Source: Celeribacter persicus
GTDB lineage: Bacteria > Pseudomonadota > Alphaproteobacteria > Rhodobacterales > Rhodobacteraceae
Direction: 5' to 3'
Length of the DNA stretch: 64,000 nucleotides
NCBI RefSeq assembly: GCF_003050785.1
Contig: NZ_QAOH01000004.1
Span: 62,001-126,000, forward strand
The position numbers and the translations under genes were made by a program. Numbering within the stretch: the stretch's first letter is position 1; each line of letters starts with the position of its first letter. The notes beneath the pieces were generated by a model. It made no database searches. It was not told the DNA's origin and saw only the letters and a list, made by a program, of their open reading frames with translations. Positions 1 to 64,000 of this stretch are shown here, piece by piece.

Positions 1-230
1 GCGATGAACGCCGACAGCCATCTGGAGCCATAAAGCGTTTCTGACGCGTCAAGCCCCGGCATCAGGAGCGAAAAGAACGATGCGGAAATCATCACCCCGG
101 CGGCAAAGCCCAGAAGCATGTCATAGGTGCGCTTCGACATAGACTTGTCGAACAGCACCGGAATGGCCCCCGCCCCGGTCATCAGCCCGGCCCCGAGCGA
201 GGCCAGTATTCCGATCCAGATCACACTCAT
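1..230 (-). CDS. ZIP-family metal transporter, N-terminal part (runs off the window)
   Basis: Reading leftwards from an ATG at 230 gives about 76 residues with no stop before the window edge. The product starts with a hydrophobic, glycine-rich segment, then has a short charged loop (FDKSMSKRTYD) and a second membrane segment of the form LLGFAAGVMISASFFSLLMPG. This matches the first two helices of ZIP (ZupT-like) transporters, which import zinc and other divalent metals across the inner membrane. The metal-binding helices 4 and 5 lie outside the window, so substrate cannot be judged. The gene is divergent from lldD and shares a 145-bp intergenic region with it. Confidence 0.75.
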   Translation of the reverse strand, partial: MSVIWIGILASLGAGLMTGAGAIPVLFDKSMSKRTYDMLLGFAAGVMISASFFSLLMPGLDASETLYGSRWLSAFI

Positions 231-323
231 GACACCCTCTCTGTTCGCGCTCACATTGTTCGCTTTCATGACAAGACACCAGTGGGAACCGGATTGCGCC
301 TTGGCTCCGCCCGGAATATGTGC

Positions 324-350
324 GAATTGGTCCGACAAGCAAACCAATTC
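324..350. promoter_or_regulatory. Inverted repeat GAATTGGT-N11-ACCAATTC, putative GntR-type operator of lldD
   Basis: Perfect 8-bp arms (324-331 and 343-350) lie 25 bp before the lldD start codon and about 95 bp before the divergent ZIP gene. The arms AATTGGT/ACCAATT match half-sites of FadR-subfamily GntR regulators such as PdhR and LldR, although the spacing (11 bp) is wider than the usual 3 bp. Control of lldD by such a regulator is inferred; no GntR gene is in the window. Confidence 0.45.
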
Positions 351-375
351 TCCACAATGACCCCGGGAGAGCATC

Positions 376-1539
376 ATGCCCGTCATCACCAATATCAACG
401 ACCTGAAACGGCTGCACAAAAGGCGTACGCCGAAGATTTTCTATGACTATTGCGAAAGCGGCTCCTGGACCGAGCAGACCTTTCGCGAGAACACCTCGGA
501 TTTCGATAAGATCCGCCTGCGCCAGCGCGTCGCCGTCGATATGGAGGGCCGCTCCACCGCCACCAAGATGATCGGCCAGGATGTCGCCATGCCGGTCGCA
601 CTCGCGCCCGTCGGTCTCACCGGCATGCAGCGCGCCGATGGCGAGATCAAGGCGGCGAAAGCGGCGGAAAAATTCGGCGTGCCCTTCACGCTGTCGACCA
701 TGTCGATCTGTTCCATCGAGGACGTCGCCGCGAATACCACGAAACCCTTCTGGTTCCAGCTCTACGTGATGCGCGATCAGGACTTTCTCAAAAACATCAT
801 TCAACGCGCCAAGGATGCCGGCGTCTCCGCCCTCGTGCTCACCCTCGATCTGCAAATCCTCGGCCAGCGTCACAAGGACCTGAAAAACGGTCTCTCTGCC
901 CCGCCGAAACTGACCCCCGCCGTGCTTGCCGATCTGGCGACCAAATGGACCTGGGGGCTGGAAATGCTCCAAACCAAACGCCGCGGTTTCGGCAACATCA
1001 TCGGTCACGCCAAGAACGTGGACGATCCCTCCTCGTTATTCAAATGGACCGCCGAACAATTCGACCCACGCCTCGACTGGGGCAAGATCGAAGCGATCAA
1101 GGAGATGTGGGGCGGGCCGCTCATTCTCAAGGGCGTGATGGAACCCGAAGACGCCGTCATAGCCGCGAAAACCGGCTGCGACGCCATCGTCGTATCAAAC
1201 CACGGCGGGCGGCAGCTCGATGGCGCGCTCTCCTCGATCCGCGCCTTGCCACCGATCCTCGACGCGGTCGGCGACAGCGTCGAGGTGCATCTCGACAGCG
1301 GCATCCGCTCCGGTCAGGACGTGCTCAAGGCCATCGCCATGGGCGCCAAAGGCACTTATATCGGCCGCGCTTTCATCCACGGCCTCGGCGCCATGGGAGA
1401 GGAAGGTGTGACCAGAGCGCTTGAGGTGATCCACAAGGAAATGGACATCTCCATGGCGCTCTGCGGACGCAAACACATTGAGGATGTGGACCGCGATATC
1501 CTCCGCGTGCCGGAAGATTTCGCCGGACGCTGGGCCTGA
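376..1539 (+). CDS. lldD: FMN-dependent alpha-hydroxy-acid oxidase family, probable L-lactate dehydrogenase
   Basis: 387 residues, the usual length of respiratory L-lactate dehydrogenase LldD, which oxidises L-lactate to pyruvate and passes electrons to quinone at the inner membrane. The FMN-binding barrel is complete: LAPVGLTGMQ near residue 75, FWFQLYV near 125, and the active-site block SNHGGRQLDG near 274-283 with the catalytic histidine, followed by the phosphate-binding G-I-R-S-G-Q-D region. GGGAGAG lies six bases before the ATG. The gene stands alone, with a palindromic operator candidate upstream and a convergent MFS gene after it. Other alpha-hydroxy acids (glycolate, mandelate) are possible substrates. 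Confidence 0.88.
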   Translation: MPVITNINDLKRLHKRRTPKIFYDYCESGSWTEQTFRENTSDFDKIRLRQRVAVDMEGRSTATKMIGQDVAMPVALAPVGLTGMQRADGEIKAAKAAEKFGVPFTLSTMSICSIEDVAANTTKPFWFQLYVMRDQDFLKNIIQRAKDAGVSALVLTLDLQILGQRHKDLKNGLSAPPKLTPAVLADLATKWTWGLEMLQTKRRGFGNIIGHAKNVDDPSSLFKWTAEQFDPRLDWGKIEAIKEMWGGPLILKGVMEPEDAVIAAKTGCDAIVVSNHGGRQLDGALSSIRALPPILDAVGDSVEVHLDSGIRSGQDVLKAIAMGAKGTYIGRAFIHGLGAMGEEGVTRALEVIHKEMDISMALCGRKHIEDVDRDILRVPEDFAGRWA

Positions 1540-1552
1540 TCCCGCGCTCCGA

Positions 1553-2713
1553 TCAACCGGGCTGCGTCTTGCCGGCAGGCAGACGCAGCACTGCCGGAAC
1601 GATCAGGGCAATCAGCCCCGCGACGGCAAGAAAAGCCACCCGCAATCCGAACTGTTCGGACAGGAAACCGATTGTCGAGGGACCGGCGAAAAAGCCGACA
1701 AACCCCAACATCCAAGCCCGCGAGATCGCCAGATCGCGCTGACCGGGCGACACGAGATGGCCCAGAAGCGAGGTCGCCGTCGGCACGATCACCGACATGC
1801 CGACGGCCATGAGTGCGATGCCAATGAGCGCCACAGCCTGTGTCGGAGCCTGCGACAGCACAAGCGCACCCAGCATACCGATCACCCCGGACCAAAGAAT
1901 GACCCGTCGTTCTCCAAGCGCCTGTGTGGTGAATTGTCCCGCGAGACGGAAGGCCGCCATGGTCAGTCCCAGCATCGCCGGGCCGAACCCGCCATGGCCG
2001 GGAGCAGCACCCAGTTCGCGCTCAAGAAACAGCGCCGACCAGCTCTCCACAGTGTTCTCCCCCACGAAGGACACGAACATCATTACCGCAATCAACAGGA
2101 CTGTCCCCCAAGGCAGGCCCTGCGCCACGACGTTCGCTTCGTCTCCTTCCGGTGTAAACGCCCGACGCTCAAGGGTCACCGCCCCCATCAGAGCCACCAC
2201 AAATCCCATCAGCGGAAAGATCTGCCCGGGGCCCAGCCCGGTGTGGCGCAACCCGGCAACGACAAGCGAGGCAATCCCGAAACTCAGGGAAAACATCGCA
2301 TGGTTGAGATTCATGAGATGCAAGCCGTGCCGCGTTTCAAGTGCCGAAATTCTCAGGTTGGCGCTAATATCGAAACTCGCCACGGCCACACCAAGCCCGA
2401 GCATGACCGGCAAAATCGCCCCCGGCGTCTGCGCCAGAAGCGGCAGTTGCAAGGCCAGAACCGACAGCGCCGCCAACACCGGCAAGGCAATGCGCCCAAG
2501 CCACCGGTTGAACCGTGGCGCCAGATACATCGCCAGCATCCCCCCTGCCGCCGAGCCCAGAAGCCCGGTGCCGAACAGCGCGTCAGAAGCCCCCGACTGT
2601 TGCTTGATCACCGGCACCATGGCGGCGAATGTGCCCCAGATCACGCCCGTGCCGCCCAACGCCATGAACGGCGCACGCGACACAGACATGGCACGAAGAA
2701 GAGACTCAGCCAT
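1553..2713 (-). CDS. MFS transporter
   Basis: 386 residues, nearly all hydrophobic, with about twelve membrane segments, the usual layout of a major facilitator permease. The first half starts with VSRAPFMALGGTGVIWGTFAAMVP and a short charged loop (APRFNRW) between helices 2 and 3; a longer charged loop (LERRAFTPEGDEAN) separates the halves. It resembles YbjJ-like MFS proteins of unknown substrate. A good ribosome site, GGAGG, lies six bases before the ATG. It converges on lldD with a 13-bp gap; that does not by itself suggest a shared substrate. Family is clear, substrate is not. Confidence 0.8.
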   Translation of the reverse strand: MAESLLRAMSVSRAPFMALGGTGVIWGTFAAMVPVIKQQSGASDALFGTGLLGSAAGGMLAMYLAPRFNRWLGRIALPVLAALSVLALQLPLLAQTPGAILPVMLGLGVAVASFDISANLRISALETRHGLHLMNLNHAMFSLSFGIASLVVAGLRHTGLGPGQIFPLMGFVVALMGAVTLERRAFTPEGDEANVVAQGLPWGTVLLIAVMMFVSFVGENTVESWSALFLERELGAAPGHGGFGPAMLGLTMAAFRLAGQFTTQALGERRVILWSGVIGMLGALVLSQAPTQAVALIGIALMAVGMSVIVPTATSLLGHLVSPGQRDLAISRAWMLGFVGFFAGPSTIGFLSEQFGLRVAFLAVAGLIALIVPAVLRLPAGKTQPG

Positions 2714-3104
2714 GAATGCCTCCGGAATTTAACGAAAAGCCGCTCTGCTCTCAAAAACCAAAGCGCTTTGGAATATTACGCCCGGCACCGTCATGCGTAC
2801 AAGAGCAAATTACGCAAAGACCTGTGCCCTTGCGCAGGCCCGACTTGCAATTCAGTCGCCCTGAAAGTCAGGGTGTTACGCTAGCGTCCCCGTCCCTCAA
2901 GGGGAGCGTCGAACGCTGCGCGGTGCCGCCCTGCATCCACAGATACAACGCGTCAACGCCCGCCAAGCCTGACCTCAAAACCACGCAGCGCAAAGATCCC
3001 AGGGAGAAATAGACCTTTCCATTTCGCCGATTCCCGTGTAAGGCCACGGCTTCACGCGGGACTACAGCCTTGGAGGAGTCCCGCCTCAACCTAGGAGAAT
3101 TAAA
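2714..3104. other. 391-bp intergenic region in front of rplY
   Basis: This gap separates the leftward MFS gene from rplY and should hold promoters in both directions. Small hairpins are visible: CCCTGA-AAG-TCAGGG at 2859-2873 and a stronger one at 3056-3084 (listed separately). No protein-coding ORF with a ribosome site and no tRNA-like T-loop was seen. Confidence 0.5.
3056..3084 (+). promoter_or_regulatory. Hairpin in the rplY 5' leader
   Basis: Perfect 8-bp arms GCGGGACT (3056-3063) and AGTCCCGC (3077-3084) enclose a 13-base loop, ending 20 bases before the rplY start and 7 bases before its Shine-Dalgarno AGGAGA. Position and strength suggest translational control of L25; this is inference from structure only. 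Confidence 0.35.
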
Positions 3105-3725
3105 ATGGCTGGTGAGATTCCTGATCTTATTGCCGTGGAACGTGCGGGGACGGGCAAGGGCGCCGCTCGCAAAGCTCGTCGTGAGGGCTACGTTCCGGGG
3201 ATCGTGTATGGCGACGACAAAGAGCCGCTGCCGATCAACATCAAGTTCAACGAACTGCTGAAGCGCCTGAAACAGGGCCGTTTCCTGTCCACCCTCTTCA
3301 ACCTCAAAGTTGAAGGTCAGGACGACGTTCGTGTGATCTGCCGTGGCGTGCAACGCGACGTGGTGAAAGACCTTCCGACCCACGTCGATTTCATGCGCCT
3401 GCACCGCAACTCCCGCATCAACCTCTTCATCCCCGTCGAGATCGTCGGTGAAGAAGCGGCTCCGGGCATCAAGCGCGGCGGTGTCGTGACCCACGTCCGT
3501 TCCGACGTCGAACTGATCGTGACCGCGTCCGACATTCCGGACCACATCACGCTGGACATCACCGGCGGCAAAATCGGCGATGTGTACCACATCTCCGACG
3601 TCAAACTTCCGGAAGGCGTGAAGCCGGTCATCGAACGTGACTTCGTGATCGCCAACATCGCGGCCCCGGCTGGTCTCGGTGGCGGTGCCGACGACGAAGA
3701 AGAAGAGGCAGCAGCGGAAGAATAA
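3105..3725 (+). CDS. rplY: 50S ribosomal protein L25/general stress protein Ctc
   Basis: 206 residues: the long (Ctc/TL5) form with an N-terminal L25 5S-rRNA-binding beta-barrel ([20 protein letters not shown] near residues 17-36) and a C-terminal beta domain, ending in an acidic tail rich in Asp and Glu. It binds 5S rRNA in the large subunit. AGGAGA lies eight bases before the ATG. The gene is followed by a strong intrinsic terminator. In many alphaproteobacteria rplY precedes pth, as here with one small gene between them, which fits a translation-related neighbourhood. Confidence 0.95.
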
Positions 3726-3750
3726 TCCGCCGCCTTTCTACGAACGAATT

Positions 3751-3783
3751 AAAACGCGGGTTCCTCAGAACCCGCGTTTTTTC
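3751..3783 (+). terminator. Intrinsic terminator of rplY
   Basis: A-tract, stem AACGCGGGTTC / GAACCCGCGTT with loop CTCA, then a run of T. It lies 25 bases after the rplY stop. Because the next gene converges, the symmetrical A/T flanks could stop transcription from both sides. Confidence 0.85.
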
Positions 3784-3853
3784 ATGTCCCACGACGGTCA
3801 CGATCCCGGTGTTGCGTACCCCACAAAGCCCGGCGTACGACCGACAGGTCAAA

Positions 3854-4171
3854 TCAGTTCTCGATCAGAATCGTCTCGAACCCTTCGAACTGCGGCGGTC
3901 CGGCAAAAATCGAACGATCCCGGTTCCCGGTATTCTTATGGCTGTCCCTGAATTGTTCCGAAGTGGTCCAGTTTTCGAAATCCGCCTTGCTCTGCCAAAG
4001 CGTAAAGCTCGAATAAAGCGCATGATCATCGCCCACGGGCCCTTTCAGCATCCGGAATTCGACAAACCCCGGCAATTCCTTCAGGCGGCTCTCACGGTTG
4101 CGCCAGATGTCCTCGAACTCCGCCTCTCGCCCAAGCGCGATCCGAAAGCGGTTCATTGCGATATAGCTCAT
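3854..4171 (-). CDS. Antibiotic biosynthesis monooxygenase (ABM) domain protein
   Basis: 105 residues from MSYIAMNRF. The start at 4171 is preferred over upstream starts because GAGGAGA lies just before it. The product is a single ferredoxin-like ABM domain: beta strand YIAMNRFRIALG, helix EFEDIWRNRE, then GFVEFRMLKGP and YSSFTLWQSKADFENW, the typical small dimeric alpha+beta barrel that includes heme-degrading and quinol monooxygenases. The histidines and asparagines that define IsdG-type heme oxygenases cannot be assigned with confidence, so a specific reaction is not claimed. It lies head to head with pth and tail to tail with rplY. Confidence 0.75.
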   Translation of the reverse strand: MSYIAMNRFRIALGREAEFEDIWRNRESRLKELPGFVEFRMLKGPVGDDHALYSSFTLWQSKADFENWTTSEQFRDSHKNTGNRDRSIFAGPPQFEGFETILIEN

Positions 4172-4292
4172 GTCAGTCTCCTCATGGATGGTCTGGCGGG
4201 CATTTCGCTGGCTGTTCCGGGCAATAGATTGCAAGCGCCTGCCCCCGTCAATATGGTGCCTGTAACATGTCATAACAGAAGGGGAGCTCTCC

Positions 4293-4976
4293 ATGCGGCT
4301 CTTCGTCGGTCTCGGCAATCCGGGCGCGAAATATGCGGGAAACCGCCACAACATCGGCTTCATGGTGCTGGACCGGATCGCCTCCGATCACGGGTTTTCG
4401 CCTTGGCGCGCAAAATTTCAGGGGCAGACGTGTGAGGGACGTCTGGGGCGTGACAAGGTCATCCTGCTCAAGCCGGAAACCTTCATGAACCTCTCCGGGC
4501 AATCGGTTGGCGAAGCCATGCGATTTTACAAGCTCGACCCTGCCGATGTCGTTGTTTTTCATGACGAACTGGACCTCGCCCCCGGCAAGGTCCGGGTCAA
4601 GACGGGTGGAGGCCATGCCGGTCACAACGGGCTACGCTCGATCCATCAGCACATCGGCGCCGATTACGACCGGGTACGTCTCGGCATCGGCCACCCCGGC
4701 CACAAGGACCGGGTCGCGCCCTATGTCCTCTCCGATTTCGCCAAGGCGGATCAGGACTGGCTCGACGATGTGCTTCGGGGCTGTTCCGACGGGGCGCCAG
4801 CGCTTGCCGATGGTGAGGCAGCGAAGTTTTCCAACGCGGTCGCGCTCCGCACCGCCCCGCCGCGCAGTTCGACGGGCACGCAAACACCCAAGGCCAAGGC
4901 TTCCACCAAGACCGAGGAACCGCCCGCAGAAGACACCCGCTCCCCGCTCGAAAAGCTACGGGACAAGTTTCTATGA
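4293..4976 (+). CDS. pth: Peptidyl-tRNA hydrolase
   Basis: 227 residues; releases tRNA from peptidyl-tRNAs that drop off the ribosome. The family signature is intact: [18 protein letters not shown] at the N-terminus with the catalytic His near residue 19 and Asn near 9, [13 protein letters not shown] near residue 90 with the essential Asp, and [12 protein letters not shown]. The C-terminal 40 residues are an alanine-, lysine- and proline-rich extension common in alphaproteobacterial Pth. AAGGGGAG precedes the ATG. The stop overlaps the ATG of the next gene (ATGA), so the two are probably translated together. Confidence 0.95.
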
Positions 4977-6013
4977 GCTGGCAAACGGCCTTCACGGCGC
5001 AGGCCCGGTCCTGCCGCGATCTCGGCTCGCCCTTCACGGCGATGCTGCTCGACAGTTTCGTCGCCTTTGGCCTGCCTGAAGGTCTGATCGGCACCCGCAT
5101 TGGCACATGGCCCGGCGACATTTCCAGCAACGGCGCTTCCGTGCCGTTGCGCCTTGCAGGCGCGCTGCACGGGATGGTGCTCGAAGGTTTGGATACGGAC
5201 CTGATGGCGCTCTACCCGCCGCGGGGTACACCCACAGAGGCACAGCTTCACAAAACCGCCTGCGCCGCCATCGCCCGGCACGAAGCCTATGTCGATCAAC
5301 GCCTGAACGATGCGCCGCAGACCAACGAGGTGGCCCGTGCCAGCGCGCTGATCCTCGCCGCCGATGCGCTTGCCGCTCATACCGGCCTGCCGCTCGTCCT
5401 GTCGGAACTGGGCGCGAGCGCGGGGCTCAACCTGAATTTCGACCGGTTCCGGCTTCCCTCTCCCGAAGGCGATTTCGGCCCGTCGAACAGCCCGGTGGTC
5501 CTGACACCCGACTGGCGCAGCCCCACGCCCACACCGCACGGCTTCACCGTCACCGAGCGACAAGGCGTCGATCTCAGCCCCCGCGATCCGGTGGCGGAGC
5601 GTCTGCGGCTTTTGTCCTTCATCTGGCCCGACCAGATCGCTCGTTTTGAGCGGATCAAAGCCGCGCTCGATCTCGCCACGAACCATCCGCCCAAGGTCGC
5701 CAAAGCCGACGCCATCGACTGGCTCGCAGAGCGCCTGTCGCAAAACCATCCGGGCCAGTTGCATCTCGTTTATCACACCGTCGCGTGGCAATATTTTCCG
5801 AAAGAGGTACAGGCACGCGGCGAAAGGCTTCTGGCGGAAGCCGGAGCACGGGCGAGTGAGGTGGCGCCTCTTGCACGTCTCGCCATGGAAGCGGACGGCC
5901 AAGCGCCCGGTGCGAAGCTCACGCTCACGCTGTGGCCCGACGGAACAGAGCACGATCTCGGACGATTTGATTTTCACGGGCGGTGGATCGACTGGCTCCC
6001 GCCGCAGTTCTGA
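4973..6013 (+). CDS. DUF2332 family protein
   Basis: 346 residues matching the DUF2332 family: N-terminal [13 protein letters not shown], central [19 protein letters not shown] near residue 145, and a late block [14 protein letters not shown] near 262. The central and late blocks look like the glycine-rich loop and a following strand of a Rossmann-type fold, so a methyltransferase-like architecture is possible, but no reaction is known for the family. It overlaps pth by four bases (ATGA) and is followed 11 bases later by a DUF2237 gene, so pth and both DUF genes probably form one operon. Confidence 0.75.
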
Positions 6014-6024
6014 CGGAGGACAGG

Positions 6025-6399
6025 ATGGAAAAGGCCCCTTCTCTCAACGTTATGGGCGGTGTGCTCACACCCTGCTCCCACGATCCCCTGACCGGATATT
6101 TTCGCGATGGGGCCTGCAATACCTGCGCCGAGGATCACGGCAGCCATACGGTTTGCGCCGTGATGACGGCGGAATTTTTGGCCTATTCGAAATATGTCGG
6201 CAACGATCTCTCGACGCCCCGCCCCGAATACGGTTTCGCGGGGCTCAAACCCGGCGACCGGTGGTGCCTCTGTGCCAGTCGTTTTCTTCAGGCGCATGAC
6301 GAGGGCTGTGCGCCGAAAGTGTCGCTGAGTTCCACCCATCTGAGCGCGCTCGACATTGTACCGCTTGCCGTGCTCAAACAGCACGCGCTCGGTCAGTAA
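6025..6399 (+). CDS. DUF2237 family protein
   Basis: 124 residues from MEKAPSLNVMGG, chosen because GGAGGACAGG lies just before this ATG. The product has the DUF2237 pattern: LTPCSHDPLTGYFRDGAC, a Cys-rich segment (CNTCAEDHGSHTVCAVMT), then GFAGLKPGDRWCLCASRF and a C-terminal LSALDIVPL. Length and motifs fit the family, which is soluble and of unknown function. Several conserved Cys and His suggest metal or redox chemistry, but this is only an inference. Last gene of the pth operon; the next gene converges. Confidence 0.8.
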   Translation: MEKAPSLNVMGGVLTPCSHDPLTGYFRDGACNTCAEDHGSHTVCAVMTAEFLAYSKYVGNDLSTPRPEYGFAGLKPGDRWCLCASRFLQAHDEGCAPKVSLSSTHLSALDIVPLAVLKQHALGQ

Positions 6400-6418
6400 A
6401 TGTTCGGTCAGTAAGTCC

Positions 6419-6934
6419 TCAGGCCACTTGTTCCGGCGTCTTCTCCGGAAGGAAGCGATCCTCCATCAGATCGTCGAGGAACAGACTCAAAAGCTGTGAA
6501 GCGCCATTGACGCCCGCCTTGCGATAAACCGCGTTGGTTTGCGCCTTGACCGTCCCCTCTGAGGTTTCACGCAGCCGGGCGATTTCCGCGATGGGAAAGC
6601 CCTTGATCAGGAAAAGCGCAACTTCGCGCTCGGCCGGTGTCAGACCCCATTCGGAGAACCGCTCCTCCATCACATCGGCAAAGGCCGAAGCAGCACGACG
6701 CAGTTTGTTTTCCGCCAGACTGCGCCGGATCATGGAGCGCCGAAGCGCCAGCCCTCCAACGATCACCCCGAGGATCAGGCCAAGGGCCGCACCCAGTTCG
6801 ATCACTTCGCGAATTTGCCAAGAGATAGGGCGGGCGCGCAGACCGAGGACGGATGCCACGATGTCGAACACGAAGAAAACGGCGCAGAAGCTCTGCACCA
6901 CAAGGATGATGGCAAGGACGGCACTGTCTTTCAC
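6419..6934 (-). CDS. Membrane-anchored LuxR-type HTH regulator
   Basis: 171 residues. Two membrane segments come first (about residues 5-30 and 45-65, separated by LRARPISWQIREVIELG), then a short linker helix and a C-terminal LuxR/GerE helix-turn-helix: LTPAEREVALFLIKGFPIAEIARLRETSEGTVK (about 100-132). There is no receiver domain. The DNA-binding domain would sit on the cytoplasmic face of the inner membrane. It starts 12 bases after the stop of an Asp-rich secreted protein gene, and a related Asp-rich gene lies further upstream on the same strand, so it may sense the envelope state in which those proteins act. Signal and targets are not visible. Confidence 0.8.
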   Translation of the reverse strand: MKDSAVLAIILVVQSFCAVFFVFDIVASVLGLRARPISWQIREVIELGAALGLILGVIVGGLALRRSMIRRSLAENKLRRAASAFADVMEERFSEWGLTPAEREVALFLIKGFPIAEIARLRETSEGTVKAQTNAVYRKAGVNGASQLLSLFLDDLMEDRFLPEKTPEQVA

Positions 6935-6946
6935 GAAATCCGGGCC

Positions 6947-7369
6947 TCAATCATCATCGTCATCGTCGCCGCCATCATCCTCGTCATCATCATCGTCGTT
7001 GTCATCGTCGTCGCCGCTGTCATTGTCGCGATCATCATCCCGACCGTCGTCACGGCTGGTGCTCCTGCGGTCACGATCTTCGCTGTCAGCATTACGGTCG
7101 TCATCACGGTCATCGTCGTCATCGACTTCCCAATAATCCCGGAGGATTTCTCCCGTCGCCGGGTTGATGATGATCTCCCGGCGCATCGTATCGTTCTCGG
7201 CCACGATCCGCGTCCGCCCCAGAAGGGTGCGCCCCATGGTAATCCTGCTGTAGCCCTGCGCCTTGAGCTGGGCGATGACCTGATCGACCACGCTCGCGCT
7301 CTGCGCGAGGGCGGGGGCCGTGATCAAGAAGCTCACGGCAAGGCCGGTGATGAAGAGCCTGCGCTGCAT
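6947..7369 (-). CDS. Secreted PepSY-like protein with poly-aspartate tail
   Basis: 140 residues. A signal peptide (MQRRLFITGLAVSFLITAPALAQ, cut after ALAQ) is followed by a PepSY-like module of about 60 residues: VIAQLKAQGYSRITMGRT, a strand RIVAENDTMRREIIINPATGEILRDYW. The last 55 residues are almost only Asp with some Arg and Asn. Such a tail should bind divalent cations in the periplasm or outside the cell (inference). The leader ACAGGAAAGGACA before the ATG is shared with the next gene upstream, which also has the same domain order, so the two are likely tandem duplicates. The tail is encoded by imprecise GAY triplet repeats, prone to length change. Confidence 0.75.
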   Translation of the reverse strand: MQRRLFITGLAVSFLITAPALAQSASVVDQVIAQLKAQGYSRITMGRTLLGRTRIVAENDTMRREIIINPATGEILRDYWEVDDDDDRDDDRNADSEDRDRRSTSRDDGRDDDRDNDSGDDDDNDDDDDEDDGGDDDDDD

Positions 7370-7457
7370 GATGTCCTTTCCTGTCCTCTCCCCAACTTAA
7401 CATAACGTCGACCTGCCCCACCATGGGACAGGCCGCTGATGTCATGAAAACAACCGA

Positions 7458-7916
7458 TCAGTCGTCATCATCATCGTCATCATCGTCATGGTCGTCGTCA
7501 TCATCGTTGTCATCACGATCATCATCATCGTCGTGATCATCATCGTCGTCGTCATCGCGATCGTCATACCGATCATCGTCGCGATCGTCATCGTAACGGT
7601 CATCGTCATCGGTTTCGACCTCGACACCGCCGACATTGTTCGTACGGTCGTCGTCATAGGCTTCGTCGCGCCATTCCTTCTGGCTCAAGACACGCTCGCG
7701 CTCCCGCACAACCTCGCCACTGGTATTGTCGATCCGCAGATCGACCTCCTTGCCGTCGATATAGACTTCAACCTCGGTATAGCGAAATCCACGGTCGATT
7801 TCGATCCGGGTCGCCCCCGGGTACATCGAGACGATTTCTTCCGTCGTCGGTTGTGCCACGGCCACCGTCGCCCCAAGCCCGGTGACGAGTGCTGAAATCA
7901 TGAGAACCTTATGCAT
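7458..7916 (-). CDS. Secreted PepSY-like protein with poly-aspartate tail (paralogue)
   Basis: 152 residues from MHKVLMISAL, chosen because the signal peptide starts here and AGGAAAGGA lies seven bases before the ATG. The signal peptide ends VAVAQ; then follow a PepSY-like segment (EEIVSMYPGATRIEIDRGFRYTEVEVYIDGKEVDLRIDNTSGEVVRE), a short linker, and about 55 residues of Asp with Arg, Tyr and His. Domain order and ribosome site match the next gene downstream. The pair and the membrane LuxR protein after them lie on one strand with small gaps. Role unknown; cation binding or a sensor input is a guess from composition. Confidence 0.75.
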   Translation of the reverse strand: MHKVLMISALVTGLGATVAVAQPTTEEIVSMYPGATRIEIDRGFRYTEVEVYIDGKEVDLRIDNTSGEVVRERERVLSQKEWRDEAYDDDRTNNVGGVEVETDDDDRYDDDRDDDRYDDRDDDDDDDHDDDDDRDDNDDDDDHDDDDDDDDD

Positions 7917-8096
7917 CTGAGTGTCCTTTCCTGTACTGTTGAACAAATTGGATGGTCGGGCCGTCTTGGCCTCGGTCTCGAATTTGCCCGGATTGCAGCA
8001 GGTCGGCTATTGGCATGAGGTTTATCGCGGTTTACGCGCTTGTCTCTAAACCTTTGGTATTCGGACATAAACTCAGGTTTAAAGGAGCCGATCAAA

Positions 8097-8126
8097 AGAA
8101 AAGCCGCCCCACAGGACGGCTTTCCC
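8097..8126 (-). terminator. Intrinsic terminator of trpB
   Basis: Read leftwards: stem AAAGCCGTCC / GGGCGGCTTT with loop TGTG followed by TTCTTTT, starting about 20 bases after the trpB stop. Confidence 0.8.
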
Positions 8127-8147
8127 CTTAAATACTGAACTTTTCGT

Positions 8148-9398
8148 TTATTCTGCGTCGCGGCCTTCGTCCCCGGCGATATCCGCCCCAAGATGACGCG
8201 CCACGGTGAAGATATCCTTGTCACCCCGCCCCGACAGATTGACGACGATGATGTGATCTTTTGGCAGATCACCAGCGATCTTCATCACATGGGCAACCGC
8301 ATGACTCGATTCGAGCGCGGGAATGATTCCTTCGGTCCGGCAACAGAACTGGAAGGCCTCAAGCGCCTCCTTGTCGGTGATCGAAACATATTGCGCCCGG
8401 CCCGTATCATGCAGCCAGCTGTGCTCCGGTCCGATCCCCGGATAATCGAGCCCCGCAGAAATCGAATGGCCTTCAAGGATCTGCCCGTCTTCATCTTGCA
8501 ACAGATAGGTGCGGTTACCGTGCAGCACGCCCGGACGCCCGCCCGTCAAAGATGCGCAATGCTCCATCCGGTCGTCCACCCCGTGACCGCCCGCTTCCAC
8601 GCCGATGATACCGACGCTTTCGTCATCGAGGAACGGATGGAACAGACCCATCGCGTTGGAGCCACCGCCCACCGCCGCGACCAGCGTATCGGGCAGACGC
8701 CCCTCGCCTTCCTGTTCAGCCAATTGCCAGCGCGTTTCCTGACCGATGATGGCCTGAAAATCGCGCACCATTGCCGGATAGGGGTGCGGCCCCGCCACAG
8801 TACCGATGCAATAGAACGTGTCGCGCACATTGGTCACCCAATCGCGCAGCGCGTCGTTCATCGCATCCTTGAGCGTCCCGCGGCCGGATTTCACCGGCAC
8901 GACCTTCGCCCCCAGAAGGTTCATCCGGAACACGTTCGGTTTCTGACGCTCCACATCGGTCGCGCCCATATAAACGATGCACTCCAGCCCGAATTTGGCA
9001 CAGACCGTCGCCGTCGCCACGCCATGCTGCCCCGCACCGGTCTCGGCGATGATCCGGGTCTTGCCCATGCGCCGCGCCAACAGAATCTGCCCCAGCACGT
9101 TGTTGATCTTATGCGCGCCGGTGTGGTTGAGCTCTTCGCGCTTAAGATAAATCTTCGCGCCGCCCAGCTCCTCGGTCATCTTCTCGGCGAAATAGAGCGG
9201 GCTCGGACGCCCGACATAATGTTTCCAGAGATCGCGCATCTCGGCCCAAAATTCGGGATCGTCCTTGGCCTTGTTATATTCCTCCTCAAGAGCGAGGATC
9301 AGCGGCATCAGCGTCTCGGAGACGAAGCGCCCGCCGTAAATGCCAAAGCGTCCCTTCTCGTCCGGGCCACTCATGAAGCTGTTGTAAAGATCGTTCAT
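8148..9398 (-). CDS. trpB: Tryptophan synthase beta chain
   Basis: 416 residues from [16 protein letters not shown] lies eight bases before this ATG. Condenses indole and serine to tryptophan with PLP. The PLP-lysine is in [11 protein letters not shown] (Lys97), the phosphate-binding loop is [10 protein letters not shown], and SGRGDKD near the end closes the active site. Length and motifs fit TrpB1, the partner of TrpA; trpA is not in the window. It follows trpF with a gap of about 100 bp containing a copy of a dispersed GAGTATTT motif, so the two may not be strictly co-transcribed. Confidence 0.96.
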
Positions 9399-9471
9399 CG
9401 CGATGCTCCTTTGCGGATCACACATGGATGTAGCGCAGGGGCCGGGTCCGGTAAAGCGCGCCCGTTTCCTT

Positions 9472-9487
9472 TGCTGCCGAAATACTC
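9472..9487 (-). repeat. Dispersed 3'-end motif, copy 1 (after trpF)
   Basis: On the minus strand GAGTATTTCGGCAGCA, 11 bases after the trpF stop. Related copies at 19075-19096, 36266-36286, 45118-45139 and 56031-56085, all downstream of a gene end in sense orientation. Confidence 0.55.
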
Positions 9488-9498
9488 GAAAAAGCCCG

Positions 9499-10140
9499 TC
9501 AGGCAGCGCGGATCGCCTCGATGAAGGCGCGGATTTTGGCCGGGTCTTTTACCCCCGGCGCGCTTTCCACGCCCGAGGACACGTCCACCTGCTTCGCGCC
9601 GGTCATCTGCACCGCCAGAACCACATTCTCCGGCGTCAGCCCGCCCGCCAGCATCCAAGGCCGGTTCCAGCCACGCTTGGAGATCAGCCGCCAGTCGAAA
9701 GCCAGCCCGTTGCCACCCGGAAGCTCCGCCCCTTTCGGGGCTTTTGCATCGACCAGCAATTGATCGCAAACCATACCATAGGCGTCGAGTGCTTGCACAT
9801 CGGCGGGCTCAGAGACCCCCACGGCCTTCATGACCGGAAGACCGTAGCGCGCCCTGATTTCGCTCACCCGCTCCAGGCTTTCCTTGCCGTGAAGCTGGAG
9901 CATATCGAGCGGCACCTCACCGGTGATCCGGTCAAGCTCCTCATTCGTCGCATTCACCACAAGCGCTACCTTGGCCACGCCAACGGGCACTTTGAGCGCC
10001 AAATCACGCGCCGCCGGAATCTCCAGATGCCGCGGCGATTTCGGGAAGAAGACAAAGCCCAGATAATGCGCGCCCGCCTCGACAGCCGTCGCCACCGCTT
10101 CGGGCGTTTTCAGCCCGCAGATTTTCACGCGTGTGTCCAT
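9499..10140 (-). CDS. trpF: Phosphoribosylanthranilate isomerase
   Basis: 213 residues, a complete (beta/alpha)8 barrel. It converts phosphoribosylanthranilate to the CdRP substrate of TrpC. Seen: the first strand [10 protein letters not shown] with the catalytic Cys, [13 protein letters not shown] near residue 28, the phosphate-binding [10 protein letters not shown], and DVSSGVE with its Asp near 180. It starts 15 bases after the lapA-like gene and precedes trpB. In this genome the trp genes are split: trpF-trpB here, trpG-trpD at 43.5 kb and trpC at 56 kb. Confidence 0.95.
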
Positions 10141-10155
10141 GAGAGTATCCGGGGT

Positions 10156-10503
10156 TCAGCGTTCGAGAAGGGCGAGCACTTCGTCGCCCTCCTTCTTGGC
10201 CTTATCCACTTTCAGCTTGTCGACCTCGCGGGCAAGCTGTTCCTTCTCGCGCTTGTGCGTCGAAGCGGCGGAGCGGTGTTTATACTCGCGCATCCATTCC
10301 CAGACGAAGCCGATCAGAAGGCCCGCAATGATCGCACCAAAGATCACGACGAAAAGCGGCAGTTGAATGGACAGAGAAATGCCGGAGAGCGTCGCCAGCT
10401 CTCCCGGCAGCAGATAGAGCGTTACGACATCCCGATTGGCCAGAGCCATGGTTACAAGCACCACGGCCAGCGCGGCGAGGAAAGCGTAACGGATATATCG
10501 CAT
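10156..10503 (-). CDS. lapA: LapA-domain (DUF1049) inner membrane protein
   Basis: 115 residues with two membrane segments (about 4-24 and 45-68), a short periplasmic loop VTLYLLPGELATLSG, and a charged coiled-coil C-terminus (EREQLAREVDKLKVDKAKKEGDEV region). This is the DUF1049/LapA layout; in enterobacteria LapA works with LapB to tune LpxC turnover and lipopolysaccharide synthesis. No lapB is seen here, so that role is carried over from the family only. It lies between ihfB (12-bp gap) and trpF, a common order in Rhodobacterales. Confidence 0.75.
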   Translation of the reverse strand: MRYIRYAFLAALAVVLVTMALANRDVVTLYLLPGELATLSGISLSIQLPLFVVIFGAIIAGLLIGFVWEWMREYKHRSAASTHKREKEQLAREVDKLKVDKAKKEGDEVLALLER

Positions 10504-10515
10504 TTGAGGTCGGCC

Positions 10516-10797
10516 TTATTCTTCGTTCAGACGGTCGCGCAGGAGCTTGCCGGTCTTGAAGAAGGGCACATGCTTTTCCTCGACGGGAACGCTGTCGCCC
10601 GTGCGCGGGTTACGCCCCATTCTGGCATCCCGCTTCTTGACAGAAAAGGCCCCAAATCCGCGCAGCTCCACCCTGTCGCCGCGCGCCATTGCCTCGATAA
10701 TCTCTTCGAAGATCGTGTTCACGATCCGCTCGACATCGCGCTGGTACAAATGCGGATTTTCGTCTGCGATCTTCTGGATCAGCTCGGACCGGATCAT
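10516..10797 (-). CDS. ihfB: Integration host factor, beta subunit
   Basis: 93 residues from [11 protein letters not shown], the standard IHF-beta length; longer upstream reading is not supported because GGGGGAGAC lies just before this ATG. A DNA-bending nucleoid protein that pairs with IHF-alpha. The HU/IHF signature is present: helix [25 protein letters not shown], then the beta arm with the intercalating proline region [11 protein letters not shown], and [10 protein letters not shown]. It lies downstream of rpsA on the same strand, the usual rpsA-ihfB order, though a terminator sits between them. Confidence 0.95.
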
Positions 10798-11162
10798 GAA
10801 GTCTCCCCCTACATGGCGCGTTTCTTGTGACGTTCTCGTATCGCTTTTAGTCCTTGGCCTAGACGCTTTGCGCCACGGCCCGACCACAAATTGACTATAG
10901 GACGGGATGTGTATTCGGGGAAGCGTCTCTTCCGCTCTCTCAGGCTGTTTTTTGCCGGTAATACGCTGAGTTCTAGCCCAAAAATCCCTCATAGGGTCGC
11001 ATTTTGCACATCCCGGAACCAAGTGGGAAGCGCCGCGACGCGGCATTATCAAAGCGATTCGAATCGCGTGGACCCGCGACCGGCACAAAAGGTCAGCCCG
11101 TATCCAGGGCAAAAGAAAAGGCCCCCGAAGGGGCCTTTCCGAAATCGGTTCGCAATCTGCGA
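10798..11162. other. 365-bp intergenic region between rpsA and ihfB
   Basis: Holds the rpsA terminator (11111-11139) and presumably the ihfB promoter. A perfect 14-bp palindrome GCGATTCGAATCGC at 11054-11067 contains two adjoining GANTC sites, the target of the CcrM methylase of alphaproteobacteria. A TATAGT hexamer on the minus strand near 10897 could be the ihfB -10 box; no clear -35 was found. No ORF or RNA gene was recognised. Confidence 0.5.
11111..11139 (-). terminator. Intrinsic terminator of rpsA
   Basis: Read leftwards: stem AAAGGCCCC / GGGGCCTTT with loop TTCG, then TTCTTTT, 24 bases after the rpsA stop. Confidence 0.9.
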
Positions 11163-12842
11163 TTACTCGTCGCCGCCTTTGAGCGCTGCGCCGAGGATGT
11201 CGCCGAGCGACGCACCGGAGTCCGACGAACCGTACTGTTCCACGGCCTCTTTCTCTTCGGCGATTTCGCGGGCTTTGATGGACAGGCCCAGACGACGGGT
11301 TTTCTGATCCACGTTGGTCACGCGCACATCGACGTGATCGCCGACCTGGAAGCGCTCGGGGCGCTGCTCGGCACGGTCACGGGACAGGTCGGAGCGACGG
11401 ATGAAGGATTTCGCGCCTTCATACTCCACTTCGATGCCGCCGTCTTCGATCGCGGTAACGGTCACGGTGATGATGGAGCCGCGTTTCACGCCTTCAACCG
11501 CACCGGAGAAGCTGTCGTCGAGGGCTTTGATCGAGAGGGAGATACGCTCTTTCTCGACGTCAACCTCGGTGACGACGGCCTTGACCATGTCGCCTTTGCG
11601 GTAGTTCTGGATGGCATCCTCGCCACGCTCTTCCCAAGACAGGTCGGAGAGGTGAACCATACCGTCGATGTCGCCCGGCAGGCCGACGAACAAACCGAAT
11701 TCGGTGATGTTCTTGACTTCGCCTTCGACCACGGTGCCTTCCGGATGGGTCTCGGCAAAGAGTTCCCACGGGTTGCGCATGGTTTGCTTGAGGCCGAGGG
11801 ACACACGACGTTTCGCGCTGTCGATCTCGAGCACCATGACTTCCACTTCCTGCGAGGTGGAGACGATTTTGCCCGGGTGGACGTTTTTCTTGGTCCAGGA
11901 CATCTCGGAGACGTGAACCAGACCTTCGACGCCCGGCTCCAGTTCCACGAAGGCGCCGTAGTCGGTGATGTTGGTCACGCGGCCGGTGTGCACGGATTCG
12001 AGCGGGTATTTCGATTCAACGGAATCCCACGGATCGGCCTGAAGCTGTTTCATGCCGAGCGAGATGCGGTGGGTGTCTTTGTTGATCTTGATCACCTGAA
12101 CCTTGATCGTCTCGCCGATGGAGAGGATCTCGGACGGGTGGTTCACACGACGCCATGCCATGTCGGTGACGTGCAGCAGGCCGTCGACACCGCCGAGGTC
12201 CACGAAGGCACCGTATTCGGTGATGTTCTTGACCACGCCGTCAACGGTCTGACCTTCGGTGAGGTTGCCGATGACTTCCGCGCGCTGTTCCGCACGGGAC
12301 TCTTCGAGGATCGCGCGACGGGAAACAACGATGTTGCCACGACGACGGTCCATCTTGAGGATCTGGAACGGCTGCTTGAGACCCATGAGCGGGCCAGCAT
12401 CGCGCACCGGACGGACGTCGACTTGGGAGCCCGGAAGGAAGGCCACTGCACCGCCGAGATCGACGGTGAAACCGCCTTTGACGCGGCCAAAGATAGCGCC
12501 TTCGACGCGCTCCTCAGAGGCGTAGGCTTTTTCCAGACGATCCCAGGCTTCTTCGCGACGGGCTTTGTCGCGGGAGATGACGGCTTCGCCACGGGCGTTT
12601 TCAACGCGGTCGAGGAACACTTCAACCTCATCGCCAACGGCAACGGAGGGTGCTTCGCCCGGGTTGGAGAATTCTTTCAGATCAACGCGGCCTTCCATTT
12701 TGTAGCCGACGTCGATGATGGCCTGACCCGCCTCGATGGCGATCACTTTGCCTTTGACAACAGACCCTTCGGCCGGGGTGTCAATTTCGAAGCTTTCATT
12801 CAGGAGGGCTTCGAAATCCTCCATAGATACGTTCTGAGCCAT
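11163..12842 (-). CDS. rpsA: 30S ribosomal protein S1
   Basis: 559 residues from [18 protein letters not shown], the conserved S1 N-terminus; the in-frame extension upstream is not part of the family. S1 recruits and unfolds mRNA on the 30S subunit. Six S1 (OB-fold) repeats can be followed: [13 protein letters not shown] (1), [16 protein letters not shown] (2), [17 protein letters not shown] (3), [18 protein letters not shown] (4), [17 protein letters not shown] (5), and a diverged last repeat ([19 protein letters not shown]). In many relatives cmk lies directly upstream; here about 4 kb of accessory genes lie between. Confidence 0.97.
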
Positions 12843-13073
12843 GTGGTCTCTAGATTCCTTTTCAAACGTGTATGCGGGCCATGCGGTTGTCTCCGCCGGT
12901 CTTGATTTCAGATTGCCTGTAAAGACCAACGCTCAGTAGACGCAGCGGGAAAAACACAAATCAGGGCCGAAGTTACGCTCCGACCCTGCCCGCATTGCCT
13001 TGATGACGTCTGATGGCCTCATAGACTGACGCGCGTTTAGCGCCGAATCCCCTTAAAAGCAAGGGAAATCGGG

Positions 13074-14462
13074 TTAATCGGCAGGATCGGCCATGAGGGC
13101 GTGGGCGGCGTTGAGGACGGCTTCGTGCTCGGGGATGTAGTGGGGGCCGAGGCCGACAAGCACTTTCAACCAATCCGGCAGACTCCGACCCTGATATGCG
13201 GCAGGCAATTTGAATGCAGTCTGGCTAACAGAAATCAACTCCTGGCAATAGCTTCTGACGAACTCATTGGCTTCCGATTGACTAAAGCTACTTAGAAAAC
13301 CATCGTCATCGGACTTTAGCAACTGCTCAACTTTCTGAGGCGTAAGCACAGACCGCTTTAGTGCTTTTGCATTCGGCTTTTTGTTAACGTCACCAATAAC
13401 TTCTCTGAAAGCCAACCAAACCAACAACGAACAATCCAGCGGAATTTCCGCATAGCACCGCAACGCCACCTCCACCCGATCCAGCACCCGCTTGATCTGC
13501 CGAAAAGACAAATCGCTTTCCGAAACAATCTTTTCGACCAATTCCGCCGCGGCCTCGACAGAAAAGGCCGGATCGTCGCCATAGGGCGTCCCGAGCGGCA
13601 GGTTCCGCGCAAGCTGCCTTGCCGCCCTCCCCTTCGCCTCCGCCGTCGCCTTCAACACCAGTCGCAGATCGACGAACTTGTCGAGATAGCGTTCCCCCTC
13701 GCCATGCGCGCCGAACCGGTGCTGCGCCACTTTCTCAAGGTAATCGGCATTGACCATCAGGCAGAACACATATCCGGGCCGGTCGAACACATGTTTCATC
13801 GCCTCCAAAAGCGCGATGGCATATTCCGGGTGACAACGGTCCAATTCGTCGATCAGGATGATCACCCGATCCGTGTCTTTGCCCTTGGTCAGCTCTCCTT
13901 TGAGTCCGTCGAGCTGGGCGGGCAGTTCTTTTTGGATCGCTTTCTCGGCCGCCAGTTGCGTGGCGATCATCTGCGCGGCGGTTTTCGACATTTCCTCGCC
14001 CACACTATCGGCCATGCTCTGCAAGGCTTCCTGCCCTTCGAAGACCTCGCCAAGATGCCCTGAAATGGCGTCAATTGCCTCATCGGTCCCGGCCTTGAGC
14101 ACGGCTTTTGCGACGGTTCGCACGGCGACACCGCCATATTTCTTGCTGACGTCTGCGACTTTCCGCGCCTTGCCCTTCTCCTCCGGTGGCAATGCCGCCA
14201 GCAAAGCCCCAAGAAAGGTCACCACCGGATCGCCGGAGTGGTCGGAGCGCTGTGCATCCACTTCAACCACAACCTCCTCGGACTGACGCAGATGTTCCGC
14301 CCAGGCCTTGCGAAAGAAGGTCTTGCCATGACCGAAGCCCGCCTCGATGGAGATCACCTTGCTGTCGTCCACGGTCTTGATCAGCCGCGTGAAGGTCTCC
14401 CCGAGTTTCTCGTATCCAAGAAGATCATCGGTCCAAGGGGAAACAGGTTCAATTTGTGACAT
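13074..14462 (-). CDS. KAP-family P-loop NTPase
   Basis: 462 residues. Walker A is EAGFGHGKTFF (about 41-51); Walker B is the KAP form VIILIDELDRCHPEYAIALLEAMKHVF (about 198-224), followed by FCLMVNADYLEK. Between A and B is a helical insert (residues 100-185) without an obvious membrane segment, unlike many KAP ATPases. The C-terminal 150 residues match nothing I recognise, and this end is visibly lower in GC (13190-13400). KAP NTPases include the F-plasmid phage-exclusion protein PifA, but no defence partner is next to it. It sits in the accessory insert between rpsA and cmk, beside a BLUF gene. No good ribosome site precedes the ATG. Confidence 0.8.
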   Translation of the reverse strand: MSQIEPVSPWTDDLLGYEKLGETFTRLIKTVDDSKVISIEAGFGHGKTFFRKAWAEHLRQSEEVVVEVDAQRSDHSGDPVVTFLGALLAALPPEEKGKARKVADVSKKYGGVAVRTVAKAVLKAGTDEAIDAISGHLGEVFEGQEALQSMADSVGEEMSKTAAQMIATQLAAEKAIQKELPAQLDGLKGELTKGKDTDRVIILIDELDRCHPEYAIALLEAMKHVFDRPGYVFCLMVNADYLEKVAQHRFGAHGEGERYLDKFVDLRLVLKATAEAKGRAARQLARNLPLGTPYGDDPAFSVEAAAELVEKIVSESDLSFRQIKRVLDRVEVALRCYAEIPLDCSLLVWLAFREVIGDVNKKPNAKALKRSVLTPQKVEQLLKSDDDGFLSSFSQSEANEFVRSYCQELISVSQTAFKLPAAYQGRSLPDWLKVLVGLGPHYIPEHEAVLNAAHALMADPAD

Positions 14463-14506
14463 GGCAAAGGCTTTTCAAAAACGAAAGGGCCCTCAGTCTA
14501 TCGCCC

Positions 14507-15004
14507 TTACGCCAACCCGTCGAGCCGCTCCAGATAGGCCGCGTCCTCTTCGCCCGGCAGGCGCGTATAGGGGAAGGCCGAGCCGTAGGTGTCCACGCTG
14601 GTTGCGGTTTTCGCGAGCACGACGATCAGGTCGCGGGCACGCTCCGGTGAAATCTCTGGATAATGACCATCTTCCTGCAATCCGAGATTCTGCTCAAACC
14701 CCATCAGGGAATCATAGGCCATAGACCAGTTCCCGAAAGGAGACATATCCACGGTCTCTTCGCGCAGCAGGATTTCCATATGCTGATGCCGGGGATCCGC
14801 CTTGATCCGCGCAACAAGCGCGTCGATCTCATCGCCGGGACCATGCAAAGCCTGAAGGAATTGCTCATCCACACGCAGCAGCATCCCCGTGATGCCATGA
14901 TCGGCGTTGAACCGTACGGCTTCGCGCAGGATATCGAGGTCTGAGGGATGGAAATCCTCATACCGGGCCACGGAGCGATACAGCAATTGAAGACAGCGGG
15001 TCAT
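14507..15004 (-). CDS. BLUF-domain blue-light sensor
   Basis: 165 residues from MTRCLQLLYRS; this ATG is preferred to one at 15010 because AGAGGG lies nine bases before it. The first 95 residues are a BLUF domain that binds FAD: the conserved Tyr in LLYRS (near residue 8), Asn in RFNADHGITGMLL (near 33), Gln in QFLQALHGP (near 49), and a Trp-Ser-Met near 93. The C-terminal 70 residues form a short helical cap as in stand-alone BLUF proteins; no output domain is attached. The output partner is not evident; the KAP ATPase follows 44 bases downstream on the same strand. Confidence 0.88.
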   Translation of the reverse strand: MTRCLQLLYRSVARYEDFHPSDLDILREAVRFNADHGITGMLLRVDEQFLQALHGPGDEIDALVARIKADPRHQHMEILLREETVDMSPFGNWSMAYDSLMGFEQNLGLQEDGHYPEISPERARDLIVVLAKTATSVDTYGSAFPYTRLPGEEDAAYLERLDGLA

Positions 15005-15111
15005 GGACATCTTCCCTCTCGCCAGAACACGAATGCGGCGGCGTTTCTCAGTGGGGTGAAGCTGCGACAGAGTTCGACAACAGGCAAGCTGAAACTGCTG
15101 ACATTAGGTCG

Positions 15112-15140
15112 AAAAAAAGCGGCCCGAACAGTCGGGCCGT
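15112..15140 (-). terminator. Intrinsic terminator after the nitroreductase gene
   Basis: Read leftwards: stem CGGCCCGA / TCGGGCCG with a four-base loop, followed by CTTTTTTTC. About 50 bases after the nitroreductase stop; it separates that gene from the BLUF gene. Confidence 0.85.
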
Positions 15141-15188
15141 CTTCGCTCCTCATGTCCCGGCGCGGCCAACGCGCACGCCGTCTGGCGA

Positions 15189-15821
15189 TCAATCCAGATC
15201 GGTCACGATCTCATAGGCCGGCTTACGGACCTTTTTCATCGGCGCAAGCCAATCCCCTTCGGTATCGCGGGTGCCAAGCGGCAAGATCACGACGGTTTTC
15301 AGACCCTTATCCTTCAGCCCGAGAATTTCGTCGAATTTCTCCGGCTCGAATCCTTCCATAGGTGTGCTGTCGACCTCAAGCTCGGCGGCGGCGGCCAGTG
15401 CGAAACCAAGCGCGATATAGGCCTGACGGGCGGCGTGATCGGCATTGGTGCGCGCATCGCGCGGCAGGTACATGGATTTCAGCCGGTCGTAATAGGTTCC
15501 CAGAGCCTCTTCCGCCCCCGGACGCTCCGACGCGTGCTGATCGCACACCGCGTCGATCCGCGCATCGTCGTAATTGTCATAGGCCGCAAACACCAGAAGA
15601 TGCGAGCCATCGGTCAATTGTGACTGACCATAGGCGGCCTCTTTCAGCTTTTCGCGCAGTTCCTTGTTGCGGATCACGAAAATGTGGAAGGGCTGAAGCC
15701 CCGAAGAGGTCGGCGCCATACGCGCGGCTTCGACGATCCTGGCGATCTTGTCTTCGGGAACCGGTTTCGAGGGGTCCATTTTCTTGGTGGCATAGCGCCA
15801 GTTCAGTTTGTCGAGAAACAT
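15189..15821 (-). CDS. Nitroreductase family NAD(P)H-dependent flavoprotein
   Basis: 210 residues from MFLDKLNWRYATKKMD, chosen because AAGGA lies eight bases before and this is the family N-terminus. The FMN-binding features of NfsB-like nitroreductases are present: RYATKKMD near residue 9, EAARMAPTSSGLQPFHIFV near 32-50, and the late LPLGTRDTEGDWL with KVRKP. It probably reduces quinones or nitro compounds; the natural substrate is not visible. It has its own terminator and an inverted repeat upstream (15928-15956) that could bind a regulator. Confidence 0.88.
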   Translation of the reverse strand: MFLDKLNWRYATKKMDPSKPVPEDKIARIVEAARMAPTSSGLQPFHIFVIRNKELREKLKEAAYGQSQLTDGSHLLVFAAYDNYDDARIDAVCDQHASERPGAEEALGTYYDRLKSMYLPRDARTNADHAARQAYIALGFALAAAAELEVDSTPMEGFEPEKFDEILGLKDKGLKTVVILPLGTRDTEGDWLAPMKKVRKPAYEIVTDLD

Positions 15822-15927
15822 GGGAACAATCCTTGGAAGAGTCTGCGTTTGCATCGTGATAGGGGGAAGCACCGCCTTGCGGCAAGTCTCTGCAAACAGG
15901 TGGAGTTGGCGCACAACCGCGCAAGAT

Positions 15928-15956
15928 ATTGAATTTAATGTCGATTTTAATTCAAT
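15928..15956. promoter_or_regulatory. Inverted repeat ATTGAATT-N13-AATTCAAT upstream of the nitroreductase gene
   Basis: Perfect 8-bp arms with centres 21 bp (two DNA turns) apart, about 107 bp before the start codon. The spacing suits a dimeric regulator such as a LysR-type protein. No regulator gene is adjacent. Prediction from symmetry only. Confidence 0.35.
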
Positions 15957-16028
15957 CATGCAAGAGCGCTCATCCCCTGCGCATCACTGCGCAGACAGTG
16001 TTGAAACCTTTCGCAGCCAGCACCTGTC

Positions 16029-16994
16029 TCAGGCCTGGTGCGAAACCTTTCCGGAAACGCTCAACCCAAGCCGCTCCGCATCGAAGCCGACCTCGGCAAA
16101 ACGCGCCAGAACCCTGGCCTCGAAATCAGAATCGTCGAGCCAGAGGCATTGTGAGAAATACCAATAGAGGAATTTCGTGTAATCGCGTGGCTGGTTCACG
16201 GCCCGCTCAAGCGCGGCCGGGAACGCCTCCGGCACCTTCACCACCTCGGCGGCCCGATCGAAATCGGCGCGGGCAAAGAGGATCGTCGGCGTGCCATGCA
16301 AAAACCCTTCGATCGACGCGGCGGAATTGGCCGAAACCGTCACCGCAGCCTGCCGCAACAGGTCGTGCACATTGGCATTGGTCTTGATCGGCCTGTGGCC
16401 CTCTGCTTCGAAGGTGCGAATGACCTTCAGCCCCTCCTCTTTGCGGAGTGGGTGCGGTTTGATGTAAACCGGACGCCCGCCCGCACCATCGAGCACCGCG
16501 CGGATCATCTTGTCCCGCCCCATATAGGCATGCCCCCGTCGATAGGGCGGCGGGCCTTGCAGGAAGATCACGATGCCCTCCGGGTCGATCTCTTCCTCCT
16601 GTTTCTTCTGGTGATAACGGGAGTGGCGCGGCTCGGAAAACCGGGCGCGCAGATCGGCGACATAGGCCTCCGCCTTCTCCGCATCAACGATGGCAGGATC
16701 GAACACCCGATCCGCAATGGAACTGTCGGCCAGAACGCCTTTGGGGTCGAGATGCCAACAGCGGTCGAGATAGGCGAGCGCTGAAATCAACGTATCCGCA
16801 TGCGGCTGGCGCGCATTGTCTACGATGTGAAGATTGCCGTCCGGCTCGGTCGGCGCGAAACGCGGCGCAATTTCGACAACACCGCCACGCCGTTCAACCA
16901 TGCGTTTGATCCGCGGGTAAAGTGTCGACATCTTGCCCGCCTCCAAAAGCGCCCGCTCATTATCGGGCAGATGGAGGACGAGCCTGGCCGTCAT
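16029..16994 (-). CDS. Capsule-type glycosyltransferase (KpsC/KpsS-like)
   Basis: 321 residues. The C-terminal half has the pattern of capsular polysaccharide transferases: [20 protein letters not shown] near 138, [15 protein letters not shown] near 175 (the conserved Lys-Pro-His-Pro), and a nucleotide-sugar-binding [18 protein letters not shown] near 222-239. The N-terminal half is helical without clear motifs. No other capsule genes are near, so the sugar product is unknown. Its ATG overlaps the cmk stop by four bases, so it should be translated with cmk; in relatives rpsA would be expected here. Confidence 0.7.
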
Positions 16995-17599
16995 GCCCGG
17001 CGCGCCTCGATCAGGGCAATCACCTTGGCAACCGCCTCGTCAATCGTCATCTCTGTCGTGTCGATCACCGTGGCGTCTTCGGCAGGTTTCAGAGGCGCTG
17101 TCGCCCGCGCCGCATCGCGCTCATCGCGCTCGCGCAGATCGGCCAGAACCTCCTCAACGCTGACCGTTTCGCCCTTCCCGGCCAGTTCTTTCTGACGTCG
17201 CTCGGCCCGTACCTCGTCGGAGGCGGTGACATAAAGCTTCACCTCCGCATCCGGACAGATCACCGTACCGATATCGCGCCCATCGAGCACCGCACCGCCT
17301 TCGCGGCGGGCGAAGGCCTGTTGAAAATCTACGAGTGCGGCGCGCACTTCCGGGATTGCAGCCACGCGAGACGCCGCCTGCCCCGCATCCCCGGAGCGCA
17401 GATCGTCGCGCTCAAGATCGTCCGCCGTCAGCGCCATTGCCGCCTCGATGGGTGAGAACCCTTCAAAGGTTTTCGCCCCCACGGCCCGGTACAACAACCC
17501 GGTATCGAGATGGGCAAAGTCGAAATGCGCGGCGACGGCTTTGGAAATTGTGCCTTTCCCGGCAGCAGCTGGGCCATCAATGGCGATGCAGAAACTCAT
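16991..17599 (-). CDS. cmk: Cytidylate kinase
   Basis: 202 residues. Phosphorylates CMP and dCMP with ATP. P-loop [15 protein letters not shown] near residues 6-20; [12 protein letters not shown] near 30-42 (nucleotide monophosphate site); [23 protein letters not shown] near 102-124; and the LID arginines in [16 protein letters not shown] precedes the ATG. It lies 59 bp after aroA, the usual aroA-cmk order, and overlaps the following glycosyltransferase gene. Confidence 0.95.
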
Positions 17600-17658
17600 G
17601 GTCTGTCCTTTCCCAAGGGGTTCCCACGCTGCACCTTTGCGCGAGGAAGGTCAAGAGA

Positions 17659-19008
17659 TCAGTTGCTCCGGATCACATGCGCCCCAAGACCGGTCATGAG
17701 TTTTTCGAACACCGGGAAGGAGGTGGCAATCGGCCCGCCATCGTCGACACTCACCGGCTCGTGCGAGGCCATGCCGAGGATCAGGAAAGACATGGCGATA
17801 CGGTGATCGAGATGGGTCGCACAAGTCGCTCCGCCCCTGACCCCACCCGCACCAAGCCCATGCACGATCAGTGTGTCCTGATCTTCCTCGATCGCCACGC
17901 CACAGGCCTCAAGCCCACGCGCCATAGCGTCGATCCGGTCGCTTTCCTTGACCCGCAATTCCTTGACGCCGCGCATGGTCGTCATGCCCTCGGCATAGGC
18001 CGCAACAACCGAGAGAATCGGGTATTCGTCGATCATCGAAGCCGCGCGCTCCGGCGGCACCTCGATGCCTTTGAGCTTCGAGTATTTCACCCGCAGATCC
18101 GCCACAGGCTCCCCGCCCTCCTCGCGCTCGTTCTCGAAGGCGATGTCCGCACCCATTTCCCTGAGCGTCAGAAAGAGACCGTTGCGCGTCGGGTTCTGGC
18201 TCACACCCGGCACAAAGACCTCGGAGCCGGGAACGATCAGCGCGGCGCAGACCGGGAAGGCCGCCGAACTTGGATCGCGCGGCACGGCAACCTCTTGCGG
18301 TCTCAATTCGGGACGCCCGGTCAGCGTGATCTTGTTGTAGCCTTCGGGAGTCTTTTCCGTGATCAGTTCGGCACCGAACCCCACAAGCATCCGTTCGGTG
18401 TGATCGCGCGTTGCCTCCTTCTCGATGACAACCGTCTTGCCCGGCGCGTTCAGCCCGGCCAGAAGCACGGCGGATTTGACCTGTGCCGACGGCACCGGCG
18501 TCTGGTATTCGACCGGCACCGGATCGGAGGCACCCACCAGCGTCAACGGCAAACGACCGCCCGAGCGCCCAACGGATTGCGCCCCGAAGAGCGCCAGCGG
18601 CTCGGTCACCCGCGCCATGGGCCGTTTGCGCAGCGACCCGTCGCCGGTGAAGGTCGTGCAGAAATCATAGGTCGCGACACAGCCCATGATGAGCCGCACG
18701 CCGGTGCCGGAATTGCCGCAGTCGATCACATCCTCGGGCTCGGTAAAGCCACCAACGCCCACACCATGCACGGTCCATTCCCCCGCGCCCTCGCGCACCA
18801 CTTCCGCCCCGAGCGCCTGCATCGCCTTCGCGGTGTCGAGCACGTCCTCGCCTTCCAAAAGCCCGGTGATCCGCGTCTCGCCCACGGCCATCGCGCCAAA
18901 GATCAGCGCGCGATGCGAAATCGACTTGTCCCCCGGCACAGCAGCCGTGCCTTTCAAAGGACCGTTCTTGCGGGCGGTCATCGGGATCGGGGTGCTGTGG
19001 CTGGACAT
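17659..19008 (-). CDS. aroA: 3-phosphoshikimate 1-carboxyvinyltransferase (EPSP synthase)
   Basis: 449 residues; makes EPSP from shikimate-3-phosphate and PEP in the aromatic pathway. The two-domain fold is complete: [13 protein letters not shown] near residue 25, [20 protein letters not shown] near 48, [13 protein letters not shown] near 172, [11 protein letters not shown] near 196, and NPTRNG near 277. These match the class II (CP4-like) enzymes rather than class I. At the position where CP4 has Ala (GNAATG) this protein has Gly (CGNSGTG), the residue typical of glyphosate-sensitive enzymes. GAGGAGAG precedes the ATG. Confidence 0.96.
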
Positions 19009-19074
19009 GGGTAGCTCTCCTCACATTCTCGCCGACCTGATACCGCAAGCAGGGCAAGCGGTCTATCGGCTGTC

Positions 19075-19096
19075 TTCATTGCAGCCGAAATACTCA
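19075..19096 (-). repeat. Dispersed 3'-end motif, copy 2 (contains the trmB stop)
   Basis: Minus strand TGAGTATTTCGGCTGCAATG; the first TGA is the stop codon of trmB. Close to copies after trpF and fabI. Confidence 0.55.
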
Positions 19097-19813
19097 GACT
19101 TTTCTGAAGGTCATGTAATGCGGCGTCCGGCCTTCGCGGATCGCCTTTTGCTCGTAACGCGTCGAAATCCAGTCCGACCAGGGCTTGCGCCAGTCCTCCG
19201 GCCCCTCGGCCAGCCACTCGAACCCCGCCTTCGGCACCTCTTCCATTGTCTGACGCACATAATCGGGAATGTCGGTCGCCACGCGGAACTCCGCCCCGTC
19301 CTTCAACACGCGGTGAAGCGGTTCGAGATGCTCATCCGTCACGAAACGACGCCGATGATGGCGTTTTTTCGGCCATGGGTCGGGATAGTTCAGGAATGCC
19401 TTTTCGATGGAACCATCCGGCAACACGTCGAAGAGATCGCGCGCATCGCCCGCATGGATCGCGATATTATCGAACGGCCCCTCGCGGCGCATCTTGCCGA
19501 GGCACATCGCGACGCCGTTCACGAAAGGCTCACAACCGATGATGTAAACATCCGGGTAAGTCCGCGCCATGTGAACAAGGTGCTCGCCGCCACCGAAACC
19601 GATTTCCAGCCAGACAGGCTTGCCCGCAAAGCGCTTCGCCATGTCGATTTTGGCGCGCTCCGGGTTTTCCTCCCAGGACACACAACCGGGCGCGAGCCGG
19701 GGCAGATCCTCTTCGAGATACTCGACCTGCGCCTTGTTCAGCGTCTTGCCGTGAATACGACCGTAGAAATTGCGCCACGGTGCGCCGGATTTATGTGTCG
19801 TTTCCTCGGACAT
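19094..19813 (-). CDS. trmB: tRNA (guanine-N7-)-methyltransferase
   Basis: 239 residues. Methylates G46 in the variable loop of tRNAs using SAM. Visible motifs: SAM-binding VWLEIGFGGGEHLVHMA near residue 71, GCEPFVNGV (acidic residue for the ribose) near 94, AIHAGDARDLFDVLPDGS near 118, and YPDPWPKKRHHRRRF near 142, the signature of TrmB. AAGGGGG lies before the ATG. Its stop codon is part of a dispersed intergenic motif. It lies upstream of aroA on the same strand with an 85-bp gap. Confidence 0.95.
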   Translation of the reverse strand: MSEETTHKSGAPWRNFYGRIHGKTLNKAQVEYLEEDLPRLAPGCVSWEENPERAKIDMAKRFAGKPVWLEIGFGGGEHLVHMARTYPDVYIIGCEPFVNGVAMCLGKMRREGPFDNIAIHAGDARDLFDVLPDGSIEKAFLNYPDPWPKKRHHRRRFVTDEHLEPLHRVLKDGAEFRVATDIPDYVRQTMEEVPKAGFEWLAEGPEDWRKPWSDWISTRYEQKAIREGRTPHYMTFRKV

Positions 19814-19872
19814 CGAAGGCCCCCTTGGTTTTCAAGCCGGGCTTTTGCCAAGAAATCCGGCGCGGGGCAAGC

Positions 19873-20319
19873 TCAGGCCCGCTGAATCAGGAAAAGTCCA
19901 CCCGCCATCATAACCATCCCTGCGGCCCGTATCGCGGAAATCTGCATCCTTGCCGCCCCGAACAGACCGAAATGGTCGATCACGGCAGCCGAAAGAATCT
20001 GGCCGAGCAACACGAAAAACACCGCATTGCCGACACCGAAACGCGGCGCAATCGTGGTGATCGACAGGATGTAGAAGGCAAACAGGACGCCAGCGCAGAA
20101 CAGATACGCCGGCTGATGCAAAAGCGCGGAGAGCGGCACAGCAGGACCGAGCACAGCGCGATAGAGAAAGATCGAACTGAAAGCGACCACCGCGAACACA
20201 AGTGCGGCCAGCGCGGGCGAGCCGAGCCGCGCCCCGAGCTGGGCGTTCAGCGCGGCAAAAACCGGGATACCGATCCCGGCCAGAAGCATGACCAAAGGGT
20301 CTCTTAACGTGTCCGACAT
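19873..20319 (-). CDS. DMT-superfamily YdcZ-type (DUF606) membrane protein
   Basis: 148 residues with five hydrophobic segments; LLAGIGIPVFAALNAQLGARLGSP at the N-terminus and GAARMQISAIRAAGMVMMAGGLFLI at the C-terminus are typical of YdcZ, a half-size drug/metabolite-type transporter probably acting as a dimer. GGAGGAGGGAG precedes the ATG. Substrate unknown. It lies 59 bp upstream of trmB and downstream of queF on the same strand. Confidence 0.75.
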   Translation of the reverse strand: MSDTLRDPLVMLLAGIGIPVFAALNAQLGARLGSPALAALVFAVVAFSSIFLYRAVLGPAVPLSALLHQPAYLFCAGVLFAFYILSITTIAPRFGVGNAVFFVLLGQILSAAVIDHFGLFGAARMQISAIRAAGMVMMAGGLFLIQRA

Positions 20320-20355
20320 ATCTCCCTCCTCCCGGGATAGCGACCGCTTTGAAAC

Positions 20356-20820
20356 TTACCCCCGACCGCGATAGGGTGGCACACCCTGTTCCGGAATCCA
20401 GAGGTCTTTCGGCTCCGGCCCGGTGGCCCAGAACACGTCAATGGGAATGCCGCCGCGCGGATACCAATAGGCCCCGATGCGCAGCCATTCCGGGTCGAGC
20501 AATTCGGCCAGACGTTTGCCGATATAGACCGAACAATCCTCGTGGAACGCGCCGTGATTGCGGAAGGACCCGAGAAAAAGCTTGAGCGACTTGCTCTCCA
20601 CCAGCCATTTGCGCGGGATGTAGTCGATCATCAGATAGCCGAAATCCGGCTGGCCGGTCATCGGACAGAGCGAGGTGAATTCGGGCGCGGTGAACCGCGC
20701 CACATAACGCTCGCCTTCGTGGGTGTGCGGCACCCGTTCGAGCACCGCCTCTTCCGGACTGTTCGGCAAGGCCATCGTCCCGCCGAGTTGCGTCAGGCCG
20801 GAGGTATCCGTCTTAGGCAT
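20356..20820 (-). CDS. queF: NADPH-dependent 7-cyano-7-deazaguanine reductase
   Basis: 154 residues from MPKTDTSGL, preceded by AAGGAGACC. Reduces preQ0 to preQ1, a step in queuosine synthesis. The short (YkvM-type) QueF features are present: [17 protein letters not shown] with the catalytic Cys near residue 53 and Asp, [21 protein letters not shown] with the substrate Glu and His near 75-95, and a C-terminal PIDVFW. The ribosome site lies inside the end of the macro-domain gene, one base upstream, so the two are closely linked; metK is before them. Confidence 0.95.
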
Positions 20821-20821
20821 G

Positions 20822-21322
20822 TCAGGTCTCCTTGTCCAAAGCCGCCTGCAAAATCGCGGCATCCGGGGCGGAAAAGGCGCAGAGCAACACCTCCATATCC
20901 TCCCACATCTTTTCACGCAGCGTCATCACCGCAATCTGCGCGGCAAGGGGCTTCGGAAAGCCGTAAACCCCGGTCGAAATTGCCGGAAAGGCCACGGAAC
21001 GGATCCTGCGCTCCCGCACGACCCTCAGGCTTTCATGGTAACAGGAGGCAAGCGTCGTATCCTCCCCCCGATCGCCACCGCGCCAGACCGGCCCGACCGT
21101 ATGGATCACGTAACGCGCCTTGAGATCGTAGCCCCCGGTCAGTTTCGCCTGGCCCGGAAGACAGCCGCCCAAGGTCCGGCATTCCGCCAGAAGACCCGGC
21201 CCTGCCGCGCGATGAATGGCCCCGTCGACACCGCCACCGCCCAGAAGCGTGGAATTGGCCGCATTGACCACGGCCTCGACATCCAGATCTGTGATCGAGC
21301 CGGTGACGACGCGAAAGGTCAT
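20822..21322 (-). CDS. Macro-domain protein (O-acetyl-ADP-ribose deacetylase type)
   Basis: 166 residues from [13 protein letters not shown]. One complete macro domain: [27 protein letters not shown] (about 15-41), [22 protein letters not shown], and the late [13 protein letters not shown] (about 110-122). The NAAN and GGGGVDGAI loops match MacroD/YmdB deacetylases that hydrolyse O-acetyl-ADP-ribose or mono-ADP-ribose on proteins. Its ATG overlaps the metK stop (TGATG), so it is translationally coupled to metK and is likely under the same riboswitch. queF follows. Confidence 0.9.
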
Positions 21323-22515
21323 CAAACGGCTTTCGCCAGTGTCGCAGCCAGATCGGTGCGCTCCCAACTGAACCCGCCATCGGCCTCCGGCGCACGCCCG
21401 AAATGCCCATAGGCCGCAGTGCGCTGATAGATCGGTTTGTTGAGCTGCAACTGTGTGCGAATGCCGCGCGGCGTCAGGCGGAAGCCCAGCGTGTCGGGAT
21501 CGGCCAGAACCGCCTCGATGCGGGCGGCATCGACCGTACCCGTGTCATGCAGATCGGCATAGATCGACAGCGGCTCCGCCACACCGATGGCATAGGAAAG
21601 CTGGATCGTGCATTTCTCCGCCAGCCCCGCAGCCACAACGTTCTTCGCGAGATAACGGGCGGCATAGGCGGCAGAGCGATCCACCTTGGTCGGGTCCTTG
21701 CCGGAGAACGCGCCGCCACCATGGGGGGCCGCGCCACCGTAAGTGTCCACGATGATCTTGCGTCCGGTCAGACCCGCATCGCCATCGGGACCGCCGATCA
21801 CGAATTTTCCGGTCGGATTGACGTGCCAGACCGTATTCGCAGTGAGCCAGCCCTCGGGCAGCACCTCCTCGATATAGGGGGTCACAATGGCGCGCACGTC
21901 GGCGGAACTCAGGTTCTCGTCGAGGTGCTGGGTCGAAAGCACGAGAGAGGTCACCTCGACCGGTTTGCCATCGCGATACCGCACGGAGAGCTGCGCCTTG
22001 GCATCGGGACCGAGCGCCGGTTCCATGCCGTTCTTGCGCACTTCGGCCAGACGCCGCAGGATCGCATGCGAATACTGGATCGGCGCGGGCATAAGCGCCT
22101 CGGTCTCGTTGGTCGCGAAGCCGAACATGATGCCCTGATCGCCCGCACCCTCGTCCTTGTCCGCGGCCGCATCGACACCCTGTGCGATATGGGCAGACTG
22201 TTCGTGCAGGTAGTTCTGCACCTTCAGCGTCTGCCAGTGGAACTTGTCCTGCTCATAACCGATGTCGCGCACGCAGTCGCGCACGATACCGTCCACTTTG
22301 TCCATATAGGCGTGCAGCTTGTCCTTGTCCGACAGCCCCACCTCGCCACCGATCACCACGAGATTGGTGGTTGCGAAGGTCTCGCAGGCCACGCGCGCCT
22401 CCGGCTCCTCGGCGATAAACGCGTCGAGGACGGCATCGGAAATCCGGTCGCAGACCTTATCGGGGTGGCCCTCGGAAACCGATTCCGAAGTGAAAACGTA
22501 ATCTTTGCGGGACAT
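21322..22515 (-). CDS. metK: S-adenosylmethionine synthetase
   Basis: 397 residues. Makes SAM from methionine and ATP. Motifs: [18 protein letters not shown] near residue 12, [12 protein letters not shown] near 124, and [23 protein letters not shown] near 260. It is headed by a SAM/SAH riboswitch whose last segment includes the Shine-Dalgarno (22524-22571), giving feedback from its own product. The macro-domain gene overlaps its stop and queF follows, so the riboswitch probably controls all three. Confidence 0.97.
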
Positions 22516-22523
22516 GGGGGTCG

Positions 22524-22571
22524 TGCTCCATTGGGTTATGATACCCGCACGTCAGGAAGCCGTTGTGCGGG
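22524..22571 (-). promoter_or_regulatory. SAM/SAH riboswitch of metK
   Basis: Minus strand, in the metK leader. Stem P1 is CCGCAC (22565-22570 region) with GUGCGG; between its arms lies the conserved block AACGGCUUCCUGACG, and after a spacer the conserved AAUGGAGCA, whose GGAG is the metK Shine-Dalgarno about ten bases before the ATG. This matches the SAM/SAH class (env9b-type sequence) by eye, including the pseudoknot segment. The class is known from Rhodobacterales metK leaders; SAM or SAH binding hides the ribosome site. Confidence 0.9.
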
Positions 22572-22610
22572 CCTTTGATTTAAATGCGATATAACCCGCT
22601 CCGGGAAGGG

Positions 22611-24113
22611 TCAATCGGTTTTTCTGCCGCGCCTCAGGGTTGTGGCGATCCCCCCAGCGAACACCAGAAGGATTAAGAAGACCAAAACAGGCGCTTCCTT
22701 GAGCCGCACATAAGGTGTCGCGGCAAGTGCCCCGGGGAGATCGGCGGTGAAAGCTCCGGACGTGCCCAGAGGGATCGCGGCCCGCACCCCGCCGCGTGCG
22801 TCGATCAGTGCGGAAATCCCGGTATTGGCAGCACGCACCATCGGCAAGCCGGTCTCGATCGCGCGAAAGCGCGCCTGTGCCAGCGCCTGTTGCGGGCCGG
22901 AGAATGTGCCGAACCACGCATCATTGGTCATCTGCAACAACCAGTCGGGGCGGGTTTCGGTACGCAGATCGCGGGGGAAGATTGCCTCGTAACAGATCAG
23001 TGGCAGGGCATGGCCGAGCGCGCCCATATCCATCAGATGCGGGCCAGGACCGGCGGAATAGCCATAGCCGTTCTGCGCCGTGAAAGCCCGCAAACCGATA
23101 CGCTCAAGCAACCAGGGCATTGGCATGTATTCCCCGAAGGGCACGAGATGATGCTTGTCATAGAGATCGACGACCCGGCCCTGCTCATCCAACAGCACCG
23201 CCGTGTTGTAGCCGCGCATGCCATCCACCCGATTGAGCCCGACCACAGCCCGTGCAGGCGCGGCAGTGGCCGCGATCTCGGCCAGTTCGGGACCGGCGGC
23301 ATAAAGCGGCACGGCGACCGAGGTTTCCGGCCAGATCACCAGATCGGCCCCCTCCGGTGGAGTGACGGACAGGGCGCGTTGGTAGAATTGCCCAATATAC
23401 TCCGGGTGCCATTTCAGATGCTGCGGCGCGTTGGGTTGCACCACGCGAATGGCATGGTCCCGATCCGGTGGCAAGGGCGCGGACTGGCGTTGGAAACCAA
23501 TAAGAAAAGCCGCTGCGAACAGTACGACGGCGAGCGCACCAATGCGCAGGGAGCGTTTCAGTACGGCATGGGCCAATAGCGCAGCAAAGGCGAAACTCAA
23601 CGCGGTCAAGCCGTAGGGGCCGATGAAAGCAGAAAGCTGCGCCAGCGGGGTATCGAGCCAGATATAGCCGGGCATCGCCCAAGGAAAGCCGGTGAAGATA
23701 TGGCCGCGCAGGAGCTCAGCCGCCCCCCAGAATCCGGCAAGTCCCGGCAGCCCGGTCTTGAGTATTTTCGCCAAGAAGAAGGCCAAAGCCCAGAACAGCG
23801 CCAGACCGCCCGCCATAAAGAACAGCGCAAAGGGGATCATCCAGCCGTCGCGCATCGGCTCGACGAGGAAGGGGTTCACAATCCAGTTGAACGAAATGAG
23901 GAAGGTGGAAAACCCGACCAGCCAGCCGCGCAGAGCGGCCTGCCCGGGCGTGAGCGCCATGCGCCAGGTGACCGCCGCCATCACAAGCCCCGCCAGCGCC
24001 ATCGGCCAGAAGCCCAAAGGCGCCTGTCCTGCGGCGATCATGAACCCCGCGCTGAGAGCGAAGGCCCGGGGCGGCGTCAGCACGCGCCGAAACCACGACA
24101 GGCGGGGTTTCAT
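22611..24113 (-). CDS. lnt: Apolipoprotein N-acyltransferase
   Basis: 500 residues: six or seven membrane segments in the first 210 residues, then a periplasmic nitrilase domain. It adds the third acyl chain to lipoproteins. The catalytic triad is visible: Glu in VIWPETSVAVPL (near 264), Lys in YDKHHLVPFGEYM (near 326), Cys in LICYEAIFPRDLR (near 378). A final membrane helix closes the protein. It lies three bases after corC, in the usual phoH-ybeY-corC-lnt order, and upstream of metK. Confidence 0.95.
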   Translation of the reverse strand: MKPRLSWFRRVLTPPRAFALSAGFMIAAGQAPLGFWPMALAGLVMAAVTWRMALTPGQAALRGWLVGFSTFLISFNWIVNPFLVEPMRDGWMIPFALFFMAGGLALFWALAFFLAKILKTGLPGLAGFWGAAELLRGHIFTGFPWAMPGYIWLDTPLAQLSAFIGPYGLTALSFAFAALLAHAVLKRSLRIGALAVVLFAAAFLIGFQRQSAPLPPDRDHAIRVVQPNAPQHLKWHPEYIGQFYQRALSVTPPEGADLVIWPETSVAVPLYAAGPELAEIAATAAPARAVVGLNRVDGMRGYNTAVLLDEQGRVVDLYDKHHLVPFGEYMPMPWLLERIGLRAFTAQNGYGYSAGPGPHLMDMGALGHALPLICYEAIFPRDLRTETRPDWLLQMTNDAWFGTFSGPQQALAQARFRAIETGLPMVRAANTGISALIDARGGVRAAIPLGTSGAFTADLPGALAATPYVRLKEAPVLVFLILLVFAGGIATTLRRGRKTD

Positions 24114-24116
24114 GGA

Positions 24117-25049
24117 TCAGGCCTCGGCTTTCGGTTTCACGGCAGAGGGCAGACGCACGCGGATGCGCTTGATCCGGCGCGGGTCGGCATCGACGATCTC
24201 GAACTCGGCCCCCGACGGATGCGGGATCACCTCACCCCGCGCTGGCACCCGCCCCGAGAGCAGAAAGACGAGACCGCCCAGAGTGTCGATCTCTTCTTCG
24301 TCCTCTTCGTCGGTCAGACGCATGCCGATGGCCGCCTCGAACTCGTCGAGCGGGGCCTTGGCCTGTGCGATGAACACGCCGGGCGCGGATTGGGTCCAGA
24401 ACACATCCTCGTCTATGTCGTGCTCGTCCTCGATCTCGCCGATCACCTGTTCAACGAGATCTTCGAGCGTCACAAGCCCATCCACACCGCCGTATTCGTC
24501 GATCACCAGCGCCATATGCATACGCTCCGTCTGCATCTTTTGCAGCAGCACACCGATGGGCATCGAGGGCGGCGCATAAAGCAGCGGGCGCAGCATCTTG
24601 CGTAGATTGAACCGCTCCCCCTTGCCGTTGAAGCCATGGGTGAGCGCAAAATCCTTGAGGTGCACAAGGCCTACGGGCGTGTCCAGCGTGCCTTTATAGA
24701 CCGGCAAACGGGTCATGCCGCTTTCGCGGAACACCTCCACCAGATCGTCTTTCTTGATGTCGGTCGGCACCGCAACGATTTCCGCTTTCGGAATCGCTAC
24801 GTCATCGACCCGCATCCGGCGCAGGTTGACCATGCCGGGGCGTTGCACGGGCTGAGGCTGAACCATAGAAGGGCTCGCCCCGGCCAAGGCAGATGTATCG
24901 GAGGGTTTGGCGGAAAATGCCGCCTTCATTCGGTCGAACCAGCCAGAGGGTTTGCGCCCGTTCCGGCGCGTTCGGCTCTGCGGTCTACTTATAGGGTCGA
25001 ACGGCGCGCTCTGCGCTGCCGTAGAAGACCCAGGCTCGGTGTCGCCCAT
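24117..25049 (-). CDS. corC: CorC/HlyC-type CBS-domain protein
   Basis: 310 residues, soluble form without a membrane DUF21 domain. Two CBS domains are visible (about residues 75-200: RVDDVAIPKAEIVAVP, VFRESGMTRLPVYKGTLDTPVGLVHLKD, and HMALVIDEYGGVDGLVTLEDLVEQVIGEIEDEHD), followed by the acidic CorC_HlyC transporter-associated domain. CorC is linked to magnesium and cobalt efflux; in this gene order it may instead support Lnt and envelope function. AAAGGA precedes the ATG. Confidence 0.88.
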   Translation of the reverse strand: MGDTEPGSSTAAQSAPFDPISRPQSRTRRNGRKPSGWFDRMKAAFSAKPSDTSALAGASPSMVQPQPVQRPGMVNLRRMRVDDVAIPKAEIVAVPTDIKKDDLVEVFRESGMTRLPVYKGTLDTPVGLVHLKDFALTHGFNGKGERFNLRKMLRPLLYAPPSMPIGVLLQKMQTERMHMALVIDEYGGVDGLVTLEDLVEQVIGEIEDEHDIDEDVFWTQSAPGVFIAQAKAPLDEFEAAIGMRLTDEEDEEEIDTLGGLVFLLSGRVPARGEVIPHPSGAEFEIVDADPRRIKRIRVRLPSAVKPKAEA

Positions 25050-25090
25050 GCGTCCTTTCCAATATGAACCGGTCTTGTCCGACCGTTCGC

Positions 25091-25579
25091 CTAATATGGG
25101 TCCTTGAGCCCCATGGTTGCAAGTATCTCGACTTCGGTACCTTCCATAATTTCTGCATCCCTGTCGGTTATGTGATCATAACCCAACAGGTGTAACAGAC
25201 CATGAACAAGCAAATGGGTGACGTGATCGGCAAAGCTCTTGCCCTGTTCCCCAGCTTCGCGGACACAGGTCTCATAGGCAATCGCGATATCGCCAAGCTC
25301 GATCGAACCGTCGAAATCGGGTTCCGGCAGGGGCGGACGCTCGCCGGGCGTCGCGCGTTCCTCTGCGGGCCAGGAGAGCACGTTCGTGGCCTTGTCCTTT
25401 TCCCGGAAACCCGCATTCAGAACCTTGATCCGCGCATCGTCGCAGGCCAGAATCGAACCTTCGCACAATTCGGCATCGAGCCCGAGATAGCTGAGCGTTG
25501 CAGTCTCGGCGTCGGTCACCAAGGCCTCAAGCCCCGCCACCTCCCAGCGGTCGTCCTCAAAGATCACTTCAACGGCCAT
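25091..25579 (-). CDS. ybeY: Endoribonuclease YbeY
   Basis: 162 residues from MAVEVIFEDDRW, preceded by GGAGG. A zinc-dependent RNase for 16S rRNA 3'-end maturation and 70S quality control. The zinc motif HLLVHGLLHLLGYDH (His-X3-His-X5-His) is intact near residues 122-136. In-frame sequence further upstream overlaps phoH and is not part of the family. It lies 19 bp after phoH and 41 bp before corC. Confidence 0.95.
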   Translation of the reverse strand: MAVEVIFEDDRWEVAGLEALVTDAETATLSYLGLDAELCEGSILACDDARIKVLNAGFREKDKATNVLSWPAEERATPGERPPLPEPDFDGSIELGDIAIAYETCVREAGEQGKSFADHVTHLLVHGLLHLLGYDHITDRDAEIMEGTEVEILATMGLKDPY

Positions 25580-25598
25580 CCGGCCCTCCGACTTGCGT

Positions 25599-26609
25599 TT
25601 ATTGCGCTTCGTCGGCCTCATACGCCTCGATGATCGCGGCGACAAGCGGGTGACGCACCACGTCTTTCGAGGTGAAGTAGTTGAAGGCGATATTCGGCAG
25701 ACCGGCCAGAATGCGCTCGGCATCGCGCAAACCCGACTGCACCCCACGCGGCAGGTCCACCTGAGAGCGGTCGCCCGTGATCACCATGCGCGACCCTTCT
25801 CCCAAACGGGTCAGGAACATTTTCATCTGCATGGTGGTGGCGTTCTGCGCCTCGTCAAGCACCACGAAAGCGCGCGAAAGCGTCCGGCCCCGCATGAAGG
25901 CTAGAGGTGCAATCTCGATGGTCTTTTCCTCCCGCATTTTCTGCACCTGCTTGGCGGGGATGAAATCGTTCAGGGCATCGTAAAGCGGCTGCATATAGGG
26001 ATCGACTTTTTCATCCTGAGTGCCCGGCAGAAAGCCGAGACGTTCACCCGCCTCGACCGCAGGGCGCGACAGGATGATCCGGTCGACATGGCCGTTGATC
26101 AGCATGTTCACCCCCACGGCCACGGCAAGATAGGTCTTGCCCGTCCCCGCCGGGCCGATGCCAAAGGCCAGTTCGTGTTTGAACAGGTTGGTAACATATT
26201 CCTTCTGCGCCGCCGTGCGCGGTTCCACGAGTTTCTTGCGGGTCTTGATCTCGACCTCGCCACCGCGGAACATCTCCATCTGATCGCCCGGCAACCCCTT
26301 GTCGCTTTCGCTTTCCCCCATCCGGATCATGCCGTCGATGTCGCCCGGCTCGATCTCGCGACCCGCTTCGAGTTTGCCGTAAAGATCCTGCAAAACAGCG
26401 GAGGCACGGCCCCGGGCACTCCCGGTCCCCATGACGGACAACATATTGCCCCGTCGGACAATCTGGACTTCGAGCTTGTGTTCGATTTGAGCGAGGTTCC
26501 GGTCGAACTCTCCGCACAGGTCTATGAGCAACCTGTTGTCATGGAATTCGAGAAGCGTTTCGTGGACTGCGTCCTGCGATTTCGGGGGGGTCAACGCGCT
26601 CAGGCCCAA
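25599..26609 (-). CDS. phoH: PhoH-family ATPase (probable RNA helicase/ATPase)
   Basis: 336 residues if begun at TTG 26609, which has GGAGA six bases before it; no ATG fits, and an earlier GTG (26684) has no clear ribosome site. P-loop FGIGPAGTGKTYLAVAVG near residue 138; Walker B AFVVLDEAQNATTMQM near 242; TGDRSQVDLPRG near 272. The N-terminal 100 residues carry a KH-like RNA-binding module (LVQ..HKLEVQIVRRGNMLSVMG). It is coupled to ybeY, a partner in rRNA processing. Confidence 0.9.
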   Translation of the reverse strand: MGLSALTPPKSQDAVHETLLEFHDNRLLIDLCGEFDRNLAQIEHKLEVQIVRRGNMLSVMGTGSARGRASAVLQDLYGKLEAGREIEPGDIDGMIRMGESESDKGLPGDQMEMFRGGEVEIKTRKKLVEPRTAAQKEYVTNLFKHELAFGIGPAGTGKTYLAVAVGVNMLINGHVDRIILSRPAVEAGERLGFLPGTQDEKVDPYMQPLYDALNDFIPAKQVQKMREEKTIEIAPLAFMRGRTLSRAFVVLDEAQNATTMQMKMFLTRLGEGSRMVITGDRSQVDLPRGVQSGLRDAERILAGLPNIAFNYFTSKDVVRHPLVAAIIEAYEADEAQ

Positions 26610-26749
26610 ATATTGTCTCCGACTCTGGAATGGCTCCTGAGTCTGATGGTGCCAAGGGATAGGGCTTCTGGCAAGCAGGGACACAAAATCTTCGCAATTG
26701 CCCCGGCAGGAACTTGCCTAAAAAATAGCGCTGCGCTCAATAATTCACC

Positions 26750-26782
26750 AAAAAGGATGCGACCGCCCCAAGGGACGGCCGC
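26750..26782 (-). terminator. Intrinsic terminator after the small lipoprotein gene
   Basis: Read leftwards: an 11-bp stem (26772-26782 with 26759-26769, two G-U pairs) followed by ATCCTTTTTGG, 26 bases after the stop at 26808. It separates the lipoprotein gene from phoH. Confidence 0.75.
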
Positions 26783-26807
26783 AACATGCAAAGACAGCAG
26801 ACACAGA

Positions 26808-27122
26808 TCAGATCGGATCGCCGAAGCTCGACCCACCTTTATAAGGTCCGACGGCGGTGTTCGGCGCCGCCGTGCCGGAGCAGACCGGCATACCGTATTT
26901 GTCCACACGCGGGGACAGGTATCCCTCGACACCATCGTCGATGATCCAGTGATCGCAGCCCTCCGGGTCGATCCAAATCCCGGCAACCAAGGTCGACAGA
27001 TGCTTGCTATCGAAACCACGGTCCACAGTTTTGTCTTTCTTGTGGCTTTCGTACATGCCGTTGTCACAAGCCGCCAGAGCAAGAGGGGCAGCCAAAAGAG
27101 CGATGAGTTTCACAACCTTCAT
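26808..27122 (-). CDS. Small lipoprotein sharing a domain with the neighbouring OmpA-type protein
   Basis: 104 residues. A lipoprotein signal peptide ends in LALAAC (lipobox, Cys near 19), so it should be lipid-anchored. The rest is one small domain of about 45 residues with the core IWIDPEGCDHWIIDDGVEGY and a second Cys 16 residues later, then a Gly/Pro tail. The same core is in the N-terminal part of the OmpA-type gene 10 bases upstream, so the two probably arose from one domain and act together at the outer membrane or peptidoglycan. Function of the domain is unknown. Confidence 0.75.
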   Translation of the reverse strand: MKVVKLIALLAAPLALAACDNGMYESHKKDKTVDRGFDSKHLSTLVAGIWIDPEGCDHWIIDDGVEGYLSPRVDKYGMPVCSGTAAPNTAVGPYKGGSSFGDPI

Positions 27123-27132
27123 AGCGGCCTCC

Positions 27133-27705
27133 TCATTTCACACAGATGATTTCGACGCGGCGGTTCTTCTGCATCCCCGCTGCGGTCGAGTTCGAAGCGA
27201 TCGGCTGACGCTCGCCATAGCCGCGCACATCGACGACATTGGCCCCGACCGAAGCCGCGATCTTGGCCACCGCATTGGCGCGGTTGTAACTCAGACGCAT
27301 GTTATATTCGTCAGAGGCCCGGCTGTCGGTATGGCCGACGATGATATAGGCGGTGGCGCGGGCCTGCCGGAAGAAATCGCTCAGGCGCTGACGTCCCGCT
27401 GCCGAGATCGCATATTTATCCGTGGCAAAGAGTTGATCGGAATTCATCACGGCACAGCTCTGAACCGGGTGGCAGGTCGGCTTGCCCTGACGATCACGTT
27501 TGAGGTCCATATAGCCCTCGACCCCGTCGTCCATCACCCAGTGTTCGCACCCGTCCGGGTCGATCCAGATCGTCGGCTTGTACACTTCGCCGTTCACCGT
27601 GCCCGGCACCATTTGCGCGTCGGCCGTTGCCGCCGCGAAAGCAAGAGCGACACCCGCGCACAGGCCCAGGCCCGTCCGCGCTGTCTTCAGAAATTCGATG
27701 GTCAC
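27133..27705 (-). CDS. OmpA-family protein with an N-terminal IWIDPDGCEHW domain
   Basis: 190 residues if begun at GTG 27705 (GGGGGA eight bases before), which gives a clean signal peptide ending ATADAQ; earlier starts lack this. Residues 40-80 carry the IWIDPDGCEHW...DDGVEGYMD domain shared with the next gene. Residues 90-190 are an OmpA-like peptidoglycan-binding domain: FATDKYAISAAGRQRLSDF, YIIVGHTDSRASDEYN, LSYNRANAVAKIAA, and VRGYGERQPIASN, with Asp and Arg of the diaminopimelate site. Two hairpins lie in the upstream region. Confidence 0.82.
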   Translation of the reverse strand: MTIEFLKTARTGLGLCAGVALAFAAATADAQMVPGTVNGEVYKPTIWIDPDGCEHWVMDDGVEGYMDLKRDRQGKPTCHPVQSCAVMNSDQLFATDKYAISAAGRQRLSDFFRQARATAYIIVGHTDSRASDEYNMRLSYNRANAVAKIAASVGANVVDVRGYGERQPIASNSTAAGMQKNRRVEIICVK

Positions 27706-27844
27706 GTTCGCCGTCCCCCAACTGTTTGCGTTTTCGGGCCGTTCCAAAACACGCGCCCCTGCAGCCGTGAGACTGCCGCGCCCTACTCACCATAATGATG
27801 GTTAAAGGATAGCAAACTTCGGGTCCAAGTGAAGAAAAATAACC

Positions 27845-27891
27845 AGATATTGTGTCGGATATCTTAACGAAATCTCATAGAAGATGAGATT
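27845..27891. promoter_or_regulatory. Two inverted repeats upstream of the OmpA-type gene
   Basis: AGATAT-N8-ATATCT at 27845-27864 and AATCTCAT-AGAAG-ATGAGATT at 27871-27891 (perfect arms). They lie 140-186 bp before the GTG start, within the AT-richer miaB/OmpA gap. They may be operators, or the second may act as a hairpin in the leader. Confidence 0.3.
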
Positions 27892-27960
27892 GTTGCCAGG
27901 ACACTCCCGCATACCGCGAAAACTTTGCCCGCGACGGTAGAAACCTGCGGCGACAAACGC

Positions 27961-29298
27961 TCAGCGCAGCAAAACACCGCCCAAGGAATTCGGGCCGCTT
28001 TCGGTGATTCTCACCCGCGCGATCTCGCCCACGTCAACGTCATCGGTGATGTGAACCGCATGAAGGTACTCGGATTTTCCGACCATCTGCCCCGGCATCC
28101 GCCCCTTGCGCTCGAACAGCACGGAGACCTCGCGCCCGACCATGGCATCCTGAAACGCGTGCTGTTGCGCGGTGATAAGTTCCTGCAAGCGATAAAGCCG
28201 CTCAGAGGCCACATCCGGCTCGATCATCTTTGTCTCTTTCTCGGCGGCGGGCGTGCCCGGACGCGGCGAGTATTTGAAGGAGAAGGCAGAGGCGTACTTC
28301 ACCTCACGCACAAGGCTCATCGTATCCTCGAAATCCTGATCCGTCTCACCGGGAAAGCCGACGATAAAATCGCCGGACATGGCAATATCGGGTCGTGCGG
28401 CGCGGATGCGTTCGATCAGACGCAGATACTCTTCCGCCGTATGCTTGCGATTCATCGCCTTGAGAATTTTGTCTGACCCCGATTGCACCGGAAGATGCAG
28501 ATAGGGCATGAGTTTCCCGCAATCGCCATGGGCGGCAATCAGGTCGTCTTCCATGTCGTTCGGATGCGAGGTGGTAAAGCGGATGCGCTCCAGCCCGTCC
28601 ACTTTCGCCAGTTCGCGGATGAGCTGCGCAAGCCCCCATGTTCCGCCTTTGGCGGCCCCGTGATAGGCGTTGACGTTCTGCCCCAGCAGCGTGATCTCCC
28701 GCACGCCACGCTCCACCAGATCGCGCGCTTCCGCGAGCACGCGCTCCACCGGGCGCGACACTTCGGCCCCGCGGGTATAGGGCACGACGCAGAAGGCACA
28801 GAATTTGTCACAGCCCTCCTGTACCGTCAGAAACGCCGCTGGCGCGCGTTTCGCCTTGGGGCGGGCTTTCAGTTTCTCAAACTTGTCCTCTTCCGGGAAA
28901 TCCGTGTCGAGCGCCTTTTGCCCATGGCCCGCTTTCGCCTCCAGCTCCGGCAGGCGGTGATACGACTGCGGCCCGACCACGAGATCGACCATCGGCTGAC
29001 GCCGCATGATCTCCTCGCCCTCGGCCTGCGCGACACAGCCCGCCACGCCGATCTTGAGATCGGGATTGGCAAGTTTCAGATCCTTGTAACGGCCAAGCTC
29101 CGAATAGACCTTCTCCGCCGCCTTCTCGCGAATATGGCAGGTGTTCAGAAGGATCATATCCGCCTCTTCGGGCGAGGACACTTCGGTATACCCCGATCCG
29201 CCCAGCGCCTCGGCCATGCGTTCGCTGTCATAGACGTTCATCTGACAGCCATAGGTCTTGATGTAGAGCTTCTTGGTGTTGCTCGGTGTCTCGGCCAT
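27961..29298 (-). CDS. miaB: tRNA-2-methylthio-N6-dimethylallyladenosine synthase
   Basis: 445 residues from [10 protein letters not shown] (a start six codons earlier is possible; neither has a strong ribosome site). A radical-SAM methylthiotransferase acting on i6A37 of tRNA. N-terminal UPF0004 domain with [19 protein letters not shown] and further Cys at NTCHIREKA and [10 protein letters not shown]; radical-SAM loop [17 protein letters not shown] (Cys-X3-Cys-X2-Cys) near residue 155; C-terminal TRAM domain from about 375 ([19 protein letters not shown]). It heads the usual miaB-phoH-ybeY-corC-lnt order, interrupted here by two secreted-protein genes. Confidence 0.95.
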
Positions 29299-29499
29299 GA
29301 GGAAGGGTCCACGCATGCTGGGAATTGAGGCGGTGTCCTATCGCAAGAGCGCCAAGAGGGCAAGCGTCTCGCACGCAGGCCGCCTGAAGGGAGCTTGTGA
29401 AAGAGCCGTGCCTCTTTACCTTGCAATCCCCTGCCCTTCATGCATTTTTTAGCCAAAGCGGGACCAATTACAGAAACAGTGCTCCAGGTAGGAATTTTC

Positions 29500-30363
29500 A
29501 TGCGGTACGATAGCCTCGACACGTTTCTCACGGATGGCAAGGACGCCCTTCTGAAAGGGCCGATCGCGATGGTGTTTGCCGAGGACCTTGCTGAGGTGGA
29601 CACAACGCTGCGCCATCACCTGTCACTGGGGTTCAAACAGGTTCTTTTGTTCGCCCCCGACGAGGTGAAACTGCCCGAGGGGCTTGAGACGAAGATCCAC
29701 CGCATCCGCTACGCCACACGTGCACCCGAGATGCTGACCAAAGCGGTAAACCGGATCATCGCGGCCGCGCCCGGCATCTGGATGTACTACTGCTACAACG
29801 CCGAATACCTGTTCTTCCCCTTCTGCGAGACGCGTACCATCACCGATATGCTGACGTTTCACACCGAGGAACGGCGTGACGCGATGCTCTGTTATGTCGT
29901 GGACCTCTATGCGGACGATCTGGGCGCGCATCCGAACGCTGTCTCACTCGAAGACGCGCATCTCGACCGCTCCGGCTATTACGCCCTCGGGCGTCCCGAT
30001 GCAGAAGGCCATCCAAAAGAGCGGCAGCTCGACTTTTTCGGCGGACTCAGGTGGCGGTTCGAGGAACATATGCCGCCGCATCGCCGCCGTATCGACCGGA
30101 TCGCGATTTTCAAGGCGAAAAAGGGGCTGAAACTCAGCGAAGAACACCTGTTCAATGACGAGGAATACAACACCTACGCCTGCCCTTGGCACCACAACCT
30201 GACCGCCGCCATCGTGTCCTTCCGCACCGCCAAGGCGCTCAAGACCAATGCGGGTTCGACCTATGACATCCAGACCTTCCGCTGGCACAACTCGGTCGAA
30301 TTCGAATGGCACAGCCAGCAATTGCTCGATCTGGGGCTGATGGAACCGGGACAGTGGTTTTAG
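29500..30363 (+). CDS. Hypothetical protein, possible family 2-type glycosyltransferase
   Basis: 287 residues from MRYDSLDTFL; AGGTAGGA lies seven bases before the ATG. The first 70 residues look like the start of a GT-A fold (IAMVFAEDLAEVDTTLRHHLSLGFKQVLLFAPDE), resembling the Glyco_tranf_2_4 pattern in which a helix of residues precedes HxxLGhxx. Later blocks are GIWMYYCYNAEYLFFPF, VDLYADDLG and YACPWHHNLTAAIVSF; a YNAEYLF block might stand where a metal-binding DxD is expected but is not a clear DxD. Soluble, no signal peptide. I do not recognise a specific function. Divergent from miaB. Confidence 0.55.
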   Translation: MRYDSLDTFLTDGKDALLKGPIAMVFAEDLAEVDTTLRHHLSLGFKQVLLFAPDEVKLPEGLETKIHRIRYATRAPEMLTKAVNRIIAAAPGIWMYYCYNAEYLFFPFCETRTITDMLTFHTEERRDAMLCYVVDLYADDLGAHPNAVSLEDAHLDRSGYYALGRPDAEGHPKERQLDFFGGLRWRFEEHMPPHRRRIDRIAIFKAKKGLKLSEEHLFNDEEYNTYACPWHHNLTAAIVSFRTAKALKTNAGSTYDIQTFRWHNSVEFEWHSQQLLDLGLMEPGQWF

Positions 30364-30524
30364 GCGATTTTTCTCCGAAAACGCGTTCCGGCGCCCTTTC
30401 CCGGAATATCTGCCCCCTTCGGGTTGCAAATGCCTGATCAGCCCTTATCCTCCCGCGCAATCGCAACGGGCACCTGCGCAAGGGACGCGGCCCCGAAATT
30501 CACCCCGAAAAGTTAGGATATCCC

Positions 30525-30953
30525 ATGACCGAAGTTAAATCGGGCGACAAGGTACGCATTCACTACACCGGCACGCTGGCGGACGGCACCGTTTTCGACA
30601 GCTCCGAGGGCCGCGATCCTCTGGAATTCACCGTTGGCTCCGGCCAGATCATTCCGGGCATGGACAAGCACCTGCCGGGCATGACCGTGGGCGAGAAGAA
30701 AACCATCGTCGCCGTGGCCGACGAGGCCTATGGCCAGCGTCACCCCGACGCCCAGCAAGCCGTGCCGCGCGCGCAAATCCCGGCGGAGATTCCGCTTGAG
30801 GTCGGTCTTCAGCTTCAGATGCAGTCCCCGACCGGGCAGGTGATCCCCGTCACCGTCGTGGAAATCACCGAGGCGGAAGTCACTCTCGACGCCAACCACC
30901 GTCTGGCGGGCGAGGACCTGACCTTTGCCATCGAACTGGTGGAAATCGTCTGA
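30525..30953 (+). CDS. FKBP-type peptidyl-prolyl isomerase (SlyD-like)
   Basis: 142 residues. The FKBP core starts at once: GDKVRIHYTGTLADGTVFDSSEGRDPLEFTVGSGQIIPGMDKHLPGM (residues 6-52), followed by the IF chaperone insert (DEAYGQRHPDAQQAVPRAQIP) and the closing strand LAGEDLTFAIELVEIV. The order core-insert-core is that of SlyD/FkpB; the metal-binding His tail of E. coli SlyD is missing. Cytoplasmic, no signal peptide. AGGATATCCC precedes the ATG, and an intrinsic terminator follows. Confidence 0.92.
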   Translation: MTEVKSGDKVRIHYTGTLADGTVFDSSEGRDPLEFTVGSGQIIPGMDKHLPGMTVGEKKTIVAVADEAYGQRHPDAQQAVPRAQIPAEIPLEVGLQLQMQSPTGQVIPVTVVEITEAEVTLDANHRLAGEDLTFAIELVEIV

Positions 30954-30980
30954 TCCGGGATTTTCTCGACAAAGGAAACA

Positions 30981-31012
30981 GGGCGGCGCGCAATGAGCGG
31001 GCCGCCTTTTTC
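30981..31012 (+). terminator. Intrinsic terminator of the FKBP gene
   Basis: GGCGGC (30982-30987) pairs with GCCGCC (31001-31006), followed by TTTTT, 28 bases after the stop. Confidence 0.8.
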
Positions 31013-31023
31013 ATTGATCAGAC

Positions 31024-31533
31024 ATGCGTTTGGCGTCAAATGACGGCATGATATCCGAGTTTTCGCCAGATTGTTCGAATTGTGCCGCTCTCTGCTGTCT
31101 GGCGCTGGCGTTCGATGCGGGCGAAATGTTCGGCCATGACAAGGCGGCGGGCGTCCCCTGTCACCAACTCAACGGGTTTTCCTGTTCCATACACGCACAG
31201 CTTGCCAGCAGGGGCTATGGTGGCTGTGTCGCCTTCGACTGCCTTGGAGCGGGACAGCGGGTGACCGCGCTGTTCGAAAAGACCTGGCGGGAACAGCCGA
31301 AGCTCACCGGGCCGATGATGGAGGCATTTCGCCAGATGCGCGAGGTGCAGAACTTGCGTCAGATGCTCGCAACCGCCTCCGCCCTGCCCTTGCCGGAAAC
31401 GGCGGAGGCAGAGCGGCAGAATTGGCAAAGCCATCTGTCGGAAGTGGCGGAAAACTTGACCCGGCTGGCATCCTTTGATCCCAAGCCCGTGCGGAACTGG
31501 CTCAGAGGCCTCGCCACCCATATTTCCCGCTGA
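31024..31533 (+). CDS. Cys-rich protein (C-X2-C...CC domain), function unknown
   Basis: 169 residues from ATG 31024, or 161 from ATG 31048; neither has a good ribosome site. The N-terminal 70 residues carry DCSNCAALCCLALAFDAGEMFG, PCHQL, CSIHAQLASRGYGGCVAFDCLGAGQ. This Cys/His pattern also forms the front of some pentapeptide-repeat proteins; here it stands alone without pentapeptide repeats, and the rest is helical. Eight or nine Cys suggest a bound metal cluster or zinc (inference). It comes just after an FKBP terminator and converges on the flavoreductase gene. Confidence 0.65.
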   Translation: MRLASNDGMISEFSPDCSNCAALCCLALAFDAGEMFGHDKAAGVPCHQLNGFSCSIHAQLASRGYGGCVAFDCLGAGQRVTALFEKTWREQPKLTGPMMEAFRQMREVQNLRQMLATASALPLPETAEAERQNWQSHLSEVAENLTRLASFDPKPVRNWLRGLATHISR

Positions 31534-31542
31534 CAGCGCAGT

Positions 31543-32214
31543 TCAGTCGAATTGCTCGATCACAATACGGTCTTCTGGGACGTCCATGTCCTTGAGATGA
31601 CCCACAATATCCTCGATCATTTTATCGGGCCCACAGACATAGACCGGACCAGCGGCCGGATCGAGGTAGTCGTCAAGAAAGGCACGGTCGATCTTGCGGG
31701 TTTCGACATCGGCGTTTTCCTGATCGGTCACGGTGAAGACCGTGCGCAATCCCGGCATCGCCTCAAGCTCTTTGCGACAAATGATGTCCTTTTCGGTCTT
31801 GTTGGAAAAGATCAGGGTCGAGCCCCCCAACGTGCCGTTGCGTTCAAGTCGCTCGTTCAGAATCGCCAGAAACGGCGTGATGCCCGCACCACCGGCGATA
31901 AACGTCCCTGACCCCTGATCATGGATCGCGCCCCAAGGATCGGAGATTTCGACCATCTCGCCCTTGCGCAGGGTCGGGATTTCCTTGGTCACGCCGTCAT
32001 GTTCGGGATAGCTCTTGATCACGAATTCCAGCGTGTTCCGTCCCGAACTCACAGGAGTAAAGGGACGGGATTTGTCGCGGAACCCTTCGCGCAGAAGCGT
32101 CATGTCCACGGCCTGACCGGGAGTGATGTCGAGGTCTTCCGGACAGGAAAAGGTCAGGTGGCGGGTGTCATGGGTGACGGGTTCGTTTTTCTCAAGCGTC
32201 AGCAGGGTACTCAT
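31543..32214 (-). CDS. Ferredoxin-NADP reductase-like flavoprotein
   Basis: 223 residues from MSTLLTLEKNEPV; AAAGGAGA is seven bases before this ATG and too close to the earlier one. An FNR-type FAD/NAD(P)H module without an iron-sulphur domain: FAD-binding SRPFTPVSS (near 48-56), the NAD(P) loop GGAGITPFLAILNERL near 110, and VCGPDKMIEDIV near 190. Likely transfers electrons between NAD(P)H and a ferredoxin or flavohaem partner not encoded nearby. It converges with the Cys-rich gene and lies about 70 bp after tag. Confidence 0.85.
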   Translation of the reverse strand: MSTLLTLEKNEPVTHDTRHLTFSCPEDLDITPGQAVDMTLLREGFRDKSRPFTPVSSGRNTLEFVIKSYPEHDGVTKEIPTLRKGEMVEISDPWGAIHDQGSGTFIAGGAGITPFLAILNERLERNGTLGGSTLIFSNKTEKDIICRKELEAMPGLRTVFTVTDQENADVETRKIDRAFLDDYLDPAAGPVYVCGPDKMIEDIVGHLKDMDVPEDRIVIEQFD

Positions 32215-32285
32215 GTGCATTCTCCTTTCGTTCATAAGAAGAACGCAGTGCCCCGGTTCCCTGTTCCGCATCGGACAGGCTCCGA

Positions 32286-32891
32286 TCAACGCGGCGGCAC
32301 GAAACCGGCTCTGAGTGTCACGGCCTTGGCATGATGCGCGCATCCCGGATGGTGGTCGTTGACCATGCCCATAGCTTGCATAAAGGCATAACAGGTGGTC
32401 GGCCCGACGAATTTCCAACCCTTTTTCTTGAGCACCTTCGAGAGCCGCTGCGAGGTGGGCGTTTGCGCCACGATCTCCCCGCCGCTCTCGTCCGTCTCCG
32501 GCTCGAAGGACCAGAAAAACGCCGCCAGAGAGCCGTGCTCCCGCTCCATCTCGATGGCGCGGGCAGCGTTGTGGATCACCGCTTCGATCTTGCCCCGGTG
32601 GCGCACGATACCCTTGTCCTGCACCAGGCGCTCGACATCGTCAGGGCCGAATTCGGCCATTTGGTGATAATCGAAGCCGCCGAAAGCCGCCCGGAAATTC
32701 TCGCGCTTTTGCAGAATCGTCCACCACGACAGGCCGGACTGAAACCCTTCGAGACAGATTTTCTCGAAAAGGCGGCGATCGTCATCCACCGGATAGCCCC
32801 ATTCCTCGTCGTGATAGCGGATATATTCGGGATCGGAAGCACACCAATGACACCGGCTTACCCCATCCTGCGCAACAAACAAACGTTCCAT
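32286..32891 (-). CDS. tag: DNA-3-methyladenine glycosylase I
   Basis: 201 residues from MERLFVAQDG, preceded by GGGAGA. Removes 3-methyladenine from alkylated DNA. Tag signature: SRCHWCASDPEYIRYHDEEWGYP (zinc Cys and the His-Asp-Glu-Glu-Trp-Gly core) near residues 13-35, LEGFQSGLSWWTILQKRENFR near 46, and a C-terminal zinc half VNDHHPGCAHH near 180. It lies after irr on the same strand, behind a terminator, so it probably has its own promoter. Confidence 0.95.
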   Translation of the reverse strand: MERLFVAQDGVSRCHWCASDPEYIRYHDEEWGYPVDDDRRLFEKICLEGFQSGLSWWTILQKRENFRAAFGGFDYHQMAEFGPDDVERLVQDKGIVRHRGKIEAVIHNAARAIEMEREHGSLAAFFWSFEPETDESGGEIVAQTPTSQRLSKVLKKKGWKFVGPTTCYAFMQAMGMVNDHHPGCAHHAKAVTLRAGFVPPR

Positions 32892-32904
32892 GACCGTCTC
32901 CCTC

Positions 32905-32937
32905 ATAACAAAAGCCCCGCCAGAGGGCAGGGCTTCG
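32905..32937 (-). terminator. Intrinsic terminator of irr
   Basis: Read leftwards: GAAGCCCTGCC-CTCT-GGCGGGGCTTTTGTT, 24 bases after the irr stop. Confidence 0.8.
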
Positions 32938-32960
32938 TCACAACTGTCAAGCAGATCGGT

Positions 32961-33395
32961 TCAGTGACGCGCTTTCGGACGCAGCCGGATCACCACATCG
33001 ACGGAGGCGATTTCCATCCCCTCGGGCGGCGCAGGCAGACGCTCGATCTTCAACTCTTCCGACGGTGCATCGGTCAGCTCGCCTTTGTCTTCCCAAAAGA
33101 AATGCGGGTGCTCGTCCATGTTGGTGTCGAAATAGCTGCGGGAACCGTCGACCGTGACTTCCTGCATCAACCCGGCCTGACAAAAGGCGCGCAATGTGTT
33201 GTAGACAGTCGCAAGCGACACCTTTTCGCCCGCATCGCGCGCGGCATCGAACAGGCTCTCGGCGGTGACATGCCGGTCATGGCCATCGCCTACCAGAAGC
33301 GTCGCCAGCGCGATCCTTTGACGCGTCGGTCGCACACCCGCGGTCGCAAGCCAAGCTTCTCCGCGACGGGTTTCGATGTTCTCGATCTGGGTCAT
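32961..33395 (-). CDS. irr: Fur-family iron response regulator Irr
   Basis: 144 residues from MTQIENIETRRGEAW. A Fur-type winged helix (PTRQRIALATLLVGDGHDRHVTAESLFDAARDAGEKVSLATVYNTL) with a dimerisation half that begins FDTNMDEHPHFFWEDKGELTD. It fits Irr of alphaproteobacteria, which is haem-responsive and represses or activates iron genes, better than Fur: it lacks the Cys-X2-Cys zinc sites of Fur, has the DEHPHFF block, and is divergent from fabA-fabB-fabI, a common Irr neighbourhood. It has its own terminator and sits beside a palindrome that may be its own operator. Confidence 0.85.
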   Translation of the reverse strand: MTQIENIETRRGEAWLATAGVRPTRQRIALATLLVGDGHDRHVTAESLFDAARDAGEKVSLATVYNTLRAFCQAGLMQEVTVDGSRSYFDTNMDEHPHFFWEDKGELTDAPSEELKIERLPAPPEGMEIASVDVVIRLRPKARH

Positions 33396-33404
33396 GGGCG
33401 TCCA

Positions 33405-33416
33405 ATTCCTAGGAAT
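33405..33416. promoter_or_regulatory. 12-bp palindrome ATTCCTAGGAAT in the irr/fabA promoter region
   Basis: Perfect palindrome 10 bp before the irr start. A second, imperfect one (TTTCAATTGGAAA) lies near 33449. The 200-bp gap must hold promoters for both directions. Autoregulation by Irr is possible, but the motif does not match the known ICE box well. Confidence 0.35.
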
Positions 33417-33601
33417 ACCGGAGAAATATACAGGATATGTCATCCAAATTTCAATTGGAAATCCTCTAATTCTCATTTCACATTCCTATCATCGTGTCAA
33501 AAACGCCGCTTTCTCCCGGCCCTGTTACGCTTGCGTGCGCGGGGGGCGGGGTGATAGAGGAGATGCGACTTTGAAAGATGATGAGGAAGGCAAGGGCGTT
33601 C

Positions 33602-34111
33602 ATGGCCGATTACCCCACGAGTTTCACCAAGGAAGACCTGCTCAAATGTGCGGCGGGCGAACTCTTTGGACCGGGCAATGCACAGCTCCCGGCCCCGCCG
33701 ATGCTGATGATGGACCGGATCACCGAAATCTCCGGTGATGGCGGGCTGCATGGCAAAGGGCATGTGGTGGCGGAATTCGACATCACCCCCGATCTGTGGT
33801 TCTTCGAATGCCACTTCCCCGGCAACCCGATCATGCCCGGCTGCCTCGGTCTCGATGGGTTGTGGCAGCTCACCGGCTTCAACCTCGGCTGGCGCGGCTG
33901 GCAGGGGCGCGGCTATGCGCTCGGCGTCGGCGAGGTAAAGCTCACCGGCATGGTGCGCCCGGACCGCAAAATGCTGACCTACAAGGTCGATTTCAAGAAA
34001 GCCGTGCAGAGCCGCCGCCTCACCATGGGCGTGGCCGACGGGATCGTCGAAGCCGACGGCGAAGTGATCTATCAGGTCACCGATATGAAAGTCGCGCTGA
34101 GCGAGAGCTAA
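33602..34111 (+). CDS. fabA: 3-hydroxydecanoyl-ACP dehydratase/isomerase
   Basis: 169 residues from [14 protein letters not shown], the standard FabA N-terminus; an in-frame ATG 24 bases earlier has no family support. Dehydrates and isomerises 3-hydroxydecanoyl-ACP, the branch to unsaturated fatty acids. The hot-dog active site is [24 protein letters not shown] (about 62-85) with His and Asp. First gene of fabA-fabB-fabI, divergent from irr, so unsaturated fatty acid synthesis may be tied to iron status. Confidence 0.96.
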
Positions 34112-34168
34112 TCGGCCGAAAACTGATCTTTCGGACAGATCGAAAATAGTTAAGAGAAGGAACAGGCC

Positions 34169-35398
34169 ATGCGTCGCGTCGTCGTCACCGGACTGGGGAT
34201 CGTCTCCTCCATCGGGAACACTGCCGAAGAGGTGCTTGCCTCGCTCAAAACCGGCAAATCCGGCATCAGTGCTAATGAGGACATGAAGGAATACGGCTTT
34301 CGCTCGCAGGTGGCCGGCTCCATCGACATCGACATCAAGGAACATGTCGACAAGCGCGCCCTGCGGTTCATGGGACCGGGGGCAGCCTATGCCTATATCG
34401 CCATGAAACAGGCGATTGCCGATTCCGGTCTCGAACAAGACGAGGTTGTGAACCCGCGCACCGGTCTTATCGCGGGCTCCGGGGGTCCTTCCACCTCCGC
34501 CATGCTGACCGCGCATCAGTCGGTTCTCAACACCAAATCCACCAAGCGGGTCGGGCCATTCGCGGTGCCGAAATGCATGGGCTCCACCATCTCGGCAAAC
34601 CTCGCGACCGCCTATCAGATCAAAGGGATCAACTATTCGATCACCTCGGCTTGTTCGACCTCGCTCCATTGTATCGGCAATGCAGCTGAGCAGATCATGA
34701 TGGGCAAGCAGGACGTGATGTTTGCGGGTGGCGGCGAGGAGCTGGACTGGACCCTGTCCTGCCTGTTCGACGCCATGGGCGCGATGTCGTCCAAATATAA
34801 CGATACCCCCGAGAAAGCATCGCGCGCCTTTGACGCCAACCGTGACGGTTTCGTCATCTCCGGCGGCGGGGCCATCCTCGTGCTCGAAGAGCTGGAACAC
34901 GCCAAGGCGCGCGGCGCAAAGATTTATGCCGAGGTGACCGGTTTTGCCGCCACTTCCGACGGGGCCGACATGGTTGCCCCTTCCGGCGAAGGCGGGGAAC
35001 GCGCGATGCGTCTGGCGCTCTCAACCCTGTCCGAAGACCGCAAGGTCGGCTATATCAACGCGCATGGCACCTCGACGCCCGTCGGCGATGTCGGCGAGGT
35101 CGAAGCCGTGCGGCGCGTGTTTGGCGAAGGCTATACGCCACTGATTTCTTCGACGAAATCCATGACCGGCCACTCCCAAGGCGCAACCGGTGCGCAAGAG
35201 GCGGTCTATTGCCTGCTGGCGCTGGAACACGACTTCATCATCCCCTCGATCAACGTCGAAACCCTCGACCCGGCGATCCGCGACAGTGAAATCGCCACGA
35301 AACTGATCGAGAACGCGGGGCTCGATACGGTGATGACCAACTCGTTTGGCTTCGGCGGCACCAACGGTTCGATGCTGCTTTCCAAATATCTCGGATAA
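34169..35398 (+). CDS. fabB: 3-oxoacyl-ACP synthase I
   Basis: 409 residues. Elongates unsaturated acyl-ACPs made by FabA. Thiolase-fold condensing enzyme with the catalytic Cys in [13 protein letters not shown] (near 163), His in [11 protein letters not shown] (near 298), and His in [18 protein letters not shown] (near 333). AAGGAACAGG precedes the ATG. Lies 57 bp after fabA and 20 bp before fabI. Confidence 0.97.
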
Positions 35399-35418
35399 CA
35401 GGACAGGGTACGGAACCT

Positions 35419-36207
35419 ATGGCTGATCTTCTCAAAGGCAAACGCGGGCTCGTGATGGGCGTCGCCAATGAGCGCTCCATCGCATGGGGTATCGCGAAAG
35501 CCTGTGCCGACGAGGGCGCCGAACTGGCCTTCACCTATCAGGGCGAGGCCTTCGGCAAACGTCTGCAACCGCTGGCGGAAAGTGTCGGCTCCGACACGAT
35601 GGTCGACGTGGACGTGACCAACCCCGAGCAGATGGACGCGGCCTTCGCAAGCCTCAAGGACAAATGGGGCAGCCTCGATTTCGTGGTCCACGCCATTGCC
35701 TATTCGGACAAATCCGAACTGACCGGGCGCTTTCGCGACACCACGGTGGAGAATTTCAAGAACTCCATGCATATCTCGTGTTTCAGCTTCATCGACGTCG
35801 GCCGCCGCGCCGCCGAACTGATGCCGAACGGAGGCTCGCTGATCACCCTGACCTTCCAAGGCTCGCAGACAGTGATCCCGAATTACAACGTCATGGGGGT
35901 GGCGAAAGCCGCGCTTGAGACCTCGGTCAAATATCTCGCCAACGACCTCGGGCCCCAGAAAATCCGTGTCAACGCGATCTCTCCCGGCCCGATGAAAACG
36001 CTCGCGGGCTCCGCCATCGGTGGCGCACGCCGGACGTTCAAACATGCGGAAAACAACGCCCCTCTGCGCGAGAACGCCACGCTGGACGCGATCGGCGGCA
36101 CGGCAGTCTATCTCAATTCCGATGGTGGCGCTTACACCACGGGCGAGATCATCCACGTCGATGGCGGCTATCATATCATCGGCATGCCGCAGTTAGAAAA
36201 TCTCTGA
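35419..36207 (+). CDS. fabI: Enoyl-ACP reductase (NADH)
   Basis: 262 residues. Final reduction step of each fatty acid elongation cycle. A short-chain dehydrogenase fold of the FabI type: GVANERSIAWGIAKACADEGAELAFTYQGE (residues 15-45), YSDKSELTGRF, the Tyr-X6-Lys active site in NYNVMGVAKAALETS (near 156), and SPGPMKTLAGSAIGG. The terminator and a dispersed motif copy lie just after it. Third gene of the fabA-fabB-fabI operon; triclosan-type target family. Confidence 0.95.
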   Translation: MADLLKGKRGLVMGVANERSIAWGIAKACADEGAELAFTYQGEAFGKRLQPLAESVGSDTMVDVDVTNPEQMDAAFASLKDKWGSLDFVVHAIAYSDKSELTGRFRDTTVENFKNSMHISCFSFIDVGRRAAELMPNGGSLITLTFQGSQTVIPNYNVMGVAKAALETSVKYLANDLGPQKIRVNAISPGPMKTLAGSAIGGARRTFKHAENNAPLRENATLDAIGGTAVYLNSDGGAYTTGEIIHVDGGYHIIGMPQLENL

Positions 36208-36238
36208 TACCTCGGACATTCGGGACCTCAGATCAGAC

Positions 36239-36264
36239 AAACCCCGCTCCGGCGGGGTTTTCTT
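36239..36264 (+). terminator. Intrinsic terminator of fabA-fabB-fabI
   Basis: AAACCCCGC-TCCG-GCGGGGTTTT followed by CTTTT, 32 bases after the fabI stop. Confidence 0.85.
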
Positions 36265-36265
36265 T

Positions 36266-36286
36266 TGAGTATTTGTGGCAGCAAAG
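36266..36286 (+). repeat. Dispersed 3'-end motif, copy 3 (after fabI)
   Basis: TGAGTATTTGTGGCAGCAAAG directly after the fabI terminator, in the same orientation relative to the upstream gene as the other copies. Confidence 0.55.
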
Positions 36287-36358
36287 CAAACGTCATGACG
36301 CCACGTCCCGCGTGCGCAATAGCAAAGCTGATGTAGCCTCACCCTCAGGGAGAGAGCC

Positions 36359-37948
36359 ATGTACGATTATATCATCATCGGTGCGGGCTCGGCGGGGTGC
36401 GTTCTTGCGAACCGGCTGTCGGGGGATGCGAAGAAACGGGTCTGTCTGATTGAGGCGGGTGGCGAGGACCGTTCGCCCTTCATCCATATCCCCTTGGGAC
36501 TGGCGGTTCTGGCGCGGCTCAAGGCGGTGAACTGGAATCACCATACCGCATCTGGAGCCACGTTGAACGGACGTCGGCTGTTCTGGCCCCGCGGGCGGGT
36601 GCTGGGCGGATCGTCTTCGATCAATGCGATGATCTACATGCGCGGTCATCCGGAGGATTACCACGGTTGGGCACGCGCGGCGGGAGAGATGTGGGATTGG
36701 CCAAGGGCGCTTGAGCTGTTCAGACGGCTGGAAAACAATGCCCAACTTGCGGATGCGTTCCACGGCACAAAAGGCCCTCTGTCCGTTTCCGATCTGCGCA
36801 GCCCCAATCCGCTCTCACGCGCCTTTGTGCAGGCCGGGGTGGAGGCCGGTTTCAGTTTGCAGCGCGATTTCAACGGGGCGGATCAGGAGGGTGTCGGCCT
36901 CTATCAGGTCACCCAGAAAAACGGCAAGCGCCATTCGACCGCCCGCGCCTTTCTCGATCCGGTGCGGCATCGGGGCAATCTCGACATCCTGACCGGCGCG
37001 CAAGGCACCCGCGTGCTGTTCGACGGACGTCAGGCCAGAGGCGTGGCTTTGCGCGATCGCGAGATCGCGCTCAATCCCGGCGGCGAAGTGATCCTGTCGG
37101 GCGGTGCGATCAATTCGCCGCAGATTTTGATGCTGTCGGGCATTGGACCCGGCGCAATACTGCGAAAGTATGGAATCGAGGTGTTGCACGATTTGCCGGA
37201 GGTCGGGCGCAATCTGGCCGACCATCTCGACATCACGGTGATGAGTGCGGCCTCGGATCGTCAGCCCATCGGCATAGCCCCCTCCTACCTGCCCCGCGCA
37301 CTCAAAGCCGCATGGCAGTTTGCCCGTCACAGACAGGGCGAACTGACCTCCAATGTCGCCGAGGCGGGAGGGTTCGTGCGCTCGGATACCACACGCGAGC
37401 GCCCCAACCTGCAATTCCATTTCATCCCGGCTTACCTCCGCGATCACGGGCGAAAGACCACATTCGGCTATGGCATGACACTGCATGTCTGCGATCTTTT
37501 ACCGAAATCGCGCGGCACGATTACGTTGGCCTCCCCCGATCCCGTTGCGCATCCAAGGATCGAGGCAAACTATCTCGGCGTGCCCGACGATGTCGACACG
37601 CTTCTTGCGGGGCTGAAGATCGCGCGCCGGGTGATGCAATCCCCTGCCCTGTCCCGTCACGTCAAACGCGAGGTATTTCCAGGACCTGCGGTGCAGAGCG
37701 ACGCGGCGCTGATCGACGACATCCGGGCGCGGGCCGAGACGATCTATCACCCGGTCGGCACCTGCCGCATGGGGTTGGATGCCGGATCGGTTGTGGACCC
37801 GGAGGGGCGGGTGCGCGGGGTCAGCGGACTTCGCGTGGTCGATGCGTCAATCATGCCGGAGATCATCGCGGGCAACACCAATGCGCCGACCATGATGATT
37901 GCGGAGAATATCACGGACCATATGGGCGCGCCCTCAAGAGATGTCTGA
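36359..37948 (+). CDS. GMC-family FAD-dependent oxidoreductase (choline dehydrogenase-like)
   Basis: 529 residues. N-terminal dinucleotide fold YDYIIIGAGSAGCVLANRLS; second GMC motif RRLFWPRGRVLGGSSSINAMIYMRGHPEDY near residue 72-101; signature 2 GGAINSPQILMLSGIGPG near 244; C-terminal active site with His in IYHPVGTCRMG (near 462) and Asn in GNTNAPTMMIAENI (near 507). It oxidises an alcohol substrate; similarity is to choline and alcohol dehydrogenases, but betaine genes are absent, so a more general alcohol role is likely. GGGAGAG precedes the ATG. Confidence 0.88.
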   Translation: MYDYIIIGAGSAGCVLANRLSGDAKKRVCLIEAGGEDRSPFIHIPLGLAVLARLKAVNWNHHTASGATLNGRRLFWPRGRVLGGSSSINAMIYMRGHPEDYHGWARAAGEMWDWPRALELFRRLENNAQLADAFHGTKGPLSVSDLRSPNPLSRAFVQAGVEAGFSLQRDFNGADQEGVGLYQVTQKNGKRHSTARAFLDPVRHRGNLDILTGAQGTRVLFDGRQARGVALRDREIALNPGGEVILSGGAINSPQILMLSGIGPGAILRKYGIEVLHDLPEVGRNLADHLDITVMSAASDRQPIGIAPSYLPRALKAAWQFARHRQGELTSNVAEAGGFVRSDTTRERPNLQFHFIPAYLRDHGRKTTFGYGMTLHVCDLLPKSRGTITLASPDPVAHPRIEANYLGVPDDVDTLLAGLKIARRVMQSPALSRHVKREVFPGPAVQSDAALIDDIRARAETIYHPVGTCRMGLDAGSVVDPEGRVRGVSGLRVVDASIMPEIIAGNTNAPTMMIAENITDHMGAPSRDV

Positions 37949-37961
37949 CGACGATCTGTGA

Positions 37962-38582
37962 TCAGTGACAGCCGCCCGACCCGCATCCGTCACAGTCCTC
38001 ACAGGCGCGTGCCCGGCGCTTCATCTCGGAGAATTTCGTGTCCCACGCCTCGCCATCGCCAAATTCGAGGAAATGCTGATACTGATCGTGCCGGTCCGGC
38101 AAGGCGCGCGCGTGCTTGATCGGGCACCAGTAATATTCGGTGCGCCCCGCCACTTCGCGCACATAGGCCAGAAGCCCGTTGCAATAGCCGCAATAAACGC
38201 AGTTCAGCTTCTGCATGAAGTTGAGATAGGTGAGCTTGTGGCGATCCACGGCGATGTATGCCTTGCGATCGACCTTGGGCAGGCCATAAACCGGGAAACA
38301 GATCGCCTGATAAACCGTGACGAACAGATCCATCAGCGCGAAAGGGATGATCAGGCTGTAGATCACCGGCGCCGTCACGATTTCCCAAGGCTTGGCGCGC
38401 CGCAGGAAGACCGACCAGCGCACCTTGAGCCGACGTCCGCGACGCCGTGCCTCTTCCTCGAAAACCACACGACCATTGGCCAAATGATACTGGAATTTTT
38501 TGCGCGCCTCGACCGCCTCCTGTTCGAGCTGCGTCTGCAATTCGCGCAGGCTCTCCCGCAGTTTTTCCACCGTGCCGTTCAT
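37962..38582 (-). CDS. Membrane protein with Cys-rich motifs, function unknown
   Basis: 206 residues from MNGTVEKLRESL, preceded by GGAGAG. A coiled coil (residues 3-45) is followed by a basic region (ARRRGRRLKVRW), a long hydrophobic segment (EIVTAPVIYSLIIPFALMDLFVTVYQAICFPVYGLP), then a Cys motif LNCVYCGYCNG near 140, and a tail CEDCDGCGSGGCH. The two Cys clusters could hold iron-sulphur or zinc. I do not recognise a family with a known role. It is convergent with the GMC oxidoreductase gene; the next gene downstream in the + direction is the IS66 remnant. Confidence 0.7.
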   Translation of the reverse strand: MNGTVEKLRESLRELQTQLEQEAVEARKKFQYHLANGRVVFEEEARRRGRRLKVRWSVFLRRAKPWEIVTAPVIYSLIIPFALMDLFVTVYQAICFPVYGLPKVDRKAYIAVDRHKLTYLNFMQKLNCVYCGYCNGLLAYVREVAGRTEYYWCPIKHARALPDRHDQYQHFLEFGDGEAWDTKFSEMKRRARACEDCDGCGSGGCH

Positions 38583-38795
38583 CGAACTCTCCAGTTTCTG
38601 TATGCCCCGTTTCGACAAGGTAAGGCGTTTTGCCGAAAAAACGCAAAACAACCTTTGCCGAGCGACCGCTTCCCGAAGATGTGTTGCAGCGCAACGTCGG
38701 GCCTGTGGGGTTTCGGGTTGGCGCTATGCGCGGTTCTTGAAGCGCCAGCTTTCTTTCCCGGTTTCGACGATCGGAGCAAGCCGCAGGCGCGGTGC

Positions 38796-39275
38796 GTAAG
38801 CCGGTCGAGCAACGCGGTTGTCATTTTGCGTCACCAAACACGCTGGGCCATTCGCCGAATGGCCTGATTGATTGTGACGATGATTTCTCCTGCTGGCTAT
38901 TTCAAAATCTATCTCGCCCGCGAGCCGGTCGATTTCCGCAAGGAAATGGACGGGCTGGCCGCCATTGTGATGTCTGAATTCGAACTGGATCCCTTCTCCG
39001 GCGCGATATTCGTCTTTCGCTCGAAACGTGCGGATCGTCTCAAGCCCATCGTCTGGGACGGCACTGGTCTGGTGATGGCGTACAAACGCATCGAGGGCCG
39101 GGGCTTTGTCTGGCCGAATGTTCGAAATGGTGTTGTCAGCCTCAGCAAAGCGCAATTCGAGGCTCTGTTCGAAGGCATCGACTGGAAACGCGTCACGACA
39201 CGGCACGACAGGCGCCCTGTGGCCGCCTCTGATGTTTCTGGACCCAAATTGCCCATCGAAGGAGATCGACCATAA
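38796..39275 (+). mobile_element. IS66-family remnant (tnpB only)
   Basis: The start is placed at GTAAGC (38796), the typical first bases of an IS66 inverted repeat; this is tentative. tnpA is missing, tnpB is intact, and tnpC is not present: an antitoxin-like ORF lies where it would be. No right-hand inverted repeat was found, so this is a fragment. Confidence 0.6.
38880..39275 (+). CDS. tnpB: IS66-family accessory protein TnpB
   Basis: 131 residues. Classic IS66 TnpB: YFKIYLAREPVDFRKEMDGLAAIV near residues 6-29, DPFSGAIFVFRSKRADRLKPIVWDGTGLVMAYKRIE near 36, FVWPNVRNGVVSLSKAQFEALFEGIDW near 78-104. TnpB is required for IS66 transposition but its chemistry is unknown. Its stop overlaps an ATA codon in a well-placed start position for the following ORF. 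No tnpA lies upstream. Confidence 0.88.
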   Translation: MISPAGYFKIYLAREPVDFRKEMDGLAAIVMSEFELDPFSGAIFVFRSKRADRLKPIVWDGTGLVMAYKRIEGRGFVWPNVRNGVVSLSKAQFEALFEGIDWKRVTTRHDRRPVAASDVSGPKLPIEGDRP

Positions 39276-39346
39276 CAAAGTTCGAAGATGATACGCCGAC
39301 CGGCGGTAACGCATCTGAGGAACAGAATTCATCACTCGAAGACCGC

Positions 39347-39766
39347 ATGCTGGCAAGAGGGAAAACGGCAGGAACCGAGGCTTCTGGCCATATGACGGAA
39401 GCGGAGTTCAAGGCATTTATGGACGAAATCTGGGGGGAAGAGGCTCACGAAAGAGTTCTGGAAATGACTGGTTTTACGGTGCGTAACATCCCACACGAAA
39501 TTTTACTTAGGCTCGAAATGGTGGCAGAAAACCGGGAAATGACGGTGGAAGAATTCGCGCGCGAGATCATTTGCAATGCGGTCCCAACATCGAAGTCGGC
39601 AAAATTCATCGAGATTACCGAGAAGCAATTTCGGGAGAACATCGACGCGCTCATGGCCGCATATGACCAAGAGCCGATTGCTATCATTGATGACAAGGGG
39701 CAACGTTTCGTTTTGAACCCCGTGGAGGTATACAGTTTAGCTGAGGTGCCGAAATTCGAGGATTGA
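39347..39766 (+). CDS. Antitoxin-like protein: FitA-type ribbon-helix-helix plus Phd/YefM-like segment
   Basis: 139 residues from ATG 39347. The same frame is open to ATA 39272, and AAGGAG lies seven bases before that ATA, suggesting a longer 164-residue protein with an ATA start or a lost ATG. Residues 43-75 (GFTVRNIPHEILLRLEMVAENREMTVEEFAREII) match the FitA-like ribbon-helix-helix. Residues 85-130 (KFIEITEKQFRENIDAL, EPIAIIDDKGQRFVLNPVEVY) resemble a Phd/YefM antitoxin core. No toxin gene (PIN, RelE or Doc) follows within 280 bp. It sits in the IS66 tnpC slot. Confidence 0.55.
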   Translation: MLARGKTAGTEASGHMTEAEFKAFMDEIWGEEAHERVLEMTGFTVRNIPHEILLRLEMVAENREMTVEEFAREIICNAVPTSKSAKFIEITEKQFRENIDALMAAYDQEPIAIIDDKGQRFVLNPVEVYSLAEVPKFED

Positions 39767-40048
39767 CCGGATTGCCATCTTCAGTTCAGGCAGACCTGAT
39801 AGCTCAGGACATAGTTGAAAGTTGATTATGACGCTTGAACGCGGTGTGGAAGGCGTGGTTTCAAAGCGGTAATTGGAAACGCGTTACTATACGGTTCTAT
39901 AGACGCTCTTTGAGGAAACTGACATTTCAAGGACGACACCGCCCGTCAAAAGGGGAGCAGCATGGCTAAACCTTGAATGACGGACCGATGCCTTATTTTG
40001 AGGTGCCCTTAGATTAGTAGACGCCTCCTTCCCTAATTTTGAGGCAAG
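39767..40048. other. 282 bp without a recognised gene between the antitoxin-like ORF and the IS3 remnant
   Basis: Lower in GC than the flanks. I see no ribosome site with an ORF, no PIN- or RelE-type toxin start and no RNA gene. It is probably degenerate mobile-element DNA. Confidence 0.4.
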
Positions 40049-40528
40049 GAGGCCGAGGTCCGGCGGCTGAAGAAGGAGCTGGCCTGTGTCACCGAGGAGC
40101 GTGACATCCCAAAGTCAGGAGGATCAGGGAAGGCCCCTGTGGGGCGTTTCCCCGACGAACGCGGCGGCGTACTTTGCGAAGGATGCAAAGTGAAGTACGC
40201 CTTCATCGCAGCCAATCAGGAACAGTTCAAAACAAGGCCGATGTGCCGGATTCTTGGTGTCCAGCCGAGCGATCTCTATGCTTGGATCAAGGCACCGTTT
40301 AGCCTGCGTGCGCTCGAAGATGCACGACAGACGGCATTGGTCAAGCGGGCCAGGAACGACAGCGGCAAGGTCTATGGTTATCGCAAGATCCATGACGATC
40401 TGATCGAGATGGGGGAGGCCGTTTGCGAGAATCGTGTTGCGGGACTGGCTCCTGTAGCAGGTAGGAAACTAGGAGCACCTCATTCTTCCGGGTCGGCTTG
40501 GAAGAGGTCGAGGAAGCTGTGAAACACC
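40049..40528 (+). pseudogene. IS3-family transposase remnant (end of OrfA, start of OrfB)
   Basis: From 40049 the reading EAEVRRLKKELACVTEERDI is the coiled-coil end of an IS3 OrfA. From 40190 the reading VKYAFIAANQEQFKTRPMCRILGV...DARQTALVKRARNDSGKVYGYRKIHDD is the start of OrfB. The expected junction (ERDILKKA...YFAKDAKVKYAF) is broken by the 43-bp hairpin segment at 40117-40159, where the family's frameshift site should be. Later parts of OrfB with the DDE residues are missing, and the IS630 element begins at 40531. Non-functional. Confidence 0.75.
40117..40159 (+). repeat. 43-bp hairpin segment, copy 1 (inside the IS3 transposase)
   Basis: Begins AGGAGGATCAGG and ends CCCCGACGAA; the centre folds as GGCCCC-TGT-GGGGC with outer pairing GGGAA/TTCCC. 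It interrupts the IS3 frame just after codons for ERDI. Identical at 40 of 43 positions to the copy at 41152-41194 on the other strand. Confidence 0.8.
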
Positions 40529-40543
40529 TAAAGCGTTTCGGCT

Positions 40544-41065
40544 TTAACCTGAGACATAGCCGGCAGCCTTGAAGTAGTTGCAGCACTCTATTGGGTCGTA
40601 GAGATCGCAGATTGCTCCGATTGCCTCGAAGACCTCAGTGAAGGTTCGGGCTCCGATCCTGCGCAGGTGCGCTTTCAGCTTCGAGAAGGCTTGTTCGATG
40701 GGGTTCAGGTCCGGCGAGTACGGCGGCAGGTAGAGGAACCAGCAGCCATGGTCACGCAAGGTCTGTGTTGCCTCCTTGTTGCGGTGGGTCGCCAGGTTAT
40801 CGAGGATGACGACGGTGCCGGGGGCGATCTCGGGGACCAATACTTCGCGGATGTAGGCAGCAAAGGCCGGGCCGTCCATCGCGCCCTTGATGACCCATGG
40901 AGCGATCAGGGCATCTTGTGTCAGGCCCGCGATCAGGGTTTGGGTTCCCCAACTGCCGAACGGCGCATCCATCGTCAGGCGCTCGCCTCGTTTTGCTCTT
41001 CCACGCAGGCGGGTCAGATTGGTCTTCACTGCGGTTTCATCAATGAAGACAACGAGATCCGGCAA
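40544..41065 (-). CDS. IS630 transposase, DDE catalytic part
   Basis: 173 residues. The catalytic residues are all present: FIDETAVKTNL (first Asp), VVILDNLATHR (second Asp), and PPYSPDLNPIEQAFSKLKAHLR (Glu). About 30 codons joining this part to the DNA-binding part lie at 41066-41150 in the same reading (roughly LVATERRRAKVRQQRADWF), so the protein was once continuous. Starting at MPDLVVF gives a catalytic part without its DNA-binding domain; activity alone is doubtful. Confidence 0.8.
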   Translation of the reverse strand: MPDLVVFIDETAVKTNLTRLRGRAKRGERLTMDAPFGSWGTQTLIAGLTQDALIAPWVIKGAMDGPAFAAYIREVLVPEIAPGTVVILDNLATHRNKEATQTLRDHGCWFLYLPPYSPDLNPIEQAFSKLKAHLRRIGARTFTEVFEAIGAICDLYDPIECCNYFKAAGYVSG

Positions 41066-41151
41066 GGCCGCAATGGCGGGAAGCCGATGTTTGAACCAGT
41101 CAGCCCGCTGCTGCCTTACCTTGGCGCGACGGCGCTCGGTGGCAACCAGCC

Positions 41152-41194
41152 TTCGTCGGGGAAACGCCCCACTGGGGCCTTTCCTGGTCCTCCT
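41152..41194 (-). repeat. 43-bp hairpin segment, copy 2 (inside the IS630 transposase)
   Basis: Minus strand AGGAGGACCAGG to CCCCGACGAA with centre GGCCCC-AGT-GGGGC; GGAAA/TTTCC extends the stem to eleven pairs with one mismatch. It follows codons for GFTYK and a TAA stop, where the transposase frame must continue. Confidence 0.8.
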
Positions 41195-41197
41195 CAG

Positions 41198-41545
41198 TTA
41201 TTTGTACGTGAACCCCAGCCGGGACAGCAGGTTGGCGATGGAAGAGTGGTGCACCCGTACCCCCTCTGCCTCGGCCAACGCATCGCGCAACTCGAAGAGC
41301 GTGATGTCGGGATCTTGTGCGATCAGTTCCTCAAGGAACTCCCGATACGGAGCCAGCTTACCTTTGCCGCGCGGCGGTCCTTGAGGGTCAGGTTTCGCAT
41401 GGCCTTTGGTTCTCACCTGATGCGCCCAACGCGCGCCTGTCGCTGGCGAGAGCTTCAGGCGCAACGCCGCCGCACGCCCACTTAACCCTTCTTCAATCAA
41501 TCTCTGAAACCGGCTTCTGAGTGCCAATGGCAAAGGTGCTGACAT
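41198..41545 (-). CDS. IS630 transposase, DNA-binding part
   Basis: 115 residues from MSAPLPLALRSRF. A helix-turn-helix (LIEEGLSGRAAALRLKLSPATGARWAHQVR) typical of the IS630 N-terminus is followed by a Pro/Gly/Lys linker and a second winged-helix-like region (EFLEELIAQDPDITLFELRDALAEAEGVRVHHSSIANLLSRLGFTYK). It stops at TAA directly before the 43-bp segment. Together with the downstream part it makes one full-length IS630 transposase. Confidence 0.8.
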   Translation of the reverse strand: MSAPLPLALRSRFQRLIEEGLSGRAAALRLKLSPATGARWAHQVRTKGHAKPDPQGPPRGKGKLAPYREFLEELIAQDPDITLFELRDALAEAEGVRVHHSSIANLLSRLGFTYK

Positions 41546-41628
41546 GATCCATCCTCCCAAACAGGATGAATCACATCTGGACCTTCATGGGAATCCCAAA
41601 CGATTCAGGTTCAGGCCGAAACGCTCTA

Positions 41629-41884
41629 AGCCCCGTCCGCCAGCCTTTTCTCAGACCGTGAAGCGCAGGAATGCGCATAAAATCCTCGCCCGCTACAAAA
41701 AGGCGTTAAAGGACCTTGCAAGACCATCAGACGAATTGCCCGAAACGATATGATCGTAAACGCTGCTATTAGTGCAACTCACTTCGCCCGCCCAACAACC
41801 CCCAGCACACACGGCGCTCAATGACCGATCTGACACGACAATCCCCCGACGCCAAGGCAGGACCGCCGGGCAGATCCAGACCGC
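41629..41884. other. 256 bp without a recognised gene between IS630 and the polysaccharide deacetylase gene
   Basis: Removing the IS630 element joins the sequence at a TA so that a frame reads across the join and on to a stop near 41753 with basic residues (KRRNAHKILARYKKALK). This may be the tail of an older gene cut by the insertion; I do not recognise it. Confidence 0.3.
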
Positions 41885-43288
41885 TTACAATTGCGAGCGG
41901 CTCAACAGATAGGACAGAGGCACAATGGTCACTGTCGCGGCGCGGTTGCCGAGTGACCATTCTGCGAGCGCCTGTAACGTCTCAGCACGCGAGCGGCCCA
42001 GAAGCACCACCGTCTTGCCCGTGCCCGCCTGAAACGCCGCTTGGTCCAGAAAGCGTTTGATCGCGGCCACATCCTGCCCCTGCCCGTCGAGGTCACGGAA
42101 CACCAGGGCAGCGGGAGCTTTCGCGCGTTGCGCCTCCTGCTCCAGCGCGTTCAACCCGCGCGGGAAGGTCACAAGACCACGCCCGCTGTCCTGCGCCGTG
42201 GCAACAACCTGGGCTGCGACCTGACGCGAGGTCTGGAAGCTTCCCCAAGGCACATCCAGAAAGCCGATGGAAACCGGGACAAGCGCGGCGGCCTGCGAAA
42301 GCGTCACGGCGACATCCTGCGGCGTGGCGCCTTCGGGCAGACCGACCATGGCCATCACCTCAAGCCCCTTGTCACGATAGGCCATGGCACGATCCCCGGC
42401 ACGGGCAGCAAGCGCATCGACGGCGAAAGTCACCGGGAAGGGCAGGTTTGCAAGTTGCGGATCATCAGGCCCCAACTCGGCGATGTCCATCAGCACCACA
42501 CTCATCACCGGCCCCGGCGGGGTGGCGGTGTAATTGGCGGAATAGGCCAGAAGCGCGGGAAGGTCCTCGGCCACCACGACCGGCGCTGTCTCATCCGGGG
42601 TCGGTGCAGAGATCGACGGCAGACGGGAAGAGATGCGACTGTCTTCGCGGTCGGTGAAACTGCCGGCTTTCTGGCCGGGCATCGCCTCAGCCGAGGGCCC
42701 TTCTTCAAGCGTGGCCTCCGGGGCGGCTTCCATGTCTGCGCTGTCGAACGTGATCTCCGGCGTGGAGGCTTCGGGAGCGACCTCCGGCGTTTCCGGCGCG
42801 GGAGGTGCAACATCCGCCCCCTCCGGCAACGTGGCAGCTCCCGGCAGCGCCTCTTCGGCTGAAGGCAGACTGTCAGGCGTCGCGGCTTCAGGTGCCATGG
42901 CTTGCGGCGGAGCCAGGACCGGGCTGCTCTCGGGCGCAATCACCTCCCCCATTTCCTCAGGTACAGGAGTCTCAAGCCCCTCGGGCTGCACGATCTCCGG
43001 GGCCTCTGCGGCCTCTTCGGAAACCTGCGGACTGGCCTCCGCGATATCTGGCGACTGCATCTCCGGCTCAGCCCCGGAGCGATGCGGCTCGGCGGCGGGC
43101 GCATCCGGTGTTACTGCAACCCCGACGCTCTCCGGGCCAGCCTCCGGCGCCTGAGGCGTGTCTTCCACGACAGCGGGCGCAGGCACGGGCGTCAGGCTGA
43201 TCGGGGCGGCAATCTCATTGGCCAGCGTCAGGATGCCGAATCCCACGATCGTGCCCCAGATCAGCCCCGTCAGAACTCCCCGCCCCAT
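41885..43288 (-). CDS. Divergent polysaccharide deacetylase (YibQ family)
   Basis: 467 residues from MGRGVLTGLIWG, preceded by AAGGAG. A single membrane anchor (residues 5-27) is followed by about 190 residues rich in Pro, Ala and Glu, a flexible periplasmic stalk, and a C-terminal domain of about 220 residues: VMSVVLMDIAELGP, LPFPVTFAVDALA, EVMAMVGLP, GFLDVPWGSFQTSRQVAAQVV and TVVLLGRSRAETLQAL. This is the YibQ-type NodB-like fold; the metal-binding His-His-Asp of active deacetylases is not evident. In Rhodobacter sphaeroides yibQ lies between trpE and trpGDC; here it is divergent from trpG. Confidence 0.8.
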   Translation of the reverse strand: MGRGVLTGLIWGTIVGFGILTLANEIAAPISLTPVPAPAVVEDTPQAPEAGPESVGVAVTPDAPAAEPHRSGAEPEMQSPDIAEASPQVSEEAAEAPEIVQPEGLETPVPEEMGEVIAPESSPVLAPPQAMAPEAATPDSLPSAEEALPGAATLPEGADVAPPAPETPEVAPEASTPEITFDSADMEAAPEATLEEGPSAEAMPGQKAGSFTDREDSRISSRLPSISAPTPDETAPVVVAEDLPALLAYSANYTATPPGPVMSVVLMDIAELGPDDPQLANLPFPVTFAVDALAARAGDRAMAYRDKGLEVMAMVGLPEGATPQDVAVTLSQAAALVPVSIGFLDVPWGSFQTSRQVAAQVVATAQDSGRGLVTFPRGLNALEQEAQRAKAPAALVFRDLDGQGQDVAAIKRFLDQAAFQAGTGKTVVLLGRSRAETLQALAEWSLGNRAATVTIVPLSYLLSRSQL

Positions 43289-43505
43289 TGCGCACTCCTT
43301 GCCTGTTGCACGCCGCCTTTGCGGCCCTTTTCCACCGCGCGAAAGCCAAGGCATCCCCTTGACCCTCTGCGGCCCTTGTGAACATGTATAACCCGGCTTA
43401 AGGGCGGGATCATCCCCCTTTGAGCGCCTTGCCGGTTCCTGCGCAAATCACCGCGCCGACCGGCCTTATTTTCCAGCGTTTCAAGACGCGTAAAGGACTG
43501 CGACC

Positions 43506-44093
43506 ATGCTGCTTCTGATCGATAACTACGACAGTTTCACCTACAATCTCGTACATTACATCGGCGAGATCGGGTGGCAAGCCAAGGTCGTGCGCAACGA
43601 TGCGCTGAACGTGCAGGAGGCCATGGCGCTGCACCCCACCGGCATCGTTTTGTCCCCCGGCCCTTGTACGCCGAAAGAGGCAGGCATCTGCGTGCCGCTG
43701 ATCCACGCCGCCGCCGAGGCGAGAATCCCGCTCTTCGGTGTCTGTCTCGGTCATCAGGCCATCGGCGAGGCTTTTGGCGGCGACGTGGTGCGCTGCCACG
43801 AGATCGTGCATGGCAAGATGGGCGAAATTTTCCATGAGGGCAAAGGCGTTTTCGCCGGTCTGCCCTCTCCGCTTCAGGGCACCCGCTATCACTCACTGAT
43901 CGTGGATCGTGCCACCCTGCCCGATTGTCTCGAAGTCACGGCGGAACTGAAAGACGGCACGATCATGGGGCTGCGCCACAAGGAACTGCCCATCGAAGGG
44001 GTGCAATTCCACCCCGAGAGCATCCGGTCGGAACACGGCCACGAGATGTTCCGCAATTTCCTGAACCAATTGAAAGAGGACGAACCGGCATGA
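43506..44093 (+). CDS. trpG: Anthranilate synthase component II (glutamine amidotransferase)
   Basis: 195 residues. Supplies ammonia from glutamine to TrpE. Class I amidotransferase triad: Cys in [16 protein letters not shown] (near 80), His and Glu in [14 protein letters not shown] (near 170). First strand [26 protein letters not shown] precedes the ATG, and the stop overlaps the trpD start (ATGA). trpE is not adjacent. Confidence 0.96.
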
Positions 44094-45106
44094 GCGATGC
44101 GATGAAACCCCTGATTTTCGCGGCATCCGAGGGACCTCTGAGCCGGGCACAGGCCGAGGCCGCGTTCGAGCTTCTGTTCAACGGCGAGGCGACACCCGCG
44201 CAAATGGGCGGGCTTCTCATGGCGCTGCGGGCACGCGGCGAGGCCGTGTCGGAATATGCCGCCGCCGCCAAGGTCATGCGCGATCACTGTGTCCATGTGT
44301 CGGCCCCCGAGGGTGCGATCGACATCGTCGGCACCGGCGGTGACGGGCTTGGCACGCTCAACATCTCCACCGCTGCGGCTTTTGTCGTTGCGGGCGCTGG
44401 CGTCCCCGTCGCCAAGCACGGCAACCGCAACCTCAGCTCCAAATCCGGCTCCGCCGACGCCATGTCCGTCAACGGCATCAACGTCATGGTCGGCAAGGAT
44501 GTGGTCGAAGAGGCGATCAACGAAATCGGCATCGGCTTTATGATGGCCCCTATGCACCACCCGGCGATGAAATACGTGGGGCCGGTACGGGTCGAGCTTG
44601 GCTGCAAGACGATCTTCAACATCCTCGGCCCGCTGACCAACCCGGCGGGCGTCAAGCGCCAACTCACCGGCGCCTTCGCCCCCGACCTGATCTGGCCGAT
44701 GGCGGAAACGCTCCAGATGCTCGGCTCCGAGAAAGCCTGGCTGGTCTACGGCCATGACGGCATGGACGAAGTGTCGATCACCGGTGCAACCTCTGTGGCG
44801 GCGCTTGATAACGGCAAGATCAGCTCGATGGAAATCCACCCCGAAGACGCAGGCCTTCCGATCCACCCGCTGCGCGATATCCTTGGCGGCACGCCAGAAG
44901 AAAACGGCAAGGCGATGATGGACCTGCTGAACGGCGCGACCGGAGCGTATCGCGACGCGGTTCTGATGAACTCCGCCGCCGCGCTCGTGGTGGCCGACAA
45001 GGCCGCAAATCTCAAGGAAGGCGTCGAGATCGCTGTCGAGAGCATCGCCTCCGGCGAAGCGCTCAAACGGCTGCAAGCGCTGGCGGAACTGACCTCCCGG
45101 CACTGA
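44090..45106 (+). CDS. trpD: Anthranilate phosphoribosyltransferase
   Basis: 338 residues from MSDAMKPL, overlapping the trpG stop. Transfers phosphoribose from PRPP to anthranilate. The PRPP loop is [21 protein letters not shown] near residue 80; the conserved [17 protein letters not shown] follows near 107; the late D-E pair region is [13 protein letters not shown] near 222. trpC, usually next, lies 11 kb further on; the gap holds TRAP transporter, regulator and P450 genes. Confidence 0.96.
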
Positions 45107-45121
45107 AACCTTCGGGTTTTC
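45107..45121 (+). terminator. Small terminator after trpG-trpD
   Basis: AAACC-TTCG-GGTTTT directly after the trpD stop: a five-pair stem with the stable UUCG loop, then T residues. Modest but well placed. Confidence 0.55.
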
Positions 45122-45139
45122 TGATGGCCCAAATACTCA
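45118..45139 (-). repeat. Dispersed 3'-end motif, copy 4
   Basis: Minus strand TGAGTATTTGGGCCATCAGA, in sense orientation downstream of the gene ending at 45168. 20 of 22 positions match the first arm at 56031-56052. Confidence 0.55.
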
Positions 45140-45167
45140 CGGCGCGCCCTCCAAAAACGCGCCGTTT

Positions 45168-46028
45168 TCAGTTTGCGCGTCGTTCGCAGGTGCGCTCCAT
45201 GGCTTGTGCCTTGAACGCGACGGCCAATCCATGCGCCGCAATCACATTGTCGAAGAGGTGATGCATCGGCGCCCTGTCATCCCCCTGCAGCGAAGACATC
45301 GAAACACGCAGTCTCCCCTGCGACACGCCATTCTCCGTGCAATAGTCAAAGATATATTCCATGACACAGGTGTCTGTCGTACAGGCCACGCGTTTGACGG
45401 CGTCCTCAGGGTTTTCAGGCAGGCCCAGAGGCTTCACAATCCCGGCGACGTTCCAGAGATATTCTTTTTCAAGCGACGACTGCCCCATGGCCTGCGACGC
45501 CCCTTTGCGAAAGGTCTCCATCTCCCAAAGATTCTGCCCGAGGCCTGTCAAACGGTACACAGGCGGCAAGGGGCCATCCAACAAACCTCCCCCTGTGAGG
45601 AGTCCCAGCCCCACAATCGTCTCCGTACGCCAAAGCCCGCCAGAAAAGGCATAAACATCCGGTTGCCCGAGTTGTCGCTGCCAGTTCACCGTCATATCCA
45701 ACCCATCTACGACGTTTCGACAGGCCTCTATCCCCACCTGACCCGCAGACAAGGCCTCAAGCGGGGCCTCCAGGCAGGGCAATAGGGCGTCAAAGCGGCT
45801 TTGCAAATCATCTTGAGAGAGATTGAAAGGCAGCATGGAATTTTCCCGCGCAAAAGATGGCGGCTTTTGCGTAATATCCGTGGCAAAGGGCAACTCCGCT
45901 GCCCGATTGTAATCGCGATTGAGATCATAGAGGAGATAAAGGGTCGGCAACTGCCCCCCGAGCACGATCCCAAAACCGATCAACAGAGGGTATTTGGCAA
46001 AACGCCATATTTTTGCAAGAAATGTCAT
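45168..46028 (-). CDS. Membrane-anchored protein of unknown function
   Basis: 286 residues. One membrane segment near the N-terminus (YPLLIGFGIVLGGQLPTLYLLY) would anchor a periplasmic domain of about 245 residues with Cys pairs (LPCLE, IEACRN, ACTTDTCVMEYIFDYC, RTCERR). No recognised domain or catalytic motif. The ribosome site is weak. It lies after dctM and its terminator on the same strand, so it may have its own promoter; whether it has anything to do with the transporter is unclear. Confidence 0.6.
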   Translation of the reverse strand: MTFLAKIWRFAKYPLLIGFGIVLGGQLPTLYLLYDLNRDYNRAAELPFATDITQKPPSFARENSMLPFNLSQDDLQSRFDALLPCLEAPLEALSAGQVGIEACRNVVDGLDMTVNWQRQLGQPDVYAFSGGLWRTETIVGLGLLTGGGLLDGPLPPVYRLTGLGQNLWEMETFRKGASQAMGQSSLEKEYLWNVAGIVKPLGLPENPEDAVKRVACTTDTCVMEYIFDYCTENGVSQGRLRVSMSSLQGDDRAPMHHLFDNVIAAHGLAVAFKAQAMERTCERRAN

Positions 46029-46107
46029 TTGGGTCCATCACTGAAGCAGATGACATCTTTCTCGCCCAAGGCAGGTGTGAAAACAAGTTTTCCATCATTT
46101 TGAGACG

Positions 46108-46135
46108 AAAAAGGGGGCCCTGAAGCCCCCCTTCC
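46108..46135 (-). terminator. Intrinsic terminator of the dctPQM genes
   Basis: Read leftwards: GGGGGGCTTCAGGGCCCCCTTTTTCG, a six-pair GC stem followed by TTTTT, about 20 bases after the dctM stop. Confidence 0.8.
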
Positions 46136-46155
46136 CTGTTCAAATCGAACATGCC

Positions 46156-47550
46156 CTATTTCGTGATGATCTCCGGCCCCATCAGTGTCGTGGGCAGGTA
46201 GGTCGATATCCATGGCACATAGGTAACGAGGATCAGGAAGACGAAGAGGATCGCGAGGAACGGCAGGGCTGCGCGCACCACGGACATCATCGGCATCCCC
46301 GCGACGCCCGAGGTCACGAAGAGGTTGAGACCCACCGGTGGCGTGATCATGCCGATTTCCATGTTCACCACCATGATGATACCGAGATGGATCGGGTCCA
46401 CGCCCAACTCAATAGCGATCGGGAACACCAGCGGCGCGACAATCACGATGAGGCCCGAGGGTTCCATGAACTGCCCGCCGATCAGCAGGATGATGTTGAC
46501 CATCACGAGGAACATGATCTTGCCGAAGCCCGCCGAGAGCATGGCCTCTGCGATCTGCTGCGGGATTTGTTCGTCGGTCAGCACATGTTTCAGGATCAGC
46601 GCGTTGGCGATGATGAACATGAGCATGATCGTCAGCTTGCCCGCATCGAACAGCGTGTGGCGTGTGTCCTTGTGGAAGAAGGCGGTGATCAGCGCCTGCG
46701 GTTTCGCGAACAGGGATTTCGGCCCGGTGCCGTCACGATCCGCCAGCGGCCCCATGTCGCGATAGACGAAGGAGGCGACGAGGAAGGCGTAGATGGAGGC
46801 CACGGCGGCAGCCTCGGTCGGCGTAAAGATCGCGCCGGTGATGCCCGGAATGCCGTAGATGCCGACCATGATGATGACGATGAGCATCAGCCCCCAGAAG
46901 GCGTCACGGAACGCACTGCCGATCTCGCTCCAGCCGGCCCATTCGCCCTTTGGCAGGTTCTTGATCCGCGCGATGACATAGATCGCCAGCATCAGCATGG
47001 TGCCCGCGAGAATACCCGGAATAACGCCAGCAAGGAACATCCGACCGACGGAGACGTCGGTGGCGGAGGCGTAGACCACCATCACAATGGAGGGCGGGAT
47101 CAGGATACCCAGAGTGCCCGCGTTGGCGATGACACCGGCGGCGAAATCCTTGGTATAACCCATCTGGCGCATCGCCGCGATGACGATGGAGCCGATGGCG
47201 ACGACGGTCGCCGGGGAAGAACCGGAGAGAGCGGCAAAGATCATGCAGGCAAACACGCCTGCAATCGCCAGACCGCCATGGAAATGGCCCACACAGGCGA
47301 TGGCGAACCGCACGATGCGCTTGGCCACCCCGCCCGTCGACATGAAGGAGGAGGCGAGAATGAAGAAGGGGATGGCCAGAAGCGTGTAGTGACCGGCCAT
47401 GGCCTGATAGAGCGACTGCGCCACCGACGCGAGCGAGGTGTCGGAGAACACCAGCAGGAAGATCATGGAAGACAGGCCGAGAGAGACCGCGATCGGCACA
47501 CCGATCAGCAAAAGGCCCACGACCATGGCGAAAAGAAGCACGACGTCCAT
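46156..47550 (-). CDS. dctM: TRAP transporter large permease DctM
   Basis: 464 residues with twelve or so membrane segments. The DctM family signature is present: LLIGVPIAVSLGLSSM near the start, FFILASSFMSTGGVAKRIV, GSSPATVVAIGSIVIAAM, LGILIPPSIVMVVYAS near 140 and MVVNMEIGMITPPVGLNLFV near 400. It is the ion-coupled pore of a tripartite transporter for C4-dicarboxylates or related acids. It starts five bases after dctQ and ends at a terminator. Confidence 0.93.
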   Translation of the reverse strand: MDVVLLFAMVVGLLLIGVPIAVSLGLSSMIFLLVFSDTSLASVAQSLYQAMAGHYTLLAIPFFILASSFMSTGGVAKRIVRFAIACVGHFHGGLAIAGVFACMIFAALSGSSPATVVAIGSIVIAAMRQMGYTKDFAAGVIANAGTLGILIPPSIVMVVYASATDVSVGRMFLAGVIPGILAGTMLMLAIYVIARIKNLPKGEWAGWSEIGSAFRDAFWGLMLIVIIMVGIYGIPGITGAIFTPTEAAAVASIYAFLVASFVYRDMGPLADRDGTGPKSLFAKPQALITAFFHKDTRHTLFDAGKLTIMLMFIIANALILKHVLTDEQIPQQIAEAMLSAGFGKIMFLVMVNIILLIGGQFMEPSGLIVIVAPLVFPIAIELGVDPIHLGIIMVVNMEIGMITPPVGLNLFVTSGVAGMPMMSVVRAALPFLAILFVFLILVTYVPWISTYLPTTLMGPEIITK

Positions 47551-47555
47551 TGGTG

Positions 47556-48245
47556 TTATTCCTCGTATTCGCCGTGCGCCACGCGCTCGACTTCGTCTTC
47601 GGCCTCGTGGGACACAATCAGGCTCATCTGTTTGCCCGTCACGATGCGGATCGTCGCCTGCACCACGCGCAGAAGGATCAGCGCCGCCGAGAAGGGGATG
47701 ATGAAATAGGGGATCACGCGCGGCAGCTTGTCATAGGTGTCGCCATAGTTGATCGCATCTTCGAGCCAACGGAAGATGCCGAGCATCGGCACCTGATCGG
47801 TGACGTAGAATGCCCGGTCACGCACGTTCTCGGTAAAGCCTAGCGGGAACCAGCGGCCTTCGGTCGGCTGCAACGCCGCGAAAGGCGCCCAATAGTCCCA
47901 GGCACCCTTCATCAACAGCACGGCATAGGCGATACAGGCCAGCGCCGAAAGCACCGCCATGAGCCGCTGCCCCCGCGTTGGCAGCACGTTGATCAGGGCA
48001 TCCACGCCCAGATGCGAGGTTTTCTTGAACCCGTAGGAAATCCCCAGAAGCACGAGCCAGGCGAAGAGGATCAGAACCACTTCGAGACCCCAGATCAGGG
48101 AATGGTTGAAAACGTAACGCAGCACCACGTTGACGAAGGTGATGAGCGTCATCACGCCGAGGATCGCGGCGATGACGTTTTCTTCGAGCGCATCGAAGAA
48201 TTTGGCCACCGCCGTTCTCGGCAGGTTGTCCTGATATTGTGTCAT
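47556..48245 (-). CDS. dctQ: TRAP transporter small permease DctQ
   Basis: 229 residues, longer than most DctQ proteins, with four membrane segments: VIAAILGVMTLITFVNVVLRYVF, LEVVLILFAWLVLLGISYGFKKTSHLGVDALI (the conserved DctQ block), LMAVLSALACIAYAVLLMKG, and VIPYFIIPFSAALILLRVVQ. A loop of about 65 residues between the last two is longer than usual. Between dctP and dctQ lies a strong hairpin. Partner of DctM. Confidence 0.9.
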   Translation of the reverse strand: MTQYQDNLPRTAVAKFFDALEENVIAAILGVMTLITFVNVVLRYVFNHSLIWGLEVVLILFAWLVLLGISYGFKKTSHLGVDALINVLPTRGQRLMAVLSALACIAYAVLLMKGAWDYWAPFAALQPTEGRWFPLGFTENVRDRAFYVTDQVPMLGIFRWLEDAINYGDTYDKLPRVIPYFIIPFSAALILLRVVQATIRIVTGKQMSLIVSHEAEDEVERVAHGEYEE

Positions 48246-48322
48246 GGAGATTGACCCCTATTGTCCCTCATTCCGGCCCGCGGTCCGGGTCCGGACACAT
48301 CCGCACAGCCCGCGGATGCAAG

Positions 48323-48349
48323 CCGAGCCCCGTCTGTGACGGGGCTCGG
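48323..48349 (-). promoter_or_regulatory. Perfect 12-bp hairpin between dctP and dctQ
   Basis: CCGAGCCCCGTC-TGT-GACGGGGCTCGG, 17 bases after the dctP stop, with no T-run. The position suggests an mRNA-stabilising or partial-termination hairpin that keeps the binding protein in excess over the permeases, as in other binding-protein operons. Confidence 0.65.
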
Positions 48350-48366
48350 ATGTTACCAAGCCTGGC

Positions 48367-49374
48367 TCAGTTCTGTTCGTTGATTTCCTGCGCGAGCGCG
48401 ATGTTGTCCTTGCCCACGCCGTCCTCGAACTGCGACCAGACCGGAAGCATCGCATCGACCCAGGCCTGACGCTCTTCCGGGGTCAGTTCGCGTACTTCAG
48501 AGCCCGCCGCGATGATCGCCGCACGGCTTTCTTCCTCGATCTGCTCGACGGCGGCGTTGCGCTCGACGGTCACCTCATGAAGGATGGTGGCAAGCTGATC
48601 GCGAATTTCGGGATCGAGCCCGTCCCACCAGTCCACGGAGGTCACGACGAGATAGTCGAGCACGCCATGGTTGGTTGCGGTGATACCGTCCTGCACCTCG
48701 AAGAATTTCTGGCCATAGGTGTTGGACCAGGTGTTTTCCTGACCGTCCACAACGCCGGTTTGCAGCGCGCCGTAGACCTCGGAGAAGGCCATCGGCTGCG
48801 GCGAAGCGTCGAGCGCTTTCATCTGGGCGACGAGCACGTCGGAGGGCATCACGCGGAACTTGAGACCCGCAGCGTCTTCCGGCGCCATGAGCGGCTTGTT
48901 GGCGGAGAACTGTTTCAGGCCGGAATGCCAGAATTCAAGCCCCTTGAGACCGCGGCGTTCCATGGAGGATTTCATTTCCTGACCGGCGTCGGAGTTCTGG
49001 AACGCATCGACGGCGCGCATGTTCTTGAACATGAAGGGCAGATCGAAAATGCCGAAGACCTTGGTGAAGGCTTCGAATTTCGACAGCGAGGGCGCGGCCA
49101 TCTGCACATCGCCCTGAAGCATGGCTTCAAGCACCTGATCGTCATTGTAGAGCGTGGAGTTCGGATAGACCTCGACGCAGACCTTGCCGTCCATCTCGTT
49201 GTTGACGCGATCGGCAAAGAGCTGGGCCGCGATGCCTTTGGGGTGTTTGTCGGCATTGGTGACGTGGCTAAACTTGATCACCATTTCGCCATCGTCACAG
49301 CCAGCAGAAGCAAAGGCAGTGGTGGCGGTCACGGAAAGCGCGAGGGCGGTGGCGGCGGTTGCCAGGAATTTCAT
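48367..49374 (-). CDS. dctP: TRAP transporter periplasmic binding protein DctP (copy 1)
   Basis: 335 residues. Signal peptide MKFLATAATALALSVTATTAFA; then the DctP fold: VIKFSHVTNADKHPKGIAAQLFADRVNNE, STLYNDDQVLEAMLQGDVQMAAPSLSKF, the conserved Arg of the carboxylate site in LKFRVMPSD near residue 172, and YGALQTGVVDGQENTWSN near 208. Binds C4-dicarboxylates such as succinate or malate (family assignment). First gene of dctP-dctQ-dctM. GGGAGGAC precedes the ATG, and a palindrome lies 126 bp upstream. Confidence 0.92.
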   Translation of the reverse strand: MKFLATAATALALSVTATTAFASAGCDDGEMVIKFSHVTNADKHPKGIAAQLFADRVNNEMDGKVCVEVYPNSTLYNDDQVLEAMLQGDVQMAAPSLSKFEAFTKVFGIFDLPFMFKNMRAVDAFQNSDAGQEMKSSMERRGLKGLEFWHSGLKQFSANKPLMAPEDAAGLKFRVMPSDVLVAQMKALDASPQPMAFSEVYGALQTGVVDGQENTWSNTYGQKFFEVQDGITATNHGVLDYLVVTSVDWWDGLDPEIRDQLATILHEVTVERNAAVEQIEEESRAAIIAAGSEVRELTPEERQAWVDAMLPVWSQFEDGVGKDNIALAQEINEQN

Positions 49375-49499
49375 GTCTGTCCTCCCATCATGAAATCATA
49401 TGTCGATACGGGTGAGAGGGCGGATTTCGCCTGTCTCACTCTAGGGGAGAGGAAACAAATCCACCCACAGTCCGACAAGCATTCCTGCGCGAAAGATGA

Positions 49500-49515
49500 A
49501 ACTTTCTTGAAAGTT
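49500..49515. promoter_or_regulatory. Inverted repeat AACTTTC-TT-GAAAGTT upstream of dctP
   Basis: Perfect 7-bp arms, 126 bp before the dctP start. Position is suitable for a transcription factor, possibly the DctR-like regulator at 51769. It is not repeated in front of the second dctP. Confidence 0.4.
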
Positions 49516-49686
49516 GTTCTTTTTCATATGGTTACACGGGATCAAAAACGCATAACGGCCATGCGCCAAACGCATGTGTGCGATTTACCGCACGCAAGAA
49601 AATTACGGATGTGCGAAAAACCACACACACCGGTCATTATCGACTCGATCCGTTTACGCTGATGCCCCCACAGCGACAGTTTAAAA

Positions 49687-49737
49687 GTAAAGCGTACTTG
49701 ACACCACCTCGCATCAAACCCTATGTAAAACATACTT
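49687..49737 (+). promoter_or_regulatory. Promoter and paired Xre operators of the membrane protein/xre operon
   Basis: TTGACA (49698-49703) and TATGTA (49722-49727) with 18-bp spacing make a sigma70-type promoter 46-56 bp before the ATG. Two copies of GTAAA-N3-TACTT (49687-49699 and 49725-49737) overlap the -35 and -10/+1 regions, 38 bp apart. Such placement would allow the Xre protein of this operon to repress its own promoter. Confidence 0.55.
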
Positions 49738-49782
49738 TACACTTCGTTCCTGACAGCGGCTCCAGTTGAGAAAGGTCAACCC

Positions 49783-50169
49783 ATGCAATCCTTCGTACGG
49801 CGCAGATGGTTTCGTTTCCTCCTCGTCGGGTTCGGCCCCTATGCCGTCCTCCTGTATCTTGCCAATATCATCTCCGTGCATCTGCCGCAGGACAGCGGAT
49901 GGCAAATCGCCCTTATCTCCCTGCCCGTACTCGGACTGCTTTGTGCGCTTTGGGCCATCATGAAACATGTCTCGGACTACGACGAATTCCAACGAAAGCA
50001 GACCTCTGACGCCATTATCTTTGCCTTCGCCGCAACCGCACTGACAACGCTCACATGGGGTTTTCTGGAGGATGCCGGATTGCCGGACCTCCCCACCTTC
50101 GCGATCTGGCCGATGATGGGGACGTTCTGGATCATGGGGGGCGTCATTGTCTGGTTGCGCGACCGATGA
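49783..50169 (+). CDS. Small integral membrane protein
   Basis: 128 residues with four membrane segments (about 12-31, 41-61, 76-95, 102-122) and few charged residues. No motif is recognised. It overlaps the xre gene by four bases (ATGA), the usual layout for a membrane protein paired with a small Xre regulator in bacterial genomes. The ribosome site is weak (AGAAAGG). Confidence 0.65.
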   Translation: MQSFVRRRWFRFLLVGFGPYAVLLYLANIISVHLPQDSGWQIALISLPVLGLLCALWAIMKHVSDYDEFQRKQTSDAIIFAFAATALTTLTWGFLEDAGLPDLPTFAIWPMMGTFWIMGGVIVWLRDR

Positions 50170-50369
50170 AAAACCACCTGAAAACGCTCCGCGCGGAGAT
50201 GGGCCTGAGCCAGCAGGCGCTTGCCAGCCGGGCCGATGTGTCCCGCCAGACCATCATCGCGATCGAGAAGGGCAAATACGATCCTTCCCTGCCGCTCGCC
50301 TTCAAATTGGCGAGCATCTTCGGCAGGCCAATCGAAGAGATCTTCAGCCCTGAAGACGCCGACACATGA
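50166..50369 (+). CDS. Xre/Cro-type transcriptional regulator
   Basis: 67 residues, a single HTH domain: MKNHLKTLRAEMGLSQQALASRADVSRQTIIAIEKGKYDPSLPLAFKLASIFGRPIEEIF, very like the YqaE/SinR-type small Cro/C1 regulators. It probably represses its own operon through the two GTAAA-N3-TACTT boxes upstream. It is translated from the end of the membrane protein gene and converges with the second dctP, with a hairpin between. Confidence 0.88.
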   Translation: MKNHLKTLRAEMGLSQQALASRADVSRQTIIAIEKGKYDPSLPLAFKLASIFGRPIEEIFSPEDADT

Positions 50370-50401
50370 CATCGCGCCCAACATTCGAACGATCAAGGGG
50401 A

Positions 50402-50430
50402 GCGTATCCGGGCAAAATGCCCGAATACGC
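50402..50430. terminator. Hairpin between xre and the second dctP
   Basis: GCGTATCCGGGC-AAAAT-GCCCGAATACGC, eleven of twelve pairs, between the convergent stops at 50369 and 50443. No T-run, so a two-way terminator or processing site is only likely. Confidence 0.55.
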
Positions 50431-50442
50431 AGAGCGGCGCAC

Positions 50443-51444
50443 TCAATGCCGCGCGTTGATCTCCTGCGCGGCGGCAATGTTCTCCGCCCCGACTTCGTCC
50501 TCAAACAGGGTCCAGACCGGCTTCATCGCATCGACCCAGGCCGCGCGCTGTTCCTCGGTCAGTTCGCGCACCACGCCACCGGCGTCGAGGATGCCCTGTT
50601 TCGCCTCCATGTTGACCCGCTCGGACTCGCCGTTGCGCGCCTGGGTCACCTCATGCAGGATGGTCGCGAATTGCGTGCGCACATCGTCGGGCAGGCTCTC
50701 CCACCAGTCCACAGAGGTTACCACCATATAATCCAGAAGCAGGTGGTTGGTCTCCGTCACCCCGTCCTGTACCTCGAAGAATTTCTGGCCGTAGATGTTG
50801 GAATAGGTGTTCTGCTGGCCGTCCACCACACCGGTCTGCAACGCGCCGTACACTTCGGGGAAGGCCATCGGCTGCGGGTTGGCCTTGAGCGCTTTCATCT
50901 GTTCGATGATCACCTCGGCGGGCTGCACCCGCATCTTGAGACCCTCAAGGTCGGACGGCCAGAGAACCGGCCGGTCCGCCGTGATCTGTTTCAGCCCGTT
51001 GTGCCAGAACTCAAGCCCCAGAAGCCCGCGCCGCACCATGCCCTCTTTCATCGCCTGCCCGGTTTCCGAACTCTGGAACTCGTCCACCGCCTCGATGTTC
51101 TTGAACATGAAAGGCAGATCGAAGATGCGGAACTGTTTCGTGAAGGTCTCGAATTTGGACAGGCTGGGCGCGGCCAGTTGCACATCGCCCTGAAGCATCG
51201 CCTCAAGCACCTGATCGTCATTGTAAAGCGTGGCGTTCGGATAAATCTCCATGCAGGCTTTGCCATCCATCTCGGTGTTCACCCGCTCCATCAGAAGATT
51301 GGCCGCGATGCCCTTCGGATGTTTGTCGGTGTTGACGATATGGCTGAACTTGATGACGATCTCGCCCGGATCGCAGGCCGCAAATGCCGTTCCGGCAGAC
51401 GAAATAAGGGCGCTGGCAGCCAGCGCGCAGGTCAGAAACTTCAT
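50443..51444 (-). CDS. dctP: TRAP transporter periplasmic binding protein DctP (copy 2)
   Basis: 333 residues, similar to copy 1 (48367-49374) along its whole length: VIKFSHIVNTDKHPKGIAANLLMERVNTEMDGK, NATLYNDDQVLEAMLQGDVQLAAPSLSKF, LKMRVQPAEV and YGALQTGVVDGQQNTYSN. Signal peptide ends AGTAFA. It has no permease genes of its own: upstream are dctR-dctS, downstream the convergent xre gene. It may deliver a different acid to DctQM, or act as a sensing partner for DctS. Confidence 0.9.
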   Translation of the reverse strand: MKFLTCALAASALISSAGTAFAACDPGEIVIKFSHIVNTDKHPKGIAANLLMERVNTEMDGKACMEIYPNATLYNDDQVLEAMLQGDVQLAAPSLSKFETFTKQFRIFDLPFMFKNIEAVDEFQSSETGQAMKEGMVRRGLLGLEFWHNGLKQITADRPVLWPSDLEGLKMRVQPAEVIIEQMKALKANPQPMAFPEVYGALQTGVVDGQQNTYSNIYGQKFFEVQDGVTETNHLLLDYMVVTSVDWWESLPDDVRTQFATILHEVTQARNGESERVNMEAKQGILDAGGVVRELTEEQRAAWVDAMKPVWTLFEDEVGAENIAAAQEINARH

Positions 51445-51768
51445 GATATACCTCCCAAGGTCCCCCGGGTCATTCTTTCACCCGGCTCCTAGCTCAACAG
51501 ACAAGTTGCCGTAGCGTGAGGCAATGTTACCCAAGGTATCGGGTCATGCTTTTGCAGAATGCGAAAACAAAAGTACCAGTGCAAAACTGTCAGTAGTGAT
51601 AACGCAACTGGGCGATATGAAGCGCCTGCGCCGCCCCCGTGCCGCTCACCCGGTAGACCTGCCGGTCCTCCCGGTTGATCCGCCGCGACCACCAGCCCTT
51701 GAAAGGATGGCGCTAACATTCCTTGATCAACCCGTTGTCACGCCCCAGCACACGCGCGGGTCCTGTGC
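51445..51768. other. 324-bp region between dctR and the second dctP
   Basis: Must hold the promoter for the second dctP (minus strand). A near-palindrome TTTTGCA-GAA-TGCGAAAA (51549-51566) and a nearby GTGCAAAAC are operator candidates. No ORF with a ribosome site was found. Confidence 0.35.
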
Positions 51769-53001
51769 TCACCGATACTCCTCCGCCCGCACCCCATGCC
51801 GCGTCAACTTGTCATAGAACGTCTTGCGCGGCAGCTTCAGTCCCTTCGCGGCCTCGGTCGCATTGCCCTTGTGGCGCTGCAAGGCCGCAATCAGGAGAGA
51901 GCGCTCCACCTGCGCCAGTTGCTCGGCCAAGCCCAGTTCCTCCTGCGCCTCGCCTTCCGTGAGCCCCATGGCGAACCGCATCGCCGCGTTCATCAGCGAA
52001 CGCGCATTGCCCGGCCAATCCTGCGCCATCAGGCGCGAAATGACATCGGGCGTGATCTCCGGCACCGGCAGGTCGCTTTGTTCGCAGGCGATGTTGACGT
52101 AATGGCGAAACAACACCGGTATGTCCTCGCGCCGTTCCCGCAGGGGCGGGATACGGATCACGGCGGCTTCGAGACGATAGAACAGATCGGGCGAAAACCG
52201 CCCCTCGGCGGCCTCGGCGGCAAGATCGGCATAGGTTCCGGCGATAAGACGGGGCCGATCATGGGTTTCCAGCAACTCAAGCAGCGCGAATTGCGCCGGG
52301 CTGGTGAGCTGCACGATCTCGTCGAGGAAGACCGAGCCGCCTTCCGCCTGCGCAAAGGCATTTGCGAGCGTGTCCGGCGTCATTGCGGAAGCGGAGAATT
52401 TCAGGAAAGGCGCCATCGAGCCCGCCGACAGGAGATGCACCACCTCGGCCATTTTCGCGGTGCCTACTCCCGGTTCGCCGGTGACCAGAACGTCGGAAGC
52501 GGAGCGCGCCACCGCTCGGGCCGCATCGCGCATTTTCACCGACATATCTGATGAGCCCCGAAGCAGGCGTGCGGCGGCGTCGCCCTGTTCCACCTGCCGC
52601 TTGAGACGCCGGTTCTCCAGAACCAGAGCGCGCGTTTTCAGGGCCTTCTCCACCACCGCGATCAGGTCTTTCGGCGCGCAGGGTTTTTCGAGAAAATCGA
52701 ACGCGCCCGAGGAAATCCCCCGCACCGCCATCGGGACATCCCCCTCGCCGGTCAGCAGGATCACCGGCAGTTCCGGGTCGATCTTCTGCGCGAATTCCAA
52801 AAGCGCGAACCCGTCCTTGCCGGGCATCCGGATGTCGGAAATCACCACGCCGGGAAAGTCGCGGGAGATATGATCCTTCGCCTCGATGTAACTGCCCGCC
52901 AGCGTCGGGGAGAGATCGGCCAGTTCCAGCGTCTGTCCCAAAGCTTCGCGCACCGAAGCGTCGTCATCGACCAGGAGCACTCTCTCAATATATGGCATCA
53001 T
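51769..53001 (-). CDS. dctR: DctR/DctD-type response regulator with a degenerate AAA+ domain
   Basis: 410 residues. N-terminal receiver: VLLVDDDASVREALG, DIRMPGKDGFALLEF (phospho-acceptor Asp near 57), LLTGEGDVPMAVRGISSGAFDFLEKP. Then an NtrC-type AAA+ region, but Walker A reads GEPGVGTAK (Lys replaced), and the 30-residue stretch with the GAFTGA loop between it and GGSVFLDEI is replaced by a short unrelated one. The C-terminus is a Fis-type HTH (KGNATEAAKGLKLPRKTFYDKL). Without GAFTGA it should not activate sigma54, so it probably works with sigma70. It overlaps dctS. Confidence 0.82.
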   Translation of the reverse strand: MMPYIERVLLVDDDASVREALGQTLELADLSPTLAGSYIEAKDHISRDFPGVVISDIRMPGKDGFALLEFAQKIDPELPVILLTGEGDVPMAVRGISSGAFDFLEKPCAPKDLIAVVEKALKTRALVLENRRLKRQVEQGDAAARLLRGSSDMSVKMRDAARAVARSASDVLVTGEPGVGTAKMAEVVHLLSAGSMAPFLKFSASAMTPDTLANAFAQAEGGSVFLDEIVQLTSPAQFALLELLETHDRPRLIAGTYADLAAEAAEGRFSPDLFYRLEAAVIRIPPLRERREDIPVLFRHYVNIACEQSDLPVPEITPDVISRLMAQDWPGNARSLMNAAMRFAMGLTEGEAQEELGLAEQLAQVERSLLIAALQRHKGNATEAAKGLKLPRKTFYDKLTRHGVRAEEYR

Positions 53002-54787
53002 GGCTCTCCTCTCGGATTACATCCCCGCTTACATCCGCCGGTTGCAATTCAACGGTGAACAGCGCCCCGCCCTCGGGTCGGTTCTCACCCCGGATACGCC
53101 CGCCGAAACTCTGCACCAACCCATAGGAAATCGACAGGCCCAGCCCCATGCCCTGCGCCGCCCCCACCTCTTTCGTGGTGTAGAACGGATCGAAGATTTT
53201 CTCCGGCTCGGATATCCCCGGTCCGGTGTCGGCAACCGTCAGCCGTGTCGGCTGACCCGGCTGCCCCCCGGGGATCGACCGGATTTCGATGCGTTTGGTG
53301 TCGCTCTGTGCCATCGCATCCACCGCATTGGACAAAAGGTTCATCACCACCTGCTGCAACCGCACCTCCCCGCCGCGCACCCAGACCTGCCCCTCCGGCT
53401 CCCAGTCGAGCGTCGCGCCCGCGCGTGAAATCTTGGCCTGCGTCATCTCGATCGCCGCCTCGATCACCGCGGTCAGTTCCACATTGGTCACCGTCTCCGT
53501 CTCTTGCCGGGCGAAGGCACGCAGGTTCTTGATGATCCGCCCCATGCGTCGGGCAAGCTCCGAAATGCGCCCAAGATTGTCGGCGGCTTTCTCCGGCTTG
53601 TCGCGTTCCAGAAAAGCCTGCGCATTCTCGGCGAACGAACGGATTGCCATCAGCGGCTGGTTCAGTTCGTGTGAAATCCCCGCCGACATCTCGCCCAGCG
53701 CCGACAGCTTCCCGGCCTGCACCAGATCGGCCTGTGCGCGCTTGAGCCGCGCTTCCGCCTCGTGGCGTTCATGCACCTCGTGCTGCAACTCGCGGTTGGC
53801 GATCTCCAGCGCTTCGGTGCGCGCCGCCACCCGCGCCTCCAACCGCAGGTTCGCCTCCGCCAGCGTCCGCCGCCGCTCCATGGTGAAAAACAGGAAGGCC
53901 GCGAAGACCAGCGCCAGAGCCGCCGCCATCCCCGCCTGCAACCCCGCCTGCGCGATCACAGGATGCAGATCCAGCAAAAGCTCGGCGGTCAACCCGACCA
54001 CCGGCAGGGGTTTCGTCAGATGCAACGCGGGCGACGGAATGTAAGGCCCCATCTCATGTGTCCAGATATCATGACCCGCAAGTACATACGTCCCCCGAAC
54101 AGGCAGCGGCCCGCGCAACCCGCCCCTGAGCGCAAGCTCGGAGCGGTTGGCGACAAACACCACACCGTATTCGTCGGTGAAATAGATCGCCGAAGGCTCC
54201 GACGGCCAGCTCCATTCCAGCAATCCGATGTCGACGGAGACCAGCACGGCGGCCATGGGCGGCCCCTCGGGCGAGAATACCGGGGCAGCAAAAAGGTAAC
54301 GACGACGACCCTCGGGATCGACGAAATGCGCAATCCCCAGCGCCCCGTCCAGCGCCCGTGTCAGGGCCGCCTGCGCGCCTTTCGGCAGATGCGTCTCCCC
54401 TGAGGCAGCCAGCACGTCTCCGCCTTGCGAAACCACCAGCATCGAGAAGGCCCCGGTCTTGTCCATCACACCCTGAAGCAGATCGTCGGCGGAGGTCTCT
54501 CCGCCCTGCACCCGTGCCGTGACCGTCGGATGATCGGAGAGGAAGACCGCAAGTTCGCGATACCGTTGCAGCCCGGTGGTCAAACGATCGGCAGACAGCG
54601 TCAGATCCGACGTGCCCCGCGCCGCCGCCTGATCGAGCGCCGCGCGAACGGAAAAGGCGAAAACCCCAAGCCCGAACAGCACCACGACGACAAGCCCCGT
54701 CAGTGCCGTAAGCACCCGGCGACGCGCAGCATGGCGCTCGGCTTCGGCAGAAGGTGCGCCGGGGAAAGACTGATCTTGTGACGTCAT
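52985..54787 (-). CDS. dctS: Sensor histidine kinase DctS/DctB
   Basis: 600 residues. Membrane segment 1 near residue 30, a periplasmic double-PAS-type domain up to about 270 (FSMLVVSQGGDVLAASGETHLPKG, YLFAAPVFSPEG), second segment AGMAAALALVFAAFLFFTMERR near 287, a coiled coil, then HisKA with the phospho-His in EMSAGISHELNQPLMAIRSF near 372 and an HATPase with N-box QQVVMNLLSNAVDAM, DTGPGISEPEKIFDPFYTTKEVGAAQGMGLGLS. Matches the C4-dicarboxylate sensor DctB/DctS. It ends inside dctR, in the usual kinase-regulator order. Confidence 0.9.
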   Translation of the reverse strand: MTSQDQSFPGAPSAEAERHAARRRVLTALTGLVVVVLFGLGVFAFSVRAALDQAAARGTSDLTLSADRLTTGLQRYRELAVFLSDHPTVTARVQGGETSADDLLQGVMDKTGAFSMLVVSQGGDVLAASGETHLPKGAQAALTRALDGALGIAHFVDPEGRRRYLFAAPVFSPEGPPMAAVLVSVDIGLLEWSWPSEPSAIYFTDEYGVVFVANRSELALRGGLRGPLPVRGTYVLAGHDIWTHEMGPYIPSPALHLTKPLPVVGLTAELLLDLHPVIAQAGLQAGMAAALALVFAAFLFFTMERRRTLAEANLRLEARVAARTEALEIANRELQHEVHERHEAEARLKRAQADLVQAGKLSALGEMSAGISHELNQPLMAIRSFAENAQAFLERDKPEKAADNLGRISELARRMGRIIKNLRAFARQETETVTNVELTAVIEAAIEMTQAKISRAGATLDWEPEGQVWVRGGEVRLQQVVMNLLSNAVDAMAQSDTKRIEIRSIPGGQPGQPTRLTVADTGPGISEPEKIFDPFYTTKEVGAAQGMGLGLSISYGLVQSFGGRIRGENRPEGGALFTVELQPADVSGDVIREESHDAIY

Positions 54788-54846
54788 GGCGGGACTCTAG
54801 AAACTCCCGCTTGCAAAGGGAAGCGCTTGCGATAAACCTCACGGCT

Positions 54847-56028
54847 ATGAAACGCTTTGCCCTCTCCCCGCAAGACCCCGATTTCGTGCAAAATCCCTAC
54901 CCGTTCTATGACCGCCTGCGCGCGGCGGACAAAATGGTATTCTGGGAAGACCTGAACCTGCCGGTGGTGGCGGGCTATGACGGGGTGTCGATGGCGCTGC
55001 GCGACAATCGTTTTGGCCGCGAAGCCCCTGAAGGCTTCACCCCTGACATTCCCGACCACCTGCGCCCTTTCTATGACATCGAGGATCACTCGATGCTGGA
55101 ACTCGAAGGCGAGCGGCACACGCGCCTGCGCTCTCTGGTGCTCCGCGCCTTCACCTCGCGGCGAATCCGGGCGCTGATCCCGGACCTCGAAGAGATCGTG
55201 GGCGATCTCATCGACCGTTTTCCGGATGGGGATTTCGACCTCATGCCAGCGTTTGCGAAAATGGTGCCGGTGCGGATCATCTGTCGCCTTCTGGGCGTGC
55301 CCGAGGAGATGAGCGAACAGCTTCTCACCTGGTCCAACGCCATGGTGGCGGTCTACACACCGAACCGCACCCGTGCCATCGAAGACGCCGCCTCCCAGGC
55401 CGCTACCGAATTTTCCGCCTTCATGCGCGACTACGTTGAAGAGAGGCGCAACAAACCCGCCGACGACCTGATCACCTCCCTGATCGCCGCAGAGCAGGAC
55501 GGCGAAAAACTCACCACCTACGAGTTGATCACCACCTGCATTCTTCTCCTGAACGCCGGTCACGAGGCGACGGTTCACAGCCTCGGCATCGCGGTGAAAA
55601 CCCTTCTGGAACAGGAAACCCCGCACGAGTTTCTGTCGGATGGGAAAATCGACGGCACCATCGAAGAAATTTTGCGTTATGACCCACCGCTGCACCTGTT
55701 TCAACGCTGGGTCTATGAGGACACGACGTTCCTCGGCCAAGAGTTGAAACGCGGCGACAGGATCGGGCTTCTGCTCGGTGCCGCCAACCGCGACGAGGAT
55801 GCCTGGGACGATGCCGGACGTTTCGATCCGGCCCGCAAGGTGAAGCAGAACACTTCCTTCGGCGCGGGCATTCATTTCTGCGTCGGCGCTCCCTTGGCAC
55901 GTCTGGAAATGCGTGTCGCCCTGCCGCTCCTGTTCGAGCGCTGCCCGAACCTGCGCCTCACCGAGCCGCCGCTCTACGCCGACACATGGCATTTCCATGG
56001 GCTGGCGCGGCTGATGGTGCGCGTCTGA
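54847..56028 (+). CDS. Cytochrome P450
   Basis: 393 residues from MKRFALSPQDPDFVQNPYPFY, the usual bacterial P450 start; ribosome site weak. Haem loop FGAGIHFCVGAPLARLEMRVAL (axial Cys near 342), helix-I motif LLNAGHEATVHSLGIAV near 234-250 (the acidic-Thr pair as E-A-T), and EEILRYDPPLHLFQRW with EXXR near 275. Soluble class I type; needs a ferredoxin and reductase not encoded nearby. Substrate unknown. It is divergent from dctS and is followed by an inverted pair of the dispersed motif and then trpC. Confidence 0.9.
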   Translation: MKRFALSPQDPDFVQNPYPFYDRLRAADKMVFWEDLNLPVVAGYDGVSMALRDNRFGREAPEGFTPDIPDHLRPFYDIEDHSMLELEGERHTRLRSLVLRAFTSRRIRALIPDLEEIVGDLIDRFPDGDFDLMPAFAKMVPVRIICRLLGVPEEMSEQLLTWSNAMVAVYTPNRTRAIEDAASQAATEFSAFMRDYVEERRNKPADDLITSLIAAEQDGEKLTTYELITTCILLLNAGHEATVHSLGIAVKTLLEQETPHEFLSDGKIDGTIEEILRYDPPLHLFQRWVYEDTTFLGQELKRGDRIGLLLGAANRDEDAWDDAGRFDPARKVKQNTSFGAGIHFCVGAPLARLEMRVALPLLFERCPNLRLTEPPLYADTWHFHGLARLMVRV

Positions 56029-56030
56029 GC

Positions 56031-56085
56031 TTTCTGATGGTCAAAATACTCATGATCCGACAGTGAGTATTTGAGCCATCGGAAA
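56031..56085 (+). repeat. Dispersed 3'-end motif, inverted pair (copy 5)
   Basis: Two facing copies: TTTCTGATGG...TACTCA (56031-56052) and TGAGTATTTGAGCCATCGG (56064-56082), with an 11-base spacer. Arms pair at 18 of 22 positions, so the transcript would form a long hairpin three bases after the P450 stop. It may act as a terminator for the P450 gene or mark a past insertion. Confidence 0.6.
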
Positions 56086-56145
56086 ACCCACAGGCGCCTT
56101 CATTGTCATCTTCCCTTGGCCGCCCGCACAAGGTATCTCTGCCCC

Positions 56146-56946
56146 ATGTCCAATGTTCTCGATAAAATCAAAGCCTACAAGCTCGACGAAGTGGCCGCGG
56201 CGAAACAGTCCGCAAGCCTGTCCGACCTTGAGGCTCAGGCCGCCGCTCAAAGCCCCACGCGCGGTTTTGCCAAGGCGCTGCAATCGGCCGCGCAAACCGG
56301 CTACGGGTTGATCGCGGAGGTCAAGAAGGCTTCTCCGTCGAAGGGTCTCATCCGCCCGGATTTCGATCCGCCCGCCATCGCGCGAGCCTATGAGGCGGGC
56401 GGCGCGACCTGTCTGTCCGTGCTCACCGACACGCCGTCCTTTCAGGGCTCCCCGGAGTTCCTGAAAGCCGCCCGCGCCGTGGTCAGCCTGCCGGTGCTGC
56501 GCAAGGACTTCATGTATGACACCTATCAGGTGGCCGAGGCCCGCGCCTGGGGCGCCGATGCGATCCTGATCATCATGGCCTCCGTCGAGGATACGCTGGC
56601 CACCGAACTCGAAGACGCCGCCGCAGGCTTCGGTATGGATGTGCTGATCGAAGTACATGATGCCGAGGAGCTTGAGCGTGCGCTCAGGCTCAAATCGCCG
56701 CTTCTGGGCGTCAACAACCGCAATTTGAAGACCTTCGAAACCACGCTCGACACCACGCGGGAACTGTCGAAACTTGCGCCCTCTGACCGGACACTTGTCT
56801 GCGAAAGCGGGTTGTTCACGTCCGAAGACCTTGCCGATATGGCAGGCTACGGCGCGCGCTGTTTCCTCATCGGCGAAAGTCTGATGCGCCAGGACGATGT
56901 CGAGGCGGCGACCCGTGCGCTCCTCGCCAACCCGGTGCCTTTGTGA
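56146..56946 (+). CDS. trpC: Indole-3-glycerol phosphate synthase
   Basis: 266 residues from [15 protein letters not shown]. Ring closure from CdRP to indoleglycerol phosphate. Seen: [15 protein letters not shown] (catalytic Lys) near 56, [15 protein letters not shown] near 91, [14 protein letters not shown] with Lys and Asp near 115, [12 protein letters not shown] near 186 and [11 protein letters not shown] near 215. Its stop overlaps the moaC start (TGATG). In relatives it follows trpD directly. Confidence 0.96.
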
Positions 56947-57422
56947 TGGCGGGGCTCACCCATTTCGACGGCGAGGGCAACGCCCATATGGTCGATGTTT
57001 CCGGCAAACCGGTGACCGACCGGCTTGCCACCGCAGAGAGTGCCGTGAAGATGTCGCCAGAGACGCTCGCGCTCGTCACGCAAGGTACGGCGAAAAAGGG
57101 CGACGTTCTGGGTGTGGCGCGGCTCGCGGGGATCATGGGGGCGAAACACACCTCCGATCTGATCCCGCTCTGCCATCCCCTGCCGATCACCAAGGTCACG
57201 CTCGATCTGGAGCCTGACGAAGCCCTTCCCGGCATCCGCATCCGCGCCACGGTCAAGACCTCCGGTCAGACGGGGGTGGAGATGGAGGCGCTCACCGCTG
57301 CTTCCGTCGCCGCCCTCACCGTCTATGACATGCTCAAGGCCGCCGAGAAGGGCATGGAGATCGTCCAGACCCGGCTTTTGCGCAAGGAAGGCGGCAAATC
57401 CGGAACTTATGAGGCCGACTAG
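56946..57422 (+). CDS. moaC: Cyclic pyranopterin monophosphate synthase
   Basis: 158 residues from [11 protein letters not shown]. Converts the MoaA product to cyclic pyranopterin monophosphate in molybdenum cofactor synthesis. Signature: [20 protein letters not shown] near 70-90 with the active-site Lys and His, and [29 protein letters not shown] with the second lysine. Coupled to trpC and followed with no gap by moeA (stop TAG, then ATG). Confidence 0.96.
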
Positions 57423-58595
57423 ATGATTACCGTCGCTGAAGCGCTTGAAAACGTGTTCAAACTCTGCCGCCCGCTCGGCACGGAACGCGTTTCCCTGCGC
57501 GAGGCCGTGGGGCGGGTATTGGCCGAGGACGCGATTGCCAGACGCGATCAGCCGCCGTTCGCCTCCTCCGCCATGGATGGTTACGGCGTGCGGGCGGATC
57601 AGCCGCAAATTGGCGACACGTTCAAAGTCATCGGAGAAAGCGCGGCAGGTCACGGCTATGACGGCCCGATTGGCGAAGGCGACGCGGTGCGCATCTTCAC
57701 CGGTGCGCCGGTGCCCAAGGGCGTCAGCCGCGTGATCATTCAGGAGGATGTCAGGCGCGAGGGCGATGTGATCACCGTCACGGCCCCCCTCTCCGAGAAC
57801 CGCAATATTCGGCCCTTAGGGGGGGATTTCAAGTCCGGTGACCGGCTGACTGCGCCGCGCCGCCTCTCGCCGCAGGACATCAACCTGCTCGCCGCGATGA
57901 ACATCCCTGAGGTGACGGTCTCTCGCCGTCCCGTGGTGGCTCTGATCGCCACCGGCGACGAGTTGGTCATGCCCGGCGAGACGCCCGGGCCCTCGCAAAT
58001 CATCGCCTCCAATTCCTTTGGCCTTGCTGCTATGATCGAGACCGCCGGTGGCATTGCCCGTATGCTCCCCATCGCGCCGGATGACGAGGAGATGCTGGCC
58101 AGCACCTTCGCCATGACCGAGGGGGCGGATGTGATCGTCACCATCGGCGGGGCTTCCGTGGGCGATCATGACCTCGTGGGCAAGGTGGCCGGAAACCTCG
58201 GATTGGAACGCGCCTTTTACAAGGTCGCCATGCGCCCCGGCAAACCGTTGATGGCGGGCACGCTGAACGAGGCCGTGATGCTCGGCCTGCCCGGCAATCC
58301 GGTCTCCGCCATGGTCACGGCGCAGCTTTTCCTTTTGCCCGCTCTGGCCGCCCTTTCGGGTCTCCCCCCGACCCCGGCTCCGCGCGTCAAAGCCCTGCTC
58401 TTGCAGGATATTTCACCGAACGGTCCGCGCGAACATTACATGCGTGCGATCCTGAGTGAGGAGGGCGTGCGTCCCTTCGATCATCAGGACAGCTCGCTCA
58501 TGTCGATCCTGTCACAAGCCAACGCGCTCCTGGTGCGTCCGGTGCAGGACCCGGCCCGCAAGGCCGGCGAAACGGTCGATGTGATCCGCCTGTGA
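57423..58595 (+). CDS. moeA: Molybdopterin molybdenumtransferase
   Basis: 390 residues. Inserts molybdenum into adenylylated molybdopterin. Conserved blocks: [17 protein letters not shown] near 43, [15 protein letters not shown] near 106, ARFD-type loop [17 protein letters not shown] near 169, [15 protein letters not shown] near 236, and [22 protein letters not shown] near 275. Ends about 400 bp before lexA. mogA and moaA are not in the window. Confidence 0.95.
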
Positions 58596-58992
58596 AAATC
58601 CGGCGCTTCCCCGTAAAGTTAACCATGTCTTAACCAAGCTGCCCTCAACTCAACCCAAAGACGCAACAGATTGCTTTCGGTCGAGATGGAGAGGAATGTT
58701 GACACATTTCGGGAACAGTGGCAGAACATTATCAGAACACGCAAGAATACCCGTCTGGGGACTGTCGGACAGCGGTGGGCCTGTGACCTTTGGCCGGAAA
58801 AGCGGCGGAGCGCTCCACATGCCTTTCGCCTCTCCGTCCGAAATGTACATTACAGGAGCCGTTGCTCCCGTGCCGGTGCATTACGTCCCGCGACAAAGGA
58901 TCGGAACCGGAGACGGTCGAGACATCGCCGGACGGGACAACAAAGAGACACGCGAACCCGAGATGGGTGCAGCGGGACAGAGGAATGAGCCG
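58596..58992. other. 397-bp intergenic region between moeA and lexA
   Basis: Holds the lexA promoter: TTGACA at 58699-58704 and, overlapping the downstream region, three GAAC half-sites (58713-58738, listed separately). The lexA frame is open from 58696, but family comparison and the ribosome site favour the start at 58993. No other gene was recognised. Confidence 0.5.
58713..58738 (+). promoter_or_regulatory. LexA operator: GAAC-N7-GAAC-N7-GAAC
   Basis: Three GAAC half-sites at 58713, 58724 and 58735, each 11 bp apart, make two overlapping copies of the alphaproteobacterial SOS box. They lie just after a TTGACA hexamer (58699), over the expected -10 region, so LexA bound here would block its own promoter. 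Confidence 0.85.
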
Positions 58993-59718
58993 ATGCTGAC
59001 GAAAAAACAGCTCCAACTGCTGGAGTTCATCAACACCAGAATGCACAGGGACGGTGTCCCGCCCTCTTTCGACGAGATGAAAGAAGCGCTGGACCTGCGC
59101 TCCAAATCCGGCATTCACCGGCTGATCACGGCGCTGGAAGAGCGCGGTTTCATCCGTCGCCTCGCCCATCGCGCCCGTGCCATCGAAATCGTCAAACTGC
59201 CCGAAAGCCTTGGCGGCGCCCCCACGGCTCCGACATCTGCATCTGCACAATCTGGCGGGTTCACCCCGCGCGTGATCGACGGCGACCGCCCGGATCACAC
59301 GCCCCCCACCGCAATGGGCGTCGAGGCCGTCGCCGCGATCAACCTGCCGATCATGGGCAAGATCGCCGCCGGTGTCCCGATCGAGGCGATCTCCGACGGG
59401 GCCATGAACGTCGCCGTGCCCGGCTCCATGCTCTCGGGGCGCGGCAATCACTATGCGCTTGAGGTCAAAGGCGAATCTATGATCGAAGCCGGGATCAACC
59501 ACGGCGATATCGTGGTGATCCGCGAAACCTCTCAGGTCAGCAACGGCGATATCGTCGTCGCCATGGTCGAAGGCTATGAAACCACGCTGAAACGCTATCA
59601 GCGGCAGGGCGACATGATCGCGCTTGAGGCGGCGAACCCGGCGTTCAAGACCCGTGTGCTGCCCGCCGATCAGGTCGAGGTGCAAGGCAAGCTTGTCGGC
59701 CTGATCCGAAGCTACTGA
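58993..59718 (+). CDS. lexA: SOS repressor LexA
   Basis: 241 residues from [13 protein letters not shown], preceded by GAGGAA; this is the conserved LexA N-terminus, so the longer in-frame reading from 58696 is rejected. N-terminal winged helix with [38 protein letters not shown]. The cleavage site Ala-Gly is in [10 protein letters not shown] near 120; the catalytic Ser in [11 protein letters not shown] near 160 and Lys in YETTLKRYQ near 198. Represses SOS genes, including itself through the GAAC boxes upstream. Confidence 0.95.
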
Positions 59719-59749
59719 GACCCGGCGCCAACATCCGGCGCCAAACATT

Positions 59750-59787
59750 GAGAAACCGCCACGCGCAACAGGCCGTGGCGGTTTCTC
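59750..59787. terminator. Two-way terminator between lexA and comEC
   Basis: A 14-bp perfect stem GAGAAACCGCCACG / CGTGGCGGTTTCTC with a 10-base loop. It serves both convergent genes; 32 bases after lexA and directly after comEC. Confidence 0.75.
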
Positions 59788-59792
59788 GCGTC

Positions 59793-61961
59793 TTACGGCC
59801 TTTCAGCTCCACTCATCGCCAGCCGAACCGCCCCCTCGATCTCACGAAACCGCAGCCCTATGGCGGCGGGCAAAAGCTCCGCCCGCACCTCACGCGCCGT
59901 AATCGCATGATCTCCCCGCAACGCCGGTGTGTTCCAGAGCCGGACTCCCGAGGCGGCATAGGCTGTACGGATCGTCACCCCGTCATCCTCGTGCGAAACC
60001 GCAAGCGCCCCGCTTTGCCGCAACATGCCGAGATCGGCCAGAAGACAAGTTTGAGGTGCGCGCCCCTCCCACAATTGATTGACGATCACCAGATCGGCTT
60101 CGGCACAGGCCGCGTGCACCGCCTCCTGCCAGCCGCGCCCGGTGACATGACGCACCCTGAGCGGCCCGACATCCAGAGGCGGCATGGCCCGCGCGGCGGC
60201 ACGTTCCTGATCCGGCAGATCGCCATCGTTTTCCAACCAGACAGTGGCGGCAAAGCCGCTGCCACGGGGTTTCGACAGTGCGCGCCCTTCCGGCCCCATG
60301 CGCCCGACCAATGCCCCGTCATCGGAGATCAGAAGCGCAGGCCGTTCCACCACGGCCCAGAGCCCGAAGCCGAAGAATACCGCGATCAGCCCGAAACTTT
60401 GCGCCCGCCCGCGCCAAAGGATGACGAACAGCGCCCCAAGCGCGATCAGCGGCAGGCTCGAAGGCGGCGGTGACGGGAGATGACTGACCGCCCCTTCCCA
60501 GGACGACACGCTCTCTGCCACGAACAAAATCCAGCGAATGCCCCACCCCATCACCGCAAGCCCAAGAGATTGCAGCCCCAAAGGCGTCAGCATCAGCGCC
60601 AGAACCGCCGCCGGGATCACCATCGCCCCCATTAGCGGCACGGAGACCACATTGGCGATCAGACCGTAATCGGCGATCCGGTTGAAATGCGCCGCGGCGA
60701 CCGGGGCGGTGGCGATGCCCGCAACGCCCGACGAAATGACAACCGTGGCGATGGTCCTGAGCCAGGACGGCCAGGACCACATGAGATGCAAGCGCCGCAC
60801 GATGGCGAACACCGCAACAAGCGCCGTTGTGGCGGCAAAGGACATCTGGAAACCGGGTTCGGGGAGCACTTCGGGATGCAGCGTCAGAAGGATCAGTGCG
60901 GCGATGGCGACCGTGCGCAGGGAAATCGCCTGCCGGTCGAGCAGTACGGCAAGCAGGATGACGGACACCATGACGAAGGCGCGCTCGGTCGCCACATTGA
61001 ACCCCGACAGCGCGAGGTAGAAGGCCCCGGCACAAAGCGCACCCCCGGCGGCCAGATTCTTGATCGGCCATTTCAGCGCTGCGCCGGGGATGAGCGCGAG
61101 ACCCAGCCGTATGGCAAAGAACACCACCCCGGTCAGAAGCCCCATGTGCAGGCCGGAAATCGCCAGAAGATGCGAGAGGTTGGCACCGCGCAACGCCTCC
61201 GCCGTCTCCTGCGAAATCCCGGATCGGTCCCCGGTCAGGATCGCGGCGGCGAACGCGCCGGTCTGGCCGGGCAGCTTGCTTTGTAGGTCCTGCGACAGCA
61301 CTTGCCGCGACCGATGCACCCACAGCGTGGGGCTGGGATCGACCGGGGCCGCGCGCAGAACCGGCGTTTGGGTATAGCCGACCGCGCCCAGACGGTCGAA
61401 CCAGGCCATGCGCTGAAAATCGAAACCGCCGGGCTCGGTCGGACCGGGCGGCGGCGAGAGATGCGCGGTCATGGCAAGGCGCAACCCCGGCTCAGGCGCA
61501 ACATAAGGCTGATCGCCATGCAGCGAGACCCGGACCCGCGCGGGCGTGCGGGAGGGCGCTGTGTCGCTCAACACCACACGGTCGAGCGTCAGGCGCAGCG
61601 CGTCGGAGGCGGAACGGTCGATCCGGATCACCCGCCCCTCGACAGGACCGTAATAGCGATAGGTGAGCACCGGCTCCGCGACGACATGGGTGCGCAAGCC
61701 CCCGACCAGCAGCCCGAGCAGGATGAGCAGGACTGCGGTAAGAAAGGGCGCGCCCCGTGGCGACACACGCCAGAGCAGCAGGCCCAAAGCGGCGGCACCG
61801 GCGAGAAAACACATCAGCAGCGTATAGGAAGGCTCGTTCGGCAGGGCAAAGAACAATCCGATGCCCATGGCGTAAAACATCGGTGTCCAGAGGAACAACC
61901 GCCCACGTTGACCATCGACGATGTCGAGAGGGATTTGTGCGAGTCTCAAGAGGGTGCGCAC
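59793..61961 (-). CDS. comEC: ComEC/Rec2-family DNA-uptake channel protein
   Basis: 722 residues with about ten membrane segments. N-terminal DUF4131-like part (residues 20-190), then the Competence domain with [38 protein letters not shown] near 240, the signature of ComEC. Helices continue to about 560. The C-terminal 160 residues lack the metal-binding HxHxDH of the beta-lactamase domain found in other ComEC proteins. It carries single-stranded DNA across the inner membrane during transformation. No other com genes are present here. Confidence 0.88.
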
Positions 61962-62042
61962 CCTTGTTTCCCCTTCCGCCTTCCCTTATGCCCGGTGACG
62001 AAAAGCATCCGCCAACATGGTTACCAAAAGGTTAATTCTCCC

Positions 62043-63491
62043 ATGTCCGATCCCCAGTCCGCCGCCAAACCTGTCGTTACCCGCATCGCCCCCTCGCCCA
62101 CCGGCGACATGCATATCGGCACCGCCCGGACGGCGCTGTTCTCATGGCTCTATGCCCGTGGACGTGGCGGCAAGTTCCTCCTGCGGATCGAGGACACGGA
62201 CCGGGTGCGCTCAACGGAAAGCGCGACGAAGGGTATTCTCGAAGGCATGGCGTGGCTCGGGCTCGATTACGATGGCGAGGCAGTGAGCCAGTTCGAACGC
62301 GCGGAGCGGCATGCCGAAGTGGCCCGCGAGATGCTTGCGGCGGGCAAGGCCTATAAATGCTTCTCCACGCAGGAGGAAATCGAAGCCTTCCGTGAAGAGG
62401 CCCGCGCCAGGAAGGAAAGCACACTGTTCCGCTCGCCCTGGCGCGATGCGGACCCGTCCACTTACCCGGACGCCCCCTACGTGATCCGGATGAAAGCCCC
62501 GCGCGAGGGCGTCACCGTGGTGAAAGACCGGGTGCAGGGCGACGTGACCTTTAAAAACGACCAACTCGACGACATGATCCTGTTACGTTCGGATGGGACA
62601 CCGACTTACATGCTGGCTGTGGTGGTGGACGATCAGGATATGGGCGTGACCCATGTGATCCGCGGGGACGATCACCTCGCCAATGCCGCGCGTCAGATGA
62701 TGATCTACGAGGCGATGGGATGGCCGATACCGATCTACGCCCATATCCCGCTGATTTTCGGGCCGGACGGCAAGAAAATGTCGAAACGTCACGGCGCGGT
62801 CGGTGTGAAGGAATATCAGGCCATGGGCTATCCGGCGGCAGGCATGCGCAACTATCTCGCGCGGCTCGGCTGGTCGCATGGCGATGACGAATTCTTCACC
62901 GACGAGCAGGCAAAAGCCTGGTTCGACCTCGATGGAATCAACAAGGCCCCGGCACGGTTCGACACCAAGAAACTCGAAAATATCTGCGGTCAGCATATCG
63001 CGATCATGGCGGATGCTGAAATCTTGAGCGAAATCGACGGGTACCTTGAGGCGGCGGGTGAACCCGCCCTGTCTTCACAGCAAAAAGAGCGGCTGGGCGC
63101 GGCGCTCGAAAGCGTCAAGGGGGCGAGCAAGACCTACCCGCAACTTCTTGAAAAAGCACGATTTGCATTGGTGTCCCGCCCAGTGGACATGGATGAAAAA
63201 GCACAAAAACAACTGGGGTCTGTATCCAACGGTATACTGGAAGAATTGACGCCGCACCTGCAAAGTGCTAGCTGGGAGCGCGACGCATTGGAGGAGGCCG
63301 TCGGTCGTGTAATGGAAGCCATGGAGATCGGGTTCGGCAAGGTTGCCGGTCCCTTGAGATCCGCTCTTGCAGGCCGCGCAGTCACTCCGAGTGTGCTCGA
63401 CATGATGCTGGTGCTTGGGCGCGAGGAAAGCCTTGCCCGGATCGGCGATTTCATGGCGCTCAGCGCAGAGGCGGCGTCGAAAGAGGAGTGA
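62043..63491 (+). CDS. gltX: Glutamyl-tRNA synthetase
   Basis: 482 residues from [16 protein letters not shown]. Class I synthetase: HIGH-type [17 protein letters not shown] near 18-34, KMSKS-type [17 protein letters not shown] near 244-260, and the acceptor-binding domain [17 protein letters not shown]. In Rhodobacterales this enzyme may charge both tRNA-Glu and tRNA-Gln (non-discriminating), since such genomes often lack GlnRS; the sequence alone does not show it. A long in-frame reading upstream of 62043 overlaps comEC and is rejected. Confidence 0.95.
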
Positions 63492-63530
63492 CCGGGGCGT
63501 TTCAGAGACGGTCACGCGCGAAATTCAGAC

Positions 63531-63594
63531 CGGAACACCCGTTCCGGCCAGGGTCCTGTTCCCACGGCTGCGCCTTTAACGCTCCGGGAACAGG
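63531..63594 (+). promoter_or_regulatory. Two hairpins in the gltA leader
   Basis: CCGGAAC-ACC-GTTCCGG at 63531-63547 and CCTGTTCCC (63555-63563) pairing with GGGAACAGG (63586-63594). They lie 148-211 bases before the gltA start and 40-103 after the gltX stop. The first may end gltX transcripts (no T-run); the second may be part of the gltA leader. The shared GGAAC element is unexplained. Confidence 0.4.
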
Positions 63595-63741
63595 GTCAGA
63601 ATTGGTTCCTCCCGGCACTCGGGACGGGGCAAAGCCAAGACGGTGTCCGGGATCCGCCCGGGCGTCCGCGTGACCACCAGCGGATCTTCCGCCGCCTGCA
63701 AAAGCAGTGCGGGGAACGAACCGCCAACCGAAGGAACGACC

Positions 63742-64000
63742 ATGGCAGACACTCAGAAGACTGCGACCCTGACGCTCGACGGAAACACTTACGAGCTTCC
63801 CGTCCTTTCCCCCACCGAAGGACCCGACGTCATCGACATCCGCAAGCTCTACGGCCAGGCTGATGTGTTCACCTTTGACCCGGGCTTCACCTCCACCGCC
63901 GCTTGCGAAAGCTCGATCACCTTTATCGACGGCGAAGAAGGCGTGTTGCTGCACCGCGGTTACACCATCGCCGATCTGGCCGAAAAATCCCACTTCCTCG
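63742..64000 (+). CDS. gltA: Citrate synthase, N-terminal part (runs off the window)
   Basis: 86 residues are visible from MADTQKTATLTLDGNTYELPV to the window edge. DVIDIRKLYGQADVFTFDPGFTSTAACESSITFIDGEEGVLLHRGYTIADLAEKS is the typical start of type II (hexameric, NADH-sensitive) citrate synthases. The active-site residues lie outside. AAGGAACGACC precedes the ATG. Transcribed after gltX with a 250-bp gap holding two hairpins. Confidence 0.93.
   Translation, partial: MADTQKTATLTLDGNTYELPVLSPTEGPDVIDIRKLYGQADVFTFDPGFTSTAACESSITFIDGEEGVLLHRGYTIADLAEKSHFL

Follow-up and report, generated by a model that had tools for sequence, protein, structure and literature searches.

What is sensed, and what is controlled, by a membrane-bound LuxR-type regulator whose gene follows two genes for small secreted proteins with PepSY-like modules and aspartate-rich tails? 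Such a set, termed here A-B-R, consists of three minus-strand genes downstream of trpB (8148-9425) in the window, the 64,000-nucleotide stretch of the Celeribacter persicus genome that was analysed, and all three genes are present as a first-pass annotation of this DNA had described them. Gene order, partner motif, operator and domain exchange are sequence-level results; as read from them, the module is real and conserved, and it is probably autoregulated.

Layout of the A-B-R locus

The genes and the elements associated with them are placed as follows.

7458..7916, minus strand: gene A, secreted PepSY_2-like protein of 152 aa with an Asp tail, distal to R
7461..7610, minus strand: acidic tail of A, residues 103-152
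6947..7369, minus strand: gene B, secreted PepSY-like protein of 140 aa with an acidic tail, proximal to R
7214..7228, minus strand: TLLGR hairpin motif of B
6950..7123, minus strand: acidic tail of B, residues 83-140
6419..6934, minus strand: gene R, membrane one-component LuxR-type (GerE) regulator of 171 aa, GTG start
6848..6931, minus strand: helix 2-29 of R, first membrane helix, with Gln14 (predicted)
6743..6820, minus strand: second membrane helix of R, within the helix predicted at 39-95, with Glu46 (membrane limit judged by eye)
6485..6643, minus strand: GerE HTH of R, residues 98-150 (Pfam match)
8068..8081, unstranded: candidate operator palindrome TAAAC-N4-GTTTA (pattern searches)
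8029..8052, unstranded: candidate operator half-sites GGTTTA-N12-TAAACC
8019..8024, unstranded: candidate extra operator half-site GGTTTA
7922..7934, minus strand: leader of A (13 bases), interpreted as ribosome-binding site
7372..7384, minus strand: leader of B (13 bases), interpreted as ribosome-binding site
8100..8123, minus strand: G+C-rich hairpin and following T-rich stretch behind trpB, probably its terminator (by eye)

The hairpin, which by eye is kept in aligned relatives and was not called by the terminator scanner, probably separates A-B-R from trpB as its terminator. A consensus sigma-70 scan returned no promoter; a CNAAT(A/G)G-like element at about 8005-8015, downstream of the last operator half-sites and found likewise in many operons, is possibly part of the promoter. 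Convergent to R are DUF2332 and DUF2237 genes at 4973-6399, and a DUF2237-like open reading frame (named by eye) also lies near R in another locus (L048).

The secreted proteins A and B

The start of A had been placed at 7946, which is not kept here: ATG 7916 is the most likely start, because the 13-base leader at 7922-7934 would otherwise fall inside the gene. This leader, ACAGGAAAGGACA, had been reported as common to A and B, and the window does contain two exact copies, at 7372-7384 and 7922-7934, with no other place matching at up to one mismatch (0.08 expected). A function as a regulatory element was rejected in view of the ribosome-binding-site distance and of conservation of the core only, the AAAGGA-like core alone being retained in nine aligned A leaders, and the leader is therefore read as an ordinary ribosome-binding site.

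The tails, once described as almost all Asp, are indeed Asp-rich but fall short of that description, with 40 Asp among 50 residues in A and 35 among 58 in B. The codons are mixed (23 GAT and 17 GAC in the tail of A, 17 GAT and 18 GAC in that of B), and the tails are therefore not a pure triplet repeat; cation binding by such tails is plausible. Both proteins are devoid of cysteine. The proposed PepSY-like modules score below the Pfam cut-offs (PepSY_2 at 15.6 bits against 24.3 in A, PepSY at 15.0 bits against 24.0 in B), but the predicted structure of B has one helix and four strands, with a mean pLDDT of 86.9. The B model was compared with 4exr (Z 6.7, rmsd 3.0 over 67 residues), with 5boi YpeB (Z 5.2, rmsd 7.5 over 72 residues) and with 2gu3 YpmB (Z 4.5, rmsd 3.8 over 62 residues), in each case with unrelated structures at similar Z. 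Foldseek with the same model gave no match at E 0.001, and no credible hit came from running the B profile against the sequences of solved structures.

The regulator R

For R, two membrane helices and a LuxR HTH had been claimed, with no receiver domain and a start twelve bases after B, and each element of this description was borne out. Both membrane helices are predicted, GerE (PF00196) matches at 24.6 bits, above the Pfam cut-off of 23.5, as well as in 22/22 R family members at E 0.01, and 12 bases separate the stop of B from the start of R. As regards a NarL-type response regulator, R shows no match to the N-terminal receiver domain of that class even at E 1, and its N-terminal half is predicted as two helices. 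In the predicted structure, helices 2-29 and 39-95 are joined by a loop at about 30-38 and followed by the HTH at 100-161, the second helix continuing without a break into the HTH linker. Across 58 aligned R proteins, two residues of the membrane helices stand out, Gln14 as invariant and Glu46 as nearly so.

A Foldseek search with the R model gave no match at E 0.001, its top rows being GerE domains. The best NCBIfam match is NF047608, the LIC13292 family transcriptional regulator, a profile of 166 positions that matches 58/58 aligned R proteins at E 0.001. In R, residues 76-157 alone match, at the C-terminal end of the profile, and the score of 58 bits lies below the family cut-off of 200, so R is not assigned to that family.

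Conservation of the gene set

Of 61 relatives searched with the R protein, 35 gave a match, some by the HTH alone. With an R profile at E 1e-20, matches were obtained in 87 of 149 family genomes, each of a different genus; at E 1e-15, the class yielded 14 genomes among 240, 3 of them from the same family as the window, and the phylum 8 among 200, 6 of them from that family. R is rare outside its family. Two genomes from another family of the class, G284 and G388, carry a PepSY gene with an Asp-rich tail together with R (L293, L294), and each has a second R gene, that of G388 (L286) lying behind cytochrome b561. Within the genus, at least nine of 20 genomes (G000-G019) keep the A-B-R order with acidic tails (L001-L009), which is more than chance; G003 has a looser version (L049), and in G013 (L047) A is missing while a B-type gene is present whose tail is weakly acidic; the remaining nine contain no A-B-R set among the matches listed. 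The nearest among the best 80 named loci are from Celeribacter (L079-L081), a member of the Roseobacteraceae in the NCBI taxonomy.

That the genes would be neighbours in relatives was supported by a census of 129 unique R, reduced to 127 usable loci by removal of 2 at contig ends, in which a same-strand PepSY gene lies upstream of R in 110 loci. PepSY was assigned here by profiles built in this analysis rather than by Pfam cut-off, the computed gene starts used in neighbourhood scoring are approximate, and two G064 fragments with an R match fall outside the sample. The 127 loci comprise 76 direct loci, defined by a PepSY gene on the strand of R and no more than 350 nt upstream of it, 32 with the order PepSY-cytochrome b561-R, 2 with PepSY further off, 1 with a divergent PepSY gene and 16 without PepSY nearby. 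The whole collection, which is enriched in close relatives, gives 194 of 214 unique R with PepSY upstream, 192 of them on the same strand (238 R loci, merged to 217 by identity of R, minus three at contig ends). The best 80 named loci, closest relatives by selection, contribute 74 with an R not already counted, of which 73 are direct and one lies at a contig end.

The C. persicus genome itself encodes eight GerE genes, two of R type. As a control, the six others have no PepSY match within about 1.5 kb. The second R-type gene (G000:C2:170086-170553; 5069-5548 in L057) has neither a PepSY neighbour nor the operator described below, and no cytochrome gene beside it; its neighbours, named by eye, are a ksgA-like gene and a small gene resembling VOC/glyoxalase.

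The expectation that the regulator would keep company with Asp-rich genes holds for the PepSY partner, with which R mostly occurs, but less so for the tail: a strongly acidic tail, meaning 40% or more Asp+Glu on some upstream PepSY protein, is found in just 40 of the 76 direct loci. Many partner tails are Gly-rich or absent, and in the cytochrome b561 form the tail of the PepSY proteins is almost missing. With tails so distributed, it is the adjacent PepSY protein, not the Asp tail, that accompanies R most steadily. On the R tree, acidic tails of direct loci change 27 times, compared with 47.1 times when shuffled. The conserved unit is PepSY plus R, and Asp tails are common but labile. The interpretation offered in the first-pass annotation, that of a conserved set with a membrane LuxR-type regulator, is therefore retained, but without the Asp tail as a core part; the operator, the EF-hand-like substitutions and the cytochrome b561 form go beyond it.

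Two partner positions and exchange of domains

At 80 loci R is directly preceded by two PepSY genes, and the two positions can be told apart by a T-x-L-G-R-like motif, which is placed in the turn between the first two strands of the predicted B fold. It is present in 141 of 154 proximal direct PepSY proteins, in none of 80 distal ones and in none of the 38 of the cytochrome form. Strongly acidic tails occur in 62 of 80 distal and 51 of 80 proximal proteins. At position A the Asp tail persists while the domain varies, being PepSY, EF-hand-like or none recognised. EF-hand-like proteins with an Asp tail occupy position A in L140 and L145, and one is the sole partner of R in L209. All three contain the canonical EF-hand loop pattern; their profile scores are 25.5 bits against a cut-off of 25 for EF-hand_6 in L140 (run on the tail-shortened protein), 31.7 against 25.9 for EF-hand_5 in L209 with the tail shortened (17.3 against 25 for the best match with the full tail), and 18.2 against 25 for the best EF-hand match in L145. 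Six further loci (L104, L105, L123, L176, L180, L192) encode at position A a protein in which no domain is recognised besides its signal peptide and Asp tail. The exact operator stands at the head of eight of these nine exchanged-domain operons, namely L209, L140, L145 and five of the six domain-less ones. Separately, a 2OG-Fe(II) oxygenase-like gene (by eye) is inserted between A and B in L145, L193 and L199.

These substitutions bear on whether the Asp tails are simply neutral low-complexity expansions riding on a functional PepSY-R pair. Tail length and composition vary, and the tails change frequently on the tree, as this explanation would have it; against it stand the domain-less secreted proteins that keep tail and operator, the mixture of GAT and GAC codons and the strongly acidic character of most distal PepSY proteins, and we regard neutrality as highly improbable.

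Electrostatic pairing between Asp tails and a basic loop in R was also considered and rejected. The loop of R in the window has a charge of +2, and a raw rank correlation of 0.22-0.25 across 150 direct loci is gone with independent contrasts, loop and tail charge giving r of -0.007 and 0.010 after correction for phylogeny (this correlation and the R-tree analyses exclude R proteins whose profile coverage was short). Since loop charge does not track tail charge after this correction, direct contact of that kind is not supported.

A different reading takes the module to sense general envelope or outer-membrane damage, as DbfQ-DbfRS does, the acidic tails being a protective output that, for example, bridges or buffers LPS-bound cations. 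DbfQRS responds to outer-membrane perturbation in the accessible sections of its description (PMC12714742), and the PepSY partner is steadier than any cation-binding module; replacement of PepSY by an EF-hand-like domain in three operons, however, points to a cation rather than to damage. Damage sensing is considered possible but doubtful.

A candidate operator at the operon head

Hexamers were counted in 189 regions upstream of the first PepSY gene, those shorter than 150 bases or containing N being left out. GGTTTA/TAAACC ranks first in direct operons, with 194 occurrences against 12.4 expected from shuffles and presence in 85 of 151 operons, and also first in the cytochrome form, with 18 against 2.6 in 14 of 38 operons; its copies keep fixed mutual distances. 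An unbiased dyad search, carried out like the other operator counts on 146 of 154 direct loci (those with 1.4 kb or less upstream being left out), placed TAAAC-N4-GTTTA at the top, in 98 of 146 direct operons compared with 0.0 in shuffles, and GTTTA-N12-TAAAC second, in 47 of 146. A further half-site lies within 45 nt in 86 of the 98 operons with the dyad. The version with a degenerate centre, TAAACYNNRGTTTA, is found exactly in 88 of 146 direct operons and at up to one mismatch in 102, leaving 44 without an operator at that tolerance; reversed TAAACYNNRGTTTA as a control occurs in 0 and 1 of 146, respectively. Downstream of R, the degenerate version is found in 0 of 141 cases at up to one mismatch and the plain dyad in 1 of 140.

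Some operons of the cytochrome form keep this layout in a TAAGC-N4-GCTTA version, with 4 exact and 9 one-mismatch cases among 38 operons, none among 36 downstream regions, and 25 of 38 operons without it at one mismatch. The TAAAC version occurs there in 2 (exact) and 5 (one mismatch) of 38, and the TAAGC version in direct operons in 1 (exact) and 2 (one mismatch) of 146. A half-site letter thus tends to shift with the regulator branch while the spacing stays constant, as would be expected if R recognises the site.

In the C. persicus genome, both patterns occur only at this operon head; the reversed controls occur twice for the bare dyad and not at all for the half-site pair, and since the reversed dyad is found twice, uniqueness alone is not enrichment. 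Across the 149 genomes, the 16-base palindrome is present at 23 places and its reversed control at five; 17 of the 23 precede an R gene by 656-1681 nt. A wide regulon acting through the exact 16-base operator was rejected on these numbers, with six places away from R genes compared with the five of the reversed control (of the six, all but G104:C137 were inspected), and the distribution of strong sites therefore suggests that the regulon is mainly the operon itself. In one single case (L308, G083:C5:44724-44739), the exact 16-base operator stands just before an open reading frame with RTX-like Gly-Asp repeats, identified by eye.

The cytochrome b561 form

The cytochrome b561 form has a sister branch of the regulator (L055, L062, L063, L065, L066, L072 and others), and it introduces a further explanation, in which the family senses periplasmic redox state or electron flow, the PepSY-cytochrome b561-R arrangement is the original and the Asp-tailed one is derived. 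In the collection, PepSY-cytochrome b561 precedes 38 of the 217 unique R, the R tree requires 4 changes between the two forms against 34.2 when shuffled, and part of the cytochrome form shares the operator layout. The set in the window, on the other side, has no cytochrome gene, A and B have no cysteine, and the R tree is rooted at the midpoint only, which does not fix the older form; redox sensing is judged unlikely. No literature joining PepSY and cytochrome b561 was found in the open-access literature. Elsewhere in the C. persicus genome (G000:C17:65909-66145, L278), a PepSY_2 gene above the Pfam cut-off stands directly before a cytochrome b561-like gene, and the locus gives no match to R.

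Proposed mechanism

On balance, we lean towards A-B-R being a self-contained, autoregulated envelope module in which R senses through its secreted partners, with a cation as the likely signal. R would be a membrane-anchored one-component regulator in which, according to the structure prediction, a helix hairpin with a loop of about ten residues leads through a long helix to the HTH. R appears to have no sensor domain of its own, and sensing would be handed to the PepSY protein B encoded next to it, which probably uses its T-L/W-L-G-R hairpin to contact R, in its membrane part and from the outer face. The cation or ligand state of B, and of A, may then be passed along the long helix to the HTH. 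Judging from the operator distribution, R probably binds TAAAC-N4-GTTTA at the operon head and would set A-B-R expression as an activator or a repressor, thereby controlling mainly its own operon. If R mainly controls its own operon, the main product would therefore be a pool of periplasmic acidic proteins, and the feedback loop would adjust this pool of cation-binding proteins.

The signal would most likely be a free divalent cation, calcium first, bound by the Asp tails, the PepSY modules or the EF-hand-like modules. Calcium is favoured because EF-hand-like modules replace PepSY and because metal binding by PepSY proteins has been published; lanthanides or other cations are possible, and the cation step is the weakest link of this reading. 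A bolder and more tentative proposal, which we offer as speculation, is a membrane-tethered LuxR-type switch, lacking a sensor domain, that uses interchangeable secreted cation-binding modules (PepSY, EF-hand or bare poly-Asp) as both sensor and output. It would keep periplasmic calcium in homeostasis by buffering, much as calsequestrin comes to mind from muscle, and would make a new class of envelope signalling in Alphaproteobacteria.

Comparison with known systems

In the open-access literature, no described system of exactly this build was found, in agreement with what had been stated from the sequence, nor was any related literature on PepSY with LuxR and membrane. The membrane-bound one-component regulators ToxR and CadC carry their DNA-binding domain at the N terminus. 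Like ToxR, TcpP and CadC, R would act from the membrane as a one-component regulator; unlike ToxR and CadC, its HTH is C-terminal and of LuxR type. The terms LuxR and GerE are absent, by term search, from the accessible text of a survey of transmembrane transcription regulators (PMC10269533).

PepSY proteins that bind metal are described in the accessible sections of two reports, LanPepSY for lanthanide (PMC11845868) and UipA for uranyl and iron, the latter with the two-component genes uipRS upstream of uipA (PMC8963506). A and B resemble these proteins in having PepSY-like domains and acidic residues that could serve for metal, as acidic residues or an acidic face do there; LanPepSY and UipA differ in having two PepSY domains each, and no membrane LuxR partner is described for them in those sections. 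BqsRS/CarSR of Pseudomonas aeruginosa has been reported as calcium-regulated (PMC11559002, accessible part), while another report, likewise accessible in part, assigns Fe2+ sensing to BqsS and suggests that calcium may be sensed by another protein, either of this operon or from elsewhere (PMC12666569). It resembles A-B-R as a membrane signalling operon with two upstream PepSY genes and differs as a kinase with a response regulator. These genes, PA2659 and PA2658 before BqsS, are cited in the available text of PMC12714742 among PepSY-kinase modules, which are said there to be widespread.

The closest known system is DbfQ-DbfRS of Vibrio cholerae. According to the accessible sections of PMC12714742, DbfQ is a secreted PepSY protein whose gene lies upstream of dbfRS, and it was shown to control the adjacently encoded membrane sensor DbfS, a kinase that it binds and shifts to phosphatase. 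A-B-R shares with it a small secreted PepSY gene just upstream of a membrane signalling gene. It is set apart by a single membrane LuxR-type R in place of a histidine kinase and response regulator, by the apparent lack of a periplasmic sensor domain in R, by partners that are often Asp-tailed and in a few cases have EF-hand-like loops, and by a shared operator that points to self-control.

Two questions become testable through A-B-R, namely the role of the PepSY domain, called unclear in the accessible part of PMC12714742, and the way in which a signal enters a membrane one-component regulator without a periplasmic domain, because the system is compact, belongs to a cultured genus and offers a partner motif, a predicted DNA site and PepSY-to-EF-hand-like swaps. 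If the cation reading were true, a bacterial calcium-buffer homeostat would exist in a major marine group. In outline the module resembles these systems in its working, but with its one-component membrane LuxR regulator it is not a member of the PepSY-two-component family; A-B-R is PepSY-linked signalling with a membrane LuxR-type regulator in place of the two-component pair.
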